Assembly: GCA_040219515.1 (NCBI GenBank) | Contig: JAVJSI010000017.1 | Location: forward strand, 1-64,000 | DNA: 64,000 nucleotides | Source: Acidimicrobiales bacterium | GTDB lineage: Bacteria > Actinomycetota > Acidimicrobiia > Acidimicrobiales > Aldehydirespiratoraceae | Direction of reading: 5' to 3' | In this document: positions 1 through 64,000 of the stretch, one piece after another | How the letters are laid out: each line of letters begins with the position of its first letter | Position numbering within the stretch: the first letter of the stretch is position 1 | Program-made: the position numbers and the translations under genes | Notes under the pieces: model-generated | Told to the model about the DNA's origin: nothing | Seen by the model: the letters and a program-made list of their open reading frames with translations, nothing else | Databases searched by the model: none

Positions 1-10
1 GAGTCCAACA

Positions 11-196
11 ATGACCACCGCATACCAGTTCCTCAGCGCCTGGATCACCAGCCGTATCGATGACGAGCGTGGCGCGAGCCTCGTGGAGTACGCGCTCCTC
101 GTCGCCCTCATCGCCGTCGTGTGCATCGCTGCCGTGACCGCTCTCGGTGAGTCCGCTTCCTCGAAGTTCTCGGAAGTCGATTCGTCGCTCGGCTAA
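11..196 (+). CDS. Flp-family type IVb pilin
   Basis: Small 61-residue pilin precursor of the Flp/Tad type. A short charged leader ends in a Gly at residue 21, followed by a hydrophobic helix beginning ASLVEYALL. Gly at -1 with Glu at +5 and Tyr at +6 of the mature protein is the classic Flp prepilin cleavage pattern, so TadV-type peptidase should cut after Gly21. The rest is one membrane/assembly helix (about residues 22-46) and a short polar tail. Its length is normal for Flp pilins. No tad assembly genes lie in the window, so they would be upstream of position 1 or elsewhere. A strong hairpin terminator follows the stop. Confidence 0.9.
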   Translation: MTTAYQFLSAWITSRIDDERGASLVEYALLVALIAVVCIAAVTALGESASSKFSEVDSSLG

Positions 197-230
197 GGCC
201 TCTGACGCGGCTTCCGCCGTGTGAGGACGC

Positions 231-264
231 AGAAACCCCCGAGCCGAGAGGCTCGGGGGTTTCT
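231..264 (+). terminator. Intrinsic terminator after the Flp pilin gene
   Basis: A perfect 15-bp stem (231-245 with 250-264) closed by a GAGA tetraloop, with an A-rich start and T-rich end around a CCCCGAGCC core. It sits 35 bp after the pilin stop and is the only strong hairpin before the pirin gene. Confidence 0.9.
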
Positions 265-291
265 CACTCTTTCGGCTAGAACCGGGGCACG

Positions 292-1155
292 ATGTCCGGC
301 CCACCGATCGAGCAGCTGATCGAGCCCCGTCGCCGCCAGGTCGGCACGGGCCACGTTCGCCGTCTGCTGCCGTTTCGCGAGCGGCGCATGGTCGGCCCGT
401 TCATCTTCGCCGACCTGATCGGACCGACGACGTCGCCGCCGGGTGCCGGTATGGACATCGACGCCCACCCCCACATCGGACTCTCGACCGTGAGCTATCT
501 GTTCTCGGGGGGTCTCGTCCATCGTGACTCCACCGGTGCCGTCCAAACGATCGAACCCGGTGCGGTCAACTGGATGACGGCGGGAGCGGGCATCACCCAC
601 ACGGAACGATCGACTCCCGAGGGCCGGACGGCCGCATCGGAGATGCACGGACTGCAGACCTGGGTGGCGCTGCCCGACGACGCGGCCGACGGTCCGCCGG
701 GCTTCGAGCACCAGGGCGCGGACACGATCCCGGGTCTCGAACGCGATGGCGCGTCGATCCGGTTGGCCGCCGGCACGGGCTACGGGCTCGAGTCGCCGGT
801 CACCGTCTCCTCGCCGCTCGTACTCGCCGAGATCCGCCTCGAGCACGCGGCGGTGCCCGTCGACGACGCTCACCCCGAGCGGGCGGTGCTGGCGGTCGAG
901 GGCGAGTTGCTGATCGACGGTCGTCCCATCGCCGAGGGCAACCTCGCGGTGATCGGCCGAGGCGAATCCGCCACCGTGTCGGGCACCGGCCGGGCGATGC
1001 TCATCGGCGGCGAACCGGTCGGCAAGAGGTTCATCTGGTGGAACTTCGTACACGCCGATCGCGACCGGATCGAACAGGCGAAGGACGACTGGACCAACCA
1101 GCGTTTCCCGAAAGTGCCGGACGATCACGATCCCTGGGTTCCGCTACCGGAGTGA
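292..1155 (+). CDS. Pirin family protein
   Basis: 287-residue bicupin of the pirin family. The N-terminal cupin has the metal ligands at the expected places: His59 and His61 in the motif HPHIGLSTVSYL, then His103 and Glu105 in GITHTER. Bacterial pirins include quercetinase-like dioxygenases and redox-linked regulators; which applies here cannot be read from the sequence. The C-terminal cupin (about 180-287) lacks the ligands, as is usual. The ATG at 292 lies 9 nt after a TAGAAC hexamer, so the transcript may be leaderless. The gene converges with hisA, with 3 bp between the two stops. Confidence 0.92.
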   Translation: MSGPPIEQLIEPRRRQVGTGHVRRLLPFRERRMVGPFIFADLIGPTTSPPGAGMDIDAHPHIGLSTVSYLFSGGLVHRDSTGAVQTIEPGAVNWMTAGAGITHTERSTPEGRTAASEMHGLQTWVALPDDAADGPPGFEHQGADTIPGLERDGASIRLAAGTGYGLESPVTVSSPLVLAEIRLEHAAVPVDDAHPERAVLAVEGELLIDGRPIAEGNLAVIGRGESATVSGTGRAMLIGGEPVGKRFIWWNFVHADRDRIEQAKDDWTNQRFPKVPDDHDPWVPLPE

Positions 1156-1158
1156 GCC

Positions 1159-1896
1159 TCAAGCTCTGCCGGGCCGGGTGAGCGCGAGGGCGTCCTCGAG
1201 GGTGAAGCGACCCTCGTGCAGCGCCGCGCCGATGATCGCGCCCTCGAGCCCGTTGTCGAGCAGTCCCAAGAGGGCGCGGAGGTCGGCGAGCCCGGCGACA
1301 CCGCCCGAGGCGACGACCGGCCGGTCGGTGGCGGCGCAGACCGCGCGCAGGAGATCGAGGTTGGGGCCCCGGAGCATCCCGTCCTCGTCGACATCGGTCA
1401 CGACGTAGCGAGCGCAGCCCTCGGCATCGAGCCGGGCGATCACGTCGAAGAGATCACCGACGGCCCGCGCCGAACCCCGCCCGGTCAGGATGCGACCGCG
1501 GACGTCGAGCGCAACCGCGATGAGGTCGCCGTGGTCGGCGATCGTCTTGGCACACCAATCCGGTTGCTCGAGCGCCGCCGTCGCGAGGTTGACCCGACGA
1601 CACCGGGTGGACAGCGCCGCGGCCAGCGATTCGTCGTCGCGGATCCCGCCGCTCAGCTGCACGTCGACGTCGAGACGGCCGACGATCTCCGCGAGCAGAG
1701 CCCGGTTGTCGCCCCGCCCGAACGCCTGGTCGAGATCGAACAGGTGGACCCACTCAGCGCCGCGCCGCTGCCAGTTCAGGGCCGCCACGCCAGGGTCACC
1801 GAACGCCGTCGCCGACCCCTCGGCCGCCTGCACGAGCCGCACCGCCTGCCTGTCCTGCACGTCGACCGCCGGCAACAGTTCGAGATGGTCCGCCAC
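1159..1896 (-). CDS. hisA: Phosphoribosyl isomerase (HisA/PriA)
   Basis: 245-residue TIM barrel of the HisA/HisF family that isomerises ProFAR to PRFAR in histidine biosynthesis. The N-terminus [17 protein letters not shown] carries the first catalytic Asp, and [15 protein letters not shown] carries the second. The loop [13 protein letters not shown] resembles actinobacterial PriA, which also performs the TrpF reaction; whether this copy is bifunctional is not proven. The GTG at 1896 is chosen because it places LELLPAVDV at the usual N-terminus; the frame stays open upstream only through a terminator and the tRNA-Leu gene. No other his genes lie in the window. Confidence 0.9.
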
Positions 1897-1956
1897 CGCC
1901 AGACCGTAGTGGCGGCCGCCACTCGTGCTCGGAGAAAGGCCGAGGAGAACGGAGAA

Positions 1957-1978
1957 CCCCCGAACCGAGGTTCGGGGG
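1957..1978 (-). terminator. Terminator of tRNA-Leu
   Basis: Inverted repeat CCCCCGAACC / GGTTCGGGGG just downstream (minus strand) of tRNA-Leu, followed on that strand by a T/C-rich stretch. It separates the tRNA transcript from hisA. Confidence 0.8.
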
Positions 1979-1999
1979 TGTCCGACGAAATCCGAATCG

Positions 2000-2083
2000 T
2001 GCGCGAGGGGGGACTTGAACCCCCACACCCTTACGGGCACAGGCACCTGAAGCCTGCGCGTCTGCCAATTCCGCCACTCGCGC
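2000..2083 (-). tRNA. tRNA-Leu (CAG)
   Basis: 84-nt class II tRNA with a long variable arm. The acceptor GCGCGAG pairs with CTCGCGC and the discriminator is A. The anticodon stem CAGGC/GCCTG encloses loop TTCAGGT, giving anticodon CAG. The T-arm GGGGGTTCAAGTCCCCC is canonical. CCA is not encoded. Confidence 0.97.
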
Positions 2084-2183
2084 GTGGCCGTACACCGAAG
2101 TGAACGTGTGACGAGGCTAGCGCGCCCGTCGCAGGTTTCGACCGCGTTTGCGGGGTGCCCGCTTCGCGATTCTCGCGCAGCGC

Positions 2184-2189
2184 TAGCCT
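2184..2189 (+). promoter_or_regulatory. -10 hexamer of a leaderless fhaA promoter
   Basis: TAGCCT lies 7 nt before the fhaA GTG and no Shine-Dalgarno sequence lies between. This spacing puts transcription start at or next to the start codon. Confidence 0.6.
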
Positions 2190-2196
2190 CCACGGC

Positions 2197-2850
2197 GTGG
2201 GTCTGCGATCAGTGGAACGACGCCTCGAGCGTTTTGTCGAAGGCACGGTCGGACGGTTCTTCCGCGGCGGTGTGCGCCCGGTCGAGATCGGCCACCGCAT
2301 CGCCCGCGAGATGGCCGACTCCCGCAGTGTCGGCGTCAAGGGCCAACCCGTGGTGGCCAACCACTTCTCGGTGCGCCTCGCCGCGTCGGATCTCGAACGC
2401 TTCGCCGAGGTGAAGGACTCGCTCATCCGCGAGCTGTGCGACGCCACCCGCGAACACGCCCGCGAAGAGGGCTGGACGTTCATGGGCCCGGTGCAGATCG
2501 AGATCGAGGGCGACGAGGCCCTGCGAGGAGGAGCGGTCAACGTCACCGGACGGATGAAGGAGGCCGACGGCGGCGTCGGCGTGTTGCACCTCCCCACCGG
2601 GCAACCGGTGGTCCTCGGCGAGTTCATCGTCACGATGGGACGGTTGGCCGAGTGCACGATCTCGTTCGACGACCCCAACATCAGCCGCGAACACGCTCAG
2701 ATCCGGCCGGAGGGTGACGGCTTCATTCTCACCGACAACGGCTCCACCAACGGCACGCTCGTGAACGGCGTGGCCATCACCTCGCACCGTCTGGTCGACG
2801 GCGACCGTATCGATCTCGGCGCCACCACCATGGAGTTCCGCGCCGGCTGA
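2197..2850 (+). CDS. fhaA: FhaA-like protein (DUF3662 plus FHA domain)
   Basis: 217-residue cytoplasmic protein, first gene of the pknB cluster. Residues 1-115 form the DUF3662 (FhaA N-terminal) domain, beginning [15 protein letters not shown]. Residues about 125-215 are an FHA domain with the phosphothreonine-binding features ISREHAQI and STNGT. FHA domains read threonine phosphorylation by the linked kinase; mycobacterial FhaA binds MviN and regulates wall synthesis. This version is far shorter than the 527-residue mycobacterial protein because it lacks the long disordered linker. GTG 2197 was chosen from the DUF3662 N-terminus and the -10-like hexamer 7 nt upstream. Confidence 0.9.
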
Positions 2851-2921
2851 CCCCGGCGGGAACGCGTCCCGTCCGGCCGCGTCACTTCTGACGTGGCCGA
2901 CAGCGTTAGTCTCGGCGGACC

Positions 2922-3416
2922 GTGTCGGACCAGCTCTTCATCGTCCTTCGGGTGTGCCTTCTTGCCCTCGTCTACCTCGTCTTCCTGCGCGTCCTGCGGG
3001 CCGTCTGGGTCGAGCTCCGAGCCGAGTCGTCCATCCCCGTGGGTGCCGCCGCGCCCACCGCGTCGCCGCGACCTCGTCCGGCGGCTGCGCCGACGCCGCC
3101 CCGGTCAGGATCCACGATGGTCTCCACCGACGCATCCCGGCTCATGGTGATCGCTCCGGCCGGCTTGGCCGGACGCAGCTTCACGCTCGCCGGCGAGACC
3201 ACCATCGGACGTGGTGCCGGCTGTGGCGTGTCGATCGACGACGCCCACGTGTCGAAGCTGCACGCCCGCCTGTGGCCCAGCGACGGCGGCTGGTTGCTCG
3301 AGGACCTGGGGTCGACCAACGGCACGCAGCTCGACGGCACGCTGCTCACTGCACCCGCCCCGCTCGGTGTGGGCAGTCGCATCACGATCGGCGAGATCGT
3401 GTTGGAGCTCGCATGA
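2922..3416 (+). CDS. fhaB: FhaB-like membrane-anchored FHA protein
   Basis: 164 residues: an N-terminal membrane helix (about 5-26), a Pro/Ala/Arg-rich linker (about 35-65), and a C-terminal FHA domain (about 80-160) containing TTIGRG, HVSKLHARL and STNGT. It would recruit phosphothreonine forms of the elongation machinery at the membrane. The GTG start lies 9 nt after TAGTCT. Its stop overlaps the pstP start as ATGA. Gene order and topology match actinobacterial FhaB (FipA partner), although this one is slightly longer. Confidence 0.9.
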   Translation: MSDQLFIVLRVCLLALVYLVFLRVLRAVWVELRAESSIPVGAAAPTASPRPRPAAAPTPPRSGSTMVSTDASRLMVIAPAGLAGRSFTLAGETTIGRGAGCGVSIDDAHVSKLHARLWPSDGGWLLEDLGSTNGTQLDGTLLTAPAPLGVGSRITIGEIVLELA

Positions 3417-4621
3417 TCGAGTTCCGTTGGGGTACCGCCACCGACGTCGGGCGGGTCCGATCCGCCAATCAGGATCAGCTCCTCACCGTCGACCCCGTGT
3501 TCGTCGTCGCCGACGGCATGGGCGGTCACAACGGCGGCGAGGTGGCCGCCGCGATCGCGGTCGACGAGATGGCGAAGGTCGGCGTGGTCAGAACGCTCGA
3601 CGAGCTGAGCGAGGCCGTTCAGGTCGCCAACCGCGAGATCGTCGACCGCTCGAAACTCGAACCCGGGCTGCGGGGAATGGGCACGACGCTGGTGGCGCTC
3701 GTCGGAATGACCACGGGCGACGTGTCGCGGCTGGGTGTGGCCAACGTCGGTGATTCGCGGCTGTATCTGCGTGGCGCCGACGAGTTGGTGCAGGTCACCG
3801 AGGACCACACGCTCGTCGAGGCGCTGGTGCGCGACGGCCGCCTCACCGCAGAAGAGGCACTCGATCATCCCCAGCGCAACATCGTCACCCGTGCGCTCGG
3901 CATCGACGACAAGGTGCTCGTCGACACGTGGGAGCTGGCCCCGGTCGCCGGCGATCGCTACCTGCTCTGCAGCGACGGCCTGTTCAACGAGCTGACGCCC
4001 GCGGAGATCCTGGCGATGCTGCGCGACATCGACGATCCGTCCGAAGCCGCCGTGTCGCTGGTCAACGGTGCCTGCGACGCCGGGGGCCGCGACAACGTCA
4101 CGGTCGTCATCGTCGATGTCGTCGAGATCGACCGGGACGACGACGCGGCAGGCACGACGGTCGACGACGTACCCGCCGACCGGGTCGTCTCGACCCGCAA
4201 GGCGGTGCCCGACAGCGTGCTGCGCGTCGACCCACCGGTCGCCACCGGCCCGAACGACCCGCATCCCGACGAGATCCTGGTCGATCGCCGCAGCAGTTCG
4301 TCCTTCTTCACCTGGCGGCTCGGTCTCTTCGTCGCCACGGTGCTGTTGGTGCTCGGCATCCTCGCGTCATCGGTTGTCGCCTACGCCCGTTCGGCCTACT
4401 TCGTCGGCATCGACGGCGAAACGGTGGTGATCTACCGCGGCCGGCCCGACGGCGTCCTGTGGTTCGACCCCACGCTCGAGGAGCCGCTCACCCTGACGGT
4501 CTCCGAACTCGATTCCGACGATCTCGACGATGTCGCCGGCGGCGTCGAGTTCGACACGCTCGACGAGGCGCGGGCCTATGCCGACGTGCTGCTCGAGCGG
4601 GCTGCGACCGACGACCCGTGA
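3413..4621 (+). CDS. pstP: PP2C-family Ser/Thr protein phosphatase PstP
   Basis: 402-residue membrane phosphatase that reverses phosphorylation by the co-encoded PASTA kinase. The PP2C domain (1 to about 240) carries the metal-binding motifs NQDQ, VADGMGGHNGGE (Asp34, Gly35), SDGL and GGRDNVT. A juxtamembrane linker leads to one transmembrane helix (about 302-325) and a short extracytoplasmic domain ending near residue 400. ATG 3413 overlaps the fhaB stop (ATGA) and gives the normal N-terminus; in-frame extension upstream would run through fhaB. The stop overlaps the rodA GTG, so translation is coupled through the operon. Confidence 0.95.
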   Translation: MIEFRWGTATDVGRVRSANQDQLLTVDPVFVVADGMGGHNGGEVAAAIAVDEMAKVGVVRTLDELSEAVQVANREIVDRSKLEPGLRGMGTTLVALVGMTTGDVSRLGVANVGDSRLYLRGADELVQVTEDHTLVEALVRDGRLTAEEALDHPQRNIVTRALGIDDKVLVDTWELAPVAGDRYLLCSDGLFNELTPAEILAMLRDIDDPSEAAVSLVNGACDAGGRDNVTVVIVDVVEIDRDDDAAGTTVDDVPADRVVSTRKAVPDSVLRVDPPVATGPNDPHPDEILVDRRSSSSFFTWRLGLFVATVLLVLGILASSVVAYARSAYFVGIDGETVVIYRGRPDGVLWFDPTLEEPLTLTVSELDSDDLDDVAGGVEFDTLDEARAYADVLLERAATDDP

Positions 4622-5940
4622 CCGCCACCGCGCGCCGGCCCGCCGTGCGCCCCCAGATCGCGGCAGTCCGGCCCCGCCGCGTCGAACTCGGTCTGATCGC
4701 GCTGATCGCGATCGTCGTGGTGTCGGCTTACGGTCTGGCCAGCCTCGGCGAATCCGCGTCGGTGCCCGCCGACATCGGACCGTTCCTCGCGTGGATGCTC
4801 GGCCTGTTCTTCTTCGTGCACCTCGCCGTCCGCCGGTTCGCGGCGGCCGCCGACCCGGTGCTGCTGCCGATGGCGTTGCTGCTCAACGGCATCGGCTACG
4901 TGATGATCGCCCGCCTCGGCGAGGACGTCGGCGGCGGCCTCGCCGGTCTCCAGTCGGTCTGGACCGCAGTCGGCATCGCTGCGTTCGTCGCCACCCTGAT
5001 CCTGGTCCCCCGGGTTCGGGAGCTGGCGCAGTACCGGTACCTGTTGGGTGTCGGCGGTCTGGTGTTGCTCGCGCTCCCGCTCCTGCCGATCGGTGTGGAG
5101 ATCCGTGGCGCCCGAATCTGGGTGAGCATCGGGCCGGTCAACTTCCAGCCCGGCGAATTCGCGAAGATCGCACTCGCGCTCTTCTTCGCGTCCTATCTCG
5201 TCGACGCCCACGAGCTCATCAAGAACCGAATCGAGTTGCGCGATCTCGCCCCGATCGGCGCGGCATGGGCTGCGTCGGTCGGTGTGATGGTCCTCGAGCG
5301 TGACCTGGGGTCCTCGATGCTCGTGTTCGCCCTCTTCGTCGTCATGATGTGGGTGGCAACCGAACGCACATTGTTCGTAGGGCTCGGCGTCGCGCTTTTC
5401 GCAGCGGCCGGTGTCGTCGCCTTCCAGCTGTTCGCCCACGTGGAACGGCGAATCGACGCCTGGCTCGACCCGTGGGCCGACCCCCAGGACACCGGGTTCC
5501 AGATCATCCAGGCCACCTACTCGATGGCGGAGGGTGGTCTCACCGGAACCGGCCTGGGACGAGGAGAGCCCGATCGCGTACCGGTCGCGGAGAGCGATTT
5601 CATCTTCTCGGCCATCGGTGAGGAGCTCGGCCTCGCCGGGACGACTGCGATCCTGATGGCGTTCCTGATCGTGATCGGTTCGGGTCTGCGGATCGCCATC
5701 CGGGCGACCCGGCCCTTCGAGAAGCTGCTCGCCGTCGGCCTCACCACGCTGCTCGGATTCCAGGCCTTCATCATCATGGGTGGCGTGGTTCGCCTCGTCC
5801 CGTTGACCGGCGTGACGCTGCCGTTCGTCTCCTACGGCGGCTCGGCGTTGGTGTCGAACTACATCGTCCTGGCCCTCTTGATGCGGCTCTCCCACGAGCA
5901 ACGTGTCGTGTCGCCGTCGTCCTCGGGAACGTCGCGATGA
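4618..5940 (+). CDS. rodA: SEDS peptidoglycan glycosyltransferase RodA/FtsW
   Basis: 440-residue polytopic SEDS protein, about ten to twelve membrane helices, which polymerises lipid II into glycan strands with a partner class B PBP. Diagnostic stretches are RIDAWLDPWADPQDTGFQ, GLTGTGLGRGEPDRVPVAESDFIFSAIGEELG (given in part) and the C-terminal GVTLPFVSYGGSALVSNY. The charged N-terminus is cytoplasmic. The GTG at 4618 overlaps the pstP stop, and the stop overlaps the pbpA ATG (ATGA). Adjacency to pbpA makes the pair a likely elongation or septal synthase; RodA versus FtsW cannot be separated by eye, and the symbol follows the actinobacterial operon. Confidence 0.93.
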   Translation: MTATARRPAVRPQIAAVRPRRVELGLIALIAIVVVSAYGLASLGESASVPADIGPFLAWMLGLFFFVHLAVRRFAAAADPVLLPMALLLNGIGYVMIARLGEDVGGGLAGLQSVWTAVGIAAFVATLILVPRVRELAQYRYLLGVGGLVLLALPLLPIGVEIRGARIWVSIGPVNFQPGEFAKIALALFFASYLVDAHELIKNRIELRDLAPIGAAWAASVGVMVLERDLGSSMLVFALFVVMMWVATERTLFVGLGVALFAAAGVVAFQLFAHVERRIDAWLDPWADPQDTGFQIIQATYSMAEGGLTGTGLGRGEPDRVPVAESDFIFSAIGEELGLAGTTAILMAFLIVIGSGLRIAIRATRPFEKLLAVGLTTLLGFQAFIIMGGVVRLVPLTGVTLPFVSYGGSALVSNYIVLALLMRLSHEQRVVSPSSSGTSR

Positions 5941-7484
5941 ACCGCCGCATCCGCAATCTCGGCGCCGCGTTCATCGTGATGTACGCGGTGCTGTTCGCCC
6001 AACTCAACCGGGTGCAGTTCGTGCAGGCCGACGACTACAAGACGCACGAGGGCAACGTGCGGCCGCAGCTGCGGGCGTTCGGTCAGGAGCGCGGCGACAT
6101 CGTGACCGCCGACGGTGTCGTCGCCGCGTTCTCGGTGCCGGTCGAGGCGGGAGAGATCGAGTTCCGGCGGGACTACCCGACCGGCGACCGCTACGCCCAC
6201 ATCGTCGGCTACCAGTCGTTCAACCAGGGCGCCTTCGGGCTCGAACGGCAGTACAACGACCAGCTGGCCGGGGCCCGGCTCGACCAGCAGTTCGACTCGC
6301 TGAAGGATCTCTTCGTCGATCGTGACACCACCGGCACCGTGGTGATGACCCTGCGCGACGACATCCAACAGGCGGCGGCGGCCGCCCTCGGCGAGCGCAA
6401 CGGTTCCGTCGTCGCCGTGGACCCCCGCACCGGCGAGGTACTCGCCATGTGGACGTATCCGAGCTTCGACCCCAACCTGCTCTCCGGGCTCGACGGACCC
6501 GCCGTCAACGCCGCGTACCAGACGCTGCTGAACGACCCCGAGAATCCGTTGTTGGCCAAGTCGTTCCGCGAAGTCTTCTTCCCCGGTTCGACGTTCAAGG
6601 TGGTGACCGCGGCCAGTGCGCTCGAGTCCGGTGACATCACCCTCACCGAGCCGGTCTGGCCCGACAGCTCCGGCTATGAGCCGCTGCCCGCCGGATCCCT
6701 GATCCGCAACTTCGGTGGTTCGACCTGCGGCGGCGACCTGATGCTGGCACTCCAACGGTCCTGCAACGCGACCTTCGCCGAGATCGGGGCCGAGTGGCTC
6801 GGTCCCGACGCGATGATCCGCACGGCCGAGAACTTCGGTTTCAACGCCGACCCGGTCATCGATCTGCCCGACGCCGCCCGGTCACAGTTCCCGACCGACT
6901 ACGGCGCCTACATCGCCGACCTCGACGCCTACCAGCCCGAGGGAAGCCCTCCGCTGATCAACGGCGACACCCCGATCCACGAGAACTCCGCGATCCTCGC
7001 CCAGGCCGCCATCGGGCAGAACGACGTCAAGGCCACCCCCTTGCAGATGGCCATAGTGGCCGCCGCGATCGCCAACGACGGCCTGATGATGAGGCCGCAC
7101 GTGGTCGCCGAGGTGCAGTCGGCCGACGGTGACGTCTACGACACCGTCGAGCCGTCGCTGTGGCGCGTCGCCATGTCCCCGGGTGTGGCGAGCGAGCTCC
7201 AGCGGGCGATGGTCAACGTGGCCGAGAACGGAACCGCCGGGGGGATGCAGGTGGGTGGGCTCACCGTGGGCGGCAAGACCGGCACCGCCCAGCTCGGCAC
7301 CACTCCGGCCAGTTCCCACGCCTGGGTGGTCGGTTTCGCGGGCCCGCCGGGCATGCCGGCCGAGATCGCGGTGGCCGTTCTGGTCGAGGCCCAGCCCGGC
7401 GCCAGCGAACAGACCGGCGGCACCGTGGCCGCCCCGATCGCCCAGGCCGTGTTCGAGGCCGCCTTCGCCGCGTCGGGCAACTGA
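5937..7484 (+). CDS. pbpA: Class B penicillin-binding protein (PbpA)
   Basis: 515-residue D,D-transpeptidase that cross-links peptidoglycan, anchored by an N-terminal helix (about 8-24). The dimerisation domain precedes the transpeptidase domain (about 150-510). Catalytic motifs are complete: S218-T-F-K221 (SxxK), S275-C-N277 (SxN) and K447-T-G449 (KTG). Length and motifs match actinobacterial PbpA (FtsI-like without PASTA). It starts inside the rodA stop (ATGA overlap), consistent with a stoichiometric SEDS-bPBP pair. A 78-bp gap with its own promoter separates it from pknB. Confidence 0.95.
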   Translation: MNRRIRNLGAAFIVMYAVLFAQLNRVQFVQADDYKTHEGNVRPQLRAFGQERGDIVTADGVVAAFSVPVEAGEIEFRRDYPTGDRYAHIVGYQSFNQGAFGLERQYNDQLAGARLDQQFDSLKDLFVDRDTTGTVVMTLRDDIQQAAAAALGERNGSVVAVDPRTGEVLAMWTYPSFDPNLLSGLDGPAVNAAYQTLLNDPENPLLAKSFREVFFPGSTFKVVTAASALESGDITLTEPVWPDSSGYEPLPAGSLIRNFGGSTCGGDLMLALQRSCNATFAEIGAEWLGPDAMIRTAENFGFNADPVIDLPDAARSQFPTDYGAYIADLDAYQPEGSPPLINGDTPIHENSAILAQAAIGQNDVKATPLQMAIVAAAIANDGLMMRPHVVAEVQSADGDVYDTVEPSLWRVAMSPGVASELQRAMVNVAENGTAGGMQVGGLTVGGKTGTAQLGTTPASSHAWVVGFAGPPGMPAEIAVAVLVEAQPGASEQTGGTVAAPIAQAVFEAAFAASGN

Positions 7485-7548
7485 CGCCGTGTTCGACCCC
7501 ATCCGCCCTGCGCACGGGACCTGCACCGATCCCGTGCCACTGCACAGT

Positions 7549-7554
7549 TAGAAT
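7549..7554 (+). promoter_or_regulatory. -10 hexamer of the pknB promoter
   Basis: TAGAAT lies 8 nt before the pknB ATG, with no ribosome-binding sequence in between, so pknB appears to have its own leaderless transcript. Confidence 0.6.
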
Positions 7555-7562
7555 CTCTCGTC

Positions 7563-9677
7563 ATGTCCGATCAGGGCCCCACCGTCTTCAACGGACGCTA
7601 CGAACTGCTGCGCCACATCGCCCGTGGCGGGATGGCCGACGTCTATCTCGCCCGCGATGAGCTGCTCGACCGGGAGGTCGCGCTCAAGGTGCTCTTCCCG
7701 GAGTTCGCCAACGATCCCAACTTCGTCGAGCGATTCCGGCGCGAGGCCCAGGCCGCCGCCAACCTGAACCACCCCAACATCGTGGGCATCTACGACTGGG
7801 GTCAGGAGCGCGGCACCTACTACATCGTGATGGAACACGTGTCGGGCCGCAGCATGTCCGACGTGCTGCGTTCCACCGGTCCGTTGCAGCCCGACCGGGC
7901 CGCGGAGATCGCCGCCGACGTGGCCGCCGCGTTGTCCACCGCACACCAGGCCGGCCTGGTGCATCGCGACGTCAAGCTCGGCAACATCCTCGTGTCCGAC
8001 GGCGGCAACGTGAAGGTGGCCGACTTCGGCATCGCCACCGCGCTGGCCGGCGGCACCGACGCGGGTCTCACCCAGCACGGGTCCGTGATGGGCACCGCCA
8101 CCTACTTCTCGCCCGAGCAGGCGCAGGGCAAGCAGGTCGACGGGCGCAGCGACCTCTACTCCCTCGGTGTGGTGCTCTACGAGATGCTGGCCGGAGTGCC
8201 GCCGTTCCAGGCCGAGACACCGATCGCCGTCGCCTACAAGCACGTGCAGGAGAAGCCCGAAACGCTGATCGAACGCGGCGTCCCGGTGGCCAAGTCGCTC
8301 AACGCGATCACCATGAAGCTGCTGGCCAAGAACCCGGCCAACCGCTATCCCACCGCCGAGGACCTCCGCAACGACCTGCGTCGCTACCTGTCGGGCGCCC
8401 ACCAGGTACCCGGCGCCGCTGCGGCAGCAGCAGCCGCCGCCGGAGCCGGAGCCGCCGGAGCCGCAGCTGCGGCGCCCGCGCCCGACTCGGCCCCGGTCGA
8501 TGCCACCACGGTCGTGCCCACCACCCCGGCCGCGAGTCCCACGGTCGACGCCACGATGATCGGGGCCCCGGCGGCCCAGCCCGGCGCGGGACTCGATCCT
8601 GCGGCGGCCGCGGCCCAATACGCCCAGGGCGGCTACTACTACGACGACGAGCCGGCCGGCGATGACGACTGGAAACGCACCGCCGCGCTGTTGGTCGGTC
8701 TCGGCGTGCTGATCTTCATCCTGGGATTCCTCACCATCGCCTTCGGCCGTCAACTCGGCCTCTTCGGTGACGATGGGGGCGACGCGGGCGAGGAGGTCGT
8801 CGACAAGGTCGATGTGCCCAATCTCGAAGGAATGACGGCCCTCGAGGCCGAGGCGGCCCTACGCGAGCTCGGCCTCGTGCCCACCCAGACCGAGCAACGC
8901 AACGACAGCGTCGACGCCGGCATCGTCTTCGGCCAGTTGCCCCCGGCCGGGCAGAAGCTCGACCCGGGTGAGTCGGTCGAGATCGTCGTGAGCACCGGCA
9001 GGGCCCTCACGGTGCCGTCGGTCGTGGGGAGATCGCAGGAGGACGCCACACGAATACTGAACGAGGCCGGTTACACGGTCGATCCCCGCGACGAGTCCAA
9101 CGTGCAGGACGTCGGCACGGTCGTCAGCCAGACGCCGACGGCGGGCACCGAACTCGATCTCGATCAGCCGGTCATCATCAACGTCTCGACGGGGCCGGCC
9201 CAGGTCGTGGTGCCGGATCTGAAGGGCAAGTCGGTCCCGCAGGCCGTGCGCGAGCTCCAGGAACTGGGGTTCGTCGTCGCGGACGACACCATCGAGGAGC
9301 CGTCCGACTCGATCACTGCCGGCAACGTCACCCGCACCGACCCGGCGGCCAACAGCATCGAGGCCGACGGGTCGATCATCACGCTCTACACCTCGTCGGG
9401 CGTGGAGCAGATCGCCGTGCCGCGAGTGATCGGACTGTTCTACGACACCGCCGAGTCCACCCTGCGCAGCCTGGGCCTCGAGCCGGTGGTCGAGTTCCGC
9501 CAGGTGCCGTTCGGTGATCCCCAGGTCGGTCTCGTGATCGAACAGAGCCCCGCCAACTTCACCGAGGTCGACAAGGGCACCGAAGTGGTGATCGTCGTCG
9601 GGGAAGCGGCGCCGGAACCCACCACGACCACGACGACCACGACGACGACGACGACCGAGCCGCCCGACGACGAGTGA
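7563..9677 (+). CDS. pknB: PASTA-domain Ser/Thr protein kinase (PknB type)
   Basis: 704-residue membrane kinase that senses muropeptides or lipid II. The Hanks kinase domain (about 12-275) has the glycine loop IARGGMADVY, Lys42 in VALKVLF, catalytic Asp136 in HRDVKLGN and Asp154 in DFG. The usual proline of HRDVKPxN is Leu139, an unusual change. An Ala/Pro-rich linker with Thr-rich segments precedes one TM helix (about 375-397). Four PASTA repeats follow outside the cell (about 415-680), then a run of Thr residues. It closes the fha-pstP-rodA-pbpA cluster. No pknA is present between pbpA and pknB, unlike mycobacteria. Confidence 0.96.
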   Translation: MSDQGPTVFNGRYELLRHIARGGMADVYLARDELLDREVALKVLFPEFANDPNFVERFRREAQAAANLNHPNIVGIYDWGQERGTYYIVMEHVSGRSMSDVLRSTGPLQPDRAAEIAADVAAALSTAHQAGLVHRDVKLGNILVSDGGNVKVADFGIATALAGGTDAGLTQHGSVMGTATYFSPEQAQGKQVDGRSDLYSLGVVLYEMLAGVPPFQAETPIAVAYKHVQEKPETLIERGVPVAKSLNAITMKLLAKNPANRYPTAEDLRNDLRRYLSGAHQVPGAAAAAAAAAGAGAAGAAAAAPAPDSAPVDATTVVPTTPAASPTVDATMIGAPAAQPGAGLDPAAAAAQYAQGGYYYDDEPAGDDDWKRTAALLVGLGVLIFILGFLTIAFGRQLGLFGDDGGDAGEEVVDKVDVPNLEGMTALEAEAALRELGLVPTQTEQRNDSVDAGIVFGQLPPAGQKLDPGESVEIVVSTGRALTVPSVVGRSQEDATRILNEAGYTVDPRDESNVQDVGTVVSQTPTAGTELDLDQPVIINVSTGPAQVVVPDLKGKSVPQAVRELQELGFVVADDTIEEPSDSITAGNVTRTDPAANSIEADGSIITLYTSSGVEQIAVPRVIGLFYDTAESTLRSLGLEPVVEFRQVPFGDPQVGLVIEQSPANFTEVDKGTEVVIVVGEAAPEPTTTTTTTTTTTTEPPDDE

Positions 9678-9680
9678 CGC

Positions 9681-10280
9681 TCAGGCTCGGGCGGTCGAGC
9701 TGCAGCGGGCCAGGAAGTTCGCCAGCAGGTCGTGGCCCGACGCGGTGAGCACGGATTCGGGGTGGAACTGCACGCCTTCCACGTCGAGCTCGCGATGACG
9801 CAGGCCCATGATGAGGCCGTCGTCGGATTCGGCGGTGATCTCGAGGCAGTCGGGCAGCGACGCCCGATCGACGATCAGTGAGTGGTAGCGGGTGGCCTCG
9901 AGTGGGTTGGGGAGACCGGCGAACACGCCGACGTCGTGGTGGCGGATGAACGACGTCTTGCCGTGCATGACCTCGGGAGCCCGGATCACCTCGCCGCCGT
10001 AGACCTGGCCCATGGCCTGCATACCGAGGCACACACCGAAGATCGGCAGCGTGCCCGAGAGTTCCTCGAGCACCGGGATGGACACGCCGGAGTCGTCGGG
10101 CGTGCCGGGGCCGGGCGAGATGAGGATGCCGTCGGGATCGAGCTCGCGGATGCCGTCGAGGTCGATCTCGTCGTGGCGGTAGACCACCGGCGTGGCACCG
10201 AGCTCGCCGAGATACTGCACGAGGATGTAGACGAACGAGTCGTAGTTGTCGATCACCAGGATCGTCGGCGAGTTACTCAC
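9681..10280 (-). CDS. trpG: Anthranilate/aminodeoxychorismate synthase glutamine amidotransferase
   Basis: 199-residue class I glutamine amidotransferase that supplies ammonia to anthranilate synthase (TrpE) or aminodeoxychorismate synthase (PabB). Cys84 in FGVCLGMQ is the nucleophile, and His173 and Glu175 in QFHPES complete the triad. The N-terminus ILVIDNYDSFVY is diagnostic of TrpG/PabA. The GTG at 10280 is chosen because a TAGGTT hexamer lies 7 nt upstream and the frame before it is not protein-like. It converges with pknB, 3 bp between stops; the same neighbourhood is known in mycobacteria. No synthase large subunit is nearby, so Trp versus folate use is open. Confidence 0.92.
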   Translation of the reverse strand: MSNSPTILVIDNYDSFVYILVQYLGELGATPVVYRHDEIDLDGIRELDPDGILISPGPGTPDDSGVSIPVLEELSGTLPIFGVCLGMQAMGQVYGGEVIRAPEVMHGKTSFIRHHDVGVFAGLPNPLEATRYHSLIVDRASLPDCLEITAESDDGLIMGLRHRELDVEGVQFHPESVLTASGHDLLANFLARCSSTARA

Positions 10281-10290
10281 GCCGGGGAAC

Positions 10291-10566
10291 CTACCGCCGT
10301 TCTGGTCCGTGAGCCGACTGCTTTCGGGGCCGCCGACGGACCAGAACGAGAGCGGCGGCACCGAGGCCGATGGCGAGCACCGGGTAAAGGAAGAAGGCGA
10401 CGTCGCCCGCCATGCTCCCTTCGCAGTAGCGCGGCATCCCCGGCGCGTGCTCGTAGTGCGTTGCGACACAGGCGACCTCGCTGGCGGCGGTGCCGATGCT
10501 CGCGACCAGCGACCACCCGACGAGCACGTAGACCGCGGCCCAGAAGCTCACCTCTCCGACCGTCAC
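10291..10566 (-). CDS. Small two-helix membrane protein, unknown function
   Basis: 91 residues that I do not recognise. Two hydrophobic segments (about 7-30 and 54-77) flank an external-looking loop with two cysteines (Cys33, Cys48), and the protein ends in a strongly basic tail RRRPRKQ. Topology would put both ends inside and the Cys pair outside, where a disulfide is possible. The position beside the pknB/trpG block is where mycobacteria keep crgA, a two-helix divisome protein, but I see no CrgA sequence features. It lies between etfD upstream and trpG downstream on the same strand, and the trpG promoter hexamer overlaps its stop. Confidence 0.65.
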   Translation of the reverse strand: MTVGEVSFWAAVYVLVGWSLVASIGTAASEVACVATHYEHAPGMPRYCEGSMAGDVAFFLYPVLAIGLGAAALVLVRRRPRKQSAHGPERR

Positions 10567-10581
10567 GGGTCGGATGGTGGG

Positions 10582-12867
10582 TCAGTCCTCGGTGGCGGCG
10601 TTGTCGGGCTTCACGGCCGCGACGAGTCCGGCCAGTTCGCTCTGCTGCGCCCGTTCGGCCTCGACTCGGTTCTTCTCGCCGGTCTCGATGGCGCCGAGGA
10701 CATGGATGGCGATGTCGGCCACCCGGACCTCGTCCTCTTCCTTGCCCGCGGCCTTCACGCCGTCGTCCATCATCACGTAGCAGAACGGACACGCCGTCGC
10801 GACCTGGGTGGCACCGGTGGCGACGAGCTCCCGGGCTCGGACGTCGTTGACCTTCTCGCCAACGGACTCCTCCATCCACATGCGGGCGCCGCCGGCGCCA
10901 CAGCACATCCCCTTGGTGCCGTTGCGTTCGGCTTCGACGATCTCGATGCCGCCGAGCTTGCCCAGCACCTTGCGAGGGGCCATGTAGACGTCGTTGTGGC
11001 GGCCCAGGTAGCAGCTGTCGTGGTAGACGACGCGCTCCTCGAGTTCGGCACCGTCGAGATCGAGGCGGCCCTGGTCGACCAGCCATTCGAGGAACTGCGA
11101 GTGGTGCACGACCTCGTAGTGACCGCCGAGCTGGGGGTATTCGTTGGCCAGCGTGTTGAAGCAGTGCGGACACTGGGTGACGATCTTCTTCACGCCCATG
11201 TTGTTGAGCGTCTCGATGTTCTGGCTCGCCAGCATCTGGAACAGGTACTCGTTGCCGGAGCGACGGGCGGAATCGCCCGTGCAGCTCTCGGCCGGACCGA
11301 GGATGGCGAAGTCGACGTCGGCGCGCTGCATGAGCTTCGCCATGGCCTGGGTGACCTTCTTGTTCTTGTCGTCGAACGATCCGGCGCAGCCGACCCAGTA
11401 GAGATACTCGGCCTCGATGGGGTCGGAACCGTCGATGACGTTGATGCCCTCGACGCCAGTGGTCCAGTCGGCTCGCTCGCTCTGGCTGATGCCCCACGGG
11501 TTGGCGGAGTTCTCCATCGAGCGGAACGCGGTGCCCAGTTCGCTCGGGAAGTCGGACTCCATCAGCGTGAGGTAGCGCCGCATGTCGAGGATCTTGTCGA
11601 GGATCTCGATGTTGACCGGGCAGATCTCGTCGCAGGCCTTGCACGTCGTGCAGGCCCAGAGCTCTTCCTGGGTGACTCGATCGAACATCCAGTTGGCGGG
11701 CACGGTGATGTCGTCGTCGACGCCGATGGGGGGCGACACCGCAGGGTCGCCGGTGCGGGCCATGACCTCGCCGGTCTTGAGCACGATCTCACGCGGATCG
11801 AGGGACTTGCCGGTGGCGTGGGCCGGGCAGACCGAGGTGCAACGGCCGCACATGGTGCAGGCATCGGTGTCGAGCAACTGCTTCCAGGTGAAGTCCTCGA
11901 TGACCGAGGCACCGAAGGTCTCGAGCTCGGTGTCGCCCGAGACGAGGTCGGGCATCGGCTTCATGGCGCCCTTCGGGCGGTCCTTGTCGGAGAGATACAT
12001 GTTGAGCGGCGAGGTGAACATGTGGCGCAGCATCGTCGTGGGCAGGATCACGAGGAAGGCGATGAAGCTGAGGACGTGGGCGATCCACCAGGCCTGATGC
12101 CAGCCGGCGACGTTGTCCCATCCGTCGACGAGCGTGGCCAGCGGGTAGCCGACGAAGCTCCACTTCTCGAACTCGGGCAGCTCACCCGCGGCGCGACCCT
12201 GCTCGGCGATGCGGAACATCTCGGCGCCGAAACCGGTGACGGCGATGGCGAAGAACACGCCGAGGATCACCGCATGTTCGGGCTTGCTCTTGACGCGGAT
12301 GCGGTAGGGCCGCCAGTTCCACGGGCCGTAGCGGCGCACGATCGCCCACACGATGCCGATGAGGAAGATGAGTCCCGCCGCGTCGCCGACCGCCGCGTAG
12401 CCCCGGTAGACGTCGCCGTGGAGGAACTTGGCGCCCTCCGGCAGCTGGTGGTTGACCTCGAGCGTGGTGGTGACCGCGAGCAGGATCAGGAACCCGAAGT
12501 AGATGAACGAGTGCATGATGCCGGCGCCCGGCTCGCGCAGCAGGGTCTGCATGTAGACGCCCGAGCGGAAACTCTTGGCCCGCTTCGGCGCGTTCTTCAG
12601 GGTGGTACGGCGGTTGTCGGGACGGCCCCGTTCCCAGTTCTTCACCCGCATGGCGAACATGTAGGCGCCGTAGACCAGCAGCAGCGGAATGACGGTGTAG
12701 AAGGCCAGCTTGATGCCGGTGGGGATGTTGTCGAACACCTCGCGCTGGACCGCACTGTCGTCGTGCCAGTTGGTGAGGCTCGGGACGACACCGGAGATCG
12801 CCGTGAAGAGGGCGATTCCGACACCGAGAGCGATGACGAGGTGATGGGGCTTGAGGCGCGAATTCAT
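10582..12867 (-). CDS. etfD: Membrane Fe-S oxidoreductase, EtfD-like (ETF:menaquinone oxidoreductase)
   Basis: 761-residue fusion. The N-terminal half holds several membrane helices of the NarI/cytochrome b type (about 10-280). A ferredoxin-like module has two [4Fe-4S] motifs, CTMCGRCTSVCP at 337-348 and CTTCKACDEICP at 406-417. Two HdrB/GlpC-type CCG domains follow, with CPHCFNTLANEYP, CCGAGGARMW and CPFCYVMMDDG. This architecture matches actinobacterial EtfD (Rv0338c type), which passes electrons from the electron-transfer flavoprotein of beta-oxidation to menaquinone. No etfAB genes are in the window. The ATG at 12867 follows a TATCTT hexamer by 9 nt. It is divergent from the regulator at 12983. 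Confidence 0.88.
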   Translation of the reverse strand: MNSRLKPHHLVIALGVGIALFTAISGVVPSLTNWHDDSAVQREVFDNIPTGIKLAFYTVIPLLLVYGAYMFAMRVKNWERGRPDNRRTTLKNAPKRAKSFRSGVYMQTLLREPGAGIMHSFIYFGFLILLAVTTTLEVNHQLPEGAKFLHGDVYRGYAAVGDAAGLIFLIGIVWAIVRRYGPWNWRPYRIRVKSKPEHAVILGVFFAIAVTGFGAEMFRIAEQGRAAGELPEFEKWSFVGYPLATLVDGWDNVAGWHQAWWIAHVLSFIAFLVILPTTMLRHMFTSPLNMYLSDKDRPKGAMKPMPDLVSGDTELETFGASVIEDFTWKQLLDTDACTMCGRCTSVCPAHATGKSLDPREIVLKTGEVMARTGDPAVSPPIGVDDDITVPANWMFDRVTQEELWACTTCKACDEICPVNIEILDKILDMRRYLTLMESDFPSELGTAFRSMENSANPWGISQSERADWTTGVEGINVIDGSDPIEAEYLYWVGCAGSFDDKNKKVTQAMAKLMQRADVDFAILGPAESCTGDSARRSGNEYLFQMLASQNIETLNNMGVKKIVTQCPHCFNTLANEYPQLGGHYEVVHHSQFLEWLVDQGRLDLDGAELEERVVYHDSCYLGRHNDVYMAPRKVLGKLGGIEIVEAERNGTKGMCCGAGGARMWMEESVGEKVNDVRARELVATGATQVATACPFCYVMMDDGVKAAGKEEDEVRVADIAIHVLGAIETGEKNRVEAERAQQSELAGLVAAVKPDNAATED

Positions 12868-12982
12868 GGCGAGGCAAAGATACCTCTCTCTCCGAAGCCG
12901 TCGCGCATCCAGCGGAATCGGTGACCGTACGGTTCATCTCGGCGAAACAATGGCGAAATCCTCGGCTGGCACGGTGTTCGCC

Positions 12983-13486
12983 ATGGACATCACGCTCATC
13001 CGATGGCCTGCCGAGGCCGATCGTCTTCCCGAACTTCGCGACGCTCGAGTGCCCCGCTTGCTGCTGGTGGATCGCGGCGCGCCGCCGCCGGTCGTCGAGG
13101 ACGACTACGAGGACTGGATTCGGGTGCCGGCGCCCGAGGAGGACCTTCGAGCCCGGGTCGAGGGCCTCTCGCGCCGCGCCACCGCGGCCGGCGAAGGAAC
13201 ACCGGAGATCGACGAGTACGGGGTGGTGCGCTTCAACGGCGCGCACACCGCCGTGCCGCCGGTCGAGGCTCGGCTGGCCGAGCTGCTCATCGGGCGCTTC
13301 GGCGCCGTCGTCGGACGCCCCGAACTCTCCGAAGCGGGATGGCCCGGCGGCCATGCGAGCCGCAACGCACTCGACGTCCACGTATTGCGGCTACGGCGTC
13401 GTCTGGCCGAGGCCGGACTGTCGATTCGCACCGTTCGCGCCCGCGGCTACCTGCTGGAGCCGTCGCCCGCCTGCGCCGCGGTCTGA
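12983..13486 (+). CDS. Winged-helix (OmpR-type) transcriptional regulator upstream of amt
   Basis: 167 residues. The C-terminal half (about 80-160) is an OmpR/PhoB winged helix with ASRNALDVHVLRLRRRL as recognition region and the wing ending RGYLLE. The N-terminal half is too short and lacks the acidic phosphorylation site of a normal receiver domain, so it is unlikely to be phosphorylated. Orphan OmpR-type proteins of this kind include GlnR, the actinobacterial nitrogen regulator. Because the ammonium transporter gene follows in the same direction 128 bp later, control of amt is a reasonable inference. ATG 12983 was chosen; an in-frame ATG at 12950 is possible. Confidence 0.75.
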   Translation: MDITLIRWPAEADRLPELRDARVPRLLLVDRGAPPPVVEDDYEDWIRVPAPEEDLRARVEGLSRRATAAGEGTPEIDEYGVVRFNGAHTAVPPVEARLAELLIGRFGAVVGRPELSEAGWPGGHASRNALDVHVLRLRRRLAEAGLSIRTVRARGYLLEPSPACAAV

Positions 13487-13493
13487 AACATTC

Positions 13494-13511
13494 GCGTCAC
13501 ATTCGTGACGC
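13494..13511. promoter_or_regulatory. Perfect 7+7 inverted repeat before amt
   Basis: GCGTCAC-ATTC-GTGACGC begins 7 bp after the regulator's stop. It overlaps a GAAAC-n6-GTCAC arrangement (13485-13500), which resembles the spaced half-sites described for GlnR. A second GTAAC lies at 13540. There is no T-run, so an operator is more likely than a terminator. Confidence 0.5.
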
Positions 13512-13614
13512 ACTGCGGCAACGCGACGGTGCGCAACGGGTAACAAACGACGAACAATCCGGAAATCTGCGCCTTCTACGTTCCTTTCCATCGCCGTAAG
13601 GAAGGGAAAAGCTG

Positions 13615-15060
13615 ATGCGGACGAAGTACGGAACAAGAGGGTTGTCCAAAAGGATGATGCTCGGAGCAACCATCGGGGCGGGAACGCTCTTGTGGGCACT
13701 GCCGGCAGGGGCGCAGGAGACGGAGGCCACTGTGGCCGATGTCGAGGCCGCCAACGCGTTGTCGCAGGCCATCATGGACAACATGTGGCTGGTGATCGCC
13801 GGCGCCATGGTCTTCCTGATGCAGGCAGGCTTCGCGTTCGTCGAGGCCGGTCTCACCCGGGCCAAGAACATCGCGAACATCATGGCGAAGAACCTGGCCG
13901 ACATGGCCATCGGTGCCGTCGCCTTCTTCATCATCGGCTGGTCGGTCGCCTACGGGACGAGCGAAAGCCGACTGTGGGGTGGTCTCAACGACTTCTTCTT
14001 CAAGGACTCGGGTGATCCGAACGCCTTGTTCGACATGTCAGCAGGACTCTCACCGGCCACCAACTTCTTCTTCCAGGTGGTCTTCGCGGCCACCGCCGTC
14101 ACCATCGCCTCCGGCGCCATGGCGGAACGGACGAAGTTCTCGGGCTACCTGATCTTCTCGGCCGCGATGACGGCGTTCATCTACCCGGTCGTGGTCCACT
14201 GGACCTGGGGCGGCGGCATGATCGCGCAGATCAACATCGGCGATCGCGTCTACTCGGACTTCGCCGGCTCGACGATCGTGCACCTCACCGGTGGCGTGGC
14301 GGCGCTCGTCGGCGCAGCGATTCTCGGGCCTCGGATCGGGAAGTACGGCCCCAATGGTGAGTCCAGGGCCATTCCCGGCCACAACATCGGCTTCGCGGTG
14401 ATCGGTGTCTTCATCCTCTGGTTCGGCTGGTTCGGCTTCAACGCCGGCTCCGAGCTCGTGGCCGACGGCCTGCTCTCGTTCCTCGCCATGAACACGCTCA
14501 TGGCGGCCGCTGCCGGGGTCATCGGTGCTTCGCTGATCGTCTTCTTGAAGACGGGAGTCGCCGACGTCGCCATGGGCGGCAATGGTGCGCTTGCCGGTCT
14601 GGTGTCGATCACCGCGCCGGTCGGCACGGTCGAACCGTGGGCAGCCCTCGTCATCGGATTCATCGGTGGTGTGATCGTGGTCTTCGCGGTGCTGTTCTTC
14701 GACAAGATCCACATCGACGACCCGGTCGGCGCCATCGCCGTCCACGGCGTCTGCGGTATCTGGGGCACGCTCTCGATCGGCCTCTTCGCCCGCTACAACG
14801 ATGCGTTCCTGGCCATCGAAGGTGTCCACGACGGCGAGAATCTCGGTCTGCTCTACGGCGGCGGCGTGTCGCAGCTGATCGTCCAGGCGCTGATGGTGCT
14901 CATCGTCATCACCTGGGTCGGCATCATGAGCTTCATCGTCTTCAAGCTGATCGACCTGACCATCGGTCTGCGGGTCGACGAAGAGGAAGAGGTCACCGGC
15001 CTCGATGTCGCCGAGCACGGTTCTGCCGGCTACGGCCTCGAGACCATCGGACTCAGCTGA
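13615..15060 (+). CDS. amt: Ammonium transporter (Amt)
   Basis: 481-residue Amt/Rh channel for ammonium uptake. A cleavable signal peptide (about 1-33, ending PAGAQ) is followed by about eleven membrane helices. Family signatures include FVEAGLTRAKN, the conserved histidine pore regions VHWTWGGGM and IAVHGVCGIWGTLSIGL, and DFAGSTIVHLTGG. The C-terminal cytoplasmic tail is acidic (DEEEEVTGLD). The start is set by a strong AAGGAAGGG Shine-Dalgarno sequence ten bases upstream. No glnB/glnK follows, although these often pair with amt. A hairpin terminator separates it from the convergent sulfur operon. Confidence 0.95.
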   Translation: MRTKYGTRGLSKRMMLGATIGAGTLLWALPAGAQETEATVADVEAANALSQAIMDNMWLVIAGAMVFLMQAGFAFVEAGLTRAKNIANIMAKNLADMAIGAVAFFIIGWSVAYGTSESRLWGGLNDFFFKDSGDPNALFDMSAGLSPATNFFFQVVFAATAVTIASGAMAERTKFSGYLIFSAAMTAFIYPVVVHWTWGGGMIAQINIGDRVYSDFAGSTIVHLTGGVAALVGAAILGPRIGKYGPNGESRAIPGHNIGFAVIGVFILWFGWFGFNAGSELVADGLLSFLAMNTLMAAAAGVIGASLIVFLKTGVADVAMGGNGALAGLVSITAPVGTVEPWAALVIGFIGGVIVVFAVLFFDKIHIDDPVGAIAVHGVCGIWGTLSIGLFARYNDAFLAIEGVHDGENLGLLYGGGVSQLIVQALMVLIVITWVGIMSFIVFKLIDLTIGLRVDEEEEVTGLDVAEHGSAGYGLETIGLS

Positions 15061-15099
15061 TCGGCGCACGCTGAAAGATCGGGTTTCTCCAACCCAAGC

Positions 15100-15133
15100 G
15101 AACGGCCCCGGGATCCCCCTCCCGGGGTCGTTC
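15100..15133. terminator. Bidirectional terminator between amt and the sulfur operon
   Basis: GAACG (15100-15104) and CCCCGGGA (15106-15113) pair with TCCCGGGG (15120-15127) and CGTTC (15129-15133). It lies in the 100-bp gap between two convergent genes. A run of nine G residues follows at 15152-15160. Confidence 0.75.
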
Positions 15134-15160
15134 CGCGCCCCGGTTCAGGTCGGGGGGGGG

Positions 15161-16537
15161 TCAGGTCGGCGCGGTCTCCATCCAGGCGCCGTAGCCGCCG
15201 CGGATGTCGGACACATCGGCGAAGCCGGCGTGGCGCAACACGCTCGCCCCGACCGACGACCGGTAGCCGCCGGCGCAGAACACGACGGTTGTGGCATCGG
15301 CATCGAGCTCGTCGATTCGACCGGGCAGCTGACCGACCGGGATGCTGATCGCACCGTCGATCGAGCCGAGCGCGAACTCGCCGGGGTTGCGGATGTCGAC
15401 CAGTTGGAGGTCGTCGAGTTCGCGGCGGCGGGTCGTGAACTCCTTCGCGGTCAAGCGCGACGCCCGCGCCACGCGGTCGGGGTGGGCGGCCATCGCGTCG
15501 AGCGGTTGTTCGAGGAAGCCGGCCACCCGGTCGAAGCCGATGCGAGCCAGTCGGTTCTTCGCCTCGAGTTCGAAGCCCGGTTCGACCACGAGCACGATGT
15601 CGGTGTCGCTGGGGATGACGGATCCGGCGAACTCGGCGTAGCGCCCGTTGAGTCCGACGTTGATCGCGCCGGTCAGGTGGCCCCGGGCGAAGTCCTCGGG
15701 GTCTCGACCGTCGAGCAGCATGGCGCCCCCGGCGACGAGCGCGTCGGTCGCCGCGAGGTCGAGGGCGGTCGGCAGCGCCGACTCGTCCAGAAGCGCGCGG
15801 TCCTTTCGGTTCAGGACGGCATCGAACACGAAGTAGTCGGGCGCAGGAGGTTGCCCTTCGGTGACCAGGTCCACGAACGTCGCACGGTCGGGCGCCAGCA
15901 ACGCGTAGTTGCTCGTGCGCTGCTCGCCCATCGTGGACGACGTCTCGGTCGACAGGTTCTTCCCGCACGCCGAGCCGGCACCGTGCGCGGGGTAGACCCG
16001 CGTGGCATCGGGGAGCGGCAGCAACTTCTGGTGGAGACTGTCGTAGAGCTTGTCGGCAAGTTCGTCGCGGGTGAATCCGATCGACGCCAGCAGGTCGGGA
16101 CGCCCGACGTCGCCGACGAACAGGGTGTCGCCGGTGAGCACGCCGAACGGAACGTCGTCGTCGGCGCGTTCCCAGATGACGATGCTCATCGACTCCGGGG
16201 TGTGGCCCGGGGTGTGGAGGACCTCCAGCGTCACCTCGCCGAGAGAGATGCGCTCACCGTCTCGGAGTTTGCGCGACTCGAACTCGGTCGTGGCGACCGA
16301 GGAGTAGGCGATCTCGGCGCCGGTGGCCGCGGCGAGTTCCAGGTGACCGGAGAGAAAGTCGGCGTGGAAGTGGGTCTCGAGGACGAGCTCGATCGTCAGT
16401 CCTGCCTCGCGAGCGTCGTCGACGTATTCGTCGATGTCGCGGCGCGGATCGACGACCACTGCGCGACCGGTGGTCTCGTCGCCGATGAGATACGAGGCCT
16501 GCGAGAGACAGTCGAGGTAGTACTGGGTGAACTTCAC
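15161..16537 (-). CDS. CstB-like persulfide dioxygenase-rhodanese fusion
   Basis: 458 residues in three parts. The metallo-beta-lactamase domain (1 to about 250) has THFHADFLSGH (His56, His58, Asp60), HTPGHTPES and GDTLFVGDVGRPDL, the ETHE1/persulfide dioxygenase pattern. A first rhodanese-like domain (about 260-355) lacks a catalytic cysteine. The C-terminal rhodanese domain has active Cys421 in VVFCAGGYRSS. This order equals CstB of Staphylococcus, which turns persulfides into thiosulfate. It probably detoxifies or oxidises sulfane sulfur in the cytoplasm. GTG 16537 overlaps the previous stop (GTGA) and follows a GGAGAGGAGG ribosome site. Confidence 0.9.
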   Translation of the reverse strand: MKFTQYYLDCLSQASYLIGDETTGRAVVVDPRRDIDEYVDDAREAGLTIELVLETHFHADFLSGHLELAAATGAEIAYSSVATTEFESRKLRDGERISLGEVTLEVLHTPGHTPESMSIVIWERADDDVPFGVLTGDTLFVGDVGRPDLLASIGFTRDELADKLYDSLHQKLLPLPDATRVYPAHGAGSACGKNLSTETSSTMGEQRTSNYALLAPDRATFVDLVTEGQPPAPDYFVFDAVLNRKDRALLDESALPTALDLAATDALVAGGAMLLDGRDPEDFARGHLTGAINVGLNGRYAEFAGSVIPSDTDIVLVVEPGFELEAKNRLARIGFDRVAGFLEQPLDAMAAHPDRVARASRLTAKEFTTRRRELDDLQLVDIRNPGEFALGSIDGAISIPVGQLPGRIDELDADATTVVFCAGGYRSSVGASVLRHAGFADVSDIRGGYGAWMETAPT

Positions 16538-17151
16538 GGTGAGTCCTCCTCTCCGGTCGCTCGGAGGTCGCGTAGCACGCCGTCGATGTCGCATCCGTCG
16601 GTGCGGTTGTAGGGCAGCTTCGACAGCGCGCTCGCCATCGCGCACGTGTTGGAGAGCGCCGAGTAGGTGAGCCCGGCGCCCACGCCCCCGGCCAGCCACT
16701 TCGCCCGGGGCAGCACCGTGCTCGTGAGGATGCCGGTGAGGACGAGCGAGCCGGCGACCAGTCGGACCTGGCGATCCATCGCCCATCGCTCGCGGTCGCC
16801 GCGGACGATGTCGCCGCCGGCGGCCTGCCAGGCCTCGATGCCACCGTCGAGGATGTGGAGCGTCGTCTTGCCGGCACCGGTGAGCTTCTCGTGGGCGCTG
16901 GTGGCCCGCCCGCCGCTCTGGCAGACGAGCACGACGGGGTGTTCGACGTCGGCGAGGTCAGCGACGTGTTCGGCGAGGGTGTCGAGGGGCACGTTGTACG
17001 AGCCCGGGATGTGCACGGTCTCGAACTCGCCGCCGGTGCGCACATCGAGGATGCGGATGCCGTCGTCGCTCTCTCGTAGCGCGCGGAGTTCCGCCGTGTC
17101 GATGACGTCGGCTCGTCCGGGGATCGACGGGGAAGTGGTCGTGGTGGTCAT
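16534..17151 (-). CDS. Membrane-anchored rhodanese (YgaP-like, DUF2892)
   Basis: 205 residues. The N-terminal rhodanese domain (about 15-115) has the active cysteine Cys77 in VLVCQSGGRA, which would carry a persulfide. Two hydrophobic helices follow (about 130-170) as in the DUF2892 membrane part of YgaP, then a polar tail with further cysteines in SNTCAM and DGCDID. It can move sulfane sulfur near the membrane between the SulP transporter and the dioxygenase. Its ATG overlaps the sulP stop (ATGA) and its stop overlaps the next GTG, so the three genes are translationally coupled. Confidence 0.88.
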   Translation of the reverse strand: MTTTTTSPSIPGRADVIDTAELRALRESDDGIRILDVRTGGEFETVHIPGSYNVPLDTLAEHVADLADVEHPVVLVCQSGGRATSAHEKLTGAGKTTLHILDGGIEAWQAAGGDIVRGDRERWAMDRQVRLVAGSLVLTGILTSTVLPRAKWLAGGVGAGLTYSALSNTCAMASALSKLPYNRTDGCDIDGVLRDLRATGEEDSP

Positions 17152-18950
17152 GGTGAAGCCTCCTGGGCGTCAGCCTTCTCGGAAGTTGGCGGTGTTGAAG
17201 TTGGCGGTGTCGGTGCGGGCGCGGTCCGTGTCGGCCGCTCGTCGATGCCGTGACGGCGGTGGTCCTCGGGCGCCGGTAGGCAGTCGCGGATGGCGCGGAT
17301 CGCGTCGTCGGTCGACGTGTGGACCCGATGGCCGAGATCGTCCCAGATTCCGGCGCGGCGCAGCACATCACGAACCGGGCCCTTGACGTCGCTGAGGTGG
17401 AGCACGACCCCGCGTTCGTCGAGTTCGTCGAGCACCTCGCGCAGCGCCGCCGCGCCGGTGGCATCGATGTCGTTGATGCCGGACGCGTCGAGCACGAGCG
17501 CCTGCGGCGGCTCGGTCAGTGCGTCGGCGTGGTCGAGCAGAAGCCGTTTCACGTGGGCGGCGTTGACGAACGACAAGGCGGCATCGATACGAACGATCCG
17601 GATGCCGTTTGTCGTGCACGCCTCGGGGAAGCGCTCGACGTTGCGATAGCTGGTGGTCCCCTCGATGTGGCCGAGCACCGCGCTGTGGGGCGTCGACATG
17701 CGTGCGAACACGACGAGCATCGAGGCGATGACGGCGACGAGGAGACCGAGTTCGATACCGAGGGCGAGGGTGGCGACGAACGCGACGGTGAGTCCGATCA
17801 GGTCGCTGCGCTTCACGGTTGCGATGTGGCGGATCTCGGCGACGTCGATGAGACCGACGACGGCCATCAGGATGATCGCCCCGAGCGCGACATCGGGGAG
17901 CAGGGCGAAGAGCGGGGTGAGAAACGCAAGGGTGGCGACGACGATCGACGCGGTGATCAGCGATGCCAACGGCGTTCGGGCCCCTGCGGAGGCGTTGACG
18001 GCGGTGCGGGCGAAACCACCGGCCACCGGGTACCCGCCGAAGAGTCCGGATGCGATGTTGGCTGCGCCCAGCCCGATCAGTTCCTGGTTGGCGTCGAGTT
18101 CGTAGCGGTTGCGGCGGGCGTAGACCTTGGCGACGGCGATCGACTCCGTGAAGCCGACGATCGTGATCACCAGGGCCGCGGCGCCGAGGTCGGCGATCCA
18201 TCCGCCCTGGATGTCGGGGAGCCCGAATGCCGGCAGTCGATCGGGGATGTCGCCCACCACCCGTACCCCTCGGGCCTCGAGGTCGAACCACTTCACGGCC
18301 AGGATCGAGCCGACCACGATGATCAACGCGGCCGGGACGCGCGGGGCGACGCGCTTCATCACCACCAGCGCAGCGAGGGCGATGACCCCGATGGTGAGGG
18401 TCGTGCCGTTGGTGTCGGGGAGTTTCCTCCACACGTCGATGACCGTCTCGTGGAAGTGATCCTTGCGCTCGGTCGAGATGCCGAGAAGATGCTTCGCCTG
18501 CGAGAAACCGATGATGATCGCCGCGGCGGCCGTGAACCCCACGAGCACGGAGTGCGACAAGAAGTTGACGAGGAAGCCGAGGCGGCCGAGGCCGAGCACG
18601 AGATGGATGGCGCCGACCATGAGGGCCAGCAGTGCGGCGGCGGCGAGGTAGCCGGCCTCGCCCTCCTGGGCGACCGACGCCAGGGCCGAAGCGGTGAGGA
18701 GGGAGACGATGGCGACCGGTCCGGCGGCCAGCTGTCGGGATGTCCCGAAGAGGGCATAGACCACCACGGGGATCGTGGCGGCGTAGAGACCCACCTCGGG
18801 CGGGAGACCGGCCAGCAGGGCATAGGCCATCGCCTGGGGGACGAGCATCGCACCGACCGTGAGTCCGGCCGCGAGATCGCTGCGCAGGTCGGTTCGGTCG
18901 TATCCCGGACCCCAGCGAAGGATCGGGAGTATCGCAGAGGCGGACGGCAC
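17148..18950 (-). CDS. SulP-family anion transporter with STAS domain
   Basis: 600-residue SulP/SLC26 transporter. The membrane domain (about 15-430) begins with the signature LAAGLTVGAMLVPQAMAYA and includes GLFGGYPVAGGFARTAVN. The STAS domain (about 455-555) contains LVLDASGINDIDATGAAAL. A long Pro/Thr-rich tail ends the protein. The substrate could be sulfate, bicarbonate or another anion; its coupling to two rhodanese-type genes favours a sulfur oxyanion, perhaps export of the thiosulfate or sulfite made downstream. GTG 18950 is chosen because it sits 6 nt after a TACATT hexamer and just before the conserved N-terminus. It heads the three-gene operon. Confidence 0.9.
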   Translation of the reverse strand: MPSASAILPILRWGPGYDRTDLRSDLAAGLTVGAMLVPQAMAYALLAGLPPEVGLYAATIPVVVYALFGTSRQLAAGPVAIVSLLTASALASVAQEGEAGYLAAAALLALMVGAIHLVLGLGRLGFLVNFLSHSVLVGFTAAAAIIIGFSQAKHLLGISTERKDHFHETVIDVWRKLPDTNGTTLTIGVIALAALVVMKRVAPRVPAALIIVVGSILAVKWFDLEARGVRVVGDIPDRLPAFGLPDIQGGWIADLGAAALVITIVGFTESIAVAKVYARRNRYELDANQELIGLGAANIASGLFGGYPVAGGFARTAVNASAGARTPLASLITASIVVATLAFLTPLFALLPDVALGAIILMAVVGLIDVAEIRHIATVKRSDLIGLTVAFVATLALGIELGLLVAVIASMLVVFARMSTPHSAVLGHIEGTTSYRNVERFPEACTTNGIRIVRIDAALSFVNAAHVKRLLLDHADALTEPPQALVLDASGINDIDATGAAALREVLDELDERGVVLHLSDVKGPVRDVLRRAGIWDDLGHRVHTSTDDAIRAIRDCLPAPEDHRRHGIDERPTRTAPAPTPPTSTPPTSEKADAQEASP

Positions 18951-18955
18951 ACCGT

Positions 18956-18971
18956 AAATGTACGGACATTT
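18956..18971. promoter_or_regulatory. Palindromic operator candidate over the sulP promoter
   Basis: AAATGT-ACGG-ACATTT is a perfect 6+6 inverted repeat. On the minus strand it contains the probable -10 hexamer TACATT, 6 nt before the GTG start of sulP. A repressor bound here would block the whole sulfur operon. Confidence 0.55.
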
Positions 18972-18993
18972 CTGCCCGCCGCAACCCCGAGGG

Positions 18994-19185
18994 TCAGCTC
19001 CGGCGGACCTGGGTGACGTAGATGATGGCCAGCACGACCCCGAGCGGGGCGTAGATCGCCGTGGCGATGGCCATGCCGAGGGTCCAGATCCGCTCACCGT
19101 CGCGCAGCGCGAGGATCACCGCGCCGATGACGATGGCCAGCGAAACGAGGAAGAGAATGCCGTTGAAGGCGCCGATGCCGAGCAT
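18994..19185 (-). CDS. Small membrane protein, two helices
   Basis: 63 residues with two hydrophobic helices (about 5-26 and 34-57) joined by a charged RDGER loop and ending in Arg-Arg-Ser. The ATG lies 2 bp after the gpmA stop, so it is the second gene of a gpmA operon. I do not recognise a family. Codon use is like its neighbours. It is too small for a transporter and could be a regulatory or anchoring peptide, but no function can be assigned. Confidence 0.65.
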   Translation of the reverse strand: MLGIGAFNGILFLVSLAIVIGAVILALRDGERIWTLGMAIATAIYAPLGVVLAIIYVTQVRRS

Positions 19186-19187
19186 GG

Positions 19188-19946
19188 TCAGTGACCGCCC
19201 GCCTGGGCCGCGACTTCGGCCGCGCCGGCGGCGGCTGCCTCGGGGTCCATGGCCCGTTCCAACGGATGCCGGGCCTCGAGCGGCCGCATGTCGTCGCCCA
19301 GCCGGTAGTGCAGCGGCATGCCGGTGGGGATGTTGAGCTCGGCGATCTCGTCGTCGGGGATCGAGTCGAGGTGCTTGACCAGGGCCCGCAACGAGTTGCC
19401 GTGGGCAGCCACCAGCACCGTCCGACCCACACGGAGGTCGGGGACGATCCCGTCGAACCAGTAGGGGAGCATCCGCTCGACGACGTCCTTCAGGCATTCG
19501 GTCGTCGGCAGGAGCTCGGGGGCGAGGTCGGCGTAGGCGTCGGAGGTGTTGGGGTTGTACGGGTTGTCGTCGGCGATCGGGGGCGGCGGCGTGTCGTAGC
19601 TGCGGCGCCAGATGTGGAGCTGCTCGTCGCCGTGTTTGTCGCGGGTGGCGGCCTTGTCGAGACCGGTGAGGTCGCCGTAGTGGCGTTCGTTGAGGCGCCA
19701 GCTGCGACGCACGGGAATCCAGCGCCGGTCGGTGGCGGCCAGCATCAGCTCGGCTGTCTCGATGGCCCGCTGCTGGAGCGAGGTGTGGACCACGTCGGGA
19801 AGCAGGCCGGCGTCGACGAGCATCGGTCCGGCCGCTCGTGCCTCGGCGCGACCCTTCTCGATGAGCGGGCAGTCGTACCAGCCGGTGAAGAGGTTGAGCT
19901 CGTTCCATTCGGAGCGCCCGTGGCGCACGAGAATCAGGTCGTACAT
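19188..19946 (-). CDS. gpmA: 2,3-bisphosphoglycerate-dependent phosphoglycerate mutase
   Basis: 252-residue glycolytic enzyme interconverting 3- and 2-phosphoglycerate through a phosphohistidine. The phosphate-accepting His9 is in [10 protein letters not shown], and [11 protein letters not shown] carries the conserved acidic residue. [15 protein letters not shown] supplies the second catalytic histidine. Length and motifs match dPGM (GpmA) rather than broad histidine phosphatases. The ATG lies 7 nt after TATCCT on the minus strand, so a leaderless transcript is likely. The last 20 residues are Ala-rich. It is divergent from the lipoprotein gene at 19981. Confidence 0.95.
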
Positions 19947-19980
19947 GCGGGCGAGGATAACCGACGACTAAAACTGCTCC

Positions 19981-20973
19981 ATGGCCCACGGCTCATCCTC
20001 CATGCCCACCGCAGGACTTCTCGCCTTCTTGGTCGCACTTGCGCTGGTGGTGGGCGGGTGCGGAACGGTCGACCCGGAGTTGGCGGAGACGATCGCCTCC
20101 GCTCCGGGCGCCGATGACACCCTTGCCACACTTCCTCCGGTCGCGACCGGCGATGTCGTGGTCGAGACGACGACCACGACACCGCCCGAAGGTGGCGAGA
20201 CCGGTGCGCGCAATGCCGACGCCGCCGCGCTGGCGGCCGCTCTGGAGGTCGGTGCGGTGCAGCTCGAGGAGACGCTCGCCGCCAACGGCGGCCTCGACCC
20301 TTTCGCAGCGTTGATCGACGCGTCACAGAACGGCGCCGACGGCTATCGGGCGATTCCGGCCACGGCTGCCACGTCGGAGGTTCTCGCCGATCTCGCGGCC
20401 AGCGGCGACGCGTTGGCGGAACTCATCGGGCGTTACGAACCGTTGCTCGCCGATCCGGCGACGGCCCCTGCGGCCTTGCAGGACTTCCTCGCGGAGAATT
20501 CGGAGATCGTGGAGATCGGGGTCGAGATCGAGGCTCGCCTCGTTGGGTTGGTGAACGACCAACTGGCACTGAGGGGCGGTCCGGTCGCCGATTACCTGGT
20601 CGCCTCCGCCGACGTGCAGCAAGAAGCGGGGGTGGTGATCAGTGAACTTCTCGACAGCATGCAACTCCTCGGCGTCGACCCCGTCGCCGCGCTCTCGGCG
20701 ATGCGGGGACCAGTCGAGACGATCGGGGATCTCGGTCCGTTGATCGACCAGCTGGATGCGCCACCGAGCCTCGAGGACTACCACCGCCGATACGTGGCGT
20801 TTCTCGACGAGTACGCCATGACGTTCGGTGTCCTGATCGACACTGCAGAGGCGAGCGGAAGTCCGACTGCCACAGACCTGCGCTCGATGCAGTCGCTGGG
20901 CGTGCAGGGCCCCGAGCTCAATGCCGAACGATCGCGGCTGCTCGCCGCCGCCCTGCGCGGAGAGCTGAACTGA
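19981..20973 (+). CDS. Putative lipoprotein, unknown function
   Basis: 330 residues. A hydrophobic signal (about 9-26) ends in a lipobox VVGGCG, so Cys27 should be lipidated and the protein held on the outer face of the membrane. A Thr-rich spacer (about 60-70) leads to a largely helical, Ala/Leu/Glu-rich domain (about 75-330) with no motif I recognise. ATG 19981 lies 6 nt after TAAAAC; ATG 20002 is an alternative that keeps the signal. The stop overlaps the SDR start (TGATG), which suggests coupled expression, but no functional link is evident. Confidence 0.75.
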   Translation: MAHGSSSMPTAGLLAFLVALALVVGGCGTVDPELAETIASAPGADDTLATLPPVATGDVVVETTTTTPPEGGETGARNADAAALAAALEVGAVQLEETLAANGGLDPFAALIDASQNGADGYRAIPATAATSEVLADLAASGDALAELIGRYEPLLADPATAPAALQDFLAENSEIVEIGVEIEARLVGLVNDQLALRGGPVADYLVASADVQQEAGVVISELLDSMQLLGVDPVAALSAMRGPVETIGDLGPLIDQLDAPPSLEDYHRRYVAFLDEYAMTFGVLIDTAEASGSPTATDLRSMQSLGVQGPELNAERSRLLAAALRGELN

Positions 20974-21818
20974 TGGCGTTCGGGAGCTTCATCGACAAGG
21001 TTGTGGTCGTCACCGGTGCCGGTTCGGGCATGGGCCGCGCCTACGCGCTCGAGTTCGAGAAGGTGGGCGCCAAGCTGGCGCTCTGCGACATCGACCCCGT
21101 CGGTCTCCAGGAAACGGTCGACGCGCTCCGTACGCCCCGCGACGATCGTGTCTTCTCGTCGACGGTCGACGTGGCTGACGAGGACGCCGTCAACGAGTTC
21201 GCCGACCGGTCGCGGGCGGCCCTCGGCAACGCCCACGTGGTGATCAACAACGCCGGCATCGCCGGTTCGATGCTGCCCGGCGCCGAGACCTCGGTGAAGG
21301 ATCTCGACCGGGTGTTCGCCGTCAACTTCTACGGCGTGGTGCACGGCACGCTGGCGTTCCTTCCGCAGCTCGAGGCCAACGCCGAGGCCGCCCTCGTCAA
21401 CGTGTCGAGCATCTTCGGCATGATCGGCGCGCCGGGCAACGCCGACTACTGCGCCACCAAGTTCGCAGTGCGTGGCTACACCGAGGTGCTGATGGCCGAG
21501 CTCGACGGATCGCACATACAGGTGCACCTCGTGCATCCCGGCGGGATCGACACGAACATCGTCCGCGGCACGACGGCCGAGGACGACGCCAAGGCGCTCC
21601 TCACCACGCCGCCGGCCGAGATCGCGGTGAAGGTCATCGAGGCGATTCGCAGGAACCGGCGCCGTGTCGTGTTCGGCAACGCCGCCCGGCCGGCCCGTTT
21701 CGTGTCGAACTTCCTGCCGGTCGGGCTCGTGGCCCGTCTGCTCCACAAAGGAGTCGAGCGAGGCCGAAGCCCGGGCGCACCGCACTCAGCGGCGCCGCCT
21801 CCACACGCACCCGAGTGA
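20973..21818 (+). CDS. Short-chain dehydrogenase/reductase
   Basis: 281-residue classical SDR. The Rossmann cofactor motif is TGAGSGMGRAYA (about 14-25), the structural motif is NNAG, and the catalytic residues are Ser146, Tyr159 and Lys163 in YCATK. Asp39-Ile-Asp41 after beta-2 favours NAD(H). The C-terminus has a basic/hydrophobic extension (FLPVGLVARLLHKG) that may touch the membrane. The substrate is unknown; relatives act on lipids, steroids or alcohols. The ATG overlaps the lipoprotein stop by one base. The gene converges with the beta-helix gene, with one base between stops. Confidence 0.88.
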   Translation: MAFGSFIDKVVVVTGAGSGMGRAYALEFEKVGAKLALCDIDPVGLQETVDALRTPRDDRVFSSTVDVADEDAVNEFADRSRAALGNAHVVINNAGIAGSMLPGAETSVKDLDRVFAVNFYGVVHGTLAFLPQLEANAEAALVNVSSIFGMIGAPGNADYCATKFAVRGYTEVLMAELDGSHIQVHLVHPGGIDTNIVRGTTAEDDAKALLTTPPAEIAVKVIEAIRRNRRRVVFGNAARPARFVSNFLPVGLVARLLHKGVERGRSPGAPHSAAPPPHAPE

Positions 21819-21819
21819 T

Positions 21820-23622
21820 TCAGTCGTCGTCGGTGACCAGGCCGAGTCCGATGCCCCACCAGCCGCCGATTCGGGCGTTGACGGGCTCACGGACGAGCAC
21901 CGCGGCGTACTCGAAGGGTTCGGCGACGGCGTCGTCGATCAGTTCCAGCACGATCTGCCCCTCGGTCTGACCCGGTTCGAATTCCACATCGCCCTCGCCG
22001 TAGACGATGTCGGTGCCGACGGTGGCCAGCATGTCGGCAAGTCCTTCGGGCGTGTACCAGTGGACCGACACCGTCTGATCGCTGGCGTGGGAGAGCTGCA
22101 CGGGGATGACGATGGTGTCGTCGGTGCCCTCGATGACCTCGTCGAATCCGGGGACCACCGCCGGCTCGGCCGGCCGTTCGCACGGCTCGAGTGGCCCCAA
22201 CACCGGGTGGGAGAGGTCGGCGGGAGCCGGGGTCTCGGGCGAGCCGATGGGCTCGAACGCCGCGGCGATCACCCAGATCAGCGCCAGGCGCGGCGGTTGG
22301 ACGCCCTCACAGATGCCGACGGGCTCTCCGTTGGCCGTGTTGGCGTCGACAGTGAGACCGTCGAAGCCGTGGATCCAGCGAATCGGACTGGCGTTGCCGG
22401 CGATGTCGATCCGGTTGCCGGTGATCGTGGTGTCGGCCACCGGCTCGTCGAGCACATCGGTGCGGTACTCGGTGCCGACGATGATGCCGTGGTGGTTCGG
22501 ATCGGCCGAGGTGATCGTGTTGTCGGCCACGGTGGTCCCGTCGTCCTCCACCCGGACCGGGTAGGTCACGTTGGTGAACACGTTGTCGCGAACCTCGTTG
22601 TCGGCCGCGTCGTCGCGGGTCACCCGCAGGAGTGGACCCTCGACGTAGGCCGGCTTGGTGCATTCCATCGGCAGGGTGTTCTCGGCCATGCGCTGCCCGA
22701 CCCACACGCCGTTCAGGCCGCCGGTGAACGTGTTGTCCTCGATCAGGTTCCGGTCGGAGGGCCAGCGTCGGTCGAACCAGCGGCCCGAATCGGGGAACTC
22801 CCCACAGTTCGTGTAGAGCAGGATGCCCCCGTGGCGGTTGCCCCAGAACCAGTTGCCGGTCACCACGTTCTCGTAGCTTCCGTCGATGGCGAGCCCTTCT
22901 CGCCCGATGCCCCACCAGCGGAACCGCAGACCGCCGAAGGTGTCGACCTGACCGAGCGGCCCGTTCTCGCGACCACCGTTGCCGAGGATCATGTTGTTCT
23001 CGACCCGGCTACGACGGCTCCCCGTCTCGAGATAGATGCCGGTGCTCCCGGCGCCCCGGACGATGTTGTCGCGGATCACCGCATCGCTCACGTAGCCGTC
23101 GATGAACACGCCGACGCCCCGGGAATTGCGGAACTCGTTGTTCTCGATGACGACGCCGGTCAGCCCGTTCTCGTACTCGACACCTTCGGTGAGGTCGCGA
23201 AAACCCGGTCGGGTGACGCGCAAGCTGTTGAGGAATCCGTCGACGACGCAGCCGCGCACGACGACACCGCTCATGGGGATGTCGACGGGCGACGACACGT
23301 CGATCCCCCGGCCGCCGCCGTCGTTTCGGATCAGCGCGCCCTGACAGTCGAGAACGACGTCGGACGCGGTGATGTCGAAGCCCTCGCTCCAGACACATGT
23401 TGGATCGAGCCGGACGCCGGCGGTCAGCTCGTGGCGCTGGTCGGCTTCCGAGCAGTCGAGCTGTGGCAGCCCACCGGCGGCCGTGGTCGTCGAGACCGGC
23501 CCGCTGGTGGTGGAGGTGGCTGTCGTGGTGGATGCCTCGTCGGCGGCACCGGCGGGCGAGAGCAGTGCACCGAACGAGAGAAGAGCAGCGGCGAGGGTGA
23601 CGGCGCGTGAGATTCTGCCCAT
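21820..23622 (-). CDS. Secreted right-handed beta-helix protein with Calx-beta-like end
   Basis: 600 residues. A signal peptide (about 1-26, ending PAGA) precedes a Thr/Ser-rich spacer. Residues about 55-450 contain many short repeats of the pattern VxxNxFxxN or IxGNxI, which is the parallel beta-helix (NosD/pectate-lyase-like) fold. A C-terminal segment (about 500-590), with DDTIVIPVQLS and EPGQTEGQIVLELIDD, resembles a Calx-beta domain. Such proteins often bind or cut polysaccharide, but no catalytic residues can be identified. GATACT lies 6 nt before the ATG. No glycan genes are adjacent. Confidence 0.8.
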   Translation of the reverse strand: MGRISRAVTLAAALLSFGALLSPAGAADEASTTTATSTTSGPVSTTTAAGGLPQLDCSEADQRHELTAGVRLDPTCVWSEGFDITASDVVLDCQGALIRNDGGGRGIDVSSPVDIPMSGVVVRGCVVDGFLNSLRVTRPGFRDLTEGVEYENGLTGVVIENNEFRNSRGVGVFIDGYVSDAVIRDNIVRGAGSTGIYLETGSRRSRVENNMILGNGGRENGPLGQVDTFGGLRFRWWGIGREGLAIDGSYENVVTGNWFWGNRHGGILLYTNCGEFPDSGRWFDRRWPSDRNLIEDNTFTGGLNGVWVGQRMAENTLPMECTKPAYVEGPLLRVTRDDAADNEVRDNVFTNVTYPVRVEDDGTTVADNTITSADPNHHGIIVGTEYRTDVLDEPVADTTITGNRIDIAGNASPIRWIHGFDGLTVDANTANGEPVGICEGVQPPRLALIWVIAAAFEPIGSPETPAPADLSHPVLGPLEPCERPAEPAVVPGFDEVIEGTDDTIVIPVQLSHASDQTVSVHWYTPEGLADMLATVGTDIVYGEGDVEFEPGQTEGQIVLELIDDAVAEPFEYAAVLVREPVNARIGGWWGIGLGLVTDDD

Positions 23623-23698
23623 CCGGCGAGTATCGACGGTGCGACACTCGCCGTCCAGGTGACGAGAAGTCGGCGAGGACGGTCAGCCGCCTCGCAAA

Positions 23699-23719
23699 CC
23701 TGACAACAAGGCACTCAAC
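23699..23719. promoter_or_regulatory. HAIR-like HspR operator upstream of dnaK
   Basis: CCTGACA-n7-ACTCAAC compared with the HAIR consensus CTTGAGT-n7-ACTCAAG: the right half matches 6 of 7 and the left half 4 of 7, with exact spacing. It lies about 100 bp before dnaK. A possible -10 TATGGT follows at 23749-23754. Confidence 0.55.
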
Positions 23720-23818
23720 TTTTCGGTGTCGATGGGAATTTCGCTCGCTATGGTGCGGTTCAAGCACCTGTACTCCCCGGAAACCACTCCCCCAACCAAG
23801 ACAGAAAGAGCGTGTTCC

Positions 23819-25657
23819 ATGCCCAAGGCAGTCGGTATCGATCTCGGCACCACCAACTCCGTCGTCTCCGTTCTCGAGGGCGGTGACCCGGTCGTGATTC
23901 CCAACGCCGAGGGATCACGCACCACCCCTTCGGTCGTCGCCTTCGCCAAGGACGGCGAGGTGCTCGTCGGCGAGGTCGCCAAACGTCAGGCGATCACCAA
24001 CCCCGAACGCACGATCCGTTCGGTCAAGCGCCACATGGGCACCAACTGGACCATCGACATCGATGGCAAGGCCTACAACCCCCAGGAGATCTCGGCCCGC
24101 GTGCTGATGAAGCTCAAGCGTGACGCCGAGGAGTACCTCGGCGACACCGTCACCCAGGCCGTCATCACCGTGCCCGCCTACTTCGACGACGCCCAGCGCA
24201 CCGCCACCCAGGAGGCCGGCCAGGTCGCCGGGCTCGAGGTGTTGCGCATCATCAACGAGCCCACCGCGGCGGCGCTCGCCTACGGCCTCGACAAGGAAGA
24301 GACCGAGCAGACGATCCTGGTGTTCGACCTCGGCGGCGGCACGTTCGACGTGTCGGTGCTCGAGCTGGGTGACGGTGTCTTCGAGGTGAAGTCCACCGCC
24401 GGCGACACCCACCTGGGCGGCGACGACTGGGACGACGCGGTCATCGACTGGCTCGCCGAGTCGTTCAAGAACGACCACGGCGTCGATCTCCGCAAGGACG
24501 CGATGGCCGCGCAGCGGCTCAAGGAAGCGGCCGAGAAGGCCAAGATCGAGCTGAGCCAGACCCAGTCGACCCACGTGAACCTGCCGTTCATCACCGCCAC
24601 CGACGCCGGTCCGCTCCACCTCGACTACGAGCTCACCCGCTCGAAGTTCCAGGACCTCACCTCCGACCTGCTCGATCGGTGCAAGAAGCCCTTCGAGCAG
24701 GCCATCAAGGACGCCGGTCTCACCCAGGGCGAGATCGACCACGTCGTGCTCGTCGGCGGTTCCACCCGCATGCCCGCGGTCGCGAATCTCGTGAAGGAGA
24801 TGACCGGCTCCGAGCCCAACAAGACGGTGAACCCCGACGAGGTCGTGGCCATCGGTGCCTCGGTCCAGGCCGGCGTGCTCAAGGGTGAGGTCAAGGACAT
24901 CCTGCTCCTCGACGTCACTCCGCTCTCGCTCGGCATCGAGACCAAGGGCGGCGTCATGACCACCCTGATCGAGCGCAACACCACCATCCCGACCCGCAAG
25001 AGCGAGACCTTCACCACGGCCGAGGACAATCAGCCGTCCGTGGAGATCCACGTCCTTCAGGGCGAGCGGGAGATGGCCCAGTACAACAAGACGCTCGGCA
25101 AGTTCCAGCTCGTTGACCTGCCGCCCGCACCGCGCAATGTGCCCCAGATCGAGGTCGTGTTCGACATCGACGCCAACGGCATCGTGCACGTGAGCGCCAA
25201 GGACACGGCGACCAACAAGGAGCAGTCGATGACCATCACCGGTCAGAGCTCGCTCTCGGACGACGTCATCCAGCAGATGGTGAAGGACGCCGAGGCCCAC
25301 GCCGAGGAGGACCGTCAGCGCAAGGAAGAAGCGGAGATCCGCAACACCGCCGACAGCCTCGTGTACCAGACGGAGAAGCTCCTCAAGGACCAGGCCGACA
25401 ACGTCAACGACGACGAGAAGTCGACCATCCAGGCCAAGCTCGACGACGTCAAGACCGCACTCGAAGGCACCGACCTCGAGGCGATCAAGGACGCCACCGA
25501 GGGTCTGATGTCGGCCAGCCAGGAGTTCGGCCAGCGTCTCTACGAGGCCGCGGCCGCCGAGAGTCGTGATGCCGACGCCGCCGCGAGCACACCCGACGAC
25601 GACGAGGTGGTCGACGCCGAGATCGTCGAGGACGACGGCGACGAAGAGGCGTCGTGA
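23819..25657 (+). CDS. dnaK: Chaperone DnaK (Hsp70)
   Basis: 612-residue ATP-dependent chaperone that binds unfolded polypeptides. The ATPase domain (1 to about 365) starts [15 protein letters not shown] and contains the phosphate loops [14 protein letters not shown] and [13 protein letters not shown] hydrophobic linker ([13 protein letters not shown]) precedes the substrate-binding domain and a helical lid. The C-terminal tail is acidic ([14 protein letters not shown]). ATG 23819 gives the conserved [10 protein letters not shown] start. The stop overlaps the grpE GTG. It is the first gene of the dnaK-grpE-dnaJ-hspR operon, controlled by HspR through the upstream HAIR-like site. Confidence 0.98.
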
Positions 25658-26229
25658 GCGATCACGGCGAGACTCCTCCGGAGTCCTCGGGAGAACCGGC
25701 CGAGCCGGATACCGCGGCAGGCGCGGCGAGCGAGCCCGCGGCCGCGGATCCGGCGGATGCCGGGATCAGCCCGGCGGATGCCGCGATCAGCATCGAGGAG
25801 CTCGTGGCCACACTCGAAGCCGTCACCGCCGAGCGCGACCAGCACCTCGCCGATCTGCAACGAGTGAGCGCCGACTTCGCGAACTTCCGCAAGCAGACGG
25901 AGAAGCGCAACGCCGAGCTGTCGGCCCAGGCCGGGTCGCGGGTCGCCGAAGCGCTGTTGCCGGTGCTCGACGCGTGCGATGCCGCGGCGCAACAGGGCGT
26001 CGAGGGCGTCGAGCCCATCGGTGCCCAGCTCCGCGGCATTCTCCAGAGCGCAGGACTGGAGACGATCTCCGACGAGTCCGAGCCGTTCGACCCGAACCGG
26101 CACGAGGCGGCGATGACCGAACCGGCCGACGAGGGCCAGGAGGTCGCCGTCGTGAGCCAGGTCCTGCGCACGGGCTACGCGTGGAACGGTCGGGTCCTGC
26201 GGGCGGCGATGGTCACGGTCAAGGGCTGA
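25654..26229 (+). CDS. grpE: Nucleotide exchange factor GrpE
   Basis: 191-residue dimeric exchange factor for DnaK. The first 45 residues are low-complexity and Ala/Pro/Glu-rich. A long coiled-coil helix (about 47-90, with [13 protein letters not shown]) carries the family signature, and a C-terminal beta domain (about 130-190) ends with [16 protein letters not shown]. The GTG at 25654 overlaps the dnaK stop as GTGA. Length is usual for actinobacterial GrpE. It is followed 29 bp later by dnaJ with its own strong ribosome-binding site. Confidence 0.96.
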
Positions 26230-26258
26230 GGTCGTTCGCTTCGGAAGGGAGGTGTCAC

Positions 26259-27386
26259 ATGGCTGCGGAACCGCAGAAGGAATGGTTCGAGAAGGACTAC
26301 TACAAGACGCTCGGCGTCGATTCCAAGGCCTCGGCCAAGGACATCACCAAGGCGTACCGCAAGCTCGCCCGCGAGCTGCACCCCGATGCCAATCCTGGTG
26401 ACGCGGCGGCCGAGGCGCGATTCAAGGAGGTCTCCTCGGCCTACGACGTCGTGGGCGACGACGAGAAGCGCAGCCGCTACGACGAGGTTCGCCGCATGGG
26501 CCCGATGTCGGGCGGATTCGGCGGTCCCGGATCGCCCGGCGGACCCGGCGGCCCCGGTGGGTTCAATGTCGGGTTCGACGACATCGGCGATCTGCTCGGC
26601 GGTCTCTTCAATCGCGGTGGCCGCGGTGGCCGGGGCGGTCAGCAGCAACCACAACGAGGTCAGCAGGGCGCCGACCTCGAAGCGGATCTCACCCTCGAAT
26701 TCGACGACGCCGTCAACGGTCTCGAGACCACGATCACCCTCACCAGCGAGGCCACCTGTTCCACCTGTGCCGGCAGCGGTTCCAGACCCGGGTCCACGCC
26801 CGAGACCTGCAAGGTCTGCAAGGGAAAGGGAGTGCAGGACGAAAACCAGGGTCTGTTCTCTCTCAGCCGACCGTGCGCGGCCTGCGCCGGGCGGGGTTCG
26901 ATCATCACCGACCCCTGCACCACGTGTCGCGGCATCGGCGTCGAGGTGCGTCCCCGCGACGTGAAGGTGCGCATCCCGGCCGGGGTGAAGACCGGCCAGA
27001 AGATCCGCCTCAAGGGACGGGGTGGCCCGGGCCGTCTCGGCGGCCCGCCCGGTGATCTCTTCGTGAGGGTCAACGTCGCCGATCACCCGCTCTTCGGTCG
27101 TTCGGGCGGTGACCTCACGATCGACGTGCCCATCACGTTCGCCGAGGCCGCCCTCGGCGCCGACGTCAAGGTGCCCACCCTCGATGCCCAGCCGGTCACC
27201 ATCCGCATTCCCCCGGGCACCGCCACCGGAAAGACCTTTCGGCTTCGGGGCAAGGCGGGGAAGGGCGACCTCCTCGCCACGGTCGTCGTCACCGTCCCCG
27301 AGGCGTTGACCGACGACCAGCGCGCCGCCATCGAGGCGCTGGCCGCGGCGTCCCCCGAGTCGCCCCGCACCCACCTGGGAGTCTGA
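26259..27386 (+). CDS. dnaJ: Co-chaperone DnaJ (type I Hsp40)
   Basis: 375 residues. The J-domain (about 13-80) contains HPD within ARELHPDANPG and stimulates DnaK ATPase. A Gly-rich segment (about 85-130) precedes a zinc-binding domain with four CxxCxGxG-type repeats, starting CSTCAG, CKVCKG, CAACAG and CTTCRG. Client-binding beta-domains follow. The ATG is supported by GGAAGGGAGG seven bases upstream. An in-frame extension upstream is noncoding overlap with grpE. The short gap to hspR (5 bp) indicates the same transcript. Confidence 0.96.
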   Translation: MAAEPQKEWFEKDYYKTLGVDSKASAKDITKAYRKLARELHPDANPGDAAAEARFKEVSSAYDVVGDDEKRSRYDEVRRMGPMSGGFGGPGSPGGPGGPGGFNVGFDDIGDLLGGLFNRGGRGGRGGQQQPQRGQQGADLEADLTLEFDDAVNGLETTITLTSEATCSTCAGSGSRPGSTPETCKVCKGKGVQDENQGLFSLSRPCAACAGRGSIITDPCTTCRGIGVEVRPRDVKVRIPAGVKTGQKIRLKGRGGPGRLGGPPGDLFVRVNVADHPLFGRSGGDLTIDVPITFAEAALGADVKVPTLDAQPVTIRIPPGTATGKTFRLRGKAGKGDLLATVVVTVPEALTDDQRAAIEALAAASPESPRTHLGV

Positions 27387-27391
27387 GCAAC

Positions 27392-27778
27392 ATGGAGCAC
27401 GAGCGTTTTCATCGAGCCGTCTACGTCATCTCGGTTGCCGCCGAGTTGGCCGGTGTGCACCCCCAGACGCTCCGCATCTACGAACGCAAAGGACTGGTCG
27501 ATCCGGCCCGCACCGGTGGTGGCAGCCGTCGCTACAGCGACGCCGACATCGCGTTGCTCCAGCGCATCCAGGAGCTCACCAACGACGGGCTCAACCTGGC
27601 CGGCGTGAAGCGGGTGCTCGACCTCGAGCTCCGGGTCGCCGAGCTCGAAGCCGAACTTGCGCAGCGCGAGTCGGCCGCATCAGCCGCCGTCGACCAGGTC
27701 CACCGTCAGTACCGGCGGGACCTCGTACCGGTGCCGCCGCGAAGCGTCACCCTCTACCGGCGCGAACGTCGCGGCTGA
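27392..27778 (+). CDS. hspR: Heat-shock repressor HspR (MerR family)
   Basis: 128-residue MerR-type regulator. The winged helix (about 10-75) shows VISVAAELAGVHPQTLRIYERKGLV, here in two parts: VISVAAELAGV and HPQTLRIYERKGLV. A coiled-coil follows (about 80-110). HspR binds HAIR operators and uses DnaK as co-repressor, giving feedback control of this operon and of clpB. Two HAIR-like sites in this window (upstream of dnaK and clpB) agree with that role. It starts 5 bp after dnaJ and ends 19 bp before a convergent GntR gene. Confidence 0.95.
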   Translation: MEHERFHRAVYVISVAAELAGVHPQTLRIYERKGLVDPARTGGGSRRYSDADIALLQRIQELTNDGLNLAGVKRVLDLELRVAELEAELAQRESAASAAVDQVHRQYRRDLVPVPPRSVTLYRRERRG

Positions 27779-27797
27779 TCGACCCGGTGCCCGCAGT

Positions 27798-28184
27798 TCA
27801 GCCGGCAGCACCGCCGAGTCGGGTCAACGCCTCGCGCACGGCGGTGAGCGCGGACTGCTCGTCGAGACCGAGTTGACGGATGACGACCGCGAAACGGTCG
27901 CCGGCCTCCCGCAGGGCGGCAGTCGCGTTGGCGTCGCTCACCTGGGGCGGGGCGCGGACGAACGTGCCCGCCCGGCCACGGGTCTCGATCAGGCCGTCGG
28001 ACTCGAGCAGCTGGAACGCTCGTTCGACCGTGCCCTTGGCCAACCCCAGGTCGGCGGCGAGCTGGCGAATGGTGGGGAGCTGGACGCCGGTGGTGAGCGC
28101 GCCGGACGCAATCATGCGCTCGATCTGACTTCGAATCTGCTCGTACACCGGAACGGGCGTCGCCGGGTCGACGTGGAGGATCAC
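27798..28184 (-). CDS. GntR-family regulator, short YtrA type
   Basis: 128 residues. The winged helix (about 8-72) has the GntR signature VPVYEQIRSQIERMI and LAADLGLAKGTVERAFQLLE. Only a short helical C-terminal segment follows instead of a large effector domain, which is the YtrA subclass. Members usually repress the membrane-protein or ABC-transporter genes beside them. Here the GTG start overlaps the stop of the upstream membrane-protein gene (GTGA), so regulator and membrane protein form one operon in which the regulator is second. The frame upstream of GTG 28184 is the overlapping gene read out of frame. Confidence 0.85.
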   Translation of the reverse strand: MILHVDPATPVPVYEQIRSQIERMIASGALTTGVQLPTIRQLAADLGLAKGTVERAFQLLESDGLIETRGRAGTFVRAPPQVSDANATAALREAGDRFAVVIRQLGLDEQSALTAVREALTRLGGAAG

Positions 28185-29068
28185 GCGATGGACCTCGCCG
28201 CGATGAGCACCATCACGAACACGGCGATGCCGGCGAACGCCATCGCGCCCGCACGCGCCGCCGAGGGCTGAAGGCCCTCGCGGCGGGCAGTTCTCGTCAA
28301 GCCGAACGAGCGGTTGCGCCGCCACCAGACGAAGGCAACGAGGAGAGTGGCGATCACGAACCAGCCGATGATCGGCTCCACGTTGCTGATGATCCGGAGC
28401 TGCCACGTCAACACCAGCAGCTCGAGGGTCACGATCGGACGCCCCAGGCCGACGGACGCCGCCATTCGCCGGATGTCATCGTCGGCCTCGGCGACCACAG
28501 GGGAGAGCGCGGGTCGGGGTCGCAGAGCGATCCGTCGCACCGCCCAGCGGCGGAGAAGTGCCAAGGCGACTCCTGCGGCAGCCAGGAGGGTGACTGCGAG
28601 CAGGTTCGCGCCGACTGCTGCGGCGAGCACGAGCGCGCCGACCATCCCGAACGCGACGAACTCTTCGCGCCGCAGGGCGATCTTGTCGTCGTAGTCGACG
28701 GGGTTGCGAACCTCGAGTGAGGCGATTCGCGGAGCCCGTGGTCGGCGGAACCGGAACGTCTCGGCCGCGATCGAGCCGATGACCGAACCTGCGAGCGCGA
28801 TCGTCGCGACGAGGGTGAAGTCCAGGTGCCAGCTGCCTTCCTCGCCCAGGTCGGCGGCGACGGTGGCCGCGAAGATCGCCACGACCCAACCGACGACGGC
28901 GCCGCTGAGGCGAAAGCGACGTGACCGCTCGAAGAAGCGTTCGTAGAGCTCGCGTTCGGGACCGTCGGAAGCGAGGGCGCCGAGGTGTTCGATCGAGACC
29001 GACGATCCGCGTACGGTGGCCGCGGTCAGCCCGATGATCGCGATCAGTGAGAGTGCGACGATCGACAT
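28181..29068 (-). CDS. Polytopic membrane protein, unknown function
   Basis: 295 residues with about seven hydrophobic segments (near 3-17, 55-72, 84-105, 140-170 as two, 240-255 and 270-292), joined by basic cytoplasmic loops such as FRFRRPRAPR and RRWAVRRIALRPRP. I do not recognise the family. It is co-transcribed with a YtrA-type GntR regulator, and such regulators often control membrane proteins of the DUF1648 or ABC type, so a transport or envelope-stress role is possible but unproven. It is divergent from the exported protein at 29095, with 26 bp between start codons. Confidence 0.7.
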   Translation of the reverse strand: MSIVALSLIAIIGLTAATVRGSSVSIEHLGALASDGPERELYERFFERSRRFRLSGAVVGWVVAIFAATVAADLGEEGSWHLDFTLVATIALAGSVIGSIAAETFRFRRPRAPRIASLEVRNPVDYDDKIALRREEFVAFGMVGALVLAAAVGANLLAVTLLAAAGVALALLRRWAVRRIALRPRPALSPVVAEADDDIRRMAASVGLGRPIVTLELLVLTWQLRIISNVEPIIGWFVIATLLVAFVWWRRNRSFGLTRTARREGLQPSAARAGAMAFAGIAVFVMVLIAARSIA

Positions 29069-29094
29069 TCTTGCCTCGTTGGAGAACTGATTCG

Positions 29095-29628
29095 GTGAAA
29101 TTCTGGGTCGTCGTCGCCGCCGCCGCCGCCGCCGTCGTGGCCGCCGGATGGGTGTGGTCGCTCGGCATCGCCAACCCCGAGATCTCCTCGAACGCGGCGA
29201 CCTATGGTGGCGACGGTCCGGTGCACATGGGCTTCCAGATCACTTCGGATTCGTCGACGACGATCGAGATCACCGAAGGATTCGGCGTACCGTCCGGCCT
29301 TCGTCTACTCGGCTACACGACGGGTCCGTTCGACATCGACGCCCCGCCCGATTCGTTCCGCAGCGACATCTTCCCCCGTCGTCTGGAAGCCGGCGACATG
29401 GTCGAACTCACCGCCTTCTACGAAGTCGACGACTGCTCCAGGTTGCCGTTGGGCGACGACGGGGTCGAGGTGACGGTGGCAATCGCCGACGGACCCTTCT
29501 CCCGGTTCGAACATCGACGCCAGGTCAGCAACGACATCTTCGTCAGCTACGGGCCAGGCCGCGGCAGTTGGCCGGCGACGATTGCGCAGTTCGTCTGCGA
29601 CGCCGACTCGGGGTCGATCGACGAGTAG
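29095..29628 (+). CDS. Membrane-anchored extracytoplasmic protein, unknown function
   Basis: 177 residues. An N-terminal hydrophobic segment (about 3-25, very Ala/Val-rich) acts as signal anchor; there is no lipobox. The remaining part (about 30-177) is beta-rich, with paired cysteines near the middle (DDCS) and end (VCDAD). No family is recognised. GTG 29095 is preferred because it starts directly at the hydrophobic segment and follows a GGAGA sequence 8 nt upstream. The gene is divergent from and almost overlaps the regulatory region of the GntR/membrane pair, so a common regulator is plausible. Confidence 0.65.
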   Translation: MKFWVVVAAAAAAVVAAGWVWSLGIANPEISSNAATYGGDGPVHMGFQITSDSSTTIEITEGFGVPSGLRLLGYTTGPFDIDAPPDSFRSDIFPRRLEAGDMVELTAFYEVDDCSRLPLGDDGVEVTVAIADGPFSRFEHRRQVSNDIFVSYGPGRGSWPATIAQFVCDADSGSIDE

Positions 29629-29758
29629 CCGGCGCGGAGGCCGGGAGTTTGTGGAGGGCGGACGACGGGTAGAGCCGTCGGAACTCGCACGTGGCCGGAA
29701 CATCGGACGACGTCGGCGGGTTTGGGCTTCGGTACCACCTCTCTGAAGGAAGAACGGC

Positions 29759-29836
29759 ATGTCTGTGCACTCCTGGCTCCATCTCGGACCGATCCGCGAC
29801 CGCGAGTGGGAGGCAGCCGCATGCGGACACCAGTGA
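29759..29836 (+). CDS. Candidate 25-codon leader ORF overlapping egtB
   Basis: ATG 29759 follows a good Shine-Dalgarno sequence (GAAGGAAG) and opens a 25-codon frame ending in TGA at 29836, 13 bases inside egtB in another frame. The peptide is rich in His (3), Trp (2) and has one Cys. Translation could couple to, or control, egtB. There is no homology evidence, so it remains a candidate. Confidence 0.35.
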   Translation: MSVHSWLHLGPIRDREWEAAACGHQ

Positions 29837-31086
29837 AGACGGCGGTCACCACGCCTCTCTCGGTTCGCTATCAGGCCATCCGAGACCAGACCGAGGTGCT
29901 TGCCTCGCTGCTGAGCCCCGAAGACCAGGTCGTGCAGTCGATGCCCGATGTCAGCCCGACCAAGTGGCACCGGGCCCACATCACGTGGTTCTTCGAGAAC
30001 TTCCTCCTCCTTCCGAGCGGCCACGAGCCGGTGGAGGAGTACTACGGGTACCTCTTCAACTCGTACTACGAGGCGGTCGGCGATCGCCAGCCTCGCCCTC
30101 AGCGGGGCCTCGTCACCCGGCCGACCAATGACGAGGTCGGCGAGTACCGGCGATGCGTCGATGCGTCGATGCAGGACCTGATCGCGAGTGACGCCGGGTG
30201 TGATCCCGACGTCGTCGCACTGATCGAGCTGGGTCTGCACCACGAGCAACAACATCAGGAACTGCTCCTGACCGACATCAAGCACGTGTTGTCGTGCAAT
30301 CCGTTCCGACCCGCGTACGACCCGCGACCGGTGCCGGCTCCGGCGGCGCCCCCCGATCAGGGCTGGGTCGAGCACCCGGGCGGTATCGTGCCGATCGGTC
30401 ATCGGGGCGAGGGGTTCCACTACGACAACGAGGGACCGCGTCACGACGCGCTCGTGCACCCCCATCGTTTGGCCGACCGGCTCGTCACCAATGGGGAGTG
30501 GCTCGAGTTCATGGCCGATGGCGGATATCGCGACCCCGGCCATTGGCTGTCGTCGGGCTGGCACACCGTCAACGCCGAGGGCTGGGAGTCGCCGCTCTAC
30601 TGGCAGCGCTCCGACGACGGCTGGGCCGTGCACACGCTCACCGGGGTGCGGCCGATCGACCCCAGCGAGCCGGTCGCCCACGTGAGCTACTTCGAGGCCG
30701 ATGCGTTCGCTCGCTGGGCCGGCGCGCGACTGCCGACCGAGTTCGAGTGGGAGGCCCACGCGGCGGGCGTCGCACCGGAAGGCAACTTCCTCCCGGACGA
30801 CGAACTCCATCCCGTGCGGGCATCGGGCGATGGCGTGCGCCAACTCTTCGGCGACCTGTGGGAGTGGACGTCGAGCGCGTATGCGCCCTACCCCGGCTTC
30901 GTGCCGGCGCCGGGTGCGGTGGGCGAGTACAACGGCAAGTTCATGGTCGACCAGCAGGTCCTGCGCGGTGGTTGTTGCGTGACGCCCGGAGGCCACCTGC
31001 GGGCGACTTATCGCAACTTCTTCCCCACGCACTCACGCTGGGTTTTCAGTGGTGTCCGGCTGGCATCCGACGGAGGTGCCCGATGA
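29821..31086 (+). CDS. egtB: Ergothioneine biosynthesis protein EgtB
   Basis: 421-residue non-heme iron sulfoxide synthase that joins hercynine to a thiol (gamma-glutamylcysteine or cysteine) using O2. The DinB_2 domain (about 10-165) has the iron ligands His50 in TKWHRAH and His141/His145 in HHEQQHQEL. The FGE-sulfatase domain (about 180-420) ends with RGGCCVTPGGHLRATYRNF and WVFSGVRLA. ATG 29821 gives the usual N-terminus SVRYQAIRDQTEVLASLL. The stop overlaps the egtD ATG (ATGA). egtA, egtC and egtE are absent nearby, so the thiol donor and lyase must be encoded elsewhere or differ. Confidence 0.95.
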   Translation: MRTPVKTAVTTPLSVRYQAIRDQTEVLASLLSPEDQVVQSMPDVSPTKWHRAHITWFFENFLLLPSGHEPVEEYYGYLFNSYYEAVGDRQPRPQRGLVTRPTNDEVGEYRRCVDASMQDLIASDAGCDPDVVALIELGLHHEQQHQELLLTDIKHVLSCNPFRPAYDPRPVPAPAAPPDQGWVEHPGGIVPIGHRGEGFHYDNEGPRHDALVHPHRLADRLVTNGEWLEFMADGGYRDPGHWLSSGWHTVNAEGWESPLYWQRSDDGWAVHTLTGVRPIDPSEPVAHVSYFEADAFARWAGARLPTEFEWEAHAAGVAPEGNFLPDDELHPVRASGDGVRQLFGDLWEWTSSAYAPYPGFVPAPGAVGEYNGKFMVDQQVLRGGCCVTPGGHLRATYRNFFPTHSRWVFSGVRLASDGGAR

Positions 31087-32078
31087 ATCCTCTGAACGAC
31101 GTGGCAATCGCGCCGATCGTCGACGTGCATCTCGGACCGGACGATCTCGCGCTGGCCCTGCGCCGTGACGTCGGGGCCGGCTTGACCCGACAGCCGAAGG
31201 AGCTGCCACCCAAGTGGCTCTACGACGAGCGGGGCAGTGACCTGTTCGACCAGATCACCCGATTGGACGAGTACTACCCGACCGAGGCCGAGCGCGAGAT
31301 CCTGCTTCGCCATGCCGAGGTGATCATCGAGCGGGCCGAGGCGCACACGATCGTCGAGCTCGGTGCCGGCACCTCCGACAAGACGACCGCACTCCTCGAT
31401 GCCGGACGCGCCCACGGGAGCCTCGTCCGTTTCGTTCCCTTCGATGTGAGCGAGGAGTTCCTGCGGGCCACGGCCACGAACCTGGCCGAGGCCTATCCCG
31501 GTCTGCGCGTGCACGGCGTGGTCGGCGACTTCGATCGCCACCTCTCTCGGATCCCGCAGAGCGAGGATCGGCGGATGGTCGTATTGCTGGGTGGGACGAT
31601 CGGCAATTTCGCGCCGTCGAAGCGAAGAGCGTTCCTGGAGGCGATCGTCGCGGGCATGAGGCCCGGCGACCGCTTCCTGTTGGGCACCGACCTCGTGAAG
31701 GAGCCGGCGCGGCTCGAGCTGGCCTACGACGACCCACAGGGCATCACCGCGGCGTTCACGAAGAACGTCCTGTCCGTGATCAATCGCGAACTCGAGGCGA
31801 ACTTCGACCTCGACCAGTTCGACCACGAGGCGACCTGGGACGACGACGAGGAGTGGATGGATCTCGGCGTGCGGAGTCGTGTCGACCAGCGGGTGCGGGT
31901 CGCCGCGCTCGATCTCGACGTCGACTTCGCGGCCGGCGAGTACATGCGCACCGAGGTGTCGGCGAAGTTCCATCTGGCCGGTCTCGCAACCGAGTTGGCG
32001 GAGGTCGGGCTGACGGTCGAGCAGTTCTTCACCGACGAGGCCGGTGACTTCGCGGTGAGTCTCTCGGTGGTGCACTGA
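31083..32078 (+). CDS. egtD: L-histidine N-alpha-methyltransferase EgtD
   Basis: 331-residue SAM-dependent enzyme that trimethylates histidine to hercynine, the first step of ergothioneine synthesis. The N-terminus has PPKWLYDERGSDLFDQIT, the SAM pocket is VELGAGTSDKT, and VVLLGGTIGNF is the second family signature. The histidine-binding lobe is the C-terminal third (AGEYMRTEVSAKF). Length agrees with mycobacterial EgtD (about 321). It overlaps egtB by four bases, so both enzymes are made together, with egtB first although EgtD acts first. Confidence 0.96.
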   Translation: MNPLNDVAIAPIVDVHLGPDDLALALRRDVGAGLTRQPKELPPKWLYDERGSDLFDQITRLDEYYPTEAEREILLRHAEVIIERAEAHTIVELGAGTSDKTTALLDAGRAHGSLVRFVPFDVSEEFLRATATNLAEAYPGLRVHGVVGDFDRHLSRIPQSEDRRMVVLLGGTIGNFAPSKRRAFLEAIVAGMRPGDRFLLGTDLVKEPARLELAYDDPQGITAAFTKNVLSVINRELEANFDLDQFDHEATWDDDEEWMDLGVRSRVDQRVRVAALDLDVDFAAGEYMRTEVSAKFHLAGLATELAEVGLTVEQFFTDEAGDFAVSLSVVH

Positions 32079-32112
32079 TCCCCGACGAGATGACTCGGAG
32101 TAGGTTTTTTCC

Positions 32113-33270
32113 GTGAACAACATCTTGGCAGCGGTGGCGACGGGCGATGGCGGGGGTTCGGGCTCGCTCACGTTGCTCGTCGTGTTCGTCGCGGTGGCGA
32201 TCGGCGTGTCGTTCCTCTGCTCGATCATGGAAGCCGTCCTCCTGAGCGTGACCCCGGCCTACGTCGGCGCTCTCGAGATCGAACATCCGGCCGCGGCTCG
32301 GCGCCTCCGTGAGCTCAAGGACGATGTCGATCGGCCCCTCGCCGCGATCCTCACCCTGAACACCGTGGCGCACACGATCGGTGCCGCCGGCGCCGGCGCC
32401 GAGGCCGCCGCGTACTTCGGCAACTCCGCGATCGGCATCTTCTCCGCCGTGCTCACGCTGGCGATCCTCGTGCTCAGTGAGATCATCCCCAAGACCTTGG
32501 GCGCGGTCTACTGGCGAGGGCTCGCGCCCCTGGTGAGTCGGACGCTGAAGCCGTTGATCTACCTGCTCTACCCGCTCGTGCTCATGTCGCAGTGGTTCGC
32601 GAAGTTGCTCACGCGGGGCGAGAAGAAGGGCGACGTCAGTCGCGAGGAATTGGCGGCGCTCGCCGACATCGGTGCCGAGGAGGGTGTCTTCAACAATCGG
32701 GAGGCGCGGCTCTTCAAGAGCCTGTTGCAGTTCGAGAGTCTGCGCGTGTCCGACGTGATGACCCCGCGAACGGTCGTGGTGGCGTTCCCCGAGACCGCGA
32801 CGGTGCAGGAACTCGTCGACGCCAAGCGTTCCTTCTCCCGGTACCCGGTCTTCTCGCAGAACCACGATGACATCTCGGGCTACGTGCTGTTGAGCGACGC
32901 ACTGACGCAGATGGCCGAGGATGCCAAGAACACCCCGTTGGCGGCCCTCCGAAGGGATCTCATCGTCGTGCCGGAGGATCAACCCCTGCTCGAGGTCTTC
33001 GAGGCGCTCGTCGAGGGCCGCGAGCACATTGCCAGGGTGATCGACGAGTACGGGGGCACGGCCGGTATCGCCACGATGGAGGACGTGATCGAGACGTTGC
33101 TCGGGCTCGAGATCACCGACGAGACCGACACGGACGAGGACATGCAGGTCCTGGCCCGGGATCAGTGGCGCGTCCGCGCATCGAGACTCGGTCTGGTCGA
33201 CGACGCGGAACGTGATGCCACCATCAGATTGGGCCTCACCGGCGGCGAACCACCCGCTGCGGGGGAATAG
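32113..33270 (+). CDS. CNNM/CorC-type membrane protein (DUF21 plus CBS pair)
   Basis: 385 residues. The DUF21 membrane domain (about 15-175) contains the family motif LSEIIPKTLGAVYWRG. A pair of CBS domains follows (about 195-330, with SDVMTPRTVVVAFP and ARVIDEYGGTAGIATMEDVIE). The CorC_HlyC C-terminal domain usual in the family is missing or very short. Relatives export Mg2+ or Co2+ or regulate such transport, with CBS domains binding adenine nucleotides. The GTG start lies 6 nt after TAGGTT, indicating a leaderless mRNA. It ends 16 bp before the clpB operator. Confidence 0.88.
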   Translation: MNNILAAVATGDGGGSGSLTLLVVFVAVAIGVSFLCSIMEAVLLSVTPAYVGALEIEHPAAARRLRELKDDVDRPLAAILTLNTVAHTIGAAGAGAEAAAYFGNSAIGIFSAVLTLAILVLSEIIPKTLGAVYWRGLAPLVSRTLKPLIYLLYPLVLMSQWFAKLLTRGEKKGDVSREELAALADIGAEEGVFNNREARLFKSLLQFESLRVSDVMTPRTVVVAFPETATVQELVDAKRSFSRYPVFSQNHDDISGYVLLSDALTQMAEDAKNTPLAALRRDLIVVPEDQPLLEVFEALVEGREHIARVIDEYGGTAGIATMEDVIETLLGLEITDETDTDEDMQVLARDQWRVRASRLGLVDDAERDATIRLGLTGGEPPAAGE

Positions 33271-33286
33271 AACCGACCTCGCCAAA

Positions 33287-33307
33287 GTTGAGTCTATTGC
33301 ACTCAGG
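33287..33307. promoter_or_regulatory. HAIR operator for HspR upstream of clpB
   Basis: GTTGAGT-CTATTGC-ACTCAGG matches the HAIR consensus CTTGAGT-n7-ACTCAAG at 12 of 14 positions with exact 7-nt spacing. TTGAGT within it may double as the -35 element. It ends 41 bp before the clpB ATG. Confidence 0.85.
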
Positions 33308-33348
33308 TTTTCTGAGATACGCCTGTCACCCACCTGGAGGTCCCCCAC

Positions 33349-35838
33349 ATGGCGCTCGATCCGAATCGCTGGACGCTCAAGACCACCGAGGCATTCTCGG
33401 CGGCCACCGAAGCCGCCCGGGCCTCGTCGCATCCCGAGGTCGTTCCTGCGCACCTCCTCACCGCCCTGCTCGGCCAGCAGGAAGGCATCGTGCTGCCACT
33501 TCTCCACAAGGTGGGTGTCGACGTCCCGGCAGCTCGCAACAGTGCGGCCGACGCCCTCGCCACCCTGCCCCACGCCTACGGCTCCGACCCCCAGCTCTCG
33601 AAGGAGCTGCGCGAGGTGCTCGAGCAGGCCGACGTCGTGCGGGTCGACCTCACCGACGAGTACCTCTCCACCGAACACCTCCTGCTCGCGCTGAGCAACT
33701 CGATCGGTGTCGATCGCGAGCAGCTGCTCTTGGCGTTGCGCGAGGTGCGTGGCAGCCATCGGGTGACGAGCCAGACCCCGGAGAACGAGTACCAGGCCCT
33801 CGAACGCTTCGGGCGCGACCTGACCGAGGCGGCCCGTCTCGGCGAGCTCGACCCCGTGATCGGGCGTGACGACGAGATCCGGCGGGTCATCCGCGTGCTG
33901 TCACGGCGGACCAAGAACAATCCGGTGCTCATCGGCGAACCCGGGGTGGGCAAGACGGCCATCGTCGAGGGTCTCGCCAACCGCATCGTCGAGGGCGACA
34001 TCCCCGAGTCGTTGAAGAACAAGCGTCTGATCAGCCTCGACATCTCCTCGATGGTCGCCGGGGCCAAGTACCGCGGCGAGTTCGAGGAGCGACTCCAGTC
34101 GGTGCTCAAGGAGATCGAGGACGCCGACGGCGAGATCATCACGTTCGTCGACGAGATGCACACCGTCGTCGGCGCCGGCGGCGCTGAGGGTGCGATGGAC
34201 GCCGGCAACATGCTCAAGCCGATGCTCGCGCGGGGCAAGCTCCGTATGGTCGGCGCCACCACGCTCGACGAGTATCGCAAGTACGTCGAGAAGGACCCGG
34301 CGCTCGAGCGCCGGTTCCAACAGGTCATGGTCGAGCCGCCGTCGGTCGATGCCGCGATCGCCATCCTGCGCGGGCTCAAGGAGCGTTACGAGGTGCACCA
34401 CGGCGTCCGCATCCAGGACTCCGCCCTGGTGGCCGCGGCCGTGCTGAGCGATCGTTATCTCACCGGCCGGTTCCTGCCCGACAAGGCCATCGACCTGATC
34501 GACGAGGCGAGCGCATCGTTGCGCATCGAGATCGACTCGGTGCCGACCGAGATCGACGTGGTCGAGCGGCGCATCCGTCAGCTCGAGATCGAGCGTGTCG
34601 CCCTGGCGAAGGAGACCGACGCGGCGTCGGCCGAACGGCTCGAGGACCTCGATCGCGAACACGCGGACCTGAGCGAGTCGTTGGCCGGCCTCACCGCCAC
34701 CTGGCAGGCCGAGAAGGACGCCATCTCCGCGTTGCGCGATCTCAACGAGGAGCTCGACGTCGTGCGGGGCGAGGTCGAGCGCGAGAGCGACCTCGAGAAG
34801 GCCGCCGAGCTGCGCTACGGCCGCATTCCCGAACTCGAGCGCCGCTTCGAGGCCGCTCGGGAGGAACTCGACAAGATCCAGGCCGAGTCCTCGATGCTCA
34901 AGGAAGAGGTCGACGAGGAGGACATCGCCCAGGTCGTCAGCCGCTGGACCGGGGTGCCCGTCTCTCGCCTTCTGGAGGGAGAGGTGCAGAAGCTCGTGCG
35001 GCTCGAAGACCATCTGCACCTGCGGGTGGTGGGCCAGGACGACGCCGTGTCGGTGGTCGCGAACGCGATCCGACGCTCGCGGGCCGGCCTCGCCGACCCC
35101 AACCGACCGATCGGCAGCTTCCTGTTCCTCGGCCCCACCGGTGTCGGCAAGACCGAGCTGGCCCGTTCGCTGGCGGAGTTCCTGTTCGACGACGAGCGGG
35201 CGATGGTGCGCATCGACATGTCCGAATACATGGAGAAGCACTCGGTGAGTCGACTGATCGGTGCCCCGCCCGGCTATGTCGGCTACGACGAGGGCGGGCA
35301 GCTCACCGAGACGGTACGGCGGCGGCCCTACTCCGTCGTGCTGCTCGACGAGGTCGAGAAGGCCCACGGCGACGTGTTCAACGTGCTGCTGCAGCTGCTC
35401 GACGACGGTCGTCTCACCGACGGACAGGGCCGTACCGTCGACTTCTCCAACGTGGTGCTGATCATGACGTCGAATCTGCCGGGCAATCCGGAGGACTTCT
35501 TCCGTCCCGAGTTCGTCAACCGCATCGACGACATCGTGCGGTTCCGTTCGCTCACCGAGGAGGACCTCGTCGAGATCGTCGACATCCAGCTCGCCGGGCT
35601 CTCCGGGCGGCTGTCGACCCGTCGCCTCACGCTCGACGTGACCGACGACGCCAAGCAACTGTTGGCGGTCGAGGGATTCGACCCGGCGTTCGGTGCCCGG
35701 CCGCTCAAGCGGCTCATCCAGCGAGCGATCGGTGACCCGCTCGCCATCGCCATTCTCGAGGGAACCTACGAGGAAGGCGACCTCGTCACCGTCGACGTCG
35801 ACGGGCCGGCCGACGATCGCGAACTCAGCCTGCGCTGA
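33349..35838 (+). CDS. clpB: Disaggregase ClpB (Hsp100)
   Basis: 829-residue AAA+ disaggregase working with DnaK. The N-domain (1 to about 145) has two Clp repeats. NBD1 has Walker A GEPGVGKT and Walker [11 protein letters not shown] coiled-coil middle domain (about 405-510) is rich in Glu/Arg/Leu. NBD2 has GPTGVGKT and [11 protein letters not shown], and sensor GARPLKR ends it. The M-domain identifies ClpB rather than ClpC, although its length is slightly below the usual 850-860. The start follows CTGGAGGTC. HspR control through the upstream HAIR site links it to the dnaK operon. Confidence 0.93.
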
Positions 35839-35877
35839 ACCTGCACCTCACCTGACCTTTCCGCCCTTGACCGTGCT

Positions 35878-35896
35878 GCCCACCGGGGAGGTGGGC
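35878..35896. terminator. Hairpin after clpB
   Basis: GCCCACC-GGGGA-GGTGGGC, a 7-bp stem in the 121-bp gap between clpB and the next gene. No T-run follows, so it may act as a weak terminator or a leader structure. Confidence 0.4.
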
Positions 35897-35959
35897 GGAG
35901 CATCACCCTCCGTGGGCCTGGGGACAACTACGTTCCGTAATGGAGTACGGGAGAGTGAT

Positions 35960-37654
35960 GTGAGACCACGACAGTTGTGGAAACTGCTGTCCGGTGTCGC
36001 CTTGCTCGTCACCGGTTTCGTGTTCGGCGCCTCGGCGCCGGCGGGGGCCACGACGGGAGGGTGCACCGGCGACATCGTCGTCGCGCTCGACGTCGCGGTC
36101 TGGTCGCGCTCCGGCCACGACACCTATGGCTTCACTCTCCGTGACCCGCTGCCGGCCGGTGAGTGGCGTGTGGGCGCCGCGTCGTCCGACGCCTACGTCG
36201 GTCGCGGCGCGAGCGACCAGACACACGAACAGTGGCTGCTCGACATCACCGACCATGTCGTGCTCGGCCCGACCACCGATCTTCGCGACGGGGTCGACGC
36301 CGCGAGCGTCACCGACGACCTCGGCACGTTCGTCTCGTCGAGCGGCGTCACCCACTTCACGGTGCGTCACTCGGCGCCGAGCACACCGTCGGGCACGAAC
36401 TCGGTCACCGCCGACTGCGTGTCGTTCACGCGTGTCGCCCCGACCCCCACGACGACCACGGTGCCGTCCACGACGGTGCCGTCCACGACGGTGCCGACCA
36501 CGACGGTGCCGACCACGACGGTGCCGACCACGACGGTGCCGACCACGACGGTGCCGACGACCACGGTGCCGACCACGACGGTGCCGTCCACGACGGTGCC
36601 CGCGTTGGGTCCGGTGCCCGGTGCCACCCCGACCGTGCCTCCACCGTCGACGACGGTGCTCGGGCCGGCGGCGTTGCGCGCCTCCGCGGTGGTCGACTGC
36701 GCGGCCGACAGTGTCCACGTACTCCTCGGCAACCAGGGTGACCTCGGTGCCACGGTCGACGTCGCGCTGCCGATGGCGGCGATCGAGGCGGGCCTCCGCA
36801 TCGACGGGGGCGCCCTCACCACCACCACGCTCGACATCGGCGACCTCGAAGGCCCCACCGAGGTGCACGTCTCCGACTCGACATCGGGCGCGACCTATCT
36901 GCTCACCCCGGTCGACATCGACTGTGACGATCCCGCGCGGCCCACCGCAGCCACGGTGCTCGACTGTGCCGCCGACGTACTCGTGGTCGTCCTGGGCAAC
37001 GACGCCGGCGACCCGGCGAGGCTCACCGTCTTCCACGAGCGCGTGGCGATGGTGGCACAACGCGAGGTGGCGGTCGGCGACGTCCTCCAGATCGAGGTGC
37101 CGCTCGACGGCGCGTCGAGCGTGCCGATACGCGTGGTCGACGACGACGGCACCGATGTCATGCGGGTCGAGGTCGACAACGTCTGTGCCCCGCCGGCCGA
37201 GGCCGATCCGGATGCCGGCAGCGATTCCGCCGACACCGGTGGTGCCGGTACGAACGGCGACATCGACTGTGCGACCTCGGCACGCTCGGCCCCGCCTTGC
37301 GCGGAGGTACGGGTCATGGTCTCGCCGGATTGCCCCGCGTCGCTCGCCGATGTGTCGATCCGCAGAGACGGCATCGGGCGCGAGCGCTTCGTGGTGCTGG
37401 TCGACGGTGCGGTGGCCGGAGTTGTCGCCATCGACGGGTCCGGTGAACGCACCATCCCGGTGTCCCTCGGCTCGGCCGATGCCGAGCTCACCGTTTCACG
37501 CTCGATGGTGGTCGAACCGATCGTCATCGGCACGCTCAGATGCGGGTCGAACGACGGGCGGGCCGGTCCGGTTGCCGCCGCGCTCGTGGTCTTCGCCGTG
37601 CTGTCCACGGCGGCCGGCGTGGCGCCCTGGCCGGTCAAGCTCACCTGGCCCTGA
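35960..37654 (+). CDS. Secreted/cell-surface protein with Thr-rich linker
   Basis: 564 residues, no named family. A signal peptide (about 1-30, ending APAGA) precedes an N-terminal domain (about 31-155) bounded by cysteines, containing PAGEWRVGAASSDAYVGRG. A linker of tandem VPTTT/VPSTT pentads (about 168-213) leads to an Asp/Cys-containing beta-rich region (about 230-540) that repeats motifs of the form (V/L)DCAADxxxVxLGN twice (near 244 and 333). The last residues form a hydrophobic segment (about 535-558) that could anchor it. GTG 35960 follows GGGAGAG. A similar N-terminal domain occurs in the next gene. Confidence 0.75.
   Translation: MRPRQLWKLLSGVALLVTGFVFGASAPAGATTGGCTGDIVVALDVAVWSRSGHDTYGFTLRDPLPAGEWRVGAASSDAYVGRGASDQTHEQWLLDITDHVVLGPTTDLRDGVDAASVTDDLGTFVSSSGVTHFTVRHSAPSTPSGTNSVTADCVSFTRVAPTPTTTTVPSTTVPSTTVPTTTVPTTTVPTTTVPTTTVPTTTVPTTTVPSTTVPALGPVPGATPTVPPPSTTVLGPAALRASAVVDCAADSVHVLLGNQGDLGATVDVALPMAAIEAGLRIDGGALTTTTLDIGDLEGPTEVHVSDSTSGATYLLTPVDIDCDDPARPTAATVLDCAADVLVVVLGNDAGDPARLTVFHERVAMVAQREVAVGDVLQIEVPLDGASSVPIRVVDDDGTDVMRVEVDNVCAPPAEADPDAGSDSADTGGAGTNGDIDCATSARSAPPCAEVRVMVSPDCPASLADVSIRRDGIGRERFVVLVDGAVAGVVAIDGSGERTIPVSLGSADAELTVSRSMVVEPIVIGTLRCGSNDGRAGPVAAALVVFAVLSTAAGVAPWPVKLTWP
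36461..36600 (+). repeat. 15-bp tandem repeat encoding V-P-T/S-T-T
   Basis: About nine copies of a 15-bp unit of the form GTGCCGACCACGACG, with two versions (ACC or TCC at the third codon). It codes the extended linker of the secreted protein, and copy number is likely variable between strains. Confidence 0.9.
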
Positions 37655-37656
37655 CC

Positions 37657-37689
37657 GGCGGCGACGGGAACATTCCCCGGATCGCCGCC
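37657..37689 (+). terminator. Hairpin after the Thr-linker protein gene
   Basis: GGCGGCGA (37657-37664) pairs with TCGCCGCC (37682-37689), with an inner CGGG/CCCG stem. It directly follows the stop codon. There is no T-run, so termination is probable but not certain. Confidence 0.5.
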
Positions 37690-37853
37690 AATGATGGTGC
37701 AAGCGGCCTATTGTTACGACACTCCAGGCGCTCGTAGCCTGGCATCACGGGGAGGCAGTGACCCGTCGGACTGCATTGGTCGCTTTGTCCGGCGGTGAGC
37801 CAGAGCGAAACCGGCCCCTGTCCAGGCAATTCTCCTCTGAGAGGTCGGTTTCC

Positions 37854-38660
37854 ATGTCCACCCGTTTGAAGCTCTTCACCTCGCTGGCCGTCATCGCCGC
37901 CATGCTCGTGGTGCCGACGACGATCAGTTCGGCGCAGGACTCCGGCGTTCCGACCTGCTCGGGGGCCGAGCAGGTCATCGCGTTCCCCAATGTCGGCTTC
38001 AACGCCGGAGCAGCCGCGACGATCGTGGCCGGCAACAGCGGATACGACCGCTCCAAGACCGTCAGCGCCGCAATCCCCGCGGGAGAGTACGCAGTGATCG
38101 CCGCCAGTCTCGACTGGTACACCGGCCGATCCGGTACCGCTCTCCAGGCGTTCGAACAGTACGTGCTCGAGTTCATCGATGCCGACGGCGACATCATCGC
38201 AACCACCGGTCTGACCGCCGACCTCGAGGACTTCGTCGAGCAAGCGAGCTGGACCGGTTCCGTTGGCACGGTCGTCCTCGACCGCGATGCGGTGGCGGTG
38301 ACGGCAAGCCACGCCTATCAGAACGACGCCGCGGTCAAGGCGATCGGTGAGGCCCAGTCGGTCCAGCCGTCCTGCTTCGGTGTCACGAACCTGAACCCGA
38401 CCACGACGACGAGCAGCACGACGTCCACGACCACCACGGTCGTCGACCCGCCGAGCAGCAGCTCCACGACGGTGGCACCGACGACCACGGTGATCGAGCC
38501 CCCGTCCAGCAGCTCCACGACCGTGGCGCCCACCACCACTTCCGGGGGTGGCGGGATCGCATCCACAACCACCACCACGGTGGCCACGGAGGTCCTACCC
38601 GAAGTGCAGGAGATGCCCGACCCCACACCGGTCGCCGCGAACCCCAGCTTCACCGGCTGA
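37854..38660 (+). CDS. Secreted protein with Thr/Ser/Pro-rich C-terminus
   Basis: 268 residues. Signal peptide (about 1-28, MSTRLKLF then a hydrophobic stretch ending SSAQ). The folded domain (about 32-180) is bounded by Cys residues and contains IPAGEYAVIAASLDWYTGR, which aligns with PAGEWRVGAASSDAYVGRG of the preceding gene. A long low-complexity tail of Thr, Ser and Pro (about 184-250) ends in an acidic segment; no sortase motif or anchor is visible. ATG 37854 was chosen because it starts the signal peptide; GTG 37758 would add an unlikely polar extension. The 164 bp before it look structured. Confidence 0.75.
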   Translation: MSTRLKLFTSLAVIAAMLVVPTTISSAQDSGVPTCSGAEQVIAFPNVGFNAGAAATIVAGNSGYDRSKTVSAAIPAGEYAVIAASLDWYTGRSGTALQAFEQYVLEFIDADGDIIATTGLTADLEDFVEQASWTGSVGTVVLDRDAVAVTASHAYQNDAAVKAIGEAQSVQPSCFGVTNLNPTTTTSSTTSTTTTVVDPPSSSSTTVAPTTTVIEPPSSSSTTVAPTTTSGGGGIASTTTTTVATEVLPEVQEMPDPTPVAANPSFTG

Positions 38661-38717
38661 CCCAAGGGTGGCCGGGGGCGAACCGGTTGCCGAGAGAACG
38701 CACCCTGGACAGCACGG

Positions 38718-38737
38718 GGCGGGGCGCAGGCCCCGCC
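38718..38737 (+). terminator. Intrinsic terminator before purA
   Basis: GGCGGGGC-GCAG-GCCCCGCC followed by TCTT. It closes the transcript of the secreted-protein gene. Confidence 0.75.
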
Positions 38738-38824
38738 TCTTGCGCGTCATGCGGGCGCGTGCCTCAGCAGAGACTGCGTTCCCGGACATCATCGGCGGGC
38801 GTGGCGGCTACTCTTTCCCGGTAA

Positions 38825-40129
<1,305 letters not shown>

Positions 40130-40148
40130 GCCGCGGGCGCGAGGAAGG

Positions 40149-40715
40149 TCAGCCGAACGGCTGGCTCCAATCGATCGGAGGAGCGACACCGTCGGCGGGC
40201 TGTTCTCCGGCGTCACTCCCGCCCGGTACCCCACCGGGCGATGCCGCGGTGGACGGCGAATTGTTGTCGAAGGAATTGTTGTCGAAGGAATTGTTGTCGA
40301 GGGCACCGTTGTCGAACGGGTCGTTGTTGAACACGTCGTTGAGTTCGGCGGCGATGGCGGCTCCGTCGCTGGCCACCGGCGTCGGCACCGGTACGCGTTC
40401 GAGATCCTCGTCGGTGGGTGCCAGCGGGTCGTTCAGTATCGGGTCGCCCTCACCGGCGGCCCCGGCGGTTGTCCGCTTGCGTCGTTCGTCCCAGGCCTTG
40501 ACCCGGCGGCGAACGTCACGCTTCGCCATCTCGGGGCGCGCGCCCTGGTGGCGCACGCCGCCGGCGACCATCGCGCATTCCTTGCAGAGCGGGCGCCTGG
40601 CGCCGAAGGGATACACCAGACAGAGTTCGCAGTACTCGAAGCCACAACGACGACAGAGGTTCTCAGCCGTCTCGAAGCTGTGGTCCTGGCAGAGGCCGGT
40701 GAGTTCGGCAGTCAC
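40149..40715 (-). CDS. Zinc-finger (B-box-like) protein with Asn-rich repeats
   Basis: 188 residues. The first 45 contain seven cysteines and a histidine in a CxxH...CxxC...CxxC...CxxC order (C-Q-D-H, CRRCGFEYCELC, CKEC), a treble-clef or B-box-like zinc site. A basic segment follows (RRRVKAWDERRKR). The rest is acidic and disordered, with five pentads of the type FDNNS, and it ends Trp-Ser-Gln-Pro-Phe-Gly. GTG 40715 follows AAGGAGAC. It sits on the opposite strand between purA and purB. I do not recognise a function; it may be an adaptor or nucleic-acid-binding protein. Confidence 0.75.
   Translation of the reverse strand: MTAELTGLCQDHSFETAENLCRRCGFEYCELCLVYPFGARRPLCKECAMVAGGVRHQGARPEMAKRDVRRRVKAWDERRKRTTAGAAGEGDPILNDPLAPTDEDLERVPVPTPVASDGAAIAAELNDVFNNDPFDNGALDNNSFDNNSFDNNSPSTAASPGGVPGGSDAGEQPADGVAPPIDWSQPFG
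40258..40332 (-). repeat. 15-bp tandem repeat in the zinc-finger gene
   Basis: Five 15-bp units; the first three are nearly identical (GAATTGTTGTCGAAG on plus), then two diverged. They encode the pentads FNNDP, FDNGA, LDNNS, FDNNS, FDNNS on the minus strand. Confidence 0.85.
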
Positions 40716-40802
40716 GAAGCAGTCTCCTTGCAGTCTCCTAGTCCCGTCGGCACATACCCACGACTTCTTGATGAGTCGAACGACCAGTGAAAGGGTCGCA
40801 CT

Positions 40803-42221
40803 GTGACGGTCATGTCCAACCTCCTGTCCGAGCGCTATGCCAGCGAGGCGATGAACGAGATCTGGTCGCCCGAACGAAAGATCGTGCAGGAGCGCCGGCT
40901 CTGGCTCGCCGTGCTGCGAGCGCAGGCCGAGCTCGGCGTCGAGGTTCCTGCCGGCGTGATCGACGACTACGAGGCGGTGATCGATGACGTCGACCTGGAC
41001 TCCATCGCTCGCCGCGAGGCGGTCACCCGCCACGACGTGAAGGCGCGGATCGAGGAGTTCTGTGCCCTTGCCGGGCACGAACACATTCATCGGGGGATGA
41101 CCTCGCGAGACCTCACCGAGAACGTCGAGCAGCTGCAGGTGCGCGAGGCACTCACCCTCGTACGCGACCGTCTCGTCGCCGTGCTCGCGCGGGTCGGCGG
41201 CCTCGCGGCGTCGCACGCCGATCGGGTGATGGTCGCCCGCACCCACAACGTGTCGGCCCAGGCCACCACACTCGGAAAGCGTTTCGCCGATGTCGCCGAG
41301 GAGTTGATGATCGGCCTCGAGCGGGTCGAGGAGTTGCTGGCCCGCTATCCCCTCAGGGGGATCAAGGGGCCGGTGGGCACGCGGCTCGATCAGCTCGACC
41401 TGCTCGGCGACCCGGCCAAGGTCGATGCGCTCGAGGCGGCCGTCGCCCGGCATCTCGGGTTCGCCCGGGTGCTCGACAGTGTCGGTCAGGTCTACCCGAG
41501 GTCGCTCGACCTCGACGTGGTGTCGGCCCTCGTGCAGGCGGTGTCGGCGCCGTCCAGCGCGACCACCACGCTGCGCCTCATGGCCGGACAGGAGTTGGCG
41601 ACCGAGGGGTTCCGCCCCGGACAGGTCGGCTCCACCGCCATGCCCCACAAGATGAACGCGCGCAGCGCCGAGCGGGTCGGCGCGCTGCGCACCGTGCTCG
41701 ACGGGTATCTCACGATGGCCGCGGGGCTGGCCGGTCGGCAGTGGAACGAGGGCGACGTGAGCTGCAGTGCGGTGCGACGGATCATGTTGCCCGACGCCTT
41801 CCTCGCCACCGACGGACTCCTTCAGACCGCGCTCGTGGTCTTCGAGGAACTCGGTGTCTTTCCCGCGGTGATCGAAGCCGAGCTGGCCCGCGACCTGCCG
41901 TTCCTCGCGACCACGAGGGTGTTGACGGCGGCCGTGGACCGCGGGCTCGGCCGCGAGGTCGCCCACGAACTGGTGAAGGAACACGCCGTGGCGGCCGCCC
42001 TCGATCGACGCGAGATGTCCGGCGCGCCCGGGCTGATCGATCGGCTGGCCGGCGACGCGAGGCTCCCGCTCGATCGCGCCGACATCGAGGCGCTTCTCGC
42101 CGACCCCACCGCGTTCACGGGCACCGCCGTCGATCAGGTGCGGCGCATCGTCGACCGGGTCGACGCCGTCGTGGCCCGACACCCCGAGGCGGCCGCGGCC
42201 GTCTCCGAGGTGAGGGTCTAG
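40803..42221 (+). CDS. purB: Adenylosuccinate lyase
   Basis: 472-residue homotetrameric lyase of the fumarase/aspartase superfamily, acting at two steps of purine synthesis (SAICAR and adenylosuccinate cleavage). The superfamily signature GSTAMPHKMNARSAE (about 278-292) contains the catalytic serine loop, and TSRDLTENVEQLQ and ARTHNVSAQATT are the other conserved regions. Length agrees with actinobacterial PurB. The GTG start is placed by the conserved MSNLLSERYAS N-terminus. The zinc-finger gene is divergent from it with an 87-bp gap, which must hold both promoters. Confidence 0.96.
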   Translation: MTVMSNLLSERYASEAMNEIWSPERKIVQERRLWLAVLRAQAELGVEVPAGVIDDYEAVIDDVDLDSIARREAVTRHDVKARIEEFCALAGHEHIHRGMTSRDLTENVEQLQVREALTLVRDRLVAVLARVGGLAASHADRVMVARTHNVSAQATTLGKRFADVAEELMIGLERVEELLARYPLRGIKGPVGTRLDQLDLLGDPAKVDALEAAVARHLGFARVLDSVGQVYPRSLDLDVVSALVQAVSAPSSATTTLRLMAGQELATEGFRPGQVGSTAMPHKMNARSAERVGALRTVLDGYLTMAAGLAGRQWNEGDVSCSAVRRIMLPDAFLATDGLLQTALVVFEELGVFPAVIEAELARDLPFLATTRVLTAAVDRGLGREVAHELVKEHAVAAALDRREMSGAPGLIDRLAGDARLPLDRADIEALLADPTAFTGTAVDQVRRIVDRVDAVVARHPEAAAAVSEVRV

Positions 42222-42237
42222 AAAGCGATGGGCGGGT

Positions 42238-42642
42238 TCAGCCCGCTCGGCTGATGCCGGCGCGTTTCAGGATCGCGGCCGGAACGCCCACCTCGCGCCA
42301 GGCGGCGTAGCTGATGCCCTTGCGTTCGCCGTAGCCCTTGGCCGCGTCGACGAAACCGTCCTCGAGCGCGGACAGGTCGACGGTGGTCTCGGCTGAAGCG
42401 ATCGCTTCGGTGAGGTCGAGCCGTTCCTGCACAAGTTGGAGTCGGGTCATGGGGTCGGCCTCGTCGAGGCTCGCCTCGATCTTGGCCAGACGGGCGCGCA
42501 TCGATTCGGGGGTGCGCTTGCGGCCACGCTTCGGGCGGTGCGCCTCGAGCGCTTCGAGATAGCCGCGTACGGCACGCCCCTGGGCGCGTCCTTCGGCCAA
42601 AGCCGCCTTGTGGGACTCGGTCATTTCCTTGCGGGGGGCCAT
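42238..42642 (-). CDS. Small basic helical protein, unknown function
   Basis: 134 residues with no recognised family. The first 50 are highly basic (HRPKRGRKRTPESMRARL), suggesting nucleic-acid binding. A helical, possibly coiled-coil segment follows (about 50-95), and the end has GISYAAWREVGVPAAILKRAGI, in which Trp and paired helices resemble a small HTH-like unit. ATG 42642 is preferred: AAGGA lies about seven bases before it, and codons further upstream in the same open frame have much lower GC at third positions than the gene itself. It converges with purB and is divergent from pyrE. Confidence 0.65.
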   Translation of the reverse strand: MAPRKEMTESHKAALAEGRAQGRAVRGYLEALEAHRPKRGRKRTPESMRARLAKIEASLDEADPMTRLQLVQERLDLTEAIASAETTVDLSALEDGFVDAAKGYGERKGISYAAWREVGVPAAILKRAGISRAG

Positions 42643-42801
42643 CAAATGTCCTTCGCTTTCCTTGGAGTTCATCGCCGAATGAGACGCCACCACGCCCTCG
42701 AACATATCGTCGAGAAGCACACGAGTCTCGTCGCGGATTGGGTCAATTGGCGATGTCTCCATTTCGCCGAGTGTCCGATCAGAGGACCATTTCCGCCGGG
42801 C

Positions 42802-42807
42802 TAGCAT
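42802..42807 (+). promoter_or_regulatory. -10 hexamer of the pyrE promoter
   Basis: TAGCAT ends 7 nt before the pyrE ATG, with no ribosome site between: an apparent leaderless promoter. Confidence 0.6.
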
Positions 42808-42814
42808 CGGCGCC

Positions 42815-43360
42815 ATGGTCTCCGCTGCGTTGCTCGCCCACCTGAAGGAACACTCCGTTCGAGAGGGCGACTTCACCCTCAAGTCCGGTCAGAAGAGCCG
42901 CTGGTTCATCGACTCGAAACAGACCGCGTGTCGGCCCGACGGCGTCATCGCCATCACCGATGCGGCGCTCGACGTCATTCCCGCCGAGGCGACGGCGATC
43001 GGTGGACTCACCATGGGCGCCGATCCGGTGGCATTCGGCATCGCGGCGGTTGCGGCCACCCGCGGCCGCGACCTGCGGTCCTTCTCGATCCGCAAGGAGG
43101 CGAAGGGCCACGGGGTCACCGGCCGCCTGGCCGGAGCGCTGCTCGAGGGCGACAAGGTGGTCATCACCGAGGACACGGTCACCCGGGGGATCTCGCCGCT
43201 CGAGGCGGTGACGGCGGTCCGCGAGCTCGGGGCCGAGCCGATCCTCATCATGGCGATCGTCGACCGGGGCGGTACCTGCGCGGCGATGGCCGCCGAGGTG
43301 GGTGTCCCCTTCACCGCTCTGGTCACGGCCCCGGACCTCGGCTTCGACTACGGCGACTGA
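42815..43360 (+). CDS. pyrE: Orotate phosphoribosyltransferase
   Basis: 181-residue enzyme of UMP synthesis. The PRPP-binding motif is VVITEDTVTRGISP (about 115-128); FTLKSGQKSRWFIDSK and FSIRKEAKGHG form the orotate and flexible-loop regions. Slightly shorter than E. coli PyrE (213), typical of the short bacterial type. A TAGCAT hexamer sits 7 nt before the ATG. It is followed 25 bp later by the malic enzyme gene, which has its own -10-like hexamer, so common transcription is possible but not required. Confidence 0.94.
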   Translation: MVSAALLAHLKEHSVREGDFTLKSGQKSRWFIDSKQTACRPDGVIAITDAALDVIPAEATAIGGLTMGADPVAFGIAAVAATRGRDLRSFSIRKEAKGHGVTGRLAGALLEGDKVVITEDTVTRGISPLEAVTAVRELGAEPILIMAIVDRGGTCAAMAAEVGVPFTALVTAPDLGFDYGD

Positions 43361-43385
43361 CCTCGGCGCGGATAGCGTTCGCCCC

Positions 43386-44789
43386 GTGCCAAATGCCCCC
43401 ACCGCTGCTTACTCGATCACCCTCAAGATCTCTCTCGACAATGTGCCCGGCACGATGGGCAAGTTCGCCACGGCGATCGGCGAGGCGGGTGGCAACATCG
43501 CCGCCATCCCCGGTTTCGAGGCCAAGGGACCCACGGTCGTGCGGGCGATCGACGTCCACTGCCGGTCCGAGGAACACGCCGAGCAGATCGCGACCGCCGT
43601 CGACGCCCTCGACGGCGTCACCGTGCTCGAGTGGTGGGACCGCACCTACAAGCTCCACGAGGGCGGCAAGATCGAGGTCCTCCCGCTGTGTTCGGTCGGC
43701 GATGCCGACGATCTGGCCATGGCGTACACACCCGGTGTGGCCCGCGTGTGCATGAGCATCCACGACGATCCGGCGCTTGCCCACGAATACACGATCAAGA
43801 AGAACACGGTGGCCATCGTGAGTGACGGCAGTGCCGTGCTCGGGCTCGGCAACATCGGTGCTGCTGCGGCCATGCCGGTCATGGAGGGCAAGGCCCTGCT
43901 GTTCAAGGAATTCGGCGGCGTCGACGGGTTTCCGATCTGCCTCGACACCCAGGACATCGAGGAGATCATCGAGACGGTGATCCGGCTGGCGCCCACGTTC
44001 GGCGGCATCAACCTCGAGGACATCGCGGCGCCGGCCTGCTTCGAGATCGAGGAGCGCCTCAAGAAGGCGCTCGACATTCCGGTCTTCCACGACGACCAGC
44101 ACGGCACGGCCGTGGTCGCGTTGGCCGCCCTGAACAACTCGCTGAAGCTCGTCGACAAGAAGATGGGCGACATCACCGTCGTCATCTCGGGCATGGGTGC
44201 CGCAGGGGTCGCCTGCGGCAAGATCCTGCTCGACGCCGGTGTGGGCGACGTCATCGGTGCCGACCGCCTCGGTGCCGTTCACGAGGGCCGCGACGGACTC
44301 AACGACGCCAAGCGCTGGTTCGCCGAGAACACGAACAAGGACCGCCGCGCCGGCACCCTCCAGGAGGTCCTGGTCGGAGCCGACGTCTTCATGGGCGTGA
44401 GCGCGCCGAACCTGATCGACGCGTCCGACATCCGCAAGATGGCCAAGGATCCCATCGTGTTCGCGATGGCGAACCCCGATCCCGAGATCCGCCCCGAAGA
44501 GGCCGATGGTCTGGCCGCGGTGATGGCCACCGGTCGGTCCGACTTCCCGAACCAGATCAACAACGTGCTCGCATTCCCCGGCATCTTCCGGGGTGCGCTC
44601 GATGCCAACGCCCACAGCGTCACCGAGCGCATGAAGGTGGCCGCGGCATCGGCAATCGCCGATTGTGTCGGCGAGGACCAGCTCAACCCGCAGTTCGTCG
44701 TGCCATCGGTCTTCGATCGTTCCGTGGCGCCGGCAGTGGCATCCGCCGTCGCCGACGCGGCGGTGGCCGACGGGGTGATCCGCGCCTGA
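43386..44789 (+). CDS. NAD-dependent malic enzyme with N-terminal ACT domain
   Basis: 467 residues. Residues 1 to about 82 are an ACT domain (ITLKISLDNVPGTMGKFA), which usually binds an amino acid and gives allosteric control. The malic enzyme core follows, with AMAYTPGVARVC, the metal/substrate site VFHDDQHGTAVV, and the nucleotide-binding ISGMGAAGVACG. It oxidatively decarboxylates malate to pyruvate. ACT-fused small malic enzymes occur in Gram-positives and Actinobacteria. GTG 43386 lies 7 nt after TAGCGT and begins just before the ACT domain. No phosphotransacetylase-like extension is present. Confidence 0.93.
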   Translation: MPNAPTAAYSITLKISLDNVPGTMGKFATAIGEAGGNIAAIPGFEAKGPTVVRAIDVHCRSEEHAEQIATAVDALDGVTVLEWWDRTYKLHEGGKIEVLPLCSVGDADDLAMAYTPGVARVCMSIHDDPALAHEYTIKKNTVAIVSDGSAVLGLGNIGAAAAMPVMEGKALLFKEFGGVDGFPICLDTQDIEEIIETVIRLAPTFGGINLEDIAAPACFEIEERLKKALDIPVFHDDQHGTAVVALAALNNSLKLVDKKMGDITVVISGMGAAGVACGKILLDAGVGDVIGADRLGAVHEGRDGLNDAKRWFAENTNKDRRAGTLQEVLVGADVFMGVSAPNLIDASDIRKMAKDPIVFAMANPDPEIRPEEADGLAAVMATGRSDFPNQINNVLAFPGIFRGALDANAHSVTERMKVAAASAIADCVGEDQLNPQFVVPSVFDRSVAPAVASAVADAAVADGVIRA

Positions 44790-44833
44790 TCAGGCTGTCC
44801 CCAGCCGAGTTGGGACAATAGGGTCTGACCCCG

Positions 44834-46978
44834 ATGTCCCAACTTGCGTATCCCCGGCTGTTGTCACCGATCTCGATCGGTTCGATGGAGGTGCGCAATC
44901 GCATCGTGATGGCCCCGATGGGCGTCGAGATCGTCGACTCCGACGGGCGGGCGAACGAGGGCATCGTTCGCTACTACGAGGAACGAGCGCGAGGCGGCGC
45001 CGGTCTGATCATCACCGAAGTGGCGGCCATCGCGTATCCGAGCGGTGCCAACTCCGTGCACCAGATCGGGATGTCGCAGGACTCGTTCATTCCGGCGCTG
45101 CGCGAGCTCACTTCCCGAGTGCAGTCCCACGGGGCCAAGATGGCGGTGCAGCTCGTGCATCACGGGAAGGTGTCCCGAGTCGACACGATGAAGGGGAATG
45201 ACGTTCTGGTGCCGTCGATCCCCGAGTGGCACGGATCGCTGAGCATGATCCAGGACCTGACCGCCGGGGAGATGGGTCTGATGGCCGCGGCCAACGGTGG
45301 CGGCGCCCCGCACTACAAGGCGATGACGCTCGACGACATCGCCGACGTCACCGAGGCCTTCGCCGCAGCCGCGCGTCGGGCCGAGGAGGCCGGTTTCGAT
45401 GGCGTCGAGATCCACGGCGCCCACGGCTATCTCCTGTCCGGGTTCCTGTCGAAGCAGTGGAACCGGCGCGACGACGACTACGGCGGCAGCATCGAGAACC
45501 GCTCGCGGTTCCTCTGCGAAGTGATCCGGGCCGTCAAGGAGCGGGTGGGCGCCGACTATCCCGTGTGGTGCCGGCTCGACGCGCTCGAGTACCAGACGCC
45601 CGACGGCATCGTGTTCGAGGACACCGAGGTCACCGCTCGCCTCGCGGTCGAAGCCGGCGCCGACGCGATCCACCTGAGCGCCTACGGCGACATGACCTCG
45701 GCCTCGGCCTTCACCGAGGGCACGCTGCCGCACCGCGAGGCCAAGCATGCGGCGCTTTCCGGTCGGCTGAAGAAGGCGGTCGCCGTTCCGGTGATCGGGG
45801 TGGGTCGGATCAGGCCGCACACGGGCGAAGAGATGATCGCCCACGGCAAGGCCGACCTGATCGCCATGGGTCGGCAGATGCTGGCGGATCCCGAGACGGC
45901 CAGGAAGCTGACCGAGGGTCGTGAGGACGACATCCGTCCCTGCATCAATTGCTACACGTGCGTGGCCCAGCCGTTCTTCGACCAGCGGGTCAGGTGTGCG
46001 GTCAACCCGGTCCTGGCCAACGAGGTCGAGCTCGGCGAGGTCGAACGGACGAAGGCGACCACGTCGAAGCGCGTCGTGGTGATCGGCGGTGGCCCGGCCG
46101 GCATGGAAGCAGCCCGGATCGCGAGCTCGCGGGGTCACGAGGTCACGCTGTTCGAGGCGTCGGACCATCTCGGTGGCGCGTTGCGGTTCGCCGCGCTGGT
46201 GTACGAACCCAACCTGCGGCTCCTGCGCTGGCTCACCCGCCAGATGGAGGTCGCCGACATCGACGTGCGGCTCGGCACCCCGGCCGACATCGACACCGTG
46301 CGAGCGCTCGACCCCGACGAGTTGATCATCGCCACCGGCGCAGCCCGCGAACAGTCGAGGTTGCCGGGCGCCGAGCGACGCCTGGTCGTCGACGGCGATG
46401 ACCTGCGGGCGATGCTGACCGGAACGGGCGATGTGGGCGCCGCCGTGGCCAAGCTGCCCCTGGTCGGTCGGGTGGCCGCCACCGTCGGTCGTCGCGTCGG
46501 ACTGCTCGATGACCCCGGCCGACTCGCCAAGCTGACCGAGCACTACATGCCGATCGGTAAGCGGGTGGCGATCGTGGGTGGCGGACTCGTCGGCATCGAG
46601 CTCGCGGAGTTCCTGGTCGCGCGCGACCGCACGGTCACCGTGATCGAGGAAGGCGAGGTGCTCGCCACGGAGATGGCCCATCCCCGGCGCTGGCGGGTGC
46701 TCACCGACCTCCGCCACGACGGCGCGAGCCTGGTGACCGGCGCCACCGTGGAGGGCATCGACGACGGTGCCGTGCGCTATGTCGTCGGCGACGATCCCGT
46801 GGTGTCGGTGCCTGTCGACTCGGTGGTGATCGCCACCGGGTTGGTGGCGGACGAAGGCGTCGCTGATCGGTTCCGCGCCGCCGGCTTCGTCCCCACGGTG
46901 ATCGGGGACTGCAAGGGCGTCGGCTATCTCGAGGGCGCGATGCGCGAAGGATTCCACGCCGGTCTCGCCGTCGGCTGA
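44834..46978 (+). CDS. NADH:flavin oxidoreductase of the 2,4-dienoyl-CoA reductase type
   Basis: 714 residues. An Old Yellow Enzyme TIM barrel (about 5-370) binds FMN (start RLLSPISIGSMEVRNRIVMAPM; active-site GFDGVEIHGAHGYL and SKQWNRRDDDYGG). The [4Fe-4S] site is CINCYTC with two further Cys nearby. A C-terminal pyridine-nucleotide-disulfide-type domain (about 400-714) carries two Rossmann motifs, VVVIGGGPAGMEAA and VAIVGGGLVGIELAE. This is the layout of FadH and of trimethylamine dehydrogenase relatives. Substrate is unknown; many actinobacterial copies act on enoyl-CoA, steroids or aromatics. The ATG lies 9 nt after TAGGGT. Confidence 0.9.
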   Translation: MSQLAYPRLLSPISIGSMEVRNRIVMAPMGVEIVDSDGRANEGIVRYYEERARGGAGLIITEVAAIAYPSGANSVHQIGMSQDSFIPALRELTSRVQSHGAKMAVQLVHHGKVSRVDTMKGNDVLVPSIPEWHGSLSMIQDLTAGEMGLMAAANGGGAPHYKAMTLDDIADVTEAFAAAARRAEEAGFDGVEIHGAHGYLLSGFLSKQWNRRDDDYGGSIENRSRFLCEVIRAVKERVGADYPVWCRLDALEYQTPDGIVFEDTEVTARLAVEAGADAIHLSAYGDMTSASAFTEGTLPHREAKHAALSGRLKKAVAVPVIGVGRIRPHTGEEMIAHGKADLIAMGRQMLADPETARKLTEGREDDIRPCINCYTCVAQPFFDQRVRCAVNPVLANEVELGEVERTKATTSKRVVVIGGGPAGMEAARIASSRGHEVTLFEASDHLGGALRFAALVYEPNLRLLRWLTRQMEVADIDVRLGTPADIDTVRALDPDELIIATGAAREQSRLPGAERRLVVDGDDLRAMLTGTGDVGAAVAKLPLVGRVAATVGRRVGLLDDPGRLAKLTEHYMPIGKRVAIVGGGLVGIELAEFLVARDRTVTVIEEGEVLATEMAHPRRWRVLTDLRHDGASLVTGATVEGIDDGAVRYVVGDDPVVSVPVDSVVIATGLVADEGVADRFRAAGFVPTVIGDCKGVGYLEGAMREGFHAGLAVG

Positions 46979-47013
46979 GCCTCCCACGTCGGCAGGTGTG
47001 CGAGTATTCGTCG

Positions 47014-47385
47014 ATGGGTGTGCTCTTCGACGTCCTCTGTCGCGCGGCTGATGCATCGACGGAGAAGAACTGGGACGAGTTCGCGGCCTGCTACCACGAA
47101 GACGTGGACGCGTGGGCGCCGACGTACACGGTCCACGGCCGCGGTGAGCTGCTGCGCACGATCAGGCAGCAGAATGACCCGGTCGACGGGATCCGACTCG
47201 ACATGAAGCTTGTCGTGGAGGCGGAGTCGACGGTGGTCGCCGAATGGGTCTGGTCGATTCCTCACCCGTCGGGGGAGGGGCGAGCCTCCAACCACGGGCT
47301 CAGCTACTACGTGTTCGACGACGGAGTGATCCGAACGGTCCGACAGTACTTCGACACGGCCAGCTTTCTCGCTGAACTCGCGTAG
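47014..47385 (+). CDS. SnoaL/NTF2-like protein
   Basis: About 123 residues forming an NTF2-like cone: a helical start (ADASTEKNWDEFAACYHEDVD), HGRGELLRTIRQQN as the second helix, and strands ending DDGVIRTVRQYFDT. Such domains serve as small isomerases, hydrolases or stress-related binding proteins; specific activity cannot be told. The start is uncertain: ATG 47014 fits the fold, while GTG 46996 would add six residues, and neither has a clear ribosome site. It follows the OYE-type gene by 35 bp and could belong to its transcript. Confidence 0.75.
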   Translation: MGVLFDVLCRAADASTEKNWDEFAACYHEDVDAWAPTYTVHGRGELLRTIRQQNDPVDGIRLDMKLVVEAESTVVAEWVWSIPHPSGEGRASNHGLSYYVFDDGVIRTVRQYFDTASFLAELA

Positions 47386-47408
47386 CTGTCGGCGGCGCAA
47401 AACATCAC

Positions 47409-47444
47409 CGACCCGGCGCTGCCGGTGACGACAATGCCGGGTCG
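47409..47444 (-). terminator. Terminator after tRNA-Phe
   Basis: CGACCCGGC (47409-47417) pairs with GCCGGGTCG (47436-47444). On the minus strand, TTTT follows a few bases later. Confidence 0.7.
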
Positions 47445-47450
47445 TTGTGG

Positions 47451-47526
47451 TGGTGGTCGGGCGGGGCGTCGATCCCCGGACCTACCGCTTTTCAGGCGGT
47501 CGCTCTGCCGACTGAGCTACCCGACC
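47451..47526 (-). tRNA. tRNA-Phe (GAA)
   Basis: 76 nt including an encoded CCA. Acceptor GGTCGGG pairs with CCCGACC, discriminator A. Anticodon stem ACCGC/GCGGT holds loop CTGAAAA, anticodon GAA. Confidence 0.97.
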
Positions 47527-47532
47527 CCACAA

Positions 47533-47556
47533 ACGGCCACCCCTGAGGGTGGCCGT
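47533..47556 (-). terminator. Terminator between tRNA-Asp and tRNA-Phe
   Basis: Perfect 10-bp stem ACGGCCACCC/GGGTGGCCGT with a 4-nt loop, placed exactly between the two tRNAs and followed by TTTG on the minus strand. Confidence 0.75.
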
Positions 47557-47557
47557 G

Positions 47558-47635
47558 TGGCGGTCCTGACGGGATTTGAACCCGCGGCCTCCACCTTGAC
47601 AGGGTGGCGATCACTCCAAACTGATCTACAGGACC
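47558..47635 (-). tRNA. tRNA-Asp (GTC)
   Basis: 78 nt with CCA encoded. Acceptor GGTCCTG pairs with CAGGACC, discriminator G. Anticodon stem CCACC/GGTGG with loop CTGTCAA, anticodon GTC. T-arm GCGGGTTCAAATCCCGT. Confidence 0.97.
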
Positions 47636-47779
47636 CCCCGCCCGGCGAACCGGGCGAAGATTCCACACCGCAGCACGAGGCCACCGTGTGGAGAGTCAAA
47701 AGGTACGGCAGGAACCCCGCGATCACAACCCGGTATGTCGCTTGTACGTCGGCCTTCTTCGCCCGTAGGTTCGCCGACG

Positions 47780-48508
47780 ATGACCGAGTCCCTTCCGTCG
47801 TGGTCGATCCACGCGGTGAATCTTGCCGAGCACGCCGACAACCCGGTCCACACCCACGCCGGGGGTGTCGCCGCCGGCTATCCGGGTGCCGTCGTCGCGG
47901 GCACCACGATCTACGGCTATCTCACCCGCCCCGCAGTGCAGGCCTGGGGGCTCGATTGGATCGGCGGCGGCTCCGGTGAGGTGCGATTCAGGGCCCCGGT
48001 GGTCGCCGACGAGCTGGTCGAGATCGGTGCCGCCGCGCACGAGTCCGGCTGGGAGATCGAGGCCCGCACCTCGTCGGGCCGCTGCGCAACCCTGGTCGTC
48101 GGTCGTGGGGGCGAGTTGCCGTCGGAAGCCGTCGGTGAACGACTCGACCCGCTGGTCGTCGAACTCACCGATCGATGGACGGGCTACGCGACCCGGTCCG
48201 GTGAGGATCTCGGGCTCTGTACCGACCTCGACATCGTGCATCCCGTCGTGTGGCCGGCGCTGGCCAACCGTGTGTTCTCGACCCAGTTGGTGGATGGGCC
48301 GTGGGTCCACACCCGATCGAGGATCCGCCATCTCGGGACCGCAACACCGGGCGACACTGCCGTGGTCGAAGCCTGGTTGGTCGGACGCCTCGACAGCCGG
48401 GCCGGGGAGAGGGCGGTGGTCGACGTGCGGATCAGCATCGACCATCGGCCGGTGGCCGCGATCGAACACGAGGCGATCGTGCGGCTTGCCCCCAGAACCG
48501 CCGCATAG
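47780..48508 (+). CDS. MaoC-like hotdog-fold protein
   Basis: 242 residues that look like two hotdog units. The first (about 10-115) contains NPVHTHAGGVAAGYPGAVV, similar to the MaoC/FAS1 dehydratase N-terminal region, and a conserved Gly-Ala-Val-Val-Ala-Gly turn; the second (about 130-240) contains DIVHPVVWPALANRVFS and ends in IEHEAIVRL. Such proteins hydrate or dehydrate acyl-CoAs or act as thioesterases. The catalytic Asp-His pair is not fully convincing, so enzymatic function is uncertain. TAGGTT sits 8 nt before the ATG. It is flanked on both sides by minus-strand tRNA genes. Confidence 0.7.
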   Translation: MTESLPSWSIHAVNLAEHADNPVHTHAGGVAAGYPGAVVAGTTIYGYLTRPAVQAWGLDWIGGGSGEVRFRAPVVADELVEIGAAAHESGWEIEARTSSGRCATLVVGRGGELPSEAVGERLDPLVVELTDRWTGYATRSGEDLGLCTDLDIVHPVVWPALANRVFSTQLVDGPWVHTRSRIRHLGTATPGDTAVVEAWLVGRLDSRAGERAVVDVRISIDHRPVAAIEHEAIVRLAPRTAA

Positions 48509-48524
48509 CGCATCCAGAAGAGCC

Positions 48525-48565
48525 CGAGCCCGGACCCTGCCCCGAGTGGGCGTGGTCCGGGCTCG
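48525..48565 (-). terminator. Terminator after tRNA-Glu
   Basis: CGAGCCCGGACC (48525-48536) pairs with GGTCCGGGCTCG (48554-48565), a perfect 12-bp stem. On the minus strand a CTCTTCT stretch follows. Confidence 0.75.
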
Positions 48566-48576
48566 TGGGGCCGGTG

Positions 48577-48649
48577 TACCCCGTACGGGATTCGAACCCG
48601 TGTTACCGGCGTGAAAGGCCAGCGTCCTAGGCCACTGGACGAACGGGGC
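48577..48649 (-). tRNA. tRNA-Glu (TTC)
   Basis: 73 nt without encoded CCA. Acceptor GCCCCGT pairs with ACGGGGT (first pair G-U). Anticodon stem CTGGC/GCCGG with loop CTTTCAC, anticodon TTC. T-arm ACGGGTTCGAATCCCGT. Confidence 0.95.
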
Positions 48650-48778
48650 CCCGATCGGCAGGACCGATCAAGCGACAAGGATACGGGGTCGGCGCGAGAC
48701 CGACACGAAAATCTGTGCGGGTCCGCAGCACGGCAGCGAAACCGGGCATGCGATACTGGCGGCCGTGGTTTCCTCGCC

Positions 48779-49405
48779 GTGCGTGTGATCGCCTCCCTGG
48801 CTGCGGCAGCGGTGGGTTATGGCGTGGGCAACCTGCCGTCGGCTGATCTCGCATCGCGTGCTGCGGGTGGTGCTGACCTTCGGGTGGCGGGCACTCGCAA
48901 CCCGGGCGCGATGAACGCCGGCCACGTCCTCGGCCGGAAGTGGGGTCTCGCGGTGTCGGCGGCGGACGTCGGCAAGGGCTTCGTCGCCGGTCGTCTCGGT
49001 GCGAGGATCGGAGGCCCGGCCGGCGCGAACATCGCGGCGACGGCCGCCGTCGTCGTCGGCCACTGCTTCCCGCGTGGTCGTCGCGGTGGGAAGGGCGTGG
49101 CCACGTCGGTCGGACAGGTCGTCGCGACCTTTCCTGCGTATCTGCCGGTCGACATCGCGGTGGCCGTCGGCACGTCGATGCTGCCCTTCCTCCGTCAACG
49201 CACGCGGACAGCGACAGCTTTGGCGAGTGCCACCTGGTTCGGCTGTGGCCTGCTCGCGTGGCGTCGAGGTTTCCCGAACCCAGGGGGTGTCGAGCCCACC
49301 GCCGCGCTGCCGATCGCAGCCCTCGCATCGTCGCTGGTGATCGCCGTGAGATTTCGCACGGAAGCCGAGAACGTCGCGGCGTTCAACCAGAACGCGCGCA
49401 CGTGA
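48779..49405 (+). CDS. PlsY-like glycerol-3-phosphate acyltransferase
   Basis: 208-residue membrane protein of the PlsY family, which transfers an acyl group from acyl-phosphate to glycerol-3-phosphate. Family traits are the N-terminal GNLPSADLASR, the loop DLRVAGTRNPGAMNAGHVLG (compare GSGNIGATN in PlsY), DVGKG, and HCFPRGRRGGKGVATSVG. The Arg/Gly-rich loop is more basic than usual. About five membrane helices are seen. Start uncertain: GTG 48779 or GTG 48785; a GATACT hexamer lies 18 nt upstream. The stop overlaps the degV GTG (GTGA). Confidence 0.8.
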   Translation: MRVIASLAAAAVGYGVGNLPSADLASRAAGGADLRVAGTRNPGAMNAGHVLGRKWGLAVSAADVGKGFVAGRLGARIGGPAGANIAATAAVVVGHCFPRGRRGGKGVATSVGQVVATFPAYLPVDIAVAVGTSMLPFLRQRTRTATALASATWFGCGLLAWRRGFPNPGGVEPTAALPIAALASSLVIAVRFRTEAENVAAFNQNART

Positions 49406-50238
49406 TCGCGCTCGTCACCGACTCGTCCTCGCAGATCCCGCCAGATCTCGCTCGCCGGTTCGGCGTCGAAGTGGTGCCGGTCGTGGTCTCCGTCGAGGGT
49501 GTCGACTATCGGGAGGGCGTCGACCTCCACGCCGACGACTTCTGGGAGCGTTTCGGCGGTGGTGACCTTCCCGAGGTCGCGACCTCACAACCGAGTCCAG
49601 GCCAGTTCGCCGACGTGTACGCACGCGCCATCGCCGCGGGGGCCGACGAGATCGTCTCGGTGCACGTCGGCGAGGTCCACTCCGGCACGATCAACTCGGC
49701 CCGGCTCGCCGCCGACGCCACGAGCGTGCCGGTCCATCTCGTCGACTCGGGTACGGCGTCGTTCGGCGTCACCTGTTGCGTCTGGGAGGCGGGCGCCGCG
49801 CTGGCTGACGGAGCCGCGGCCGCCGAGGCAGCCGATCGCGCACGAGCCACGGCGCCGACCATCGGCACCACCTTCATCATCCAGGCCCTCGACTTCGCAC
49901 GGCGGGGCGGCCGGCTCGCCCCGCACCTGGCCGACGATCACGACGGGGTGATGGTGCTCGGCGGGGTCGGCGGCGCCATCGACGTGCTGGCGACGGGTCA
50001 CACCGTCGAGGAGCTCTGCGATCAGATGGTGGCCCCCTTCCTGGCCGACGGTCGGCCGTTCCGGGCGGGCGTGTCGTTGGCCGACCCGGCGACCGCGGTG
50101 TTCACCGAAGGAATTGAGGCCCGGCTCCGGGCGAGCGGACGGTGTGACGATCTCGTCCGCTATCGAGTCGGTCCGTCGATCGCGGCGCACACCGGCCCGG
50201 GCACGGCAGGCGGATTCTGGTACCCCGTGGAGACGTGA
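49402..50238 (+). CDS. DegV family fatty-acid-binding protein
   Basis: 278 residues. DegV/FakB-type proteins hold a fatty acid for phosphorylation by a FakA kinase. The N-terminal Rossmann-like part begins IALVTDSSSQIPPDLARRF, with ATSQPSPGQFADVY as the ligand loop; the C-terminal part has FIIQALDFARRGGRLAP. Coupling to a PlsY-like acyltransferase, which uses acyl-phosphate, makes sense for fatty-acid salvage into phospholipid. No fakA-like DAK gene is in the window. The GTG at 49402 overlaps the plsY stop and begins the conserved N-terminus. Confidence 0.9.
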   Translation: MIALVTDSSSQIPPDLARRFGVEVVPVVVSVEGVDYREGVDLHADDFWERFGGGDLPEVATSQPSPGQFADVYARAIAAGADEIVSVHVGEVHSGTINSARLAADATSVPVHLVDSGTASFGVTCCVWEAGAALADGAAAAEAADRARATAPTIGTTFIIQALDFARRGGRLAPHLADDHDGVMVLGGVGGAIDVLATGHTVEELCDQMVAPFLADGRPFRAGVSLADPATAVFTEGIEARLRASGRCDDLVRYRVGPSIAAHTGPGTAGGFWYPVET

Positions 50239-50274
50239 GCGCGCCCGGGTCGCCCGCTCGTCGATACTTGGGGT

Positions 50275-50736
50275 GTGACTCCTCTCGAGGACGGCTCCAT
50301 CGCCGTCGTGCCACTCCCGTCGGCGATCAAGACCCTGTGGCGCGTCGGCGCCGGTCTCGAGACGCTTCTCATTCTCGGCATCGGCGTGGCCGCCGGTGTG
50401 CTCGCGGACCTCCCGGCACTCTCGATCACCACGGTCGTCGTCGCCGTGGTGTACCTCTTGCTGCGCTGGTGGACGATCGAACTGCGTTTCGACCGATGGC
50501 GATGGGGCGTCGACGACCGTTGGGTCGAGCGGCGAAGCGGCGTGCTCGTCCGCCGCACGCAGATCGTGCCGCGATCACGGGTGCAGACGCTGACGACCCG
50601 CACCGGACCGATCGATCGCCGGCTCGGCCTGAGTTCGATCGTCATCCACACCGCGGGCACGCACACGCCGAACCTGACGATTCCCCACCTCGAGCGGGAC
50701 GCGGCGGACCGGCTTCGCTCGGAGCTGGGCGGGTGA
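50275..50736 (+). CDS. PH-domain membrane protein (YdbS-like)
   Basis: 153 residues. Two adjacent membrane helices (about 24-62) precede a bacterial PH domain of the DUF304/bPH_2 type (about 70-150), with RSGVLVRRTQIVPRSRVQTL and RLGLSSIVIHTAG. Function in Bacillus YdbS/YdbT is linked to defence against antimicrobial peptides and membrane stress, but is not proven here. The GTG start is 6 nt after GATACT. The stop overlaps the start of the next, larger PH-domain gene (GTGA), and the two products probably form a complex. Confidence 0.88.
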   Translation: MTPLEDGSIAVVPLPSAIKTLWRVGAGLETLLILGIGVAAGVLADLPALSITTVVVAVVYLLLRWWTIELRFDRWRWGVDDRWVERRSGVLVRRTQIVPRSRVQTLTTRTGPIDRRLGLSSIVIHTAGTHTPNLTIPHLERDAADRLRSELGG

Positions 50737-52196
50737 GCGCGGCCCCGCACTGGCGTCGTCCGCATCCGCTGACCGTGGTGGTGCTGATCGTCGGCTTCAT
50801 CACGGGCAATGCGTTCCCGCTCCTGGCGGTGTTGGCCTTCGGCGGCGGTGGGCTCGGGTTCGACACCGTCGCGCTGATCGGCGGTTTCGCCACGGTGGCC
50901 TTCGGCGCTCTCGGCTGGTTCATGACCGGCTTCGCCGTCACGGACGAGGCGGTGCACCATCGCTCCGGCATTCTGAATCGCCAGGCCCGCGCGATCCCCC
51001 TGGAGCGGATCCAACAGGTGTCGGTGGTCGAGCCGGTGGCGGCGCGAGCCGTGGGTCTCGCGCTCGTCCAGGTCGCCGAGGCATCGGCCGACGGCGACGT
51101 CGAGATCCGGTTTCTCACCAAGGCCGACGCGATCGAACTCACGGCTCGACTTCGGTCGATGTCGAGGCCGGCGCCGCCGCGTGCCACGGTCGAGGGTGAG
51201 AGAGTCAGTTCGTTGGCGCCACCGCCAGAACCTCCGGCGGCGTTGTTGCACCTCACCTCGATCAGCGCCCTGATCCGCTTCGAGCTGGCATCGATCGCTC
51301 CCGCGCTGGCGGCGGTCGCGCTGCTCGCACCCATCGTCCTCGCCGTGATCGCGTGGCGCGTCGGTCCCGCCGCGGCACTTGCCAACGCGACCGTGCTGGG
51401 CATCGTGGTGACGACGATTCTCGTCTTTCCGCTGATCGGGCGGATCGTGGTCGACGGCGGGTTCCGCCTGCTCCGCTCGTCGCGCTCGTTGACGATCGAG
51501 GCCGGGTTGCTGTCGCGGCGACAGGTCGAGGTGCGGCCCGATCGCATCCAGACCCTGACCGTTCGTTCGGGCCCGGTGGCTCGACGAATCGACCTCCACC
51601 AGATCCAGTTCTCGGCCGCCACGGGGAAGGCGACCGGTGGGAGCGTCCCGATCAATGTCCTCTCACCGGCGGCGAAGGGCACCGAGGTCGAGAGGATCGT
51701 GCTCGGATCGGTCGACGTCGACCCCGCCTTCGGCGTGCCGCTCGAGTCGGTGAGCGAGCTCACGATCCGTCGCCAGCTCGTCCGCTTCGCCGTCGCCTAC
51801 GCGGTGGTGGTCCTGCCCGCCTCGGTTGCGCTCTGGTTCGCCCACCCGGTTCTGGCGATGGTCCCCACGCTCGTGTTCTGGCCGCCGGCCGTGTGGTATT
51901 CCCGGGTCCGGTACCGGCGCTACGGCATGACCATCGACGGTCGTCGACTCGTCGTGCGCAGCGGCGTCGTCATCGAGCACCTCACCCAGATCCCGCTGGC
52001 GAACGTGCAGTCGGTGTCGAGCCGGACCTCTCTCTTCCAGCGCCGCCTGGGTCTGAGCGACCTCGTCGTGACCACCGCCGGGATCGGACCGAGCAACCAT
52101 GTGTCGGTGCCCGACCTTCCGGCCGAACGTTGCCGGGCGCTGATCGACGAGCTGGCCACCGCCGCCGCGACGACGCGGTGGGAGCTCCGCCTCTAG
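50733..52196 (+). CDS. Multi-PH-domain membrane protein (YdbT-like)
   Basis: 487 residues with paired membrane helices (about 14-66, 190-240 and 360-390) alternating with three PH-like domains. Each has the motif of a Ser-Gly turn then an RIQ element: HRSGILNRQARAIPLERIQQV, given here in two halves (HRSGILNRQ, IPLERIQQV); EAGLLSRRQVEVRPDRIQTL; and RSGVVIEHLTQIPLANVQSV. This is the YdbT arrangement. It is coupled to the smaller PH protein. Its stop overlaps that of the convergent DUF2017 gene by three bases (TAG shared with CTA). Confidence 0.88.
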   Translation: MSAAPHWRRPHPLTVVVLIVGFITGNAFPLLAVLAFGGGGLGFDTVALIGGFATVAFGALGWFMTGFAVTDEAVHHRSGILNRQARAIPLERIQQVSVVEPVAARAVGLALVQVAEASADGDVEIRFLTKADAIELTARLRSMSRPAPPRATVEGERVSSLAPPPEPPAALLHLTSISALIRFELASIAPALAAVALLAPIVLAVIAWRVGPAAALANATVLGIVVTTILVFPLIGRIVVDGGFRLLRSSRSLTIEAGLLSRRQVEVRPDRIQTLTVRSGPVARRIDLHQIQFSAATGKATGGSVPINVLSPAAKGTEVERIVLGSVDVDPAFGVPLESVSELTIRRQLVRFAVAYAVVVLPASVALWFAHPVLAMVPTLVFWPPAVWYSRVRYRRYGMTIDGRRLVVRSGVVIEHLTQIPLANVQSVSSRTSLFQRRLGLSDLVVTTAGIGPSNHVSVPDLPAERCRALIDELATAAATTRWELRL

Positions 52197-52657
52197 CGTC
52201 CTGACACCGATACGGCTCGCACGAGCAGCTCGAGCAGTTCGCCGACCCACTGGAACAGGAAACTGGCCGGACCATCGGGGAGGTCGTCGGCGACGAGATC
52301 GACGCCGTCGAGCTCGAGACGTTCTCCGAGCACGAGGCGCATCATGTTGAGCGCCTGCATCCACGCGGCGATGCCGTCCTCATCGAGGGTCGCGCCACCG
52401 ACACCGGCCTCGACCGTGTCGAGCAGGTCGAGTCGGGACCGGAGCAGGTCGTCGTCGACCAGTTCCCGATAGGCGGCCTCGGCCTCGGCGTTGTCGGCGT
52501 GAGCGGGTGGCTTCAACCGACGCAGCGCGTCGTGGGAGTCCGCCATGAGCAGGTGGCGGAGGTCGACGATGAGGTTCGTCAACACCTCCTGCTCCCCGTC
52601 CTGGAGATCGACCACGACCGTGTGATCGCCGCCCGGAAGAAAGGGCAACCCACTCAC
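52193..52657 (-). CDS. DUF2017 family protein
   Basis: 154-residue helical protein of unknown role found next to clpS in Actinobacteria, which makes a link to ClpS/ClpP proteolysis likely. Visible features are GGDHTVVVDLQDGEQEVL, DLRHLL, ADNAEAEAAYRELVDD and WMQALNMMRLVLGERL. GTG 52657 lies within a 19-bp repeat shared with the end of clpS and overlaps the stop of a mini-ORF. The frame is open further upstream but that part is clpS read out of frame. The terminal bases overlap the convergent PH-domain gene. Confidence 0.82.
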   Translation of the reverse strand: MSGLPFLPGGDHTVVVDLQDGEQEVLTNLIVDLRHLLMADSHDALRRLKPPAHADNAEAEAAYRELVDDDLLRSRLDLLDTVEAGVGGATLDEDGIAAWMQALNMMRLVLGERLELDGVDLVADDLPDGPASFLFQWVGELLELLVRAVSVSGR

Positions 52658-52701
52658 GAGTCGTGCTCCCTGTTCTCGGTCGCACTCACGAGTCGTGCTC
52701 C
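52651..52701. repeat. 19-bp direct repeat with 32-bp period
   Basis: CACTCACGAGTCGTGCTCC occurs at 52651-52669 and again at 52683-52701. The copies contain the DUF2017 start and the clpS stop respectively. This looks like a small tandem duplication. Confidence 0.95.
52654..52689 (-). CDS. Candidate 11-codon bridging ORF between clpS and DUF2017
   Basis: GTG 52689 overlaps the clpS stop (GTGA) and the frame ends with TGA overlapping the DUF2017 GTG in the same way. The 11-residue product repeats the last residues of ClpS (EHDS). It arises from the 32-bp duplication and may preserve termination-reinitiation coupling. Confidence 0.4.
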
Positions 52702-52973
52702 ATCGTGGCCCAGAGGCCGTGTTCGTGGAGGCGGAAGACGTCGTTCTCGGCCTTCTCCTTCGGACCCGACGACACGACGGCGCGACCATCGACGTGGACC
52801 TCCATCATGAGGCGGTTGGCCTTCTCCTCGGAGAAGCCGAACAGTTTCTGGAACACGAAGGCGACATAGCTCATCAGGTTGATGGGATCGTCCCAGACGA
52901 TGACCTTCCACGGACGGGAGAGATCGTCGTCGCTGTCGATGTCGGGCTCGATGACACTGAGCGGCGCCGTCAT
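52686..52973 (-). CDS. clpS: ClpS adaptor
   Basis: 95-residue adaptor that delivers N-degron substrates to ClpAP/ClpCP. The core (about 20-95) has the N-degron pocket residues in [18 protein letters not shown], then [17 protein letters not shown] and the last strand [21 protein letters not shown] 52973 overlaps the ctaA stop (ATGA), so clpS is co-translated with heme A synthase, an uncommon partner. It is followed by the DUF2017 gene as in other Actinobacteria. In-frame extension upstream of 52973 lies inside ctaA. Confidence 0.93.
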
Positions 52974-53830
52974 GTCCGCGCCACCTGATCGAGCCGGACG
53001 ATGTGAATCCACGTGATCGACGCGAGCGTGATGTGGACGGCCACCAACAGCACGGGCACCCCCGTGAAGTACTGCCAGTAGCCGACCGCGGCCTGGGCGA
53101 TGAGCAGTGTCGACACGATCGCCGCCGGTCGGATCAACTCGCCGTGATGTCGATTGCGCGCCACCCAGACCAGGCGGATCACCGCGAGGATCAGCGCCAG
53201 CGCCGTGACGCTGTGGATTCGGGTGACGTCACGAACGAGGAACGGCAGCCGTTCGGCCACCTCGGCCTCGTCGCTGCCCGAGTGGGGTCCGGTACCGGTG
53301 ACGATCGTGCCCATGACGAGCACGACGGCACCGCCGAGCAGGATGCCACGGGTCCATCGACGCAGTGGATGGCGCGGGGGAGGGGCAACGAGCGGATCGG
53401 GAATCGCCGCACGGTGCATCAACACCGCGGCGTTCCACAGCAGAACCATCGAGAGCAGGAAGTGGCCCATCGTGAACCGGGGGTCGAGCTCGGTCTTGAC
53501 GAGAATGCCGCCCAGCACGATCTGGGCGAGCACGCCGGCGACGAGGCCCCACGACAGGCGGATGAGGTCGGCGCGACGCGGCGTGCGGCGCAGTGACCCG
53601 AGTACCGCGCCGACCACCGCGACCGTGACCACGCCGGTGAACATCCGATTCCCGAACTCGATCAGGCCGTGGAACTCGAAGTCGGAGACGAGTTGGTTCT
53701 CCTCGCAGTTCGGCCAGTCGGAGCAGCCGAGCCCCGATCCCGTGAGCCGAACCGCGCCACCGCTGACGACGATGATCGTCAGCGACCACAACGCGGCACG
53801 GGTGAGGGAGAGGTAGCGGGCCGGGCTCAC
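52970..53830 (-). CDS. ctaA: Heme A synthase (CtaA/COX15)
   Basis: 286-residue eight-helix membrane protein that oxidises heme O to heme A for the aa3 oxidase. The N-terminal half has [18 protein letters not shown] (paired Cys) and FGNRMFTG; the C-terminal half has [17 protein letters not shown] and [11 protein letters not shown], supplying heme-binding histidines. GTG 53830 follows TACGCT by 6 nt on the minus strand. It is divergent from ctaB with 59 bp between, so both heme-modifying enzymes share one regulatory region. The stop overlaps clpS. Confidence 0.94.
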
Positions 53831-53836
53831 GACGAA

Positions 53837-53881
53837 AGCGTACGGCCCCGTTGGGCGGTCCTGCCCTGTCGGCCGTAGCCT
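53837..53881. promoter_or_regulatory. Divergent ctaA/ctaB promoter pair
   Basis: TACGCT on the minus strand (53837-53842) lies 6 nt before the ctaA GTG, and TAGCCT on plus (53876-53881) lies 8 nt before the ctaB GTG. Both starts look leaderless. Confidence 0.55.
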
Positions 53882-53889
53882 TGTGTCTC

Positions 53890-54783
53890 GTGACCGCCAC
53901 CGTCCCCACCCGTCGTCCGCGCGCGCTCGCCTTCATCGCGCTGACGAAGCCGCGGATCATCGAGCTTCTCCTCATCACCACCGTGCCCACCATGGTCGTG
54001 GCCGAGGGCGGCGTGCCGTCCTTGTGGCTGATGGTCGCCACGGTGCTGGGCGGCACCCTCGCCGCCGGTGGTGCCAACGCGTTCAACATGTACATCGATC
54101 GCGACATCGACCGGTTGATGGAACGCACCAAGGGCCGTCCGCTCGTCACCGGCGAGGTGACCCCGCGTGAAGCCCTGATCTTCGCCTTCGTCATCGAGAT
54201 CGCCGCGTTCGCGTTCCTCTGGGGGTTCGTGAACCTGCTGTCGGCGGTACTCGCCGTGTCGGCCACCTTGTTCTACGTGTTCGTCTACACGATGTGGTTG
54301 AAGCGCACCTCCACCCACAACATCGTCATCGGCGGGGCCGCCGGTGCCGTGCCGGTGCTGGTCGGCTGGTCGTCGGTCACCAACGAGCTCGACTGGCCGC
54401 CCGTCATCTTGTTCGCCATCATCTTCTACTGGACGCCGCCCCACTTCTGGGCCCTGGCGATCCGCTACAAGGACGACTACCAGGCGGCCGACGTGCCGAT
54501 GCTCCCTGCGGTCGCCTCGCTGCGCACCACATGCGGCCGCATCGTCGTCTACACCCTCCTCCTCTGGGCGCTCACCCTCGCCTTCGGACCGGTGGCCGAC
54601 ATGGGCGCCACCTACTACGTGGCCGCCGTCGTGCTCGGCGCGGTCTTCACCGGTCTCGCGGTACAGGTCTTTCGTCGCCCTGAGCCCGCACTTGCCATGC
54701 GTCTGTTCGGCTGGTCCATCACGTATGTGACCCTGCTCTTCGGCGCGATGGCCGCCGATGAGATCGTCCGCAACGGCTTCTGA
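53890..54783 (+). CDS. ctaB: Protoheme IX farnesyltransferase (heme O synthase)
   Basis: 297-residue UbiA-family enzyme that adds a farnesyl group to heme b. The prenyl-diphosphate site is NAFNMYIDRDIDRLMERT, and the second Asp-rich region is RYKDDYQAADVPML. Nine hydrophobic segments are visible, as usual. GTG 53890 is chosen on the TAGCCT hexamer 8 nt upstream and the short charged N-terminus. The gene stands 201 bp before the oxidase operon, in the same direction; that gap holds a GGAGGAC ribosome site for the next gene but no clear terminator. Confidence 0.95.
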   Translation: MTATVPTRRPRALAFIALTKPRIIELLLITTVPTMVVAEGGVPSLWLMVATVLGGTLAAGGANAFNMYIDRDIDRLMERTKGRPLVTGEVTPREALIFAFVIEIAAFAFLWGFVNLLSAVLAVSATLFYVFVYTMWLKRTSTHNIVIGGAAGAVPVLVGWSSVTNELDWPPVILFAIIFYWTPPHFWALAIRYKDDYQAADVPMLPAVASLRTTCGRIVVYTLLLWALTLAFGPVADMGATYYVAAVVLGAVFTGLAVQVFRRPEPALAMRLFGWSITYVTLLFGAMAADEIVRNGF

Positions 54784-54984
54784 GCACCATCGGCGGAGAA
54801 AATCCGTCGAAAATCCTCTGCCGCCCGGTTTCCATACCGGTGCGCGGAGGGTTGTAGGCTCCCGTCTCGGTACTGCACCTCGAAGCTGTCGCGTTCTTCG
54901 CGGCTCGCGCCGTCGTGTGCCACGAACGAAGCAACAGCTGCGCCACCGCTGTCCCGGTGCAACTGTCGGAGGACACCTGCCACC

Positions 54985-56649
54985 ATGACGATGACCGACT
55001 CACCGCCGGCAACTGACATTGCCCATGCCGACAGCGCCGCTGCGGTGGCTTCTCCTGTCGCCGGGCTCTACGAGGCCCTCACCAGCACCGACCACAAGAT
55101 CATCGGCCGTCTCTGGCTGCGCGCCGGCGTGCTCATGCTGATCGGCGCGGTCGCTCTCGGCGTGTTGCTGGGCTTCGAACGAGTCGACGGCGCCTCCACC
55201 GACATCTTCGGCGGTGACAACGCCTACTTCCAGGTGTGGGCCCTGTATCGCATCGGTCTGGCGCTGCTCGTCGCCGCACCGCTCTTCATCGGTCTGGCCA
55301 TGGTCGTGGCACCGATGCAGGTCGGGTCGACCAACATCGCCTTCCCCCGCGCCGCACTCGCCTCCGCCTGGGGCTTCATGATCGGCGCCGTCATCATGAT
55401 CGTCGCGGTGCTCGCCGGTGGCGGCTGGGGTGCGGTCGATCAGGCCAGCGGCGACGAGCGCGATGCCGTCGCGCTCACGCTCGTCGGCATGGCGATGGTC
55501 GTCATCTCACTGCTGCTCGGTGCGCTGTGTGTGGCCACCACCGTCGTCTCCATGCGGGTCAAGGGCATGACGCTGTTGCGAGCCCCGCTGTTCGCCTGGT
55601 CGATGCTGGTCGCCTCGGCCGTCTGGCTGCTCACCCTGCCGGTGCTGCTCGCCAACCTCCTGATCGCCTACGTCGACCTCCACAACGGTCCCGGCACGTT
55701 CGGCGGCGGGCTCAGCGGTGACCTCAGCATCTACGGCCAGGTCGACTGGCTCGTCCAGCAGCCGCAGGTCTACGCCTTCGCCATCCCCGTACTCGGCGTG
55801 CTCGGCTCGATCGTGCCCGTCACCGCAGGGGTGCGGGCCGGCCGTCACGGCCTGTCGATGGGCCTCATCGGGTTCTTCGGGCTCCTCTCGGTCGGCGCCT
55901 GGGCCCAGCCCTACTTCCAGCCCACGAGCGACGCCGTGGTGCGCTACGACGAGAAGTTCGTCTACATCGCCTTCGGCATCGCCGCGATCCTGCCGGTCCT
56001 CGGTGCGTTGGGCGGCGCCGCCGACGCGCTGTTCCGCGGTCGCAACAATTTCGCCGGACTTCCGCCGGCCCATGTGCTGGGTGCGCTCGGTGCCGGCCTC
56101 CTGCTGCTCGTCGGCACCGCCGCCGGTGTGGCTCGCGTCGTCGAACCGTTCGAGCTCGGCGATCGCGTCACCACCAGCGGCGTGATGAACCTCGTCCTCT
56201 TCTCGGCCATCGCCGCAGCCGTCGCCGGCATGTGGTTCTGGGCCCCGAAGATCGGCGGCAGCGAGCTTCCGCCGATGATGGGCCGACTCGTTGCCGTCAG
56301 CCTGATCGGCGGCGGCCTGCTCCTCGGCGGTGCCCAGGTCGTCAACGGATTCTTCGAGACCAGCGTCGTCCCGCTCGTGGCCCCCACCGACGACGTGGGC
56401 GACGCGCTGAACGTCGTGTCGCTCCTCGGCATGCTCCTGATCGCGGTGGGCGTGCTCGGCCTCGTCGCCGCGCTGGGCAAGGCTCTGCGCTCCACCGAGA
56501 CGGCGGCCGACGACCCGTGGGGCGGTCACACCCTCGAATGGGCCACCGCCACACCGCCGCCCCCCGGCAACTTCGCCGAGGCGCCCGCCCTCGTCACCTC
56601 CGAGGCACCCCTGCTCGATGCACCAACCGACGAAGGAGGGGAGCCCTAG
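54985..56649 (+). CDS. Oxidase subunit I homologue lacking all metal ligands
   Basis: 554-residue membrane protein, about 12 to 14 helices, homologous along its length to CtaD encoded 4.4 kb downstream: shared STDHKIIG, QVGSTNIAFPR, MTLLRAPLFAW, FWAPKIGG and a DPWGG..LEW C-terminus. Aligned to CtaD, every cofactor ligand is changed: helix II His92 is Tyr88; GHPEVY is QQPQVY (His to Gln259, Glu to Gln261, Tyr263 kept); the CuB pair HH is Gln308-Pro309; HFH is Gly399-Val-Met401. It cannot bind heme a, heme a3 or CuB in the known way. The intact frame and operon position argue for a selected structural or regulatory role. Confidence 0.88.
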   Translation: MTMTDSPPATDIAHADSAAAVASPVAGLYEALTSTDHKIIGRLWLRAGVLMLIGAVALGVLLGFERVDGASTDIFGGDNAYFQVWALYRIGLALLVAAPLFIGLAMVVAPMQVGSTNIAFPRAALASAWGFMIGAVIMIVAVLAGGGWGAVDQASGDERDAVALTLVGMAMVVISLLLGALCVATTVVSMRVKGMTLLRAPLFAWSMLVASAVWLLTLPVLLANLLIAYVDLHNGPGTFGGGLSGDLSIYGQVDWLVQQPQVYAFAIPVLGVLGSIVPVTAGVRAGRHGLSMGLIGFFGLLSVGAWAQPYFQPTSDAVVRYDEKFVYIAFGIAAILPVLGALGGAADALFRGRNNFAGLPPAHVLGALGAGLLLLVGTAAGVARVVEPFELGDRVTTSGVMNLVLFSAIAAAVAGMWFWAPKIGGSELPPMMGRLVAVSLIGGGLLLGGAQVVNGFFETSVVPLVAPTDDVGDALNVVSLLGMLLIAVGVLGLVAALGKALRSTETAADDPWGGHTLEWATATPPPPGNFAEAPALVTSEAPLLDAPTDEGGEP

Positions 56650-57240
56650 ATGACTGCCGCCACCACCGGTCTCCCGTCGGCCGAGGTCACCCGTCCCCGC
56701 ACGGTCCTCGTCGGCACCATGTTCGCCTCCGCTGCCGCCTTCATGGCGTTCGTCGGGGTCGTGCTCGTCTATGTCCACGAGCGGGCCGAGGCCGTCGGCT
56801 CGGACAGCGAGTGGTTCCCCGAGGGCGCCGTGCAACTCGGACCGGCCGGGTTCGTCCTCTCCACGCTGATCCTGTCGATCTTCACCATCCAATGGGCGTT
56901 GCAGGCCATCACCAACGACGACCGCAAGAACGCCCTCGTGGCGCTGGCGCTGTCGAGCCTCTTCGGTGCCGCGGTGTTCAATCAGCTCTGGTTCATCATC
57001 AACGACACCGGCTTCACGCTCTCGGCCACCAACGCCCAGTTCATGTTCTTCGTGGTGCTCGGCACCTTCACGGCGTTCATGATCAGCGCGGTGGTCTTCG
57101 TCGCACTCACCTTCCTGCGGGCCCTCATCGGGCAGTTCGGCCCCCGCAAGGCCGATTCGGTCGCCGCGGCCGCTTTCTACTGGAACACAGTCGTCGCAAT
57201 GTATGCGATCGCCTGGTACGTCATCTTCGTCACGAAGTAG
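56650..57240 (+). CDS. Degenerate oxidase subunit III-like membrane protein
   Basis: 196 residues with five to six helices, aligning to CtaE of the same operon in spacing and in the final helix (YWNTVVAMYAIAW against YWHFVDVVWIFIF). Positions typical of subunit III are gone: the SECLLF Glu is in an ASAAAF context, and the histidines of GFHGVH and YWH are absent. It starts directly after the TAG of the subunit I-like gene with no gap, so the two are coupled and may form a metal-free I/III-like pair. The N-terminus is polar and cytoplasmic. Homology is weaker than for the preceding gene and should be tested with structure prediction. Confidence 0.65.
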   Translation: MTAATTGLPSAEVTRPRTVLVGTMFASAAAFMAFVGVVLVYVHERAEAVGSDSEWFPEGAVQLGPAGFVLSTLILSIFTIQWALQAITNDDRKNALVALALSSLFGAAVFNQLWFIINDTGFTLSATNAQFMFFVVLGTFTAFMISAVVFVALTFLRALIGQFGPRKADSVAAAAFYWNTVVAMYAIAWYVIFVTK

Positions 57241-57247
57241 GGATCAG

Positions 57248-58096
57248 ATGTTCACCACGGGCTTCAAGTTCTTCTTCGGCACCGGCGTCGCGCTCGCGAC
57301 CGCCGGTGTCCTCTACGGCTACACCACCGGCGGCAACCACATGGGCCCGCTCTCCCTCGGTTGGAAGGGCGGCGTCGGCGAGCATGTCGGCTACGGCCTC
57401 CTCGTGGGCCTGGGCGTCACCGCCATGGGCGTCGCCCTCACGCTGATCTTCTTCCGCGACGCCGACCCGGCCGACCAGGCCGACTACATGGGGGTCGACG
57501 ACATCGCGCCCAGCGCGCCGGTCACCGCCAGCCCGTGGCCCATCGTGGGCGCGTTCGGCGTCGGCACCATGGCGGTGGGCCTCGTGCTCAACACCGCGGT
57601 CTTCATCACCGGCCTCGTCATCGTCGGTGCCGTGGCCATCGAGTGGATGATGGACGCATGGGCCGACCGGGCGACCGGCGACCCTGCAGCCAACCGGGCC
57701 CTGCGCAACCGCATCATGGCGCCGATCGAGATTCCGGCCGCCGGCACGGCGCTCGTCGCCGTCGGCGTTCTCGCCGTGTCGCGGATCTTCCTCAACGTCT
57801 CGCCGCTGGGCGCCGTCGTCATCGCCGGTGTCGTCGCCGTGGTGATCCTCGGTGTCGGCGTGCTCGGCGCCCTCGACGTCAAGATGAACCGCAACATCGC
57901 CACCGGCCTGGCGCTCGTCGTCGGTGTCGTGGTGCTCGGCGGCGGCGTCTGGGCAACCGTCGACGGTGAACGCGAATTCCACCCGCACGAGATCGAGGGC
58001 GAAGAGGGCCACGGCGGGGATCACGCCGAGGACGACGGCGAGGATCATGCCGAAGACGATGGCGAACACTCTGACGGAGACACAGACAGTGAGTGA
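57248..58096 (+). CDS. Seven-helix membrane protein with His/acid-rich tail
   Basis: 282 residues with about seven hydrophobic segments (near 7-27, 41-62, 93-110, 112-131, 160-180, 190-212 and 218-240). The last 35 residues are almost only His, Asp, Glu and Gly (HPHEIEGEEGHGGDHAEDDG and on), suggesting cation binding. I do not recognise a family. It begins 7 bp after the subunit III-like gene and ends just before ctaC, so it belongs to the oxidase operon. Possible roles are copper handling, assembly or a subunit; none is proven. ATG 57248 follows a GGATCAG sequence. Confidence 0.7.
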   Translation: MFTTGFKFFFGTGVALATAGVLYGYTTGGNHMGPLSLGWKGGVGEHVGYGLLVGLGVTAMGVALTLIFFRDADPADQADYMGVDDIAPSAPVTASPWPIVGAFGVGTMAVGLVLNTAVFITGLVIVGAVAIEWMMDAWADRATGDPAANRALRNRIMAPIEIPAAGTALVAVGVLAVSRIFLNVSPLGAVVIAGVVAVVILGVGVLGALDVKMNRNIATGLALVVGVVVLGGGVWATVDGEREFHPHEIEGEEGHGGDHAEDDGEDHAEDDGEHSDGDTDSE

Positions 58097-58097
58097 C

Positions 58098-59384
58098 ATG
58101 CGCAACTTCCGACGGCGCCTTCCCGGTGCCGGCCTCATCGCGATGCTGGGTCTCCTGCTCGCCGGCTGCGCGAGCGACGCCGAACTCGACACCCTGAAGC
58201 CCGAGAGCGACGTCGCCAACGAGATCTACGATCTCGTCCTTCCGGTGTTCATCGTCGGCGGCGTCGTCCTGGTGCTCGTGTGCGCCGCCGTCCTCTGGCT
58301 GTCGGTGAAGAACCGGGTCGACAGCTACGAGGGCGACGACGAATTCCCCGAGCAGATCTCCCACAACAACACCCTCGAGATCAGCTGGACCATCGGCCCG
58401 GCCCTCGTGATGGCGATCATCGCCGCTGCCACCGTGGTCACCCACATCGCCATCAACAAGGACGAGGCGGCCGCCATCGAGATCGAGGTCGCCGGTGAGA
58501 TCACCTCGTGGGACCCGACAATCGTCGTGGTCGGCCAGCAGTGGTGGTGGGAGTACCGCTACTACCTCAACGAGTTCGACATGGATGCCTCGATGCTCGA
58601 GGACCCGCGCGACCTGCCGCCGGCCGACATCGTCACCTCCGGCCAGTTCGCCATCCCCACCGGTGTCGAGGTCGACCTCGTGATCACTTCTCGCGACGTG
58701 ATCCACTCACACTGGATTCCCCGCCTCAACGGCAAGCGCGACGCGGTGCCGGGCCGCTTCTCGCCGTGGAAGATCGAGGCCGATGAACCCGGCGTCTACT
58801 TCGGTCAGTGCACCGAGTTCTGCGGTCTCTCCCACAGCCGCATGCGCATGCAGGCCATCGCGATGGACCAGCCCGAGTTCCAGGAGTGGATCGACATCCA
58901 GATGTCGCCGGCCACGTTCGACGACGAACTCCAGCCCTATGTCGACTCCTACATCGAGACCGGCGCGGGTTCGTTGCCCGACGATCCCGGTATGGCCCTG
59001 CGCGGACTCGACGTGTTCGTCGCCCAGTGTGCCTCGTGCCACCTGGTCAACGGGCTCAACGACGGTGACTACGACGGCGCCGAGGTCGTGTCCGGTTCGG
59101 CGCCGAACCTCACCCACCTCATGCAGAACACCACCTTCGCCGGCGGCATCCTCGATCTCTACAACGAGGACGGCACGGTGAATCGCGACGACCTGGCGGC
59201 ATGGATCCGCAATCCGGCCGACATCAAGGCGAACTTCGCCAACGACCTCGCGGACGGCGAGCTGCCCCGCGGTATGCCCAACCGCAACCTGACCGAACGA
59301 CAGATCGACGACGTGGTCGTCTTCCTCGAGACGCTGGGCCCGCGCCCACCCGACGAGCGCATCGCAGCCACGGAGGTGGAGTGA
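58098..59384 (+). CDS. ctaC: Cytochrome c oxidase subunit II fused to cytochrome c (caa3 type)
   Basis: 428 residues. A lipoprotein signal ends in LLAGC (Cys24). Two membrane helices (about 45-70 and 95-118) precede the cupredoxin domain with the CuA ligands His203, Cys238, Glu240, Cys242, His246 and Met249 (CTEFCGLSHSRM). A C-terminal cytochrome c domain has the heme site CASCH (311-315) and a likely axial Met in RGMPNRN. Electrons thus pass from heme c to CuA within one protein. ATG 58098 is chosen for the lipoprotein signal; GTG 58089 is possible. The start is next to the upstream stop. Confidence 0.93.
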   Translation: MRNFRRRLPGAGLIAMLGLLLAGCASDAELDTLKPESDVANEIYDLVLPVFIVGGVVLVLVCAAVLWLSVKNRVDSYEGDDEFPEQISHNNTLEISWTIGPALVMAIIAAATVVTHIAINKDEAAAIEIEVAGEITSWDPTIVVVGQQWWWEYRYYLNEFDMDASMLEDPRDLPPADIVTSGQFAIPTGVEVDLVITSRDVIHSHWIPRLNGKRDAVPGRFSPWKIEADEPGVYFGQCTEFCGLSHSRMRMQAIAMDQPEFQEWIDIQMSPATFDDELQPYVDSYIETGAGSLPDDPGMALRGLDVFVAQCASCHLVNGLNDGDYDGAEVVSGSAPNLTHLMQNTTFAGGILDLYNEDGTVNRDDLAAWIRNPADIKANFANDLADGELPRGMPNRNLTERQIDDVVVFLETLGPRPPDERIAATEVE

Positions 59385-59385
59385 C

Positions 59386-61392
59386 ATGGCGATCACCGAA
59401 GAGCCCCTCGCACTGACAACGGGTGAAACCGCAGCCGCGGCCCGTCCGCTCGGCGCCCTCACCCGACCCCAGGGCGGCAACGGCTGGCGAGACTGGCTCA
59501 GCACCGTCGATCACAAGAAGATCGGCATCATGTACGGCGTCGCGGCCATGTTCTTCTTCGTCGTGGGCGGTATCGAAGCGCTGCTCATCCGCATCCAGCT
59601 GGCGGCCCCCGAGGGACAGTTCCTCTCGGCCGAGGTCTACAACCAGGTCTTCACGATGCACGGGGTCACGATGGTGTTCCTGTTCGTGATGCCGCTGGCC
59701 GCGGCCTTCGCGAACTACCTCATCCCGCTCCAGATCGGCGCCCGTGACGTGGCGTTCCCCCGTCTCAACGCCCTGTCCTTCTGGATCTGGCTGTCCGGCG
59801 CCATCTTCTTGAACACCTCGTGGTTCGTGGGCGGCGGAGGCGCCGACTGCGGCTGGTTCTGCTACTCGCCCAACAGCGGCGTGGCGTTCTCACCGAGCAA
59901 TGGCGTCGACTTCTACGCACTCGGCCTGCAGATCGCCGGCATCGCGTCGCTGATCGGTGCCATCAACCTGATCGTGACCGTGCTCAACATGCGGGCGCCC
60001 GGCATGTCGCTGTTCCGCATGCCGATGTTCACCTGGCTGATGCTCGTCACGCAGTTCCTGTTGCTCTTCGCCCTGCCGGTCATCACGGTGGCGCTCTTCC
60101 TGCTGATGTTCGATCGGCTCTTCGACGCCCAGTTCTTCAATCCGGAGACCGGCGGTGATCCACTGCTGTGGCAGCACTTGTTCTGGATCTTCGGTCACCC
60201 CGAGGTGTACATCATCATCCTGCCGAGCTTCGGCATCATCTCGGAGATCATCCCGACGTTCAGCCGCAAGCCCATCTTCGGCTATTCGTTCATGGTCTTC
60301 TCCGGCATCGCCATCGGCTTCATGGGCTGGGGCGTGTGGGCCCACCACATGTTCGTGTCGGGCATCGGACCGTTCTCGGTGGCCGCCTTCTCGCTCTCGA
60401 CGATGTTCATCGCCGTACCGACGGGCGTGAAGATCCTCAACTGGCTCGCCACGATGTGGGGCGGCAAGATCCGCCTCACCACCGCGATGCTCTACTCGGT
60501 CGGCGCCGTTGCGATGTTCACCATCGGCGGTGTGTCCGGCGTCACCCACGCCCTGGCGCCGGCCGACACCCAGCAGACCGACACCTACTACATCGTGGCC
60601 CACTTCCACTACGTGATCTTCGGTGGCGGCGTGCTCGGTCTGCTCGGTGGCCTGTACTTCTGGTTCCCGAAGATCTTCGGCTTCATGCTCAACGAGACCA
60701 TCGGCAAGGTCAATTTCTGGCTGATCCTGATCGGTTTCAACCTCACCTTCGGTCCGATGCACGTGCTCGGTCTCCAAGGCATGAGCCGCCGTATCGACAC
60801 CTACTCGCCAGGATTCGGTTTCGAGCTGTGGAACCTGGTCGCAACCATCGGTTCGTTCACCATCGCGGCCGGAATGCTCGTGCTCTTCTTCAACATCTGG
60901 AAGTCGAAGCGCGATGCCGCCGACCTCCCGGCCCCCGGACCCGACCCGTGGGACGCCCGCAGCCTCGAGTGGAGCGTTCCTTCGCCCACCCCCGAGCACA
61001 ACTTCGACACCGTTCCGGTGGTCGAGGGCGTCGACGAATGGTGGCATCGCAAGTACGGCTACGACGAGGACAAGCGCGTCGTTCGCATCGCCACGATCGA
61101 GGAAGCCGCCCAGGACGGCTCGGCCACAGGTGTGCACCTCCCGGCGCCGTCGTTCTGGCCGCTGGTGTTGGCTGCCGGACTGCCGCTCATCGGCTATGGC
61201 CTGATCTTCAACCTGTGGCTCTGTGTGATCGGTGGCGCCCTCACGGGCATCGCCATGTACTCGTGGGCCCTCGAACCCGTCGATGACCCTGACGCCGGGC
61301 ACGACGACCATCACGACGACGGTCACGACGACCCTGACGACGACCCTGAGCACGCAACCGCGGTCACCGCCGGCGCCGAAGGAGGCGAGTGA
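59386..61392 (+). CDS. ctaD: Cytochrome c oxidase subunit I (active)
   Basis: 668-residue catalytic subunit that reduces O2 to water and pumps protons. All ligands are present: His92 (TMHGVTMVF), His271 and Tyr275 in GHPEVY (the cross-linked His-Tyr), His320-His321 (WAHHMF), and His406/His408 (AHFHYV). About 14 membrane helices run to residue 610; the C-terminal tail (about 630-668) is extremely rich in His and Asp. GHPEVY with Glu indicates an A-type oxidase. It begins one base after the ctaC stop. It is the normal counterpart of the ligand-less homologue earlier in the operon. Confidence 0.97.
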   Translation: MAITEEPLALTTGETAAAARPLGALTRPQGGNGWRDWLSTVDHKKIGIMYGVAAMFFFVVGGIEALLIRIQLAAPEGQFLSAEVYNQVFTMHGVTMVFLFVMPLAAAFANYLIPLQIGARDVAFPRLNALSFWIWLSGAIFLNTSWFVGGGGADCGWFCYSPNSGVAFSPSNGVDFYALGLQIAGIASLIGAINLIVTVLNMRAPGMSLFRMPMFTWLMLVTQFLLLFALPVITVALFLLMFDRLFDAQFFNPETGGDPLLWQHLFWIFGHPEVYIIILPSFGIISEIIPTFSRKPIFGYSFMVFSGIAIGFMGWGVWAHHMFVSGIGPFSVAAFSLSTMFIAVPTGVKILNWLATMWGGKIRLTTAMLYSVGAVAMFTIGGVSGVTHALAPADTQQTDTYYIVAHFHYVIFGGGVLGLLGGLYFWFPKIFGFMLNETIGKVNFWLILIGFNLTFGPMHVLGLQGMSRRIDTYSPGFGFELWNLVATIGSFTIAAGMLVLFFNIWKSKRDAADLPAPGPDPWDARSLEWSVPSPTPEHNFDTVPVVEGVDEWWHRKYGYDEDKRVVRIATIEEAAQDGSATGVHLPAPSFWPLVLAAGLPLIGYGLIFNLWLCVIGGALTGIAMYSWALEPVDDPDAGHDDHHDDGHDDPDDDPEHATAVTAGAEGGE

Positions 61393-61394
61393 TC

Positions 61395-62024
61395 ATGGCA
61401 ACAGCCACGCTCGAGAGCCACGACACCCACGACGATCACGGCCACGGGACATCCACCGGCATCTCCAACACCAAGTTGGCCATGTGGACCTTCCTCGGGT
61501 CGGAATGCCTCCTCTTCGGTGGCCTGATCTCGACCTACCTGCTCTACAAGACCCGTCGCGGCCCCGGCCCCGACAACACCACGATCCCGACCGACATCTT
61601 CGACATCCCGTTCACCTCGGTGAGTTCGTTCGTGTTGCTCATGAGCTCGCTCACCATGGTGTTGGCGCTGTCGGCACTGACCCGGGGCGACAACCGGGCC
61701 ACCCGGGCGTGGCTGCTCACCACTGCGATGCTCGGTGGCGTCTTCATCGGCGGTCAGGTCTACGAATTCACCGCCTTCCTGCGCGAGGGAGTGGGCTTCA
61801 CCCACAACCCCGCCAGTTCGGCCTTCTACACGCTCACCGGCTTCCACGGCGTCCACGTGAGTCTCGGCATCGTCATGCTGATGTCGCTCGTCGTCGCCTC
61901 GAAGCAGGGAAAGCTCACCCCCAAGAACACCGAGACCGTCGAGGTCGTCGGCCTCTACTGGCACTTCGTGGATGTGGTGTGGATCTTCATCTTCACCGTC
62001 ATCTACCTCATCCCGACCGAGTAA
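61395..62024 (+). CDS. ctaE: Cytochrome c oxidase subunit III
   Basis: 209-residue membrane subunit with five helices after an N-terminal segment rich in His and Asp (ESHDTHDDHGHG). The conserved Glu is in GSECLLFGG, and GFHGVHVSLG and YWHFVDVVWIF are the family motifs. Subunit III stabilises proton uptake in subunit I. ATG 61395 follows GGAGGC; GTG 61389, overlapping the ctaD stop, is an alternative. The gap to ctaF is 13 bp. Confidence 0.94.
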   Translation: MATATLESHDTHDDHGHGTSTGISNTKLAMWTFLGSECLLFGGLISTYLLYKTRRGPGPDNTTIPTDIFDIPFTSVSSFVLLMSSLTMVLALSALTRGDNRATRAWLLTTAMLGGVFIGGQVYEFTAFLREGVGFTHNPASSAFYTLTGFHGVHVSLGIVMLMSLVVASKQGKLTPKNTETVEVVGLYWHFVDVVWIFIFTVIYLIPTE

Positions 62025-62037
62025 CGGAGCCCTGAAC

Positions 62038-62397
62038 ATGAGCGAAACCGTCACCGAGACCGCCACCGCCGAGGATGCAGCCGACGACGCGCACGAGGCG
62101 GGAGCCCACGAGCATCCGTCGGACTGGGCCTACATCAAGATCGCGCTCGTCCTCGCCGTGTTCACCACGATCGAGGTGCTGACCTACTTCGAGTCGGCCC
62201 TGCCGATCTTCGAGAACAACGCGGTCACGATCACGACACTGCTCGTGCTCATGGTCGTGAAGTTCTACCTCGTGGCCACGTGGTTCATGCACCTGAAGTT
62301 CGACAACCCGATCTTCGGCCGAATGTTCCTGGCCGGCCTCGTGCTGGCCACCGGCGTCTACATCATCGCGCTGAGCGCCTTCGAGTTCTGGGCCTGA
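62038..62397 (+). CDS. ctaF: Cytochrome c oxidase subunit IV (CtaF-like)
   Basis: 119 residues with three membrane helices (about 33-52, 61-82 and 96-116). The pattern HPSDWAYIKIALVLAVFT and VVKFYLVATWFMHLKFD is that of bacterial caa3/aa3 subunit IV (COX4_pro), a small structural subunit. The N-terminal 28 residues are acidic with several His. ATG 62038 follows CGGAGC. It ends 4 bp before ctaG. Confidence 0.88.
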   Translation: MSETVTETATAEDAADDAHEAGAHEHPSDWAYIKIALVLAVFTTIEVLTYFESALPIFENNAVTITTLLVLMVVKFYLVATWFMHLKFDNPIFGRMFLAGLVLATGVYIIALSAFEFWA

Positions 62398-62401
62398 TGT
62401 C

Positions 62402-63310
62402 ATGACGGCGAACCTCCTCGCCGCAAGTCCCTGGTCGTTCCAGCCGCACCCCGAGGTGTGGCTGCTCATCGCCGGCATCGTCGGGATGGGGTACTACGCC
62501 ACACGGTCGATCGGGCCGCTGGTGGTACCCGCAGGCGAGCCGGTGGTCACCACCGCCCAGAAGCGCTTCTTCGCCGTCGGCGTGATCCTCCTGTGGGTCG
62601 CCGCCGACTATCCGATGCACGACATCGCCGAGGAGTACCTCTACTCGGTGCACATGTTCCAGCACCTGCTCATCACCTTCATCGTGCCGCCGCTGCTGTT
62701 GCTGGCGATGCCCGAGTGGCTGGCCCGTCTCCTCATCCTCGACGGCGGTACCACTTCACGGGTCCTGCGGGTGCTCACCAAGCCCGTCGTGGCCGGGGTG
62801 ATCTTCAACATCTTCCAGATCCTCACGCACTGGGGCACGGTGGTGAACACGAGCGCCGACAACGGTCCGTTCCACTACATGATCCACCTGTGCATCTTCG
62901 GCGCCGCGCTGCTCATGTGGTTCCCGGTCCTCGGCCCGCTCAAGGAAGTCCAGATGAGCGAACCGGGAAAGCTCCTCTACCTCTTCCTCATGTCGATCGT
63001 GCCCACGGTCCCGGCCGGCTGGCTGACGTTCGCCGAGGGTGTCGTCTACGAGGCCTACGACACCGACACGAACCTCTGGGGCCTCAACCCGACCAATGAT
63101 CAACAGCTCGCCGGGGCGATCATGAAGGTCATCGGCGGCTTCTACCTCTGGGGCCTCATCGCCATCCGGTTCTTCCGCTACACCGCCACCCTTCGAGCGG
63201 CCGACTTCGAAGGCCGAAGGACCGCAGGTCGACTCACCTACTCCGATGTGGCGAAAGCCTTCGACGACGCCGGCGTCCCCCCACGCGAGCCCGAAATCGA
63301 GTCGAGTTAG
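62402..63310 (+). CDS. ctaG: Cytochrome c oxidase assembly protein, CtaG (caa3_CtaG) type
   Basis: 302-residue membrane protein with about seven helices. Conserved features of the caa3_CtaG family are DYPMHDIAEEYLYSVHMFQH, with several His and Asp in the membrane region, and ILTHWGTVVN plus FHYMIHLCIFGAALLMW. It is thought to help insert copper into CuB, and is unrelated to Cox11. It is the last gene of the operon; its tail is polar and charged. The 71-bp gap to serS holds nested inverted repeats. Confidence 0.88.
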   Translation: MTANLLAASPWSFQPHPEVWLLIAGIVGMGYYATRSIGPLVVPAGEPVVTTAQKRFFAVGVILLWVAADYPMHDIAEEYLYSVHMFQHLLITFIVPPLLLLAMPEWLARLLILDGGTTSRVLRVLTKPVVAGVIFNIFQILTHWGTVVNTSADNGPFHYMIHLCIFGAALLMWFPVLGPLKEVQMSEPGKLLYLFLMSIVPTVPAGWLTFAEGVVYEAYDTDTNLWGLNPTNDQQLAGAIMKVIGGFYLWGLIAIRFFRYTATLRAADFEGRRTAGRLTYSDVAKAFDDAGVPPREPEIESS

Positions 63311-63311
63311 C

Positions 63312-63362
63312 CACCTCCGCGGTGGTCACCCCGCCTCAATTTGACGGGGTTGGGGGGAGGTG
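63312..63362. terminator. Nested hairpins between ctaG and serS
   Basis: CACCTCC (63312-63318) pairs with GGAGGTG (63356-63362), enclosing ACCCCG/CGGGGT (63328-63333 with 63345-63350). Probably terminates the oxidase operon; no clear T-run. Confidence 0.45.
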
Positions 63363-63381
63363 AGGCGATACCGTCGTCGCC

Positions 63382-64000
63382 ATGCTCGACATCAGGCTGA
63401 TTCGTACCGATCCCGAGGCCGTCAAGGCGGCCATCGCGCGTCGCGGCGAGTCGACCTCCTCGATCGACGAGGTGATCGAGCTCGACACCCGGCTGCGGGC
63501 CATCGGTACCGAACGCGACGACATCCGGGCCGAGGTGAAGCAGCTCTCGAAGCAGGTGGGCGCACTGCACAAGGAGGGCAAGGCCGACGAGGCCGCCGAT
63601 CTGCAGGACACGAGCCGTGCACTGGGCGAGCGGGAGAAGTCGCTGTCCGACGCGGCCGACGAGCTCGGCGAGGCCATCCGCTCCCTGCTGCTCAACGTGT
63701 CGAACATGCCCTCGCCAGAGGCTCCCGACGGGCTCACCGAGGACGACAACGTCGAGCTGCGGGTGGAGGACTTCGATCCGGCTTCCTACGCCGAACACCA
63801 GCGGGTGCCCCACTGGGAGGTGGCCGAGGAGCTCGGCATCCTCGACGTCGACCGCGCCGTGCGCATGTCGGGCTCGATGTTCGTGATGTATCGCGGCGCC
63901 GGCGCCCGCCTGTTGCGAGCCCTGATCTCCTACGGCCTCGACCGGAATCGTGACGCCTTCGAAGAGGTGCGGCCGCCGACCGTCGTCAAGACCGAGACGA
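63382..64000 (+). CDS. serS: Seryl-tRNA synthetase, N-terminal part (runs off the window)
   Basis: The first 206 residues of a class II synthetase. The N-terminal tRNA-binding coiled coil (about 25-105) is preceded by MLDIRLIRTDPEAVKAAIARR. The start of the catalytic domain follows (HWEVAEELGILDVDRAVRMSG, here 21 residues in two parts HWEVAEELGILD and VDRAVRMSG; then RGAGARLLRALISYGLD). The sequence stops in ...RPPTVVKTET, before motifs 2 and 3. The ATG lies 7 nt after TACCGT, again a leaderless pattern. About 200 residues are missing beyond the window. Confidence 0.95.
   Translation, partial: MLDIRLIRTDPEAVKAAIARRGESTSSIDEVIELDTRLRAIGTERDDIRAEVKQLSKQVGALHKEGKADEAADLQDTSRALGEREKSLSDAADELGEAIRSLLLNVSNMPSPEAPDGLTEDDNVELRVEDFDPASYAEHQRVPHWEVAEELGILDVDRAVRMSGSMFVMYRGAGARLLRALISYGLDRNRDAFEEVRPPTVVKTET

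Follow-up and report, generated by a model that had tools for sequence, protein, structure and literature searches.

The caa3 oxidase operon in the window (the entire 64,000-nucleotide stretch of Acidimicrobiales DNA analysed here) is headed by three genes, psI, psIII and psIV, which are followed by CtaC-CtaD-CtaE-CtaF-CtaG and which come without a subunit II of their own. We consider this trio, with a probability of roughly 0.55, to be the remnant of an A-type oxidase that has become a cofactor-free pseudo-oxidase and is retained as a partner of caa3 in structure or assembly. The initial annotation had recognized a lone subunit I pseudoenzyme; the ligand loss on which it was based stands, but the unit is a module of three genes and not a single one. 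Its observation that psI is an intact frame of 554 codons at the first position of the operon was borne out, as the reading frame is open and heads a tight row of plus-strand genes, in which (from psI onward, and with two starts inferred) neighbours overlap or are separated by no more than about 16 bases. The genes of the region are:

52970..53830, minus strand: CtaA, heme A synthase, divergently oriented (COX15-CtaA, 5.7e-23)
53851..54783, plus strand: CtaB, heme O synthase, upstream of psI (UbiA, 4.5e-65)
54985..56649, plus strand: psI, subunit I homologue without metal ligands (554 aa; COX1, 7.5e-33)
56650..57240, plus strand: psIII, divergent subunit III homologue (196 aa; COX3, 28.7 bits)
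57248..58096, plus strand: psIV, subunit IV (CtaF)-like membrane protein (282 aa; acidic, His-containing tail)
58098..59384, plus strand: CtaC, caa3 subunit II with a cytochrome c domain (COX2, 2.3e-24; Cytochrom_C, 2.3e-7; start inferred from a lipoprotein-like signal)
59386..61392, plus strand: CtaD, subunit I with all ligand His (COX1, 9.2e-158)
61389..62024, plus strand: CtaE, caa3 subunit III (COX3, 4.3e-20)
62038..62397, plus strand: CtaF, small subunit IV of the COX4_pro type (COX4_pro, 1.2e-9; start inferred)
62402..63310, plus strand: CtaG, caa3 assembly factor (Caa3_CtaG, 8.6e-41)

As CtaC carries a cytochrome c domain, the active enzyme of this operon is of the caa3 type, and its CtaD (six of six ligand His) scores 708 bits against the curated equivalog TIGR02891 (cut-off 670.75). 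A search of the window's own genome with psI matched only psI itself and this CtaD. Promoter and terminator scans of positions 54600-59500 yielded nothing above chance. Towards the C-terminus of CtaD, residues 579-630 (window 61120-61275) match Cyt_c_ox_IV (3e-6).

The homology of psI to subunit I is evident from its match to Pfam COX1 (PF00115; 114.5 bits, cut-off 34.8), while its score against TIGR02891 (189.3) falls below the cut-off given above. The collinearity with the operon CtaD asserted earlier was recovered (30% identity, with motifs common to both along the length of subunit I), and the AlphaFold2 model of psI alone, a check that had been proposed alongside it, is confident (pLDDT 87.6, pTM 0.91) and predicts the fold of a heme-copper oxidase subunit I; a fold search with this model matched solved subunits I, including those of E. 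coli bo3 and mycobacterial aa3. Metal ligands define heme-copper oxidases, and in a 146-row alignment none of the six ligand columns of psI holds a His (Tyr88, Gln259, Gln308, Pro309, Val400 and Asn402), whereas the 71 distinct non-psI sequences have His in all six, gaps excepted. The loss of all six ligands thus holds for the window, although the last two replacements had been given as Gly399 and Met401, a shift by one residue that leaves the outcome unaltered, since residues 395-405 contain no His. It does not hold for every relative, as early-branching ones keep some of the heme ligands (see below). The cross-link tyrosine was correctly reported as retained: Tyr263 occupies this position in psI, and the column is Tyr in 47 and Phe in 17 of the 65 distinct psI rows (74 before identical ones were dropped). 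At what we take to be the D- and K-channel positions, psI has Asn117 and Ala341, and the channel residues themselves are found in few of the distinct psI rows (Asp in 2/65, Lys in 0/65).

The residues that replaced the ligands are in part conserved. Q308 (at the CuB2 column, where other sequences have His) and E65 are psI-specific residues that differ from the active enzymes, each present in 62/65 rows, and Gln stands at the CuB1 column in 45/65. Such conserved polar residues at former ligand positions imply that the old cavity may have found a new use, and are what speaks for a new membrane role unrelated to caa3 (e.g. as a channel or carrier that uses the scaffold of subunit I, with linkage keeping it in the operon). 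We regard this alternative as improbable, given that the tight co-inheritance with caa3 and the retention of subunit III and IV relatives point to a role linked to the oxidase.

These two relatives differ in how readily they are recognized. psIII lies just above the cut-off of COX3 (PF00510; cut-off 23.8) and below that of the actinobacterial CtaE model NF050119 (36.8, cut-off 190), and the profile of its family finds bovine COX3 (4.1e-23) and M. smegmatis CtaE (4.4e-21), which establishes it as a subunit III homologue. For psIV, a Pfam scan of the window protein gave no match, and PF12270 was found in 4 of 42 relatives with weak E-values (best 0.0018). Its profile searched against the PDB gave weak matches, the best to an N-terminal COX3 (E 0.022) and another to mycobacterial CtaF (positions 7-129, E 0.24). 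In a profile-profile comparison (hhalign) with actinobacterial CtaF (a set of 19 sequences, cleaned by removing five rows, psIV and others), however, psIV scored 96.3% (E 1.4e-9, 110 columns) and none of five controls exceeded 10.8%, by which the possibility that psIV is an unrelated protein was rejected. The two top PDB fold matches of psIV are likewise CtaF chains (8hcr_H and 7q21_F), both weak (E 0.17 and 0.52); VIA-align scored psIV against CtaF chains at Z 6.5 and 7.0 over some 60 residues of a model with pTM 0.49, values that stay (as do all psIV rows) below Z 8 and that rhodopsins, VTC and others equal approximately. Judged from their sequences, psI, psIII and psIV resemble an aa3-type oxidase reduced to its subunits I, III and IV, with subunit II missing. 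The tail of the window psIV (57995-58093) is acidic and contains several His, at the place where early relatives have a cupredoxin domain.

psI is nearly universal within its family, with matches in 50 of 51 genomes; the sole genome without one (G032) gave no CtaD match in the same search either. Five of the 50 matches cross a TGA codon, and in all five it is where a shorter psI (about 502-523 codons), one without the C-terminal tail, naturally ends. A sequencing error or pseudogene was rejected on these grounds (50/51 genomes, TGA codons that are natural stops) together with the low dN/dS reported below. The order psI-psIII-psIV-CtaC-CtaD is conserved among the rows listed and the further loci examined. 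At broader taxonomic ranks we followed the trio by means of psIV: its profile matches 192 of 395 genomes of the class, of which 96 belong to the same order and cover most of the profile length, while the listed matches from other orders span positions ~137-262 only. The same pattern emerges across the phylum (86/396 genomes), where 20 genomes of the order match over most of the profile and 66 others in its second half only.

Within the order, the presence of psIV (and not of psI, which was not the marker here) coincides with that of caa3. Among the order genomes with a CtaD match at 1e-150, a caa3-type CtaD (defined as E 1e-225 or better) was found in 95 of the 96 that bear psIV, and all 95 with a caa3-type CtaD carry psIV, in contrast to 0 of the 41 with only a more distant CtaD (E ~1e-150 to 1e-167; classed by the E-value of the match, with the sequence inspected for some). 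The single exception (G236) has psIV and a CtaD at 2.7e-177 in two matches. The co-occurrence with the oxidase that the initial annotation had proposed to look for is therefore present, and we argue that, jointly with the operon position, it suggests a physical partnership of the trio with caa3; co-inheritance of psIV and caa3 could also follow from operon linkage alone. Outside the order, six loci of the class have a caa3 operon without the trio, so caa3 in general does not need it. In one genome of another order we noticed a CtaD 77% identical to that of the window (G304:C243:14680-16428), attributable to assembly contamination or gene transfer.

These occurrences also bear on the main rival explanation, according to which the module is an assembly factor: it would bind CtaC or nascent CtaD for a time, or hand over heme or copper, and would not form part of the completed enzyme. 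The location of the trio between CtaB and CtaC (with CtaA and CtaG nearby) fits such a function, and gene duplication is named as a source of oxidase biosynthesis factors in an available excerpt of PMC9145763. On the other hand, other orders manage with caa3 and without the trio, and three homologues of structural subunits seem more than a chaperone would need; we thus hold this explanation to be unlikely, while ranking it above the other alternatives.

The genes of the trio evolve under purifying selection, as had been anticipated for psI. Its dN/dS is far from neutral (Nei-Gojobori median 0.181, range 0.077-0.353) in 83 close, non-independent pairs that were picked by psI divergence (0.02 < dN < 0.25). 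For the same kind of pairs, the medians were 0.189 for psIII (83 pairs), 0.208 for psIV (72), 0.185 for CtaC (26), 0.135 for CtaD (14) and 0.133 for CtaE (17), with one CtaE pair reaching 1.138; CtaB, misaligned in one locus (L032), was left out. Since psI had the higher value in 11 of the 14 pairs shared with CtaD (equal in 2, lower in 1), and since its identity in distant relatives such as L041 is lower (~37% vs ~70% for CtaD), the constraint on psI appears looser than that on CtaD.

In a maximum-likelihood tree of 68 rows (from which L106_can0 was left out), psI forms one clade (24 rows, support 100/100) and the caa3 CtaD another (14 rows, 100/99). The hypothesis that psI is a recent duplicate of the operon CtaD was rejected on this basis, as the clades are separate and psI falls outside that of its partner. 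The actinobacterial-type aa3 rows are not monophyletic in this tree, and the exact sister of psI is not fixed there. psIII constitutes a clade of its own as well (SH-aLRT 99), albeit in a quick tree in which L219 and L164 were mislabelled by the score threshold.

The ligands still present in some relatives allow the order of loss to be reconstructed. Across 93 psI rows (the 65 distinct ones and 28 added, with gaps scored as no His and three rows gapped at ligand columns), the number of ligand His is zero in 45, one in 16, two in 23 and three in 9. Homologues with a full ligand set, which would have spoken for a sequencing or alignment error, were not encountered: all six His occur in 0/93 rows, and the CuB2 His in none. 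The CuB3 His is found in a single row, the long-branch L152 (and in none of the 65 distinct rows of the first alignment), and the heme a3 His in 9/93 (0/65 in the first alignment). The CuB1 His, present in 14/93, counts against our preferred reading. In four psI sequences (L053, L055, L056 and L061), the only ligand His are those at the heme a (TM II) and CuB1 columns, either kept or regained.

The heme a pair is kept in 25 of the 93 rows, 9 of which also have the heme a3 ligand. All 13 rows of the L150 group have the pair (9 of them with the a3 ligand), and in the 9 rows of family f20 no ligand other than the pair is left. With the ligand columns masked, psI was again recovered as one clade in a quick tree; as drawn, this tree calls for three state changes of the heme a pair, two of which well-supported branches make unavoidable. 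The most likely course, as far as it can be read from the sequences, is that CuB was lost in the common ancestor of psI and the hemes later, at least two times. Because the heme pair was lost while the protein was retained, the present role of psI would be one that does not use heme.

The early branches also differ from the window in psIV. In two early groups this protein ends in a cupredoxin domain, detected as PF13473 in the four that were scanned (L149 7.6e-9, L150 1.6e-11, L170 4.1e-11, L148 1.1e-9), and all 19 psIV found in these groups have the type-1 copper motif; at three f20 loci (L234, L236 and L238) a psIV match was absent. Among the relatives of the window the motif occurs in 0 of 61 psIV rows, and it is absent from four other derived loci too. 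Both rows of family f137 have lost the heme pair, and one of the two carries the copper motif. Heme ligands and copper domain thus disappear together mostly, not strictly, for three loci (L066, L077 and L086) keep the pair without the motif and one (L229) the motif without the pair. The psIV of family f2 (L151:8226-9356, plus strand) carries a long C-terminal domain that lacks the type-1 copper motif and may be a degenerate cupredoxin.

Heme a ligands in a quarter of the rows (25/93), combined with a copper motif throughout the early-group psIV, would accord with a redox relay, in which electrons would still pass through an unrecognized cofactor site of the trio, in the way that heme a and blue copper may conduct them in the early branches. 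For the window we deem this the least probable of the alternatives: its psI has no ligand His at all, its relatives lack the copper motif, and a strict link between heme and copper is broken by the four loci just named. Without sites to reduce O2 or to carry electrons, the window psI is no oxidase, and a structural role is the most likely one. The non-catalytic role tied to the active oxidase that had been postulated at the outset finds support in the ligand loss, the dN/dS and the co-occurrence with caa3.

Taken together, we favour the cofactor-free remnant over these alternatives and picture its history as follows. The starting point would have been an A-type oxidase that probably belonged to the actinobacterial aa3 kind (as suggested by the subunit types and matches); its subunit II would have gone first and the metal sites after it. 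The common ancestor would have been devoid of CuB and still equipped with heme a and with the blue-copper domain on psIV, both of which its descendants would have lost more than once while retaining the protein; the early forms with heme and copper may have acted as an electron relay. psI, psIII and psIV may still assemble into a I-III-IV complex that binds the active caa3, through CtaC or as a second protomer, where it could stabilize the enzyme, organize its electron donors or help in its assembly. The more far-reaching version, in which the whole I-III-IV branch is a pseudoenzyme lineage (CuB lost in its ancestor, hemes at least twice) that now serves caa3 as a metal-free second protomer or platform across one order, with the intermediates preserved in relatives, we put forward tentatively, at slightly less than even odds.

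Among characterized systems, the actinobacterial aa3 oxidase (M. smegmatis, PDB 6hwh and 6adq) comes closest, with a TM-score of 0.82/0.83 between the predicted psI fold and 6hwh_Q, a subunit III homologue in psIII and a CtaF-like protein in psIV matching its CtaD-CtaE-CtaF. It differs in that the window psI has no ligand His, has its D- and K-channel residues replaced and comes without a subunit II of its own. The caa3 of the same operon shares one gene row and the subunit I motifs with psI, but its CtaD has all ligands and belongs to a separate clade. The NO reductases of the superfamily generally keep their metal ligands, unlike psI. Most psI rows moreover keep the Tyr, whereas eNOR and other NO reductases are, in an available excerpt of PMC8756737, described as superfamily enzymes with Gln where oxygen reductases have Tyr. 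Full-text searches turned up no description of a ligand-less subunit I, within a scope that most subscription papers fall outside and that offers no proof of novelty. If our reading is correct, a conserved ligand-free branch would demonstrate that selection can act on the scaffold as such, and its relatives with three, two, one and zero ligand His would form a natural record of a respiratory enzyme being emptied of its cofactors, which makes the usefulness of the scaffold directly testable. Moreover, COX1 matches in such genomes risk being counted as oxidases though they are not.

As to other respiratory components, a search for NrfD (alternative complex III) in the window's genome (G000) returned no match and alternative complex III was rejected accordingly, while cytochrome b gave one match. 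Inspected by eye, a contig of the same genome (C18; L180:5380-9508, minus strand) has an apparently split cytochrome b (a b6-like and a subunit IV-like reading frame), a Rieske-like reading frame and another that has a pair of CxxCH motifs; NADH dehydrogenase-like genes lie nearby. In other orders, three caa3 operons encode, after CtaG, a membrane-anchored cupredoxin protein (L142:8156-8944, minus strand; L145:7923-8687, plus strand; L147:7960-8691, minus strand) whose membrane portion is matched by the latter half of the psIV profile; a CtaF fused to a protein of this kind may have given rise to psIV. A further locus from another order (L158:4574-10514, plus strand) has CtaB, CtaG (on the opposite strand), CtaC, an all-ligand CtaD, CtaE and a CtaF-like protein in a row, an arrangement that possibly pictures the state before decay.
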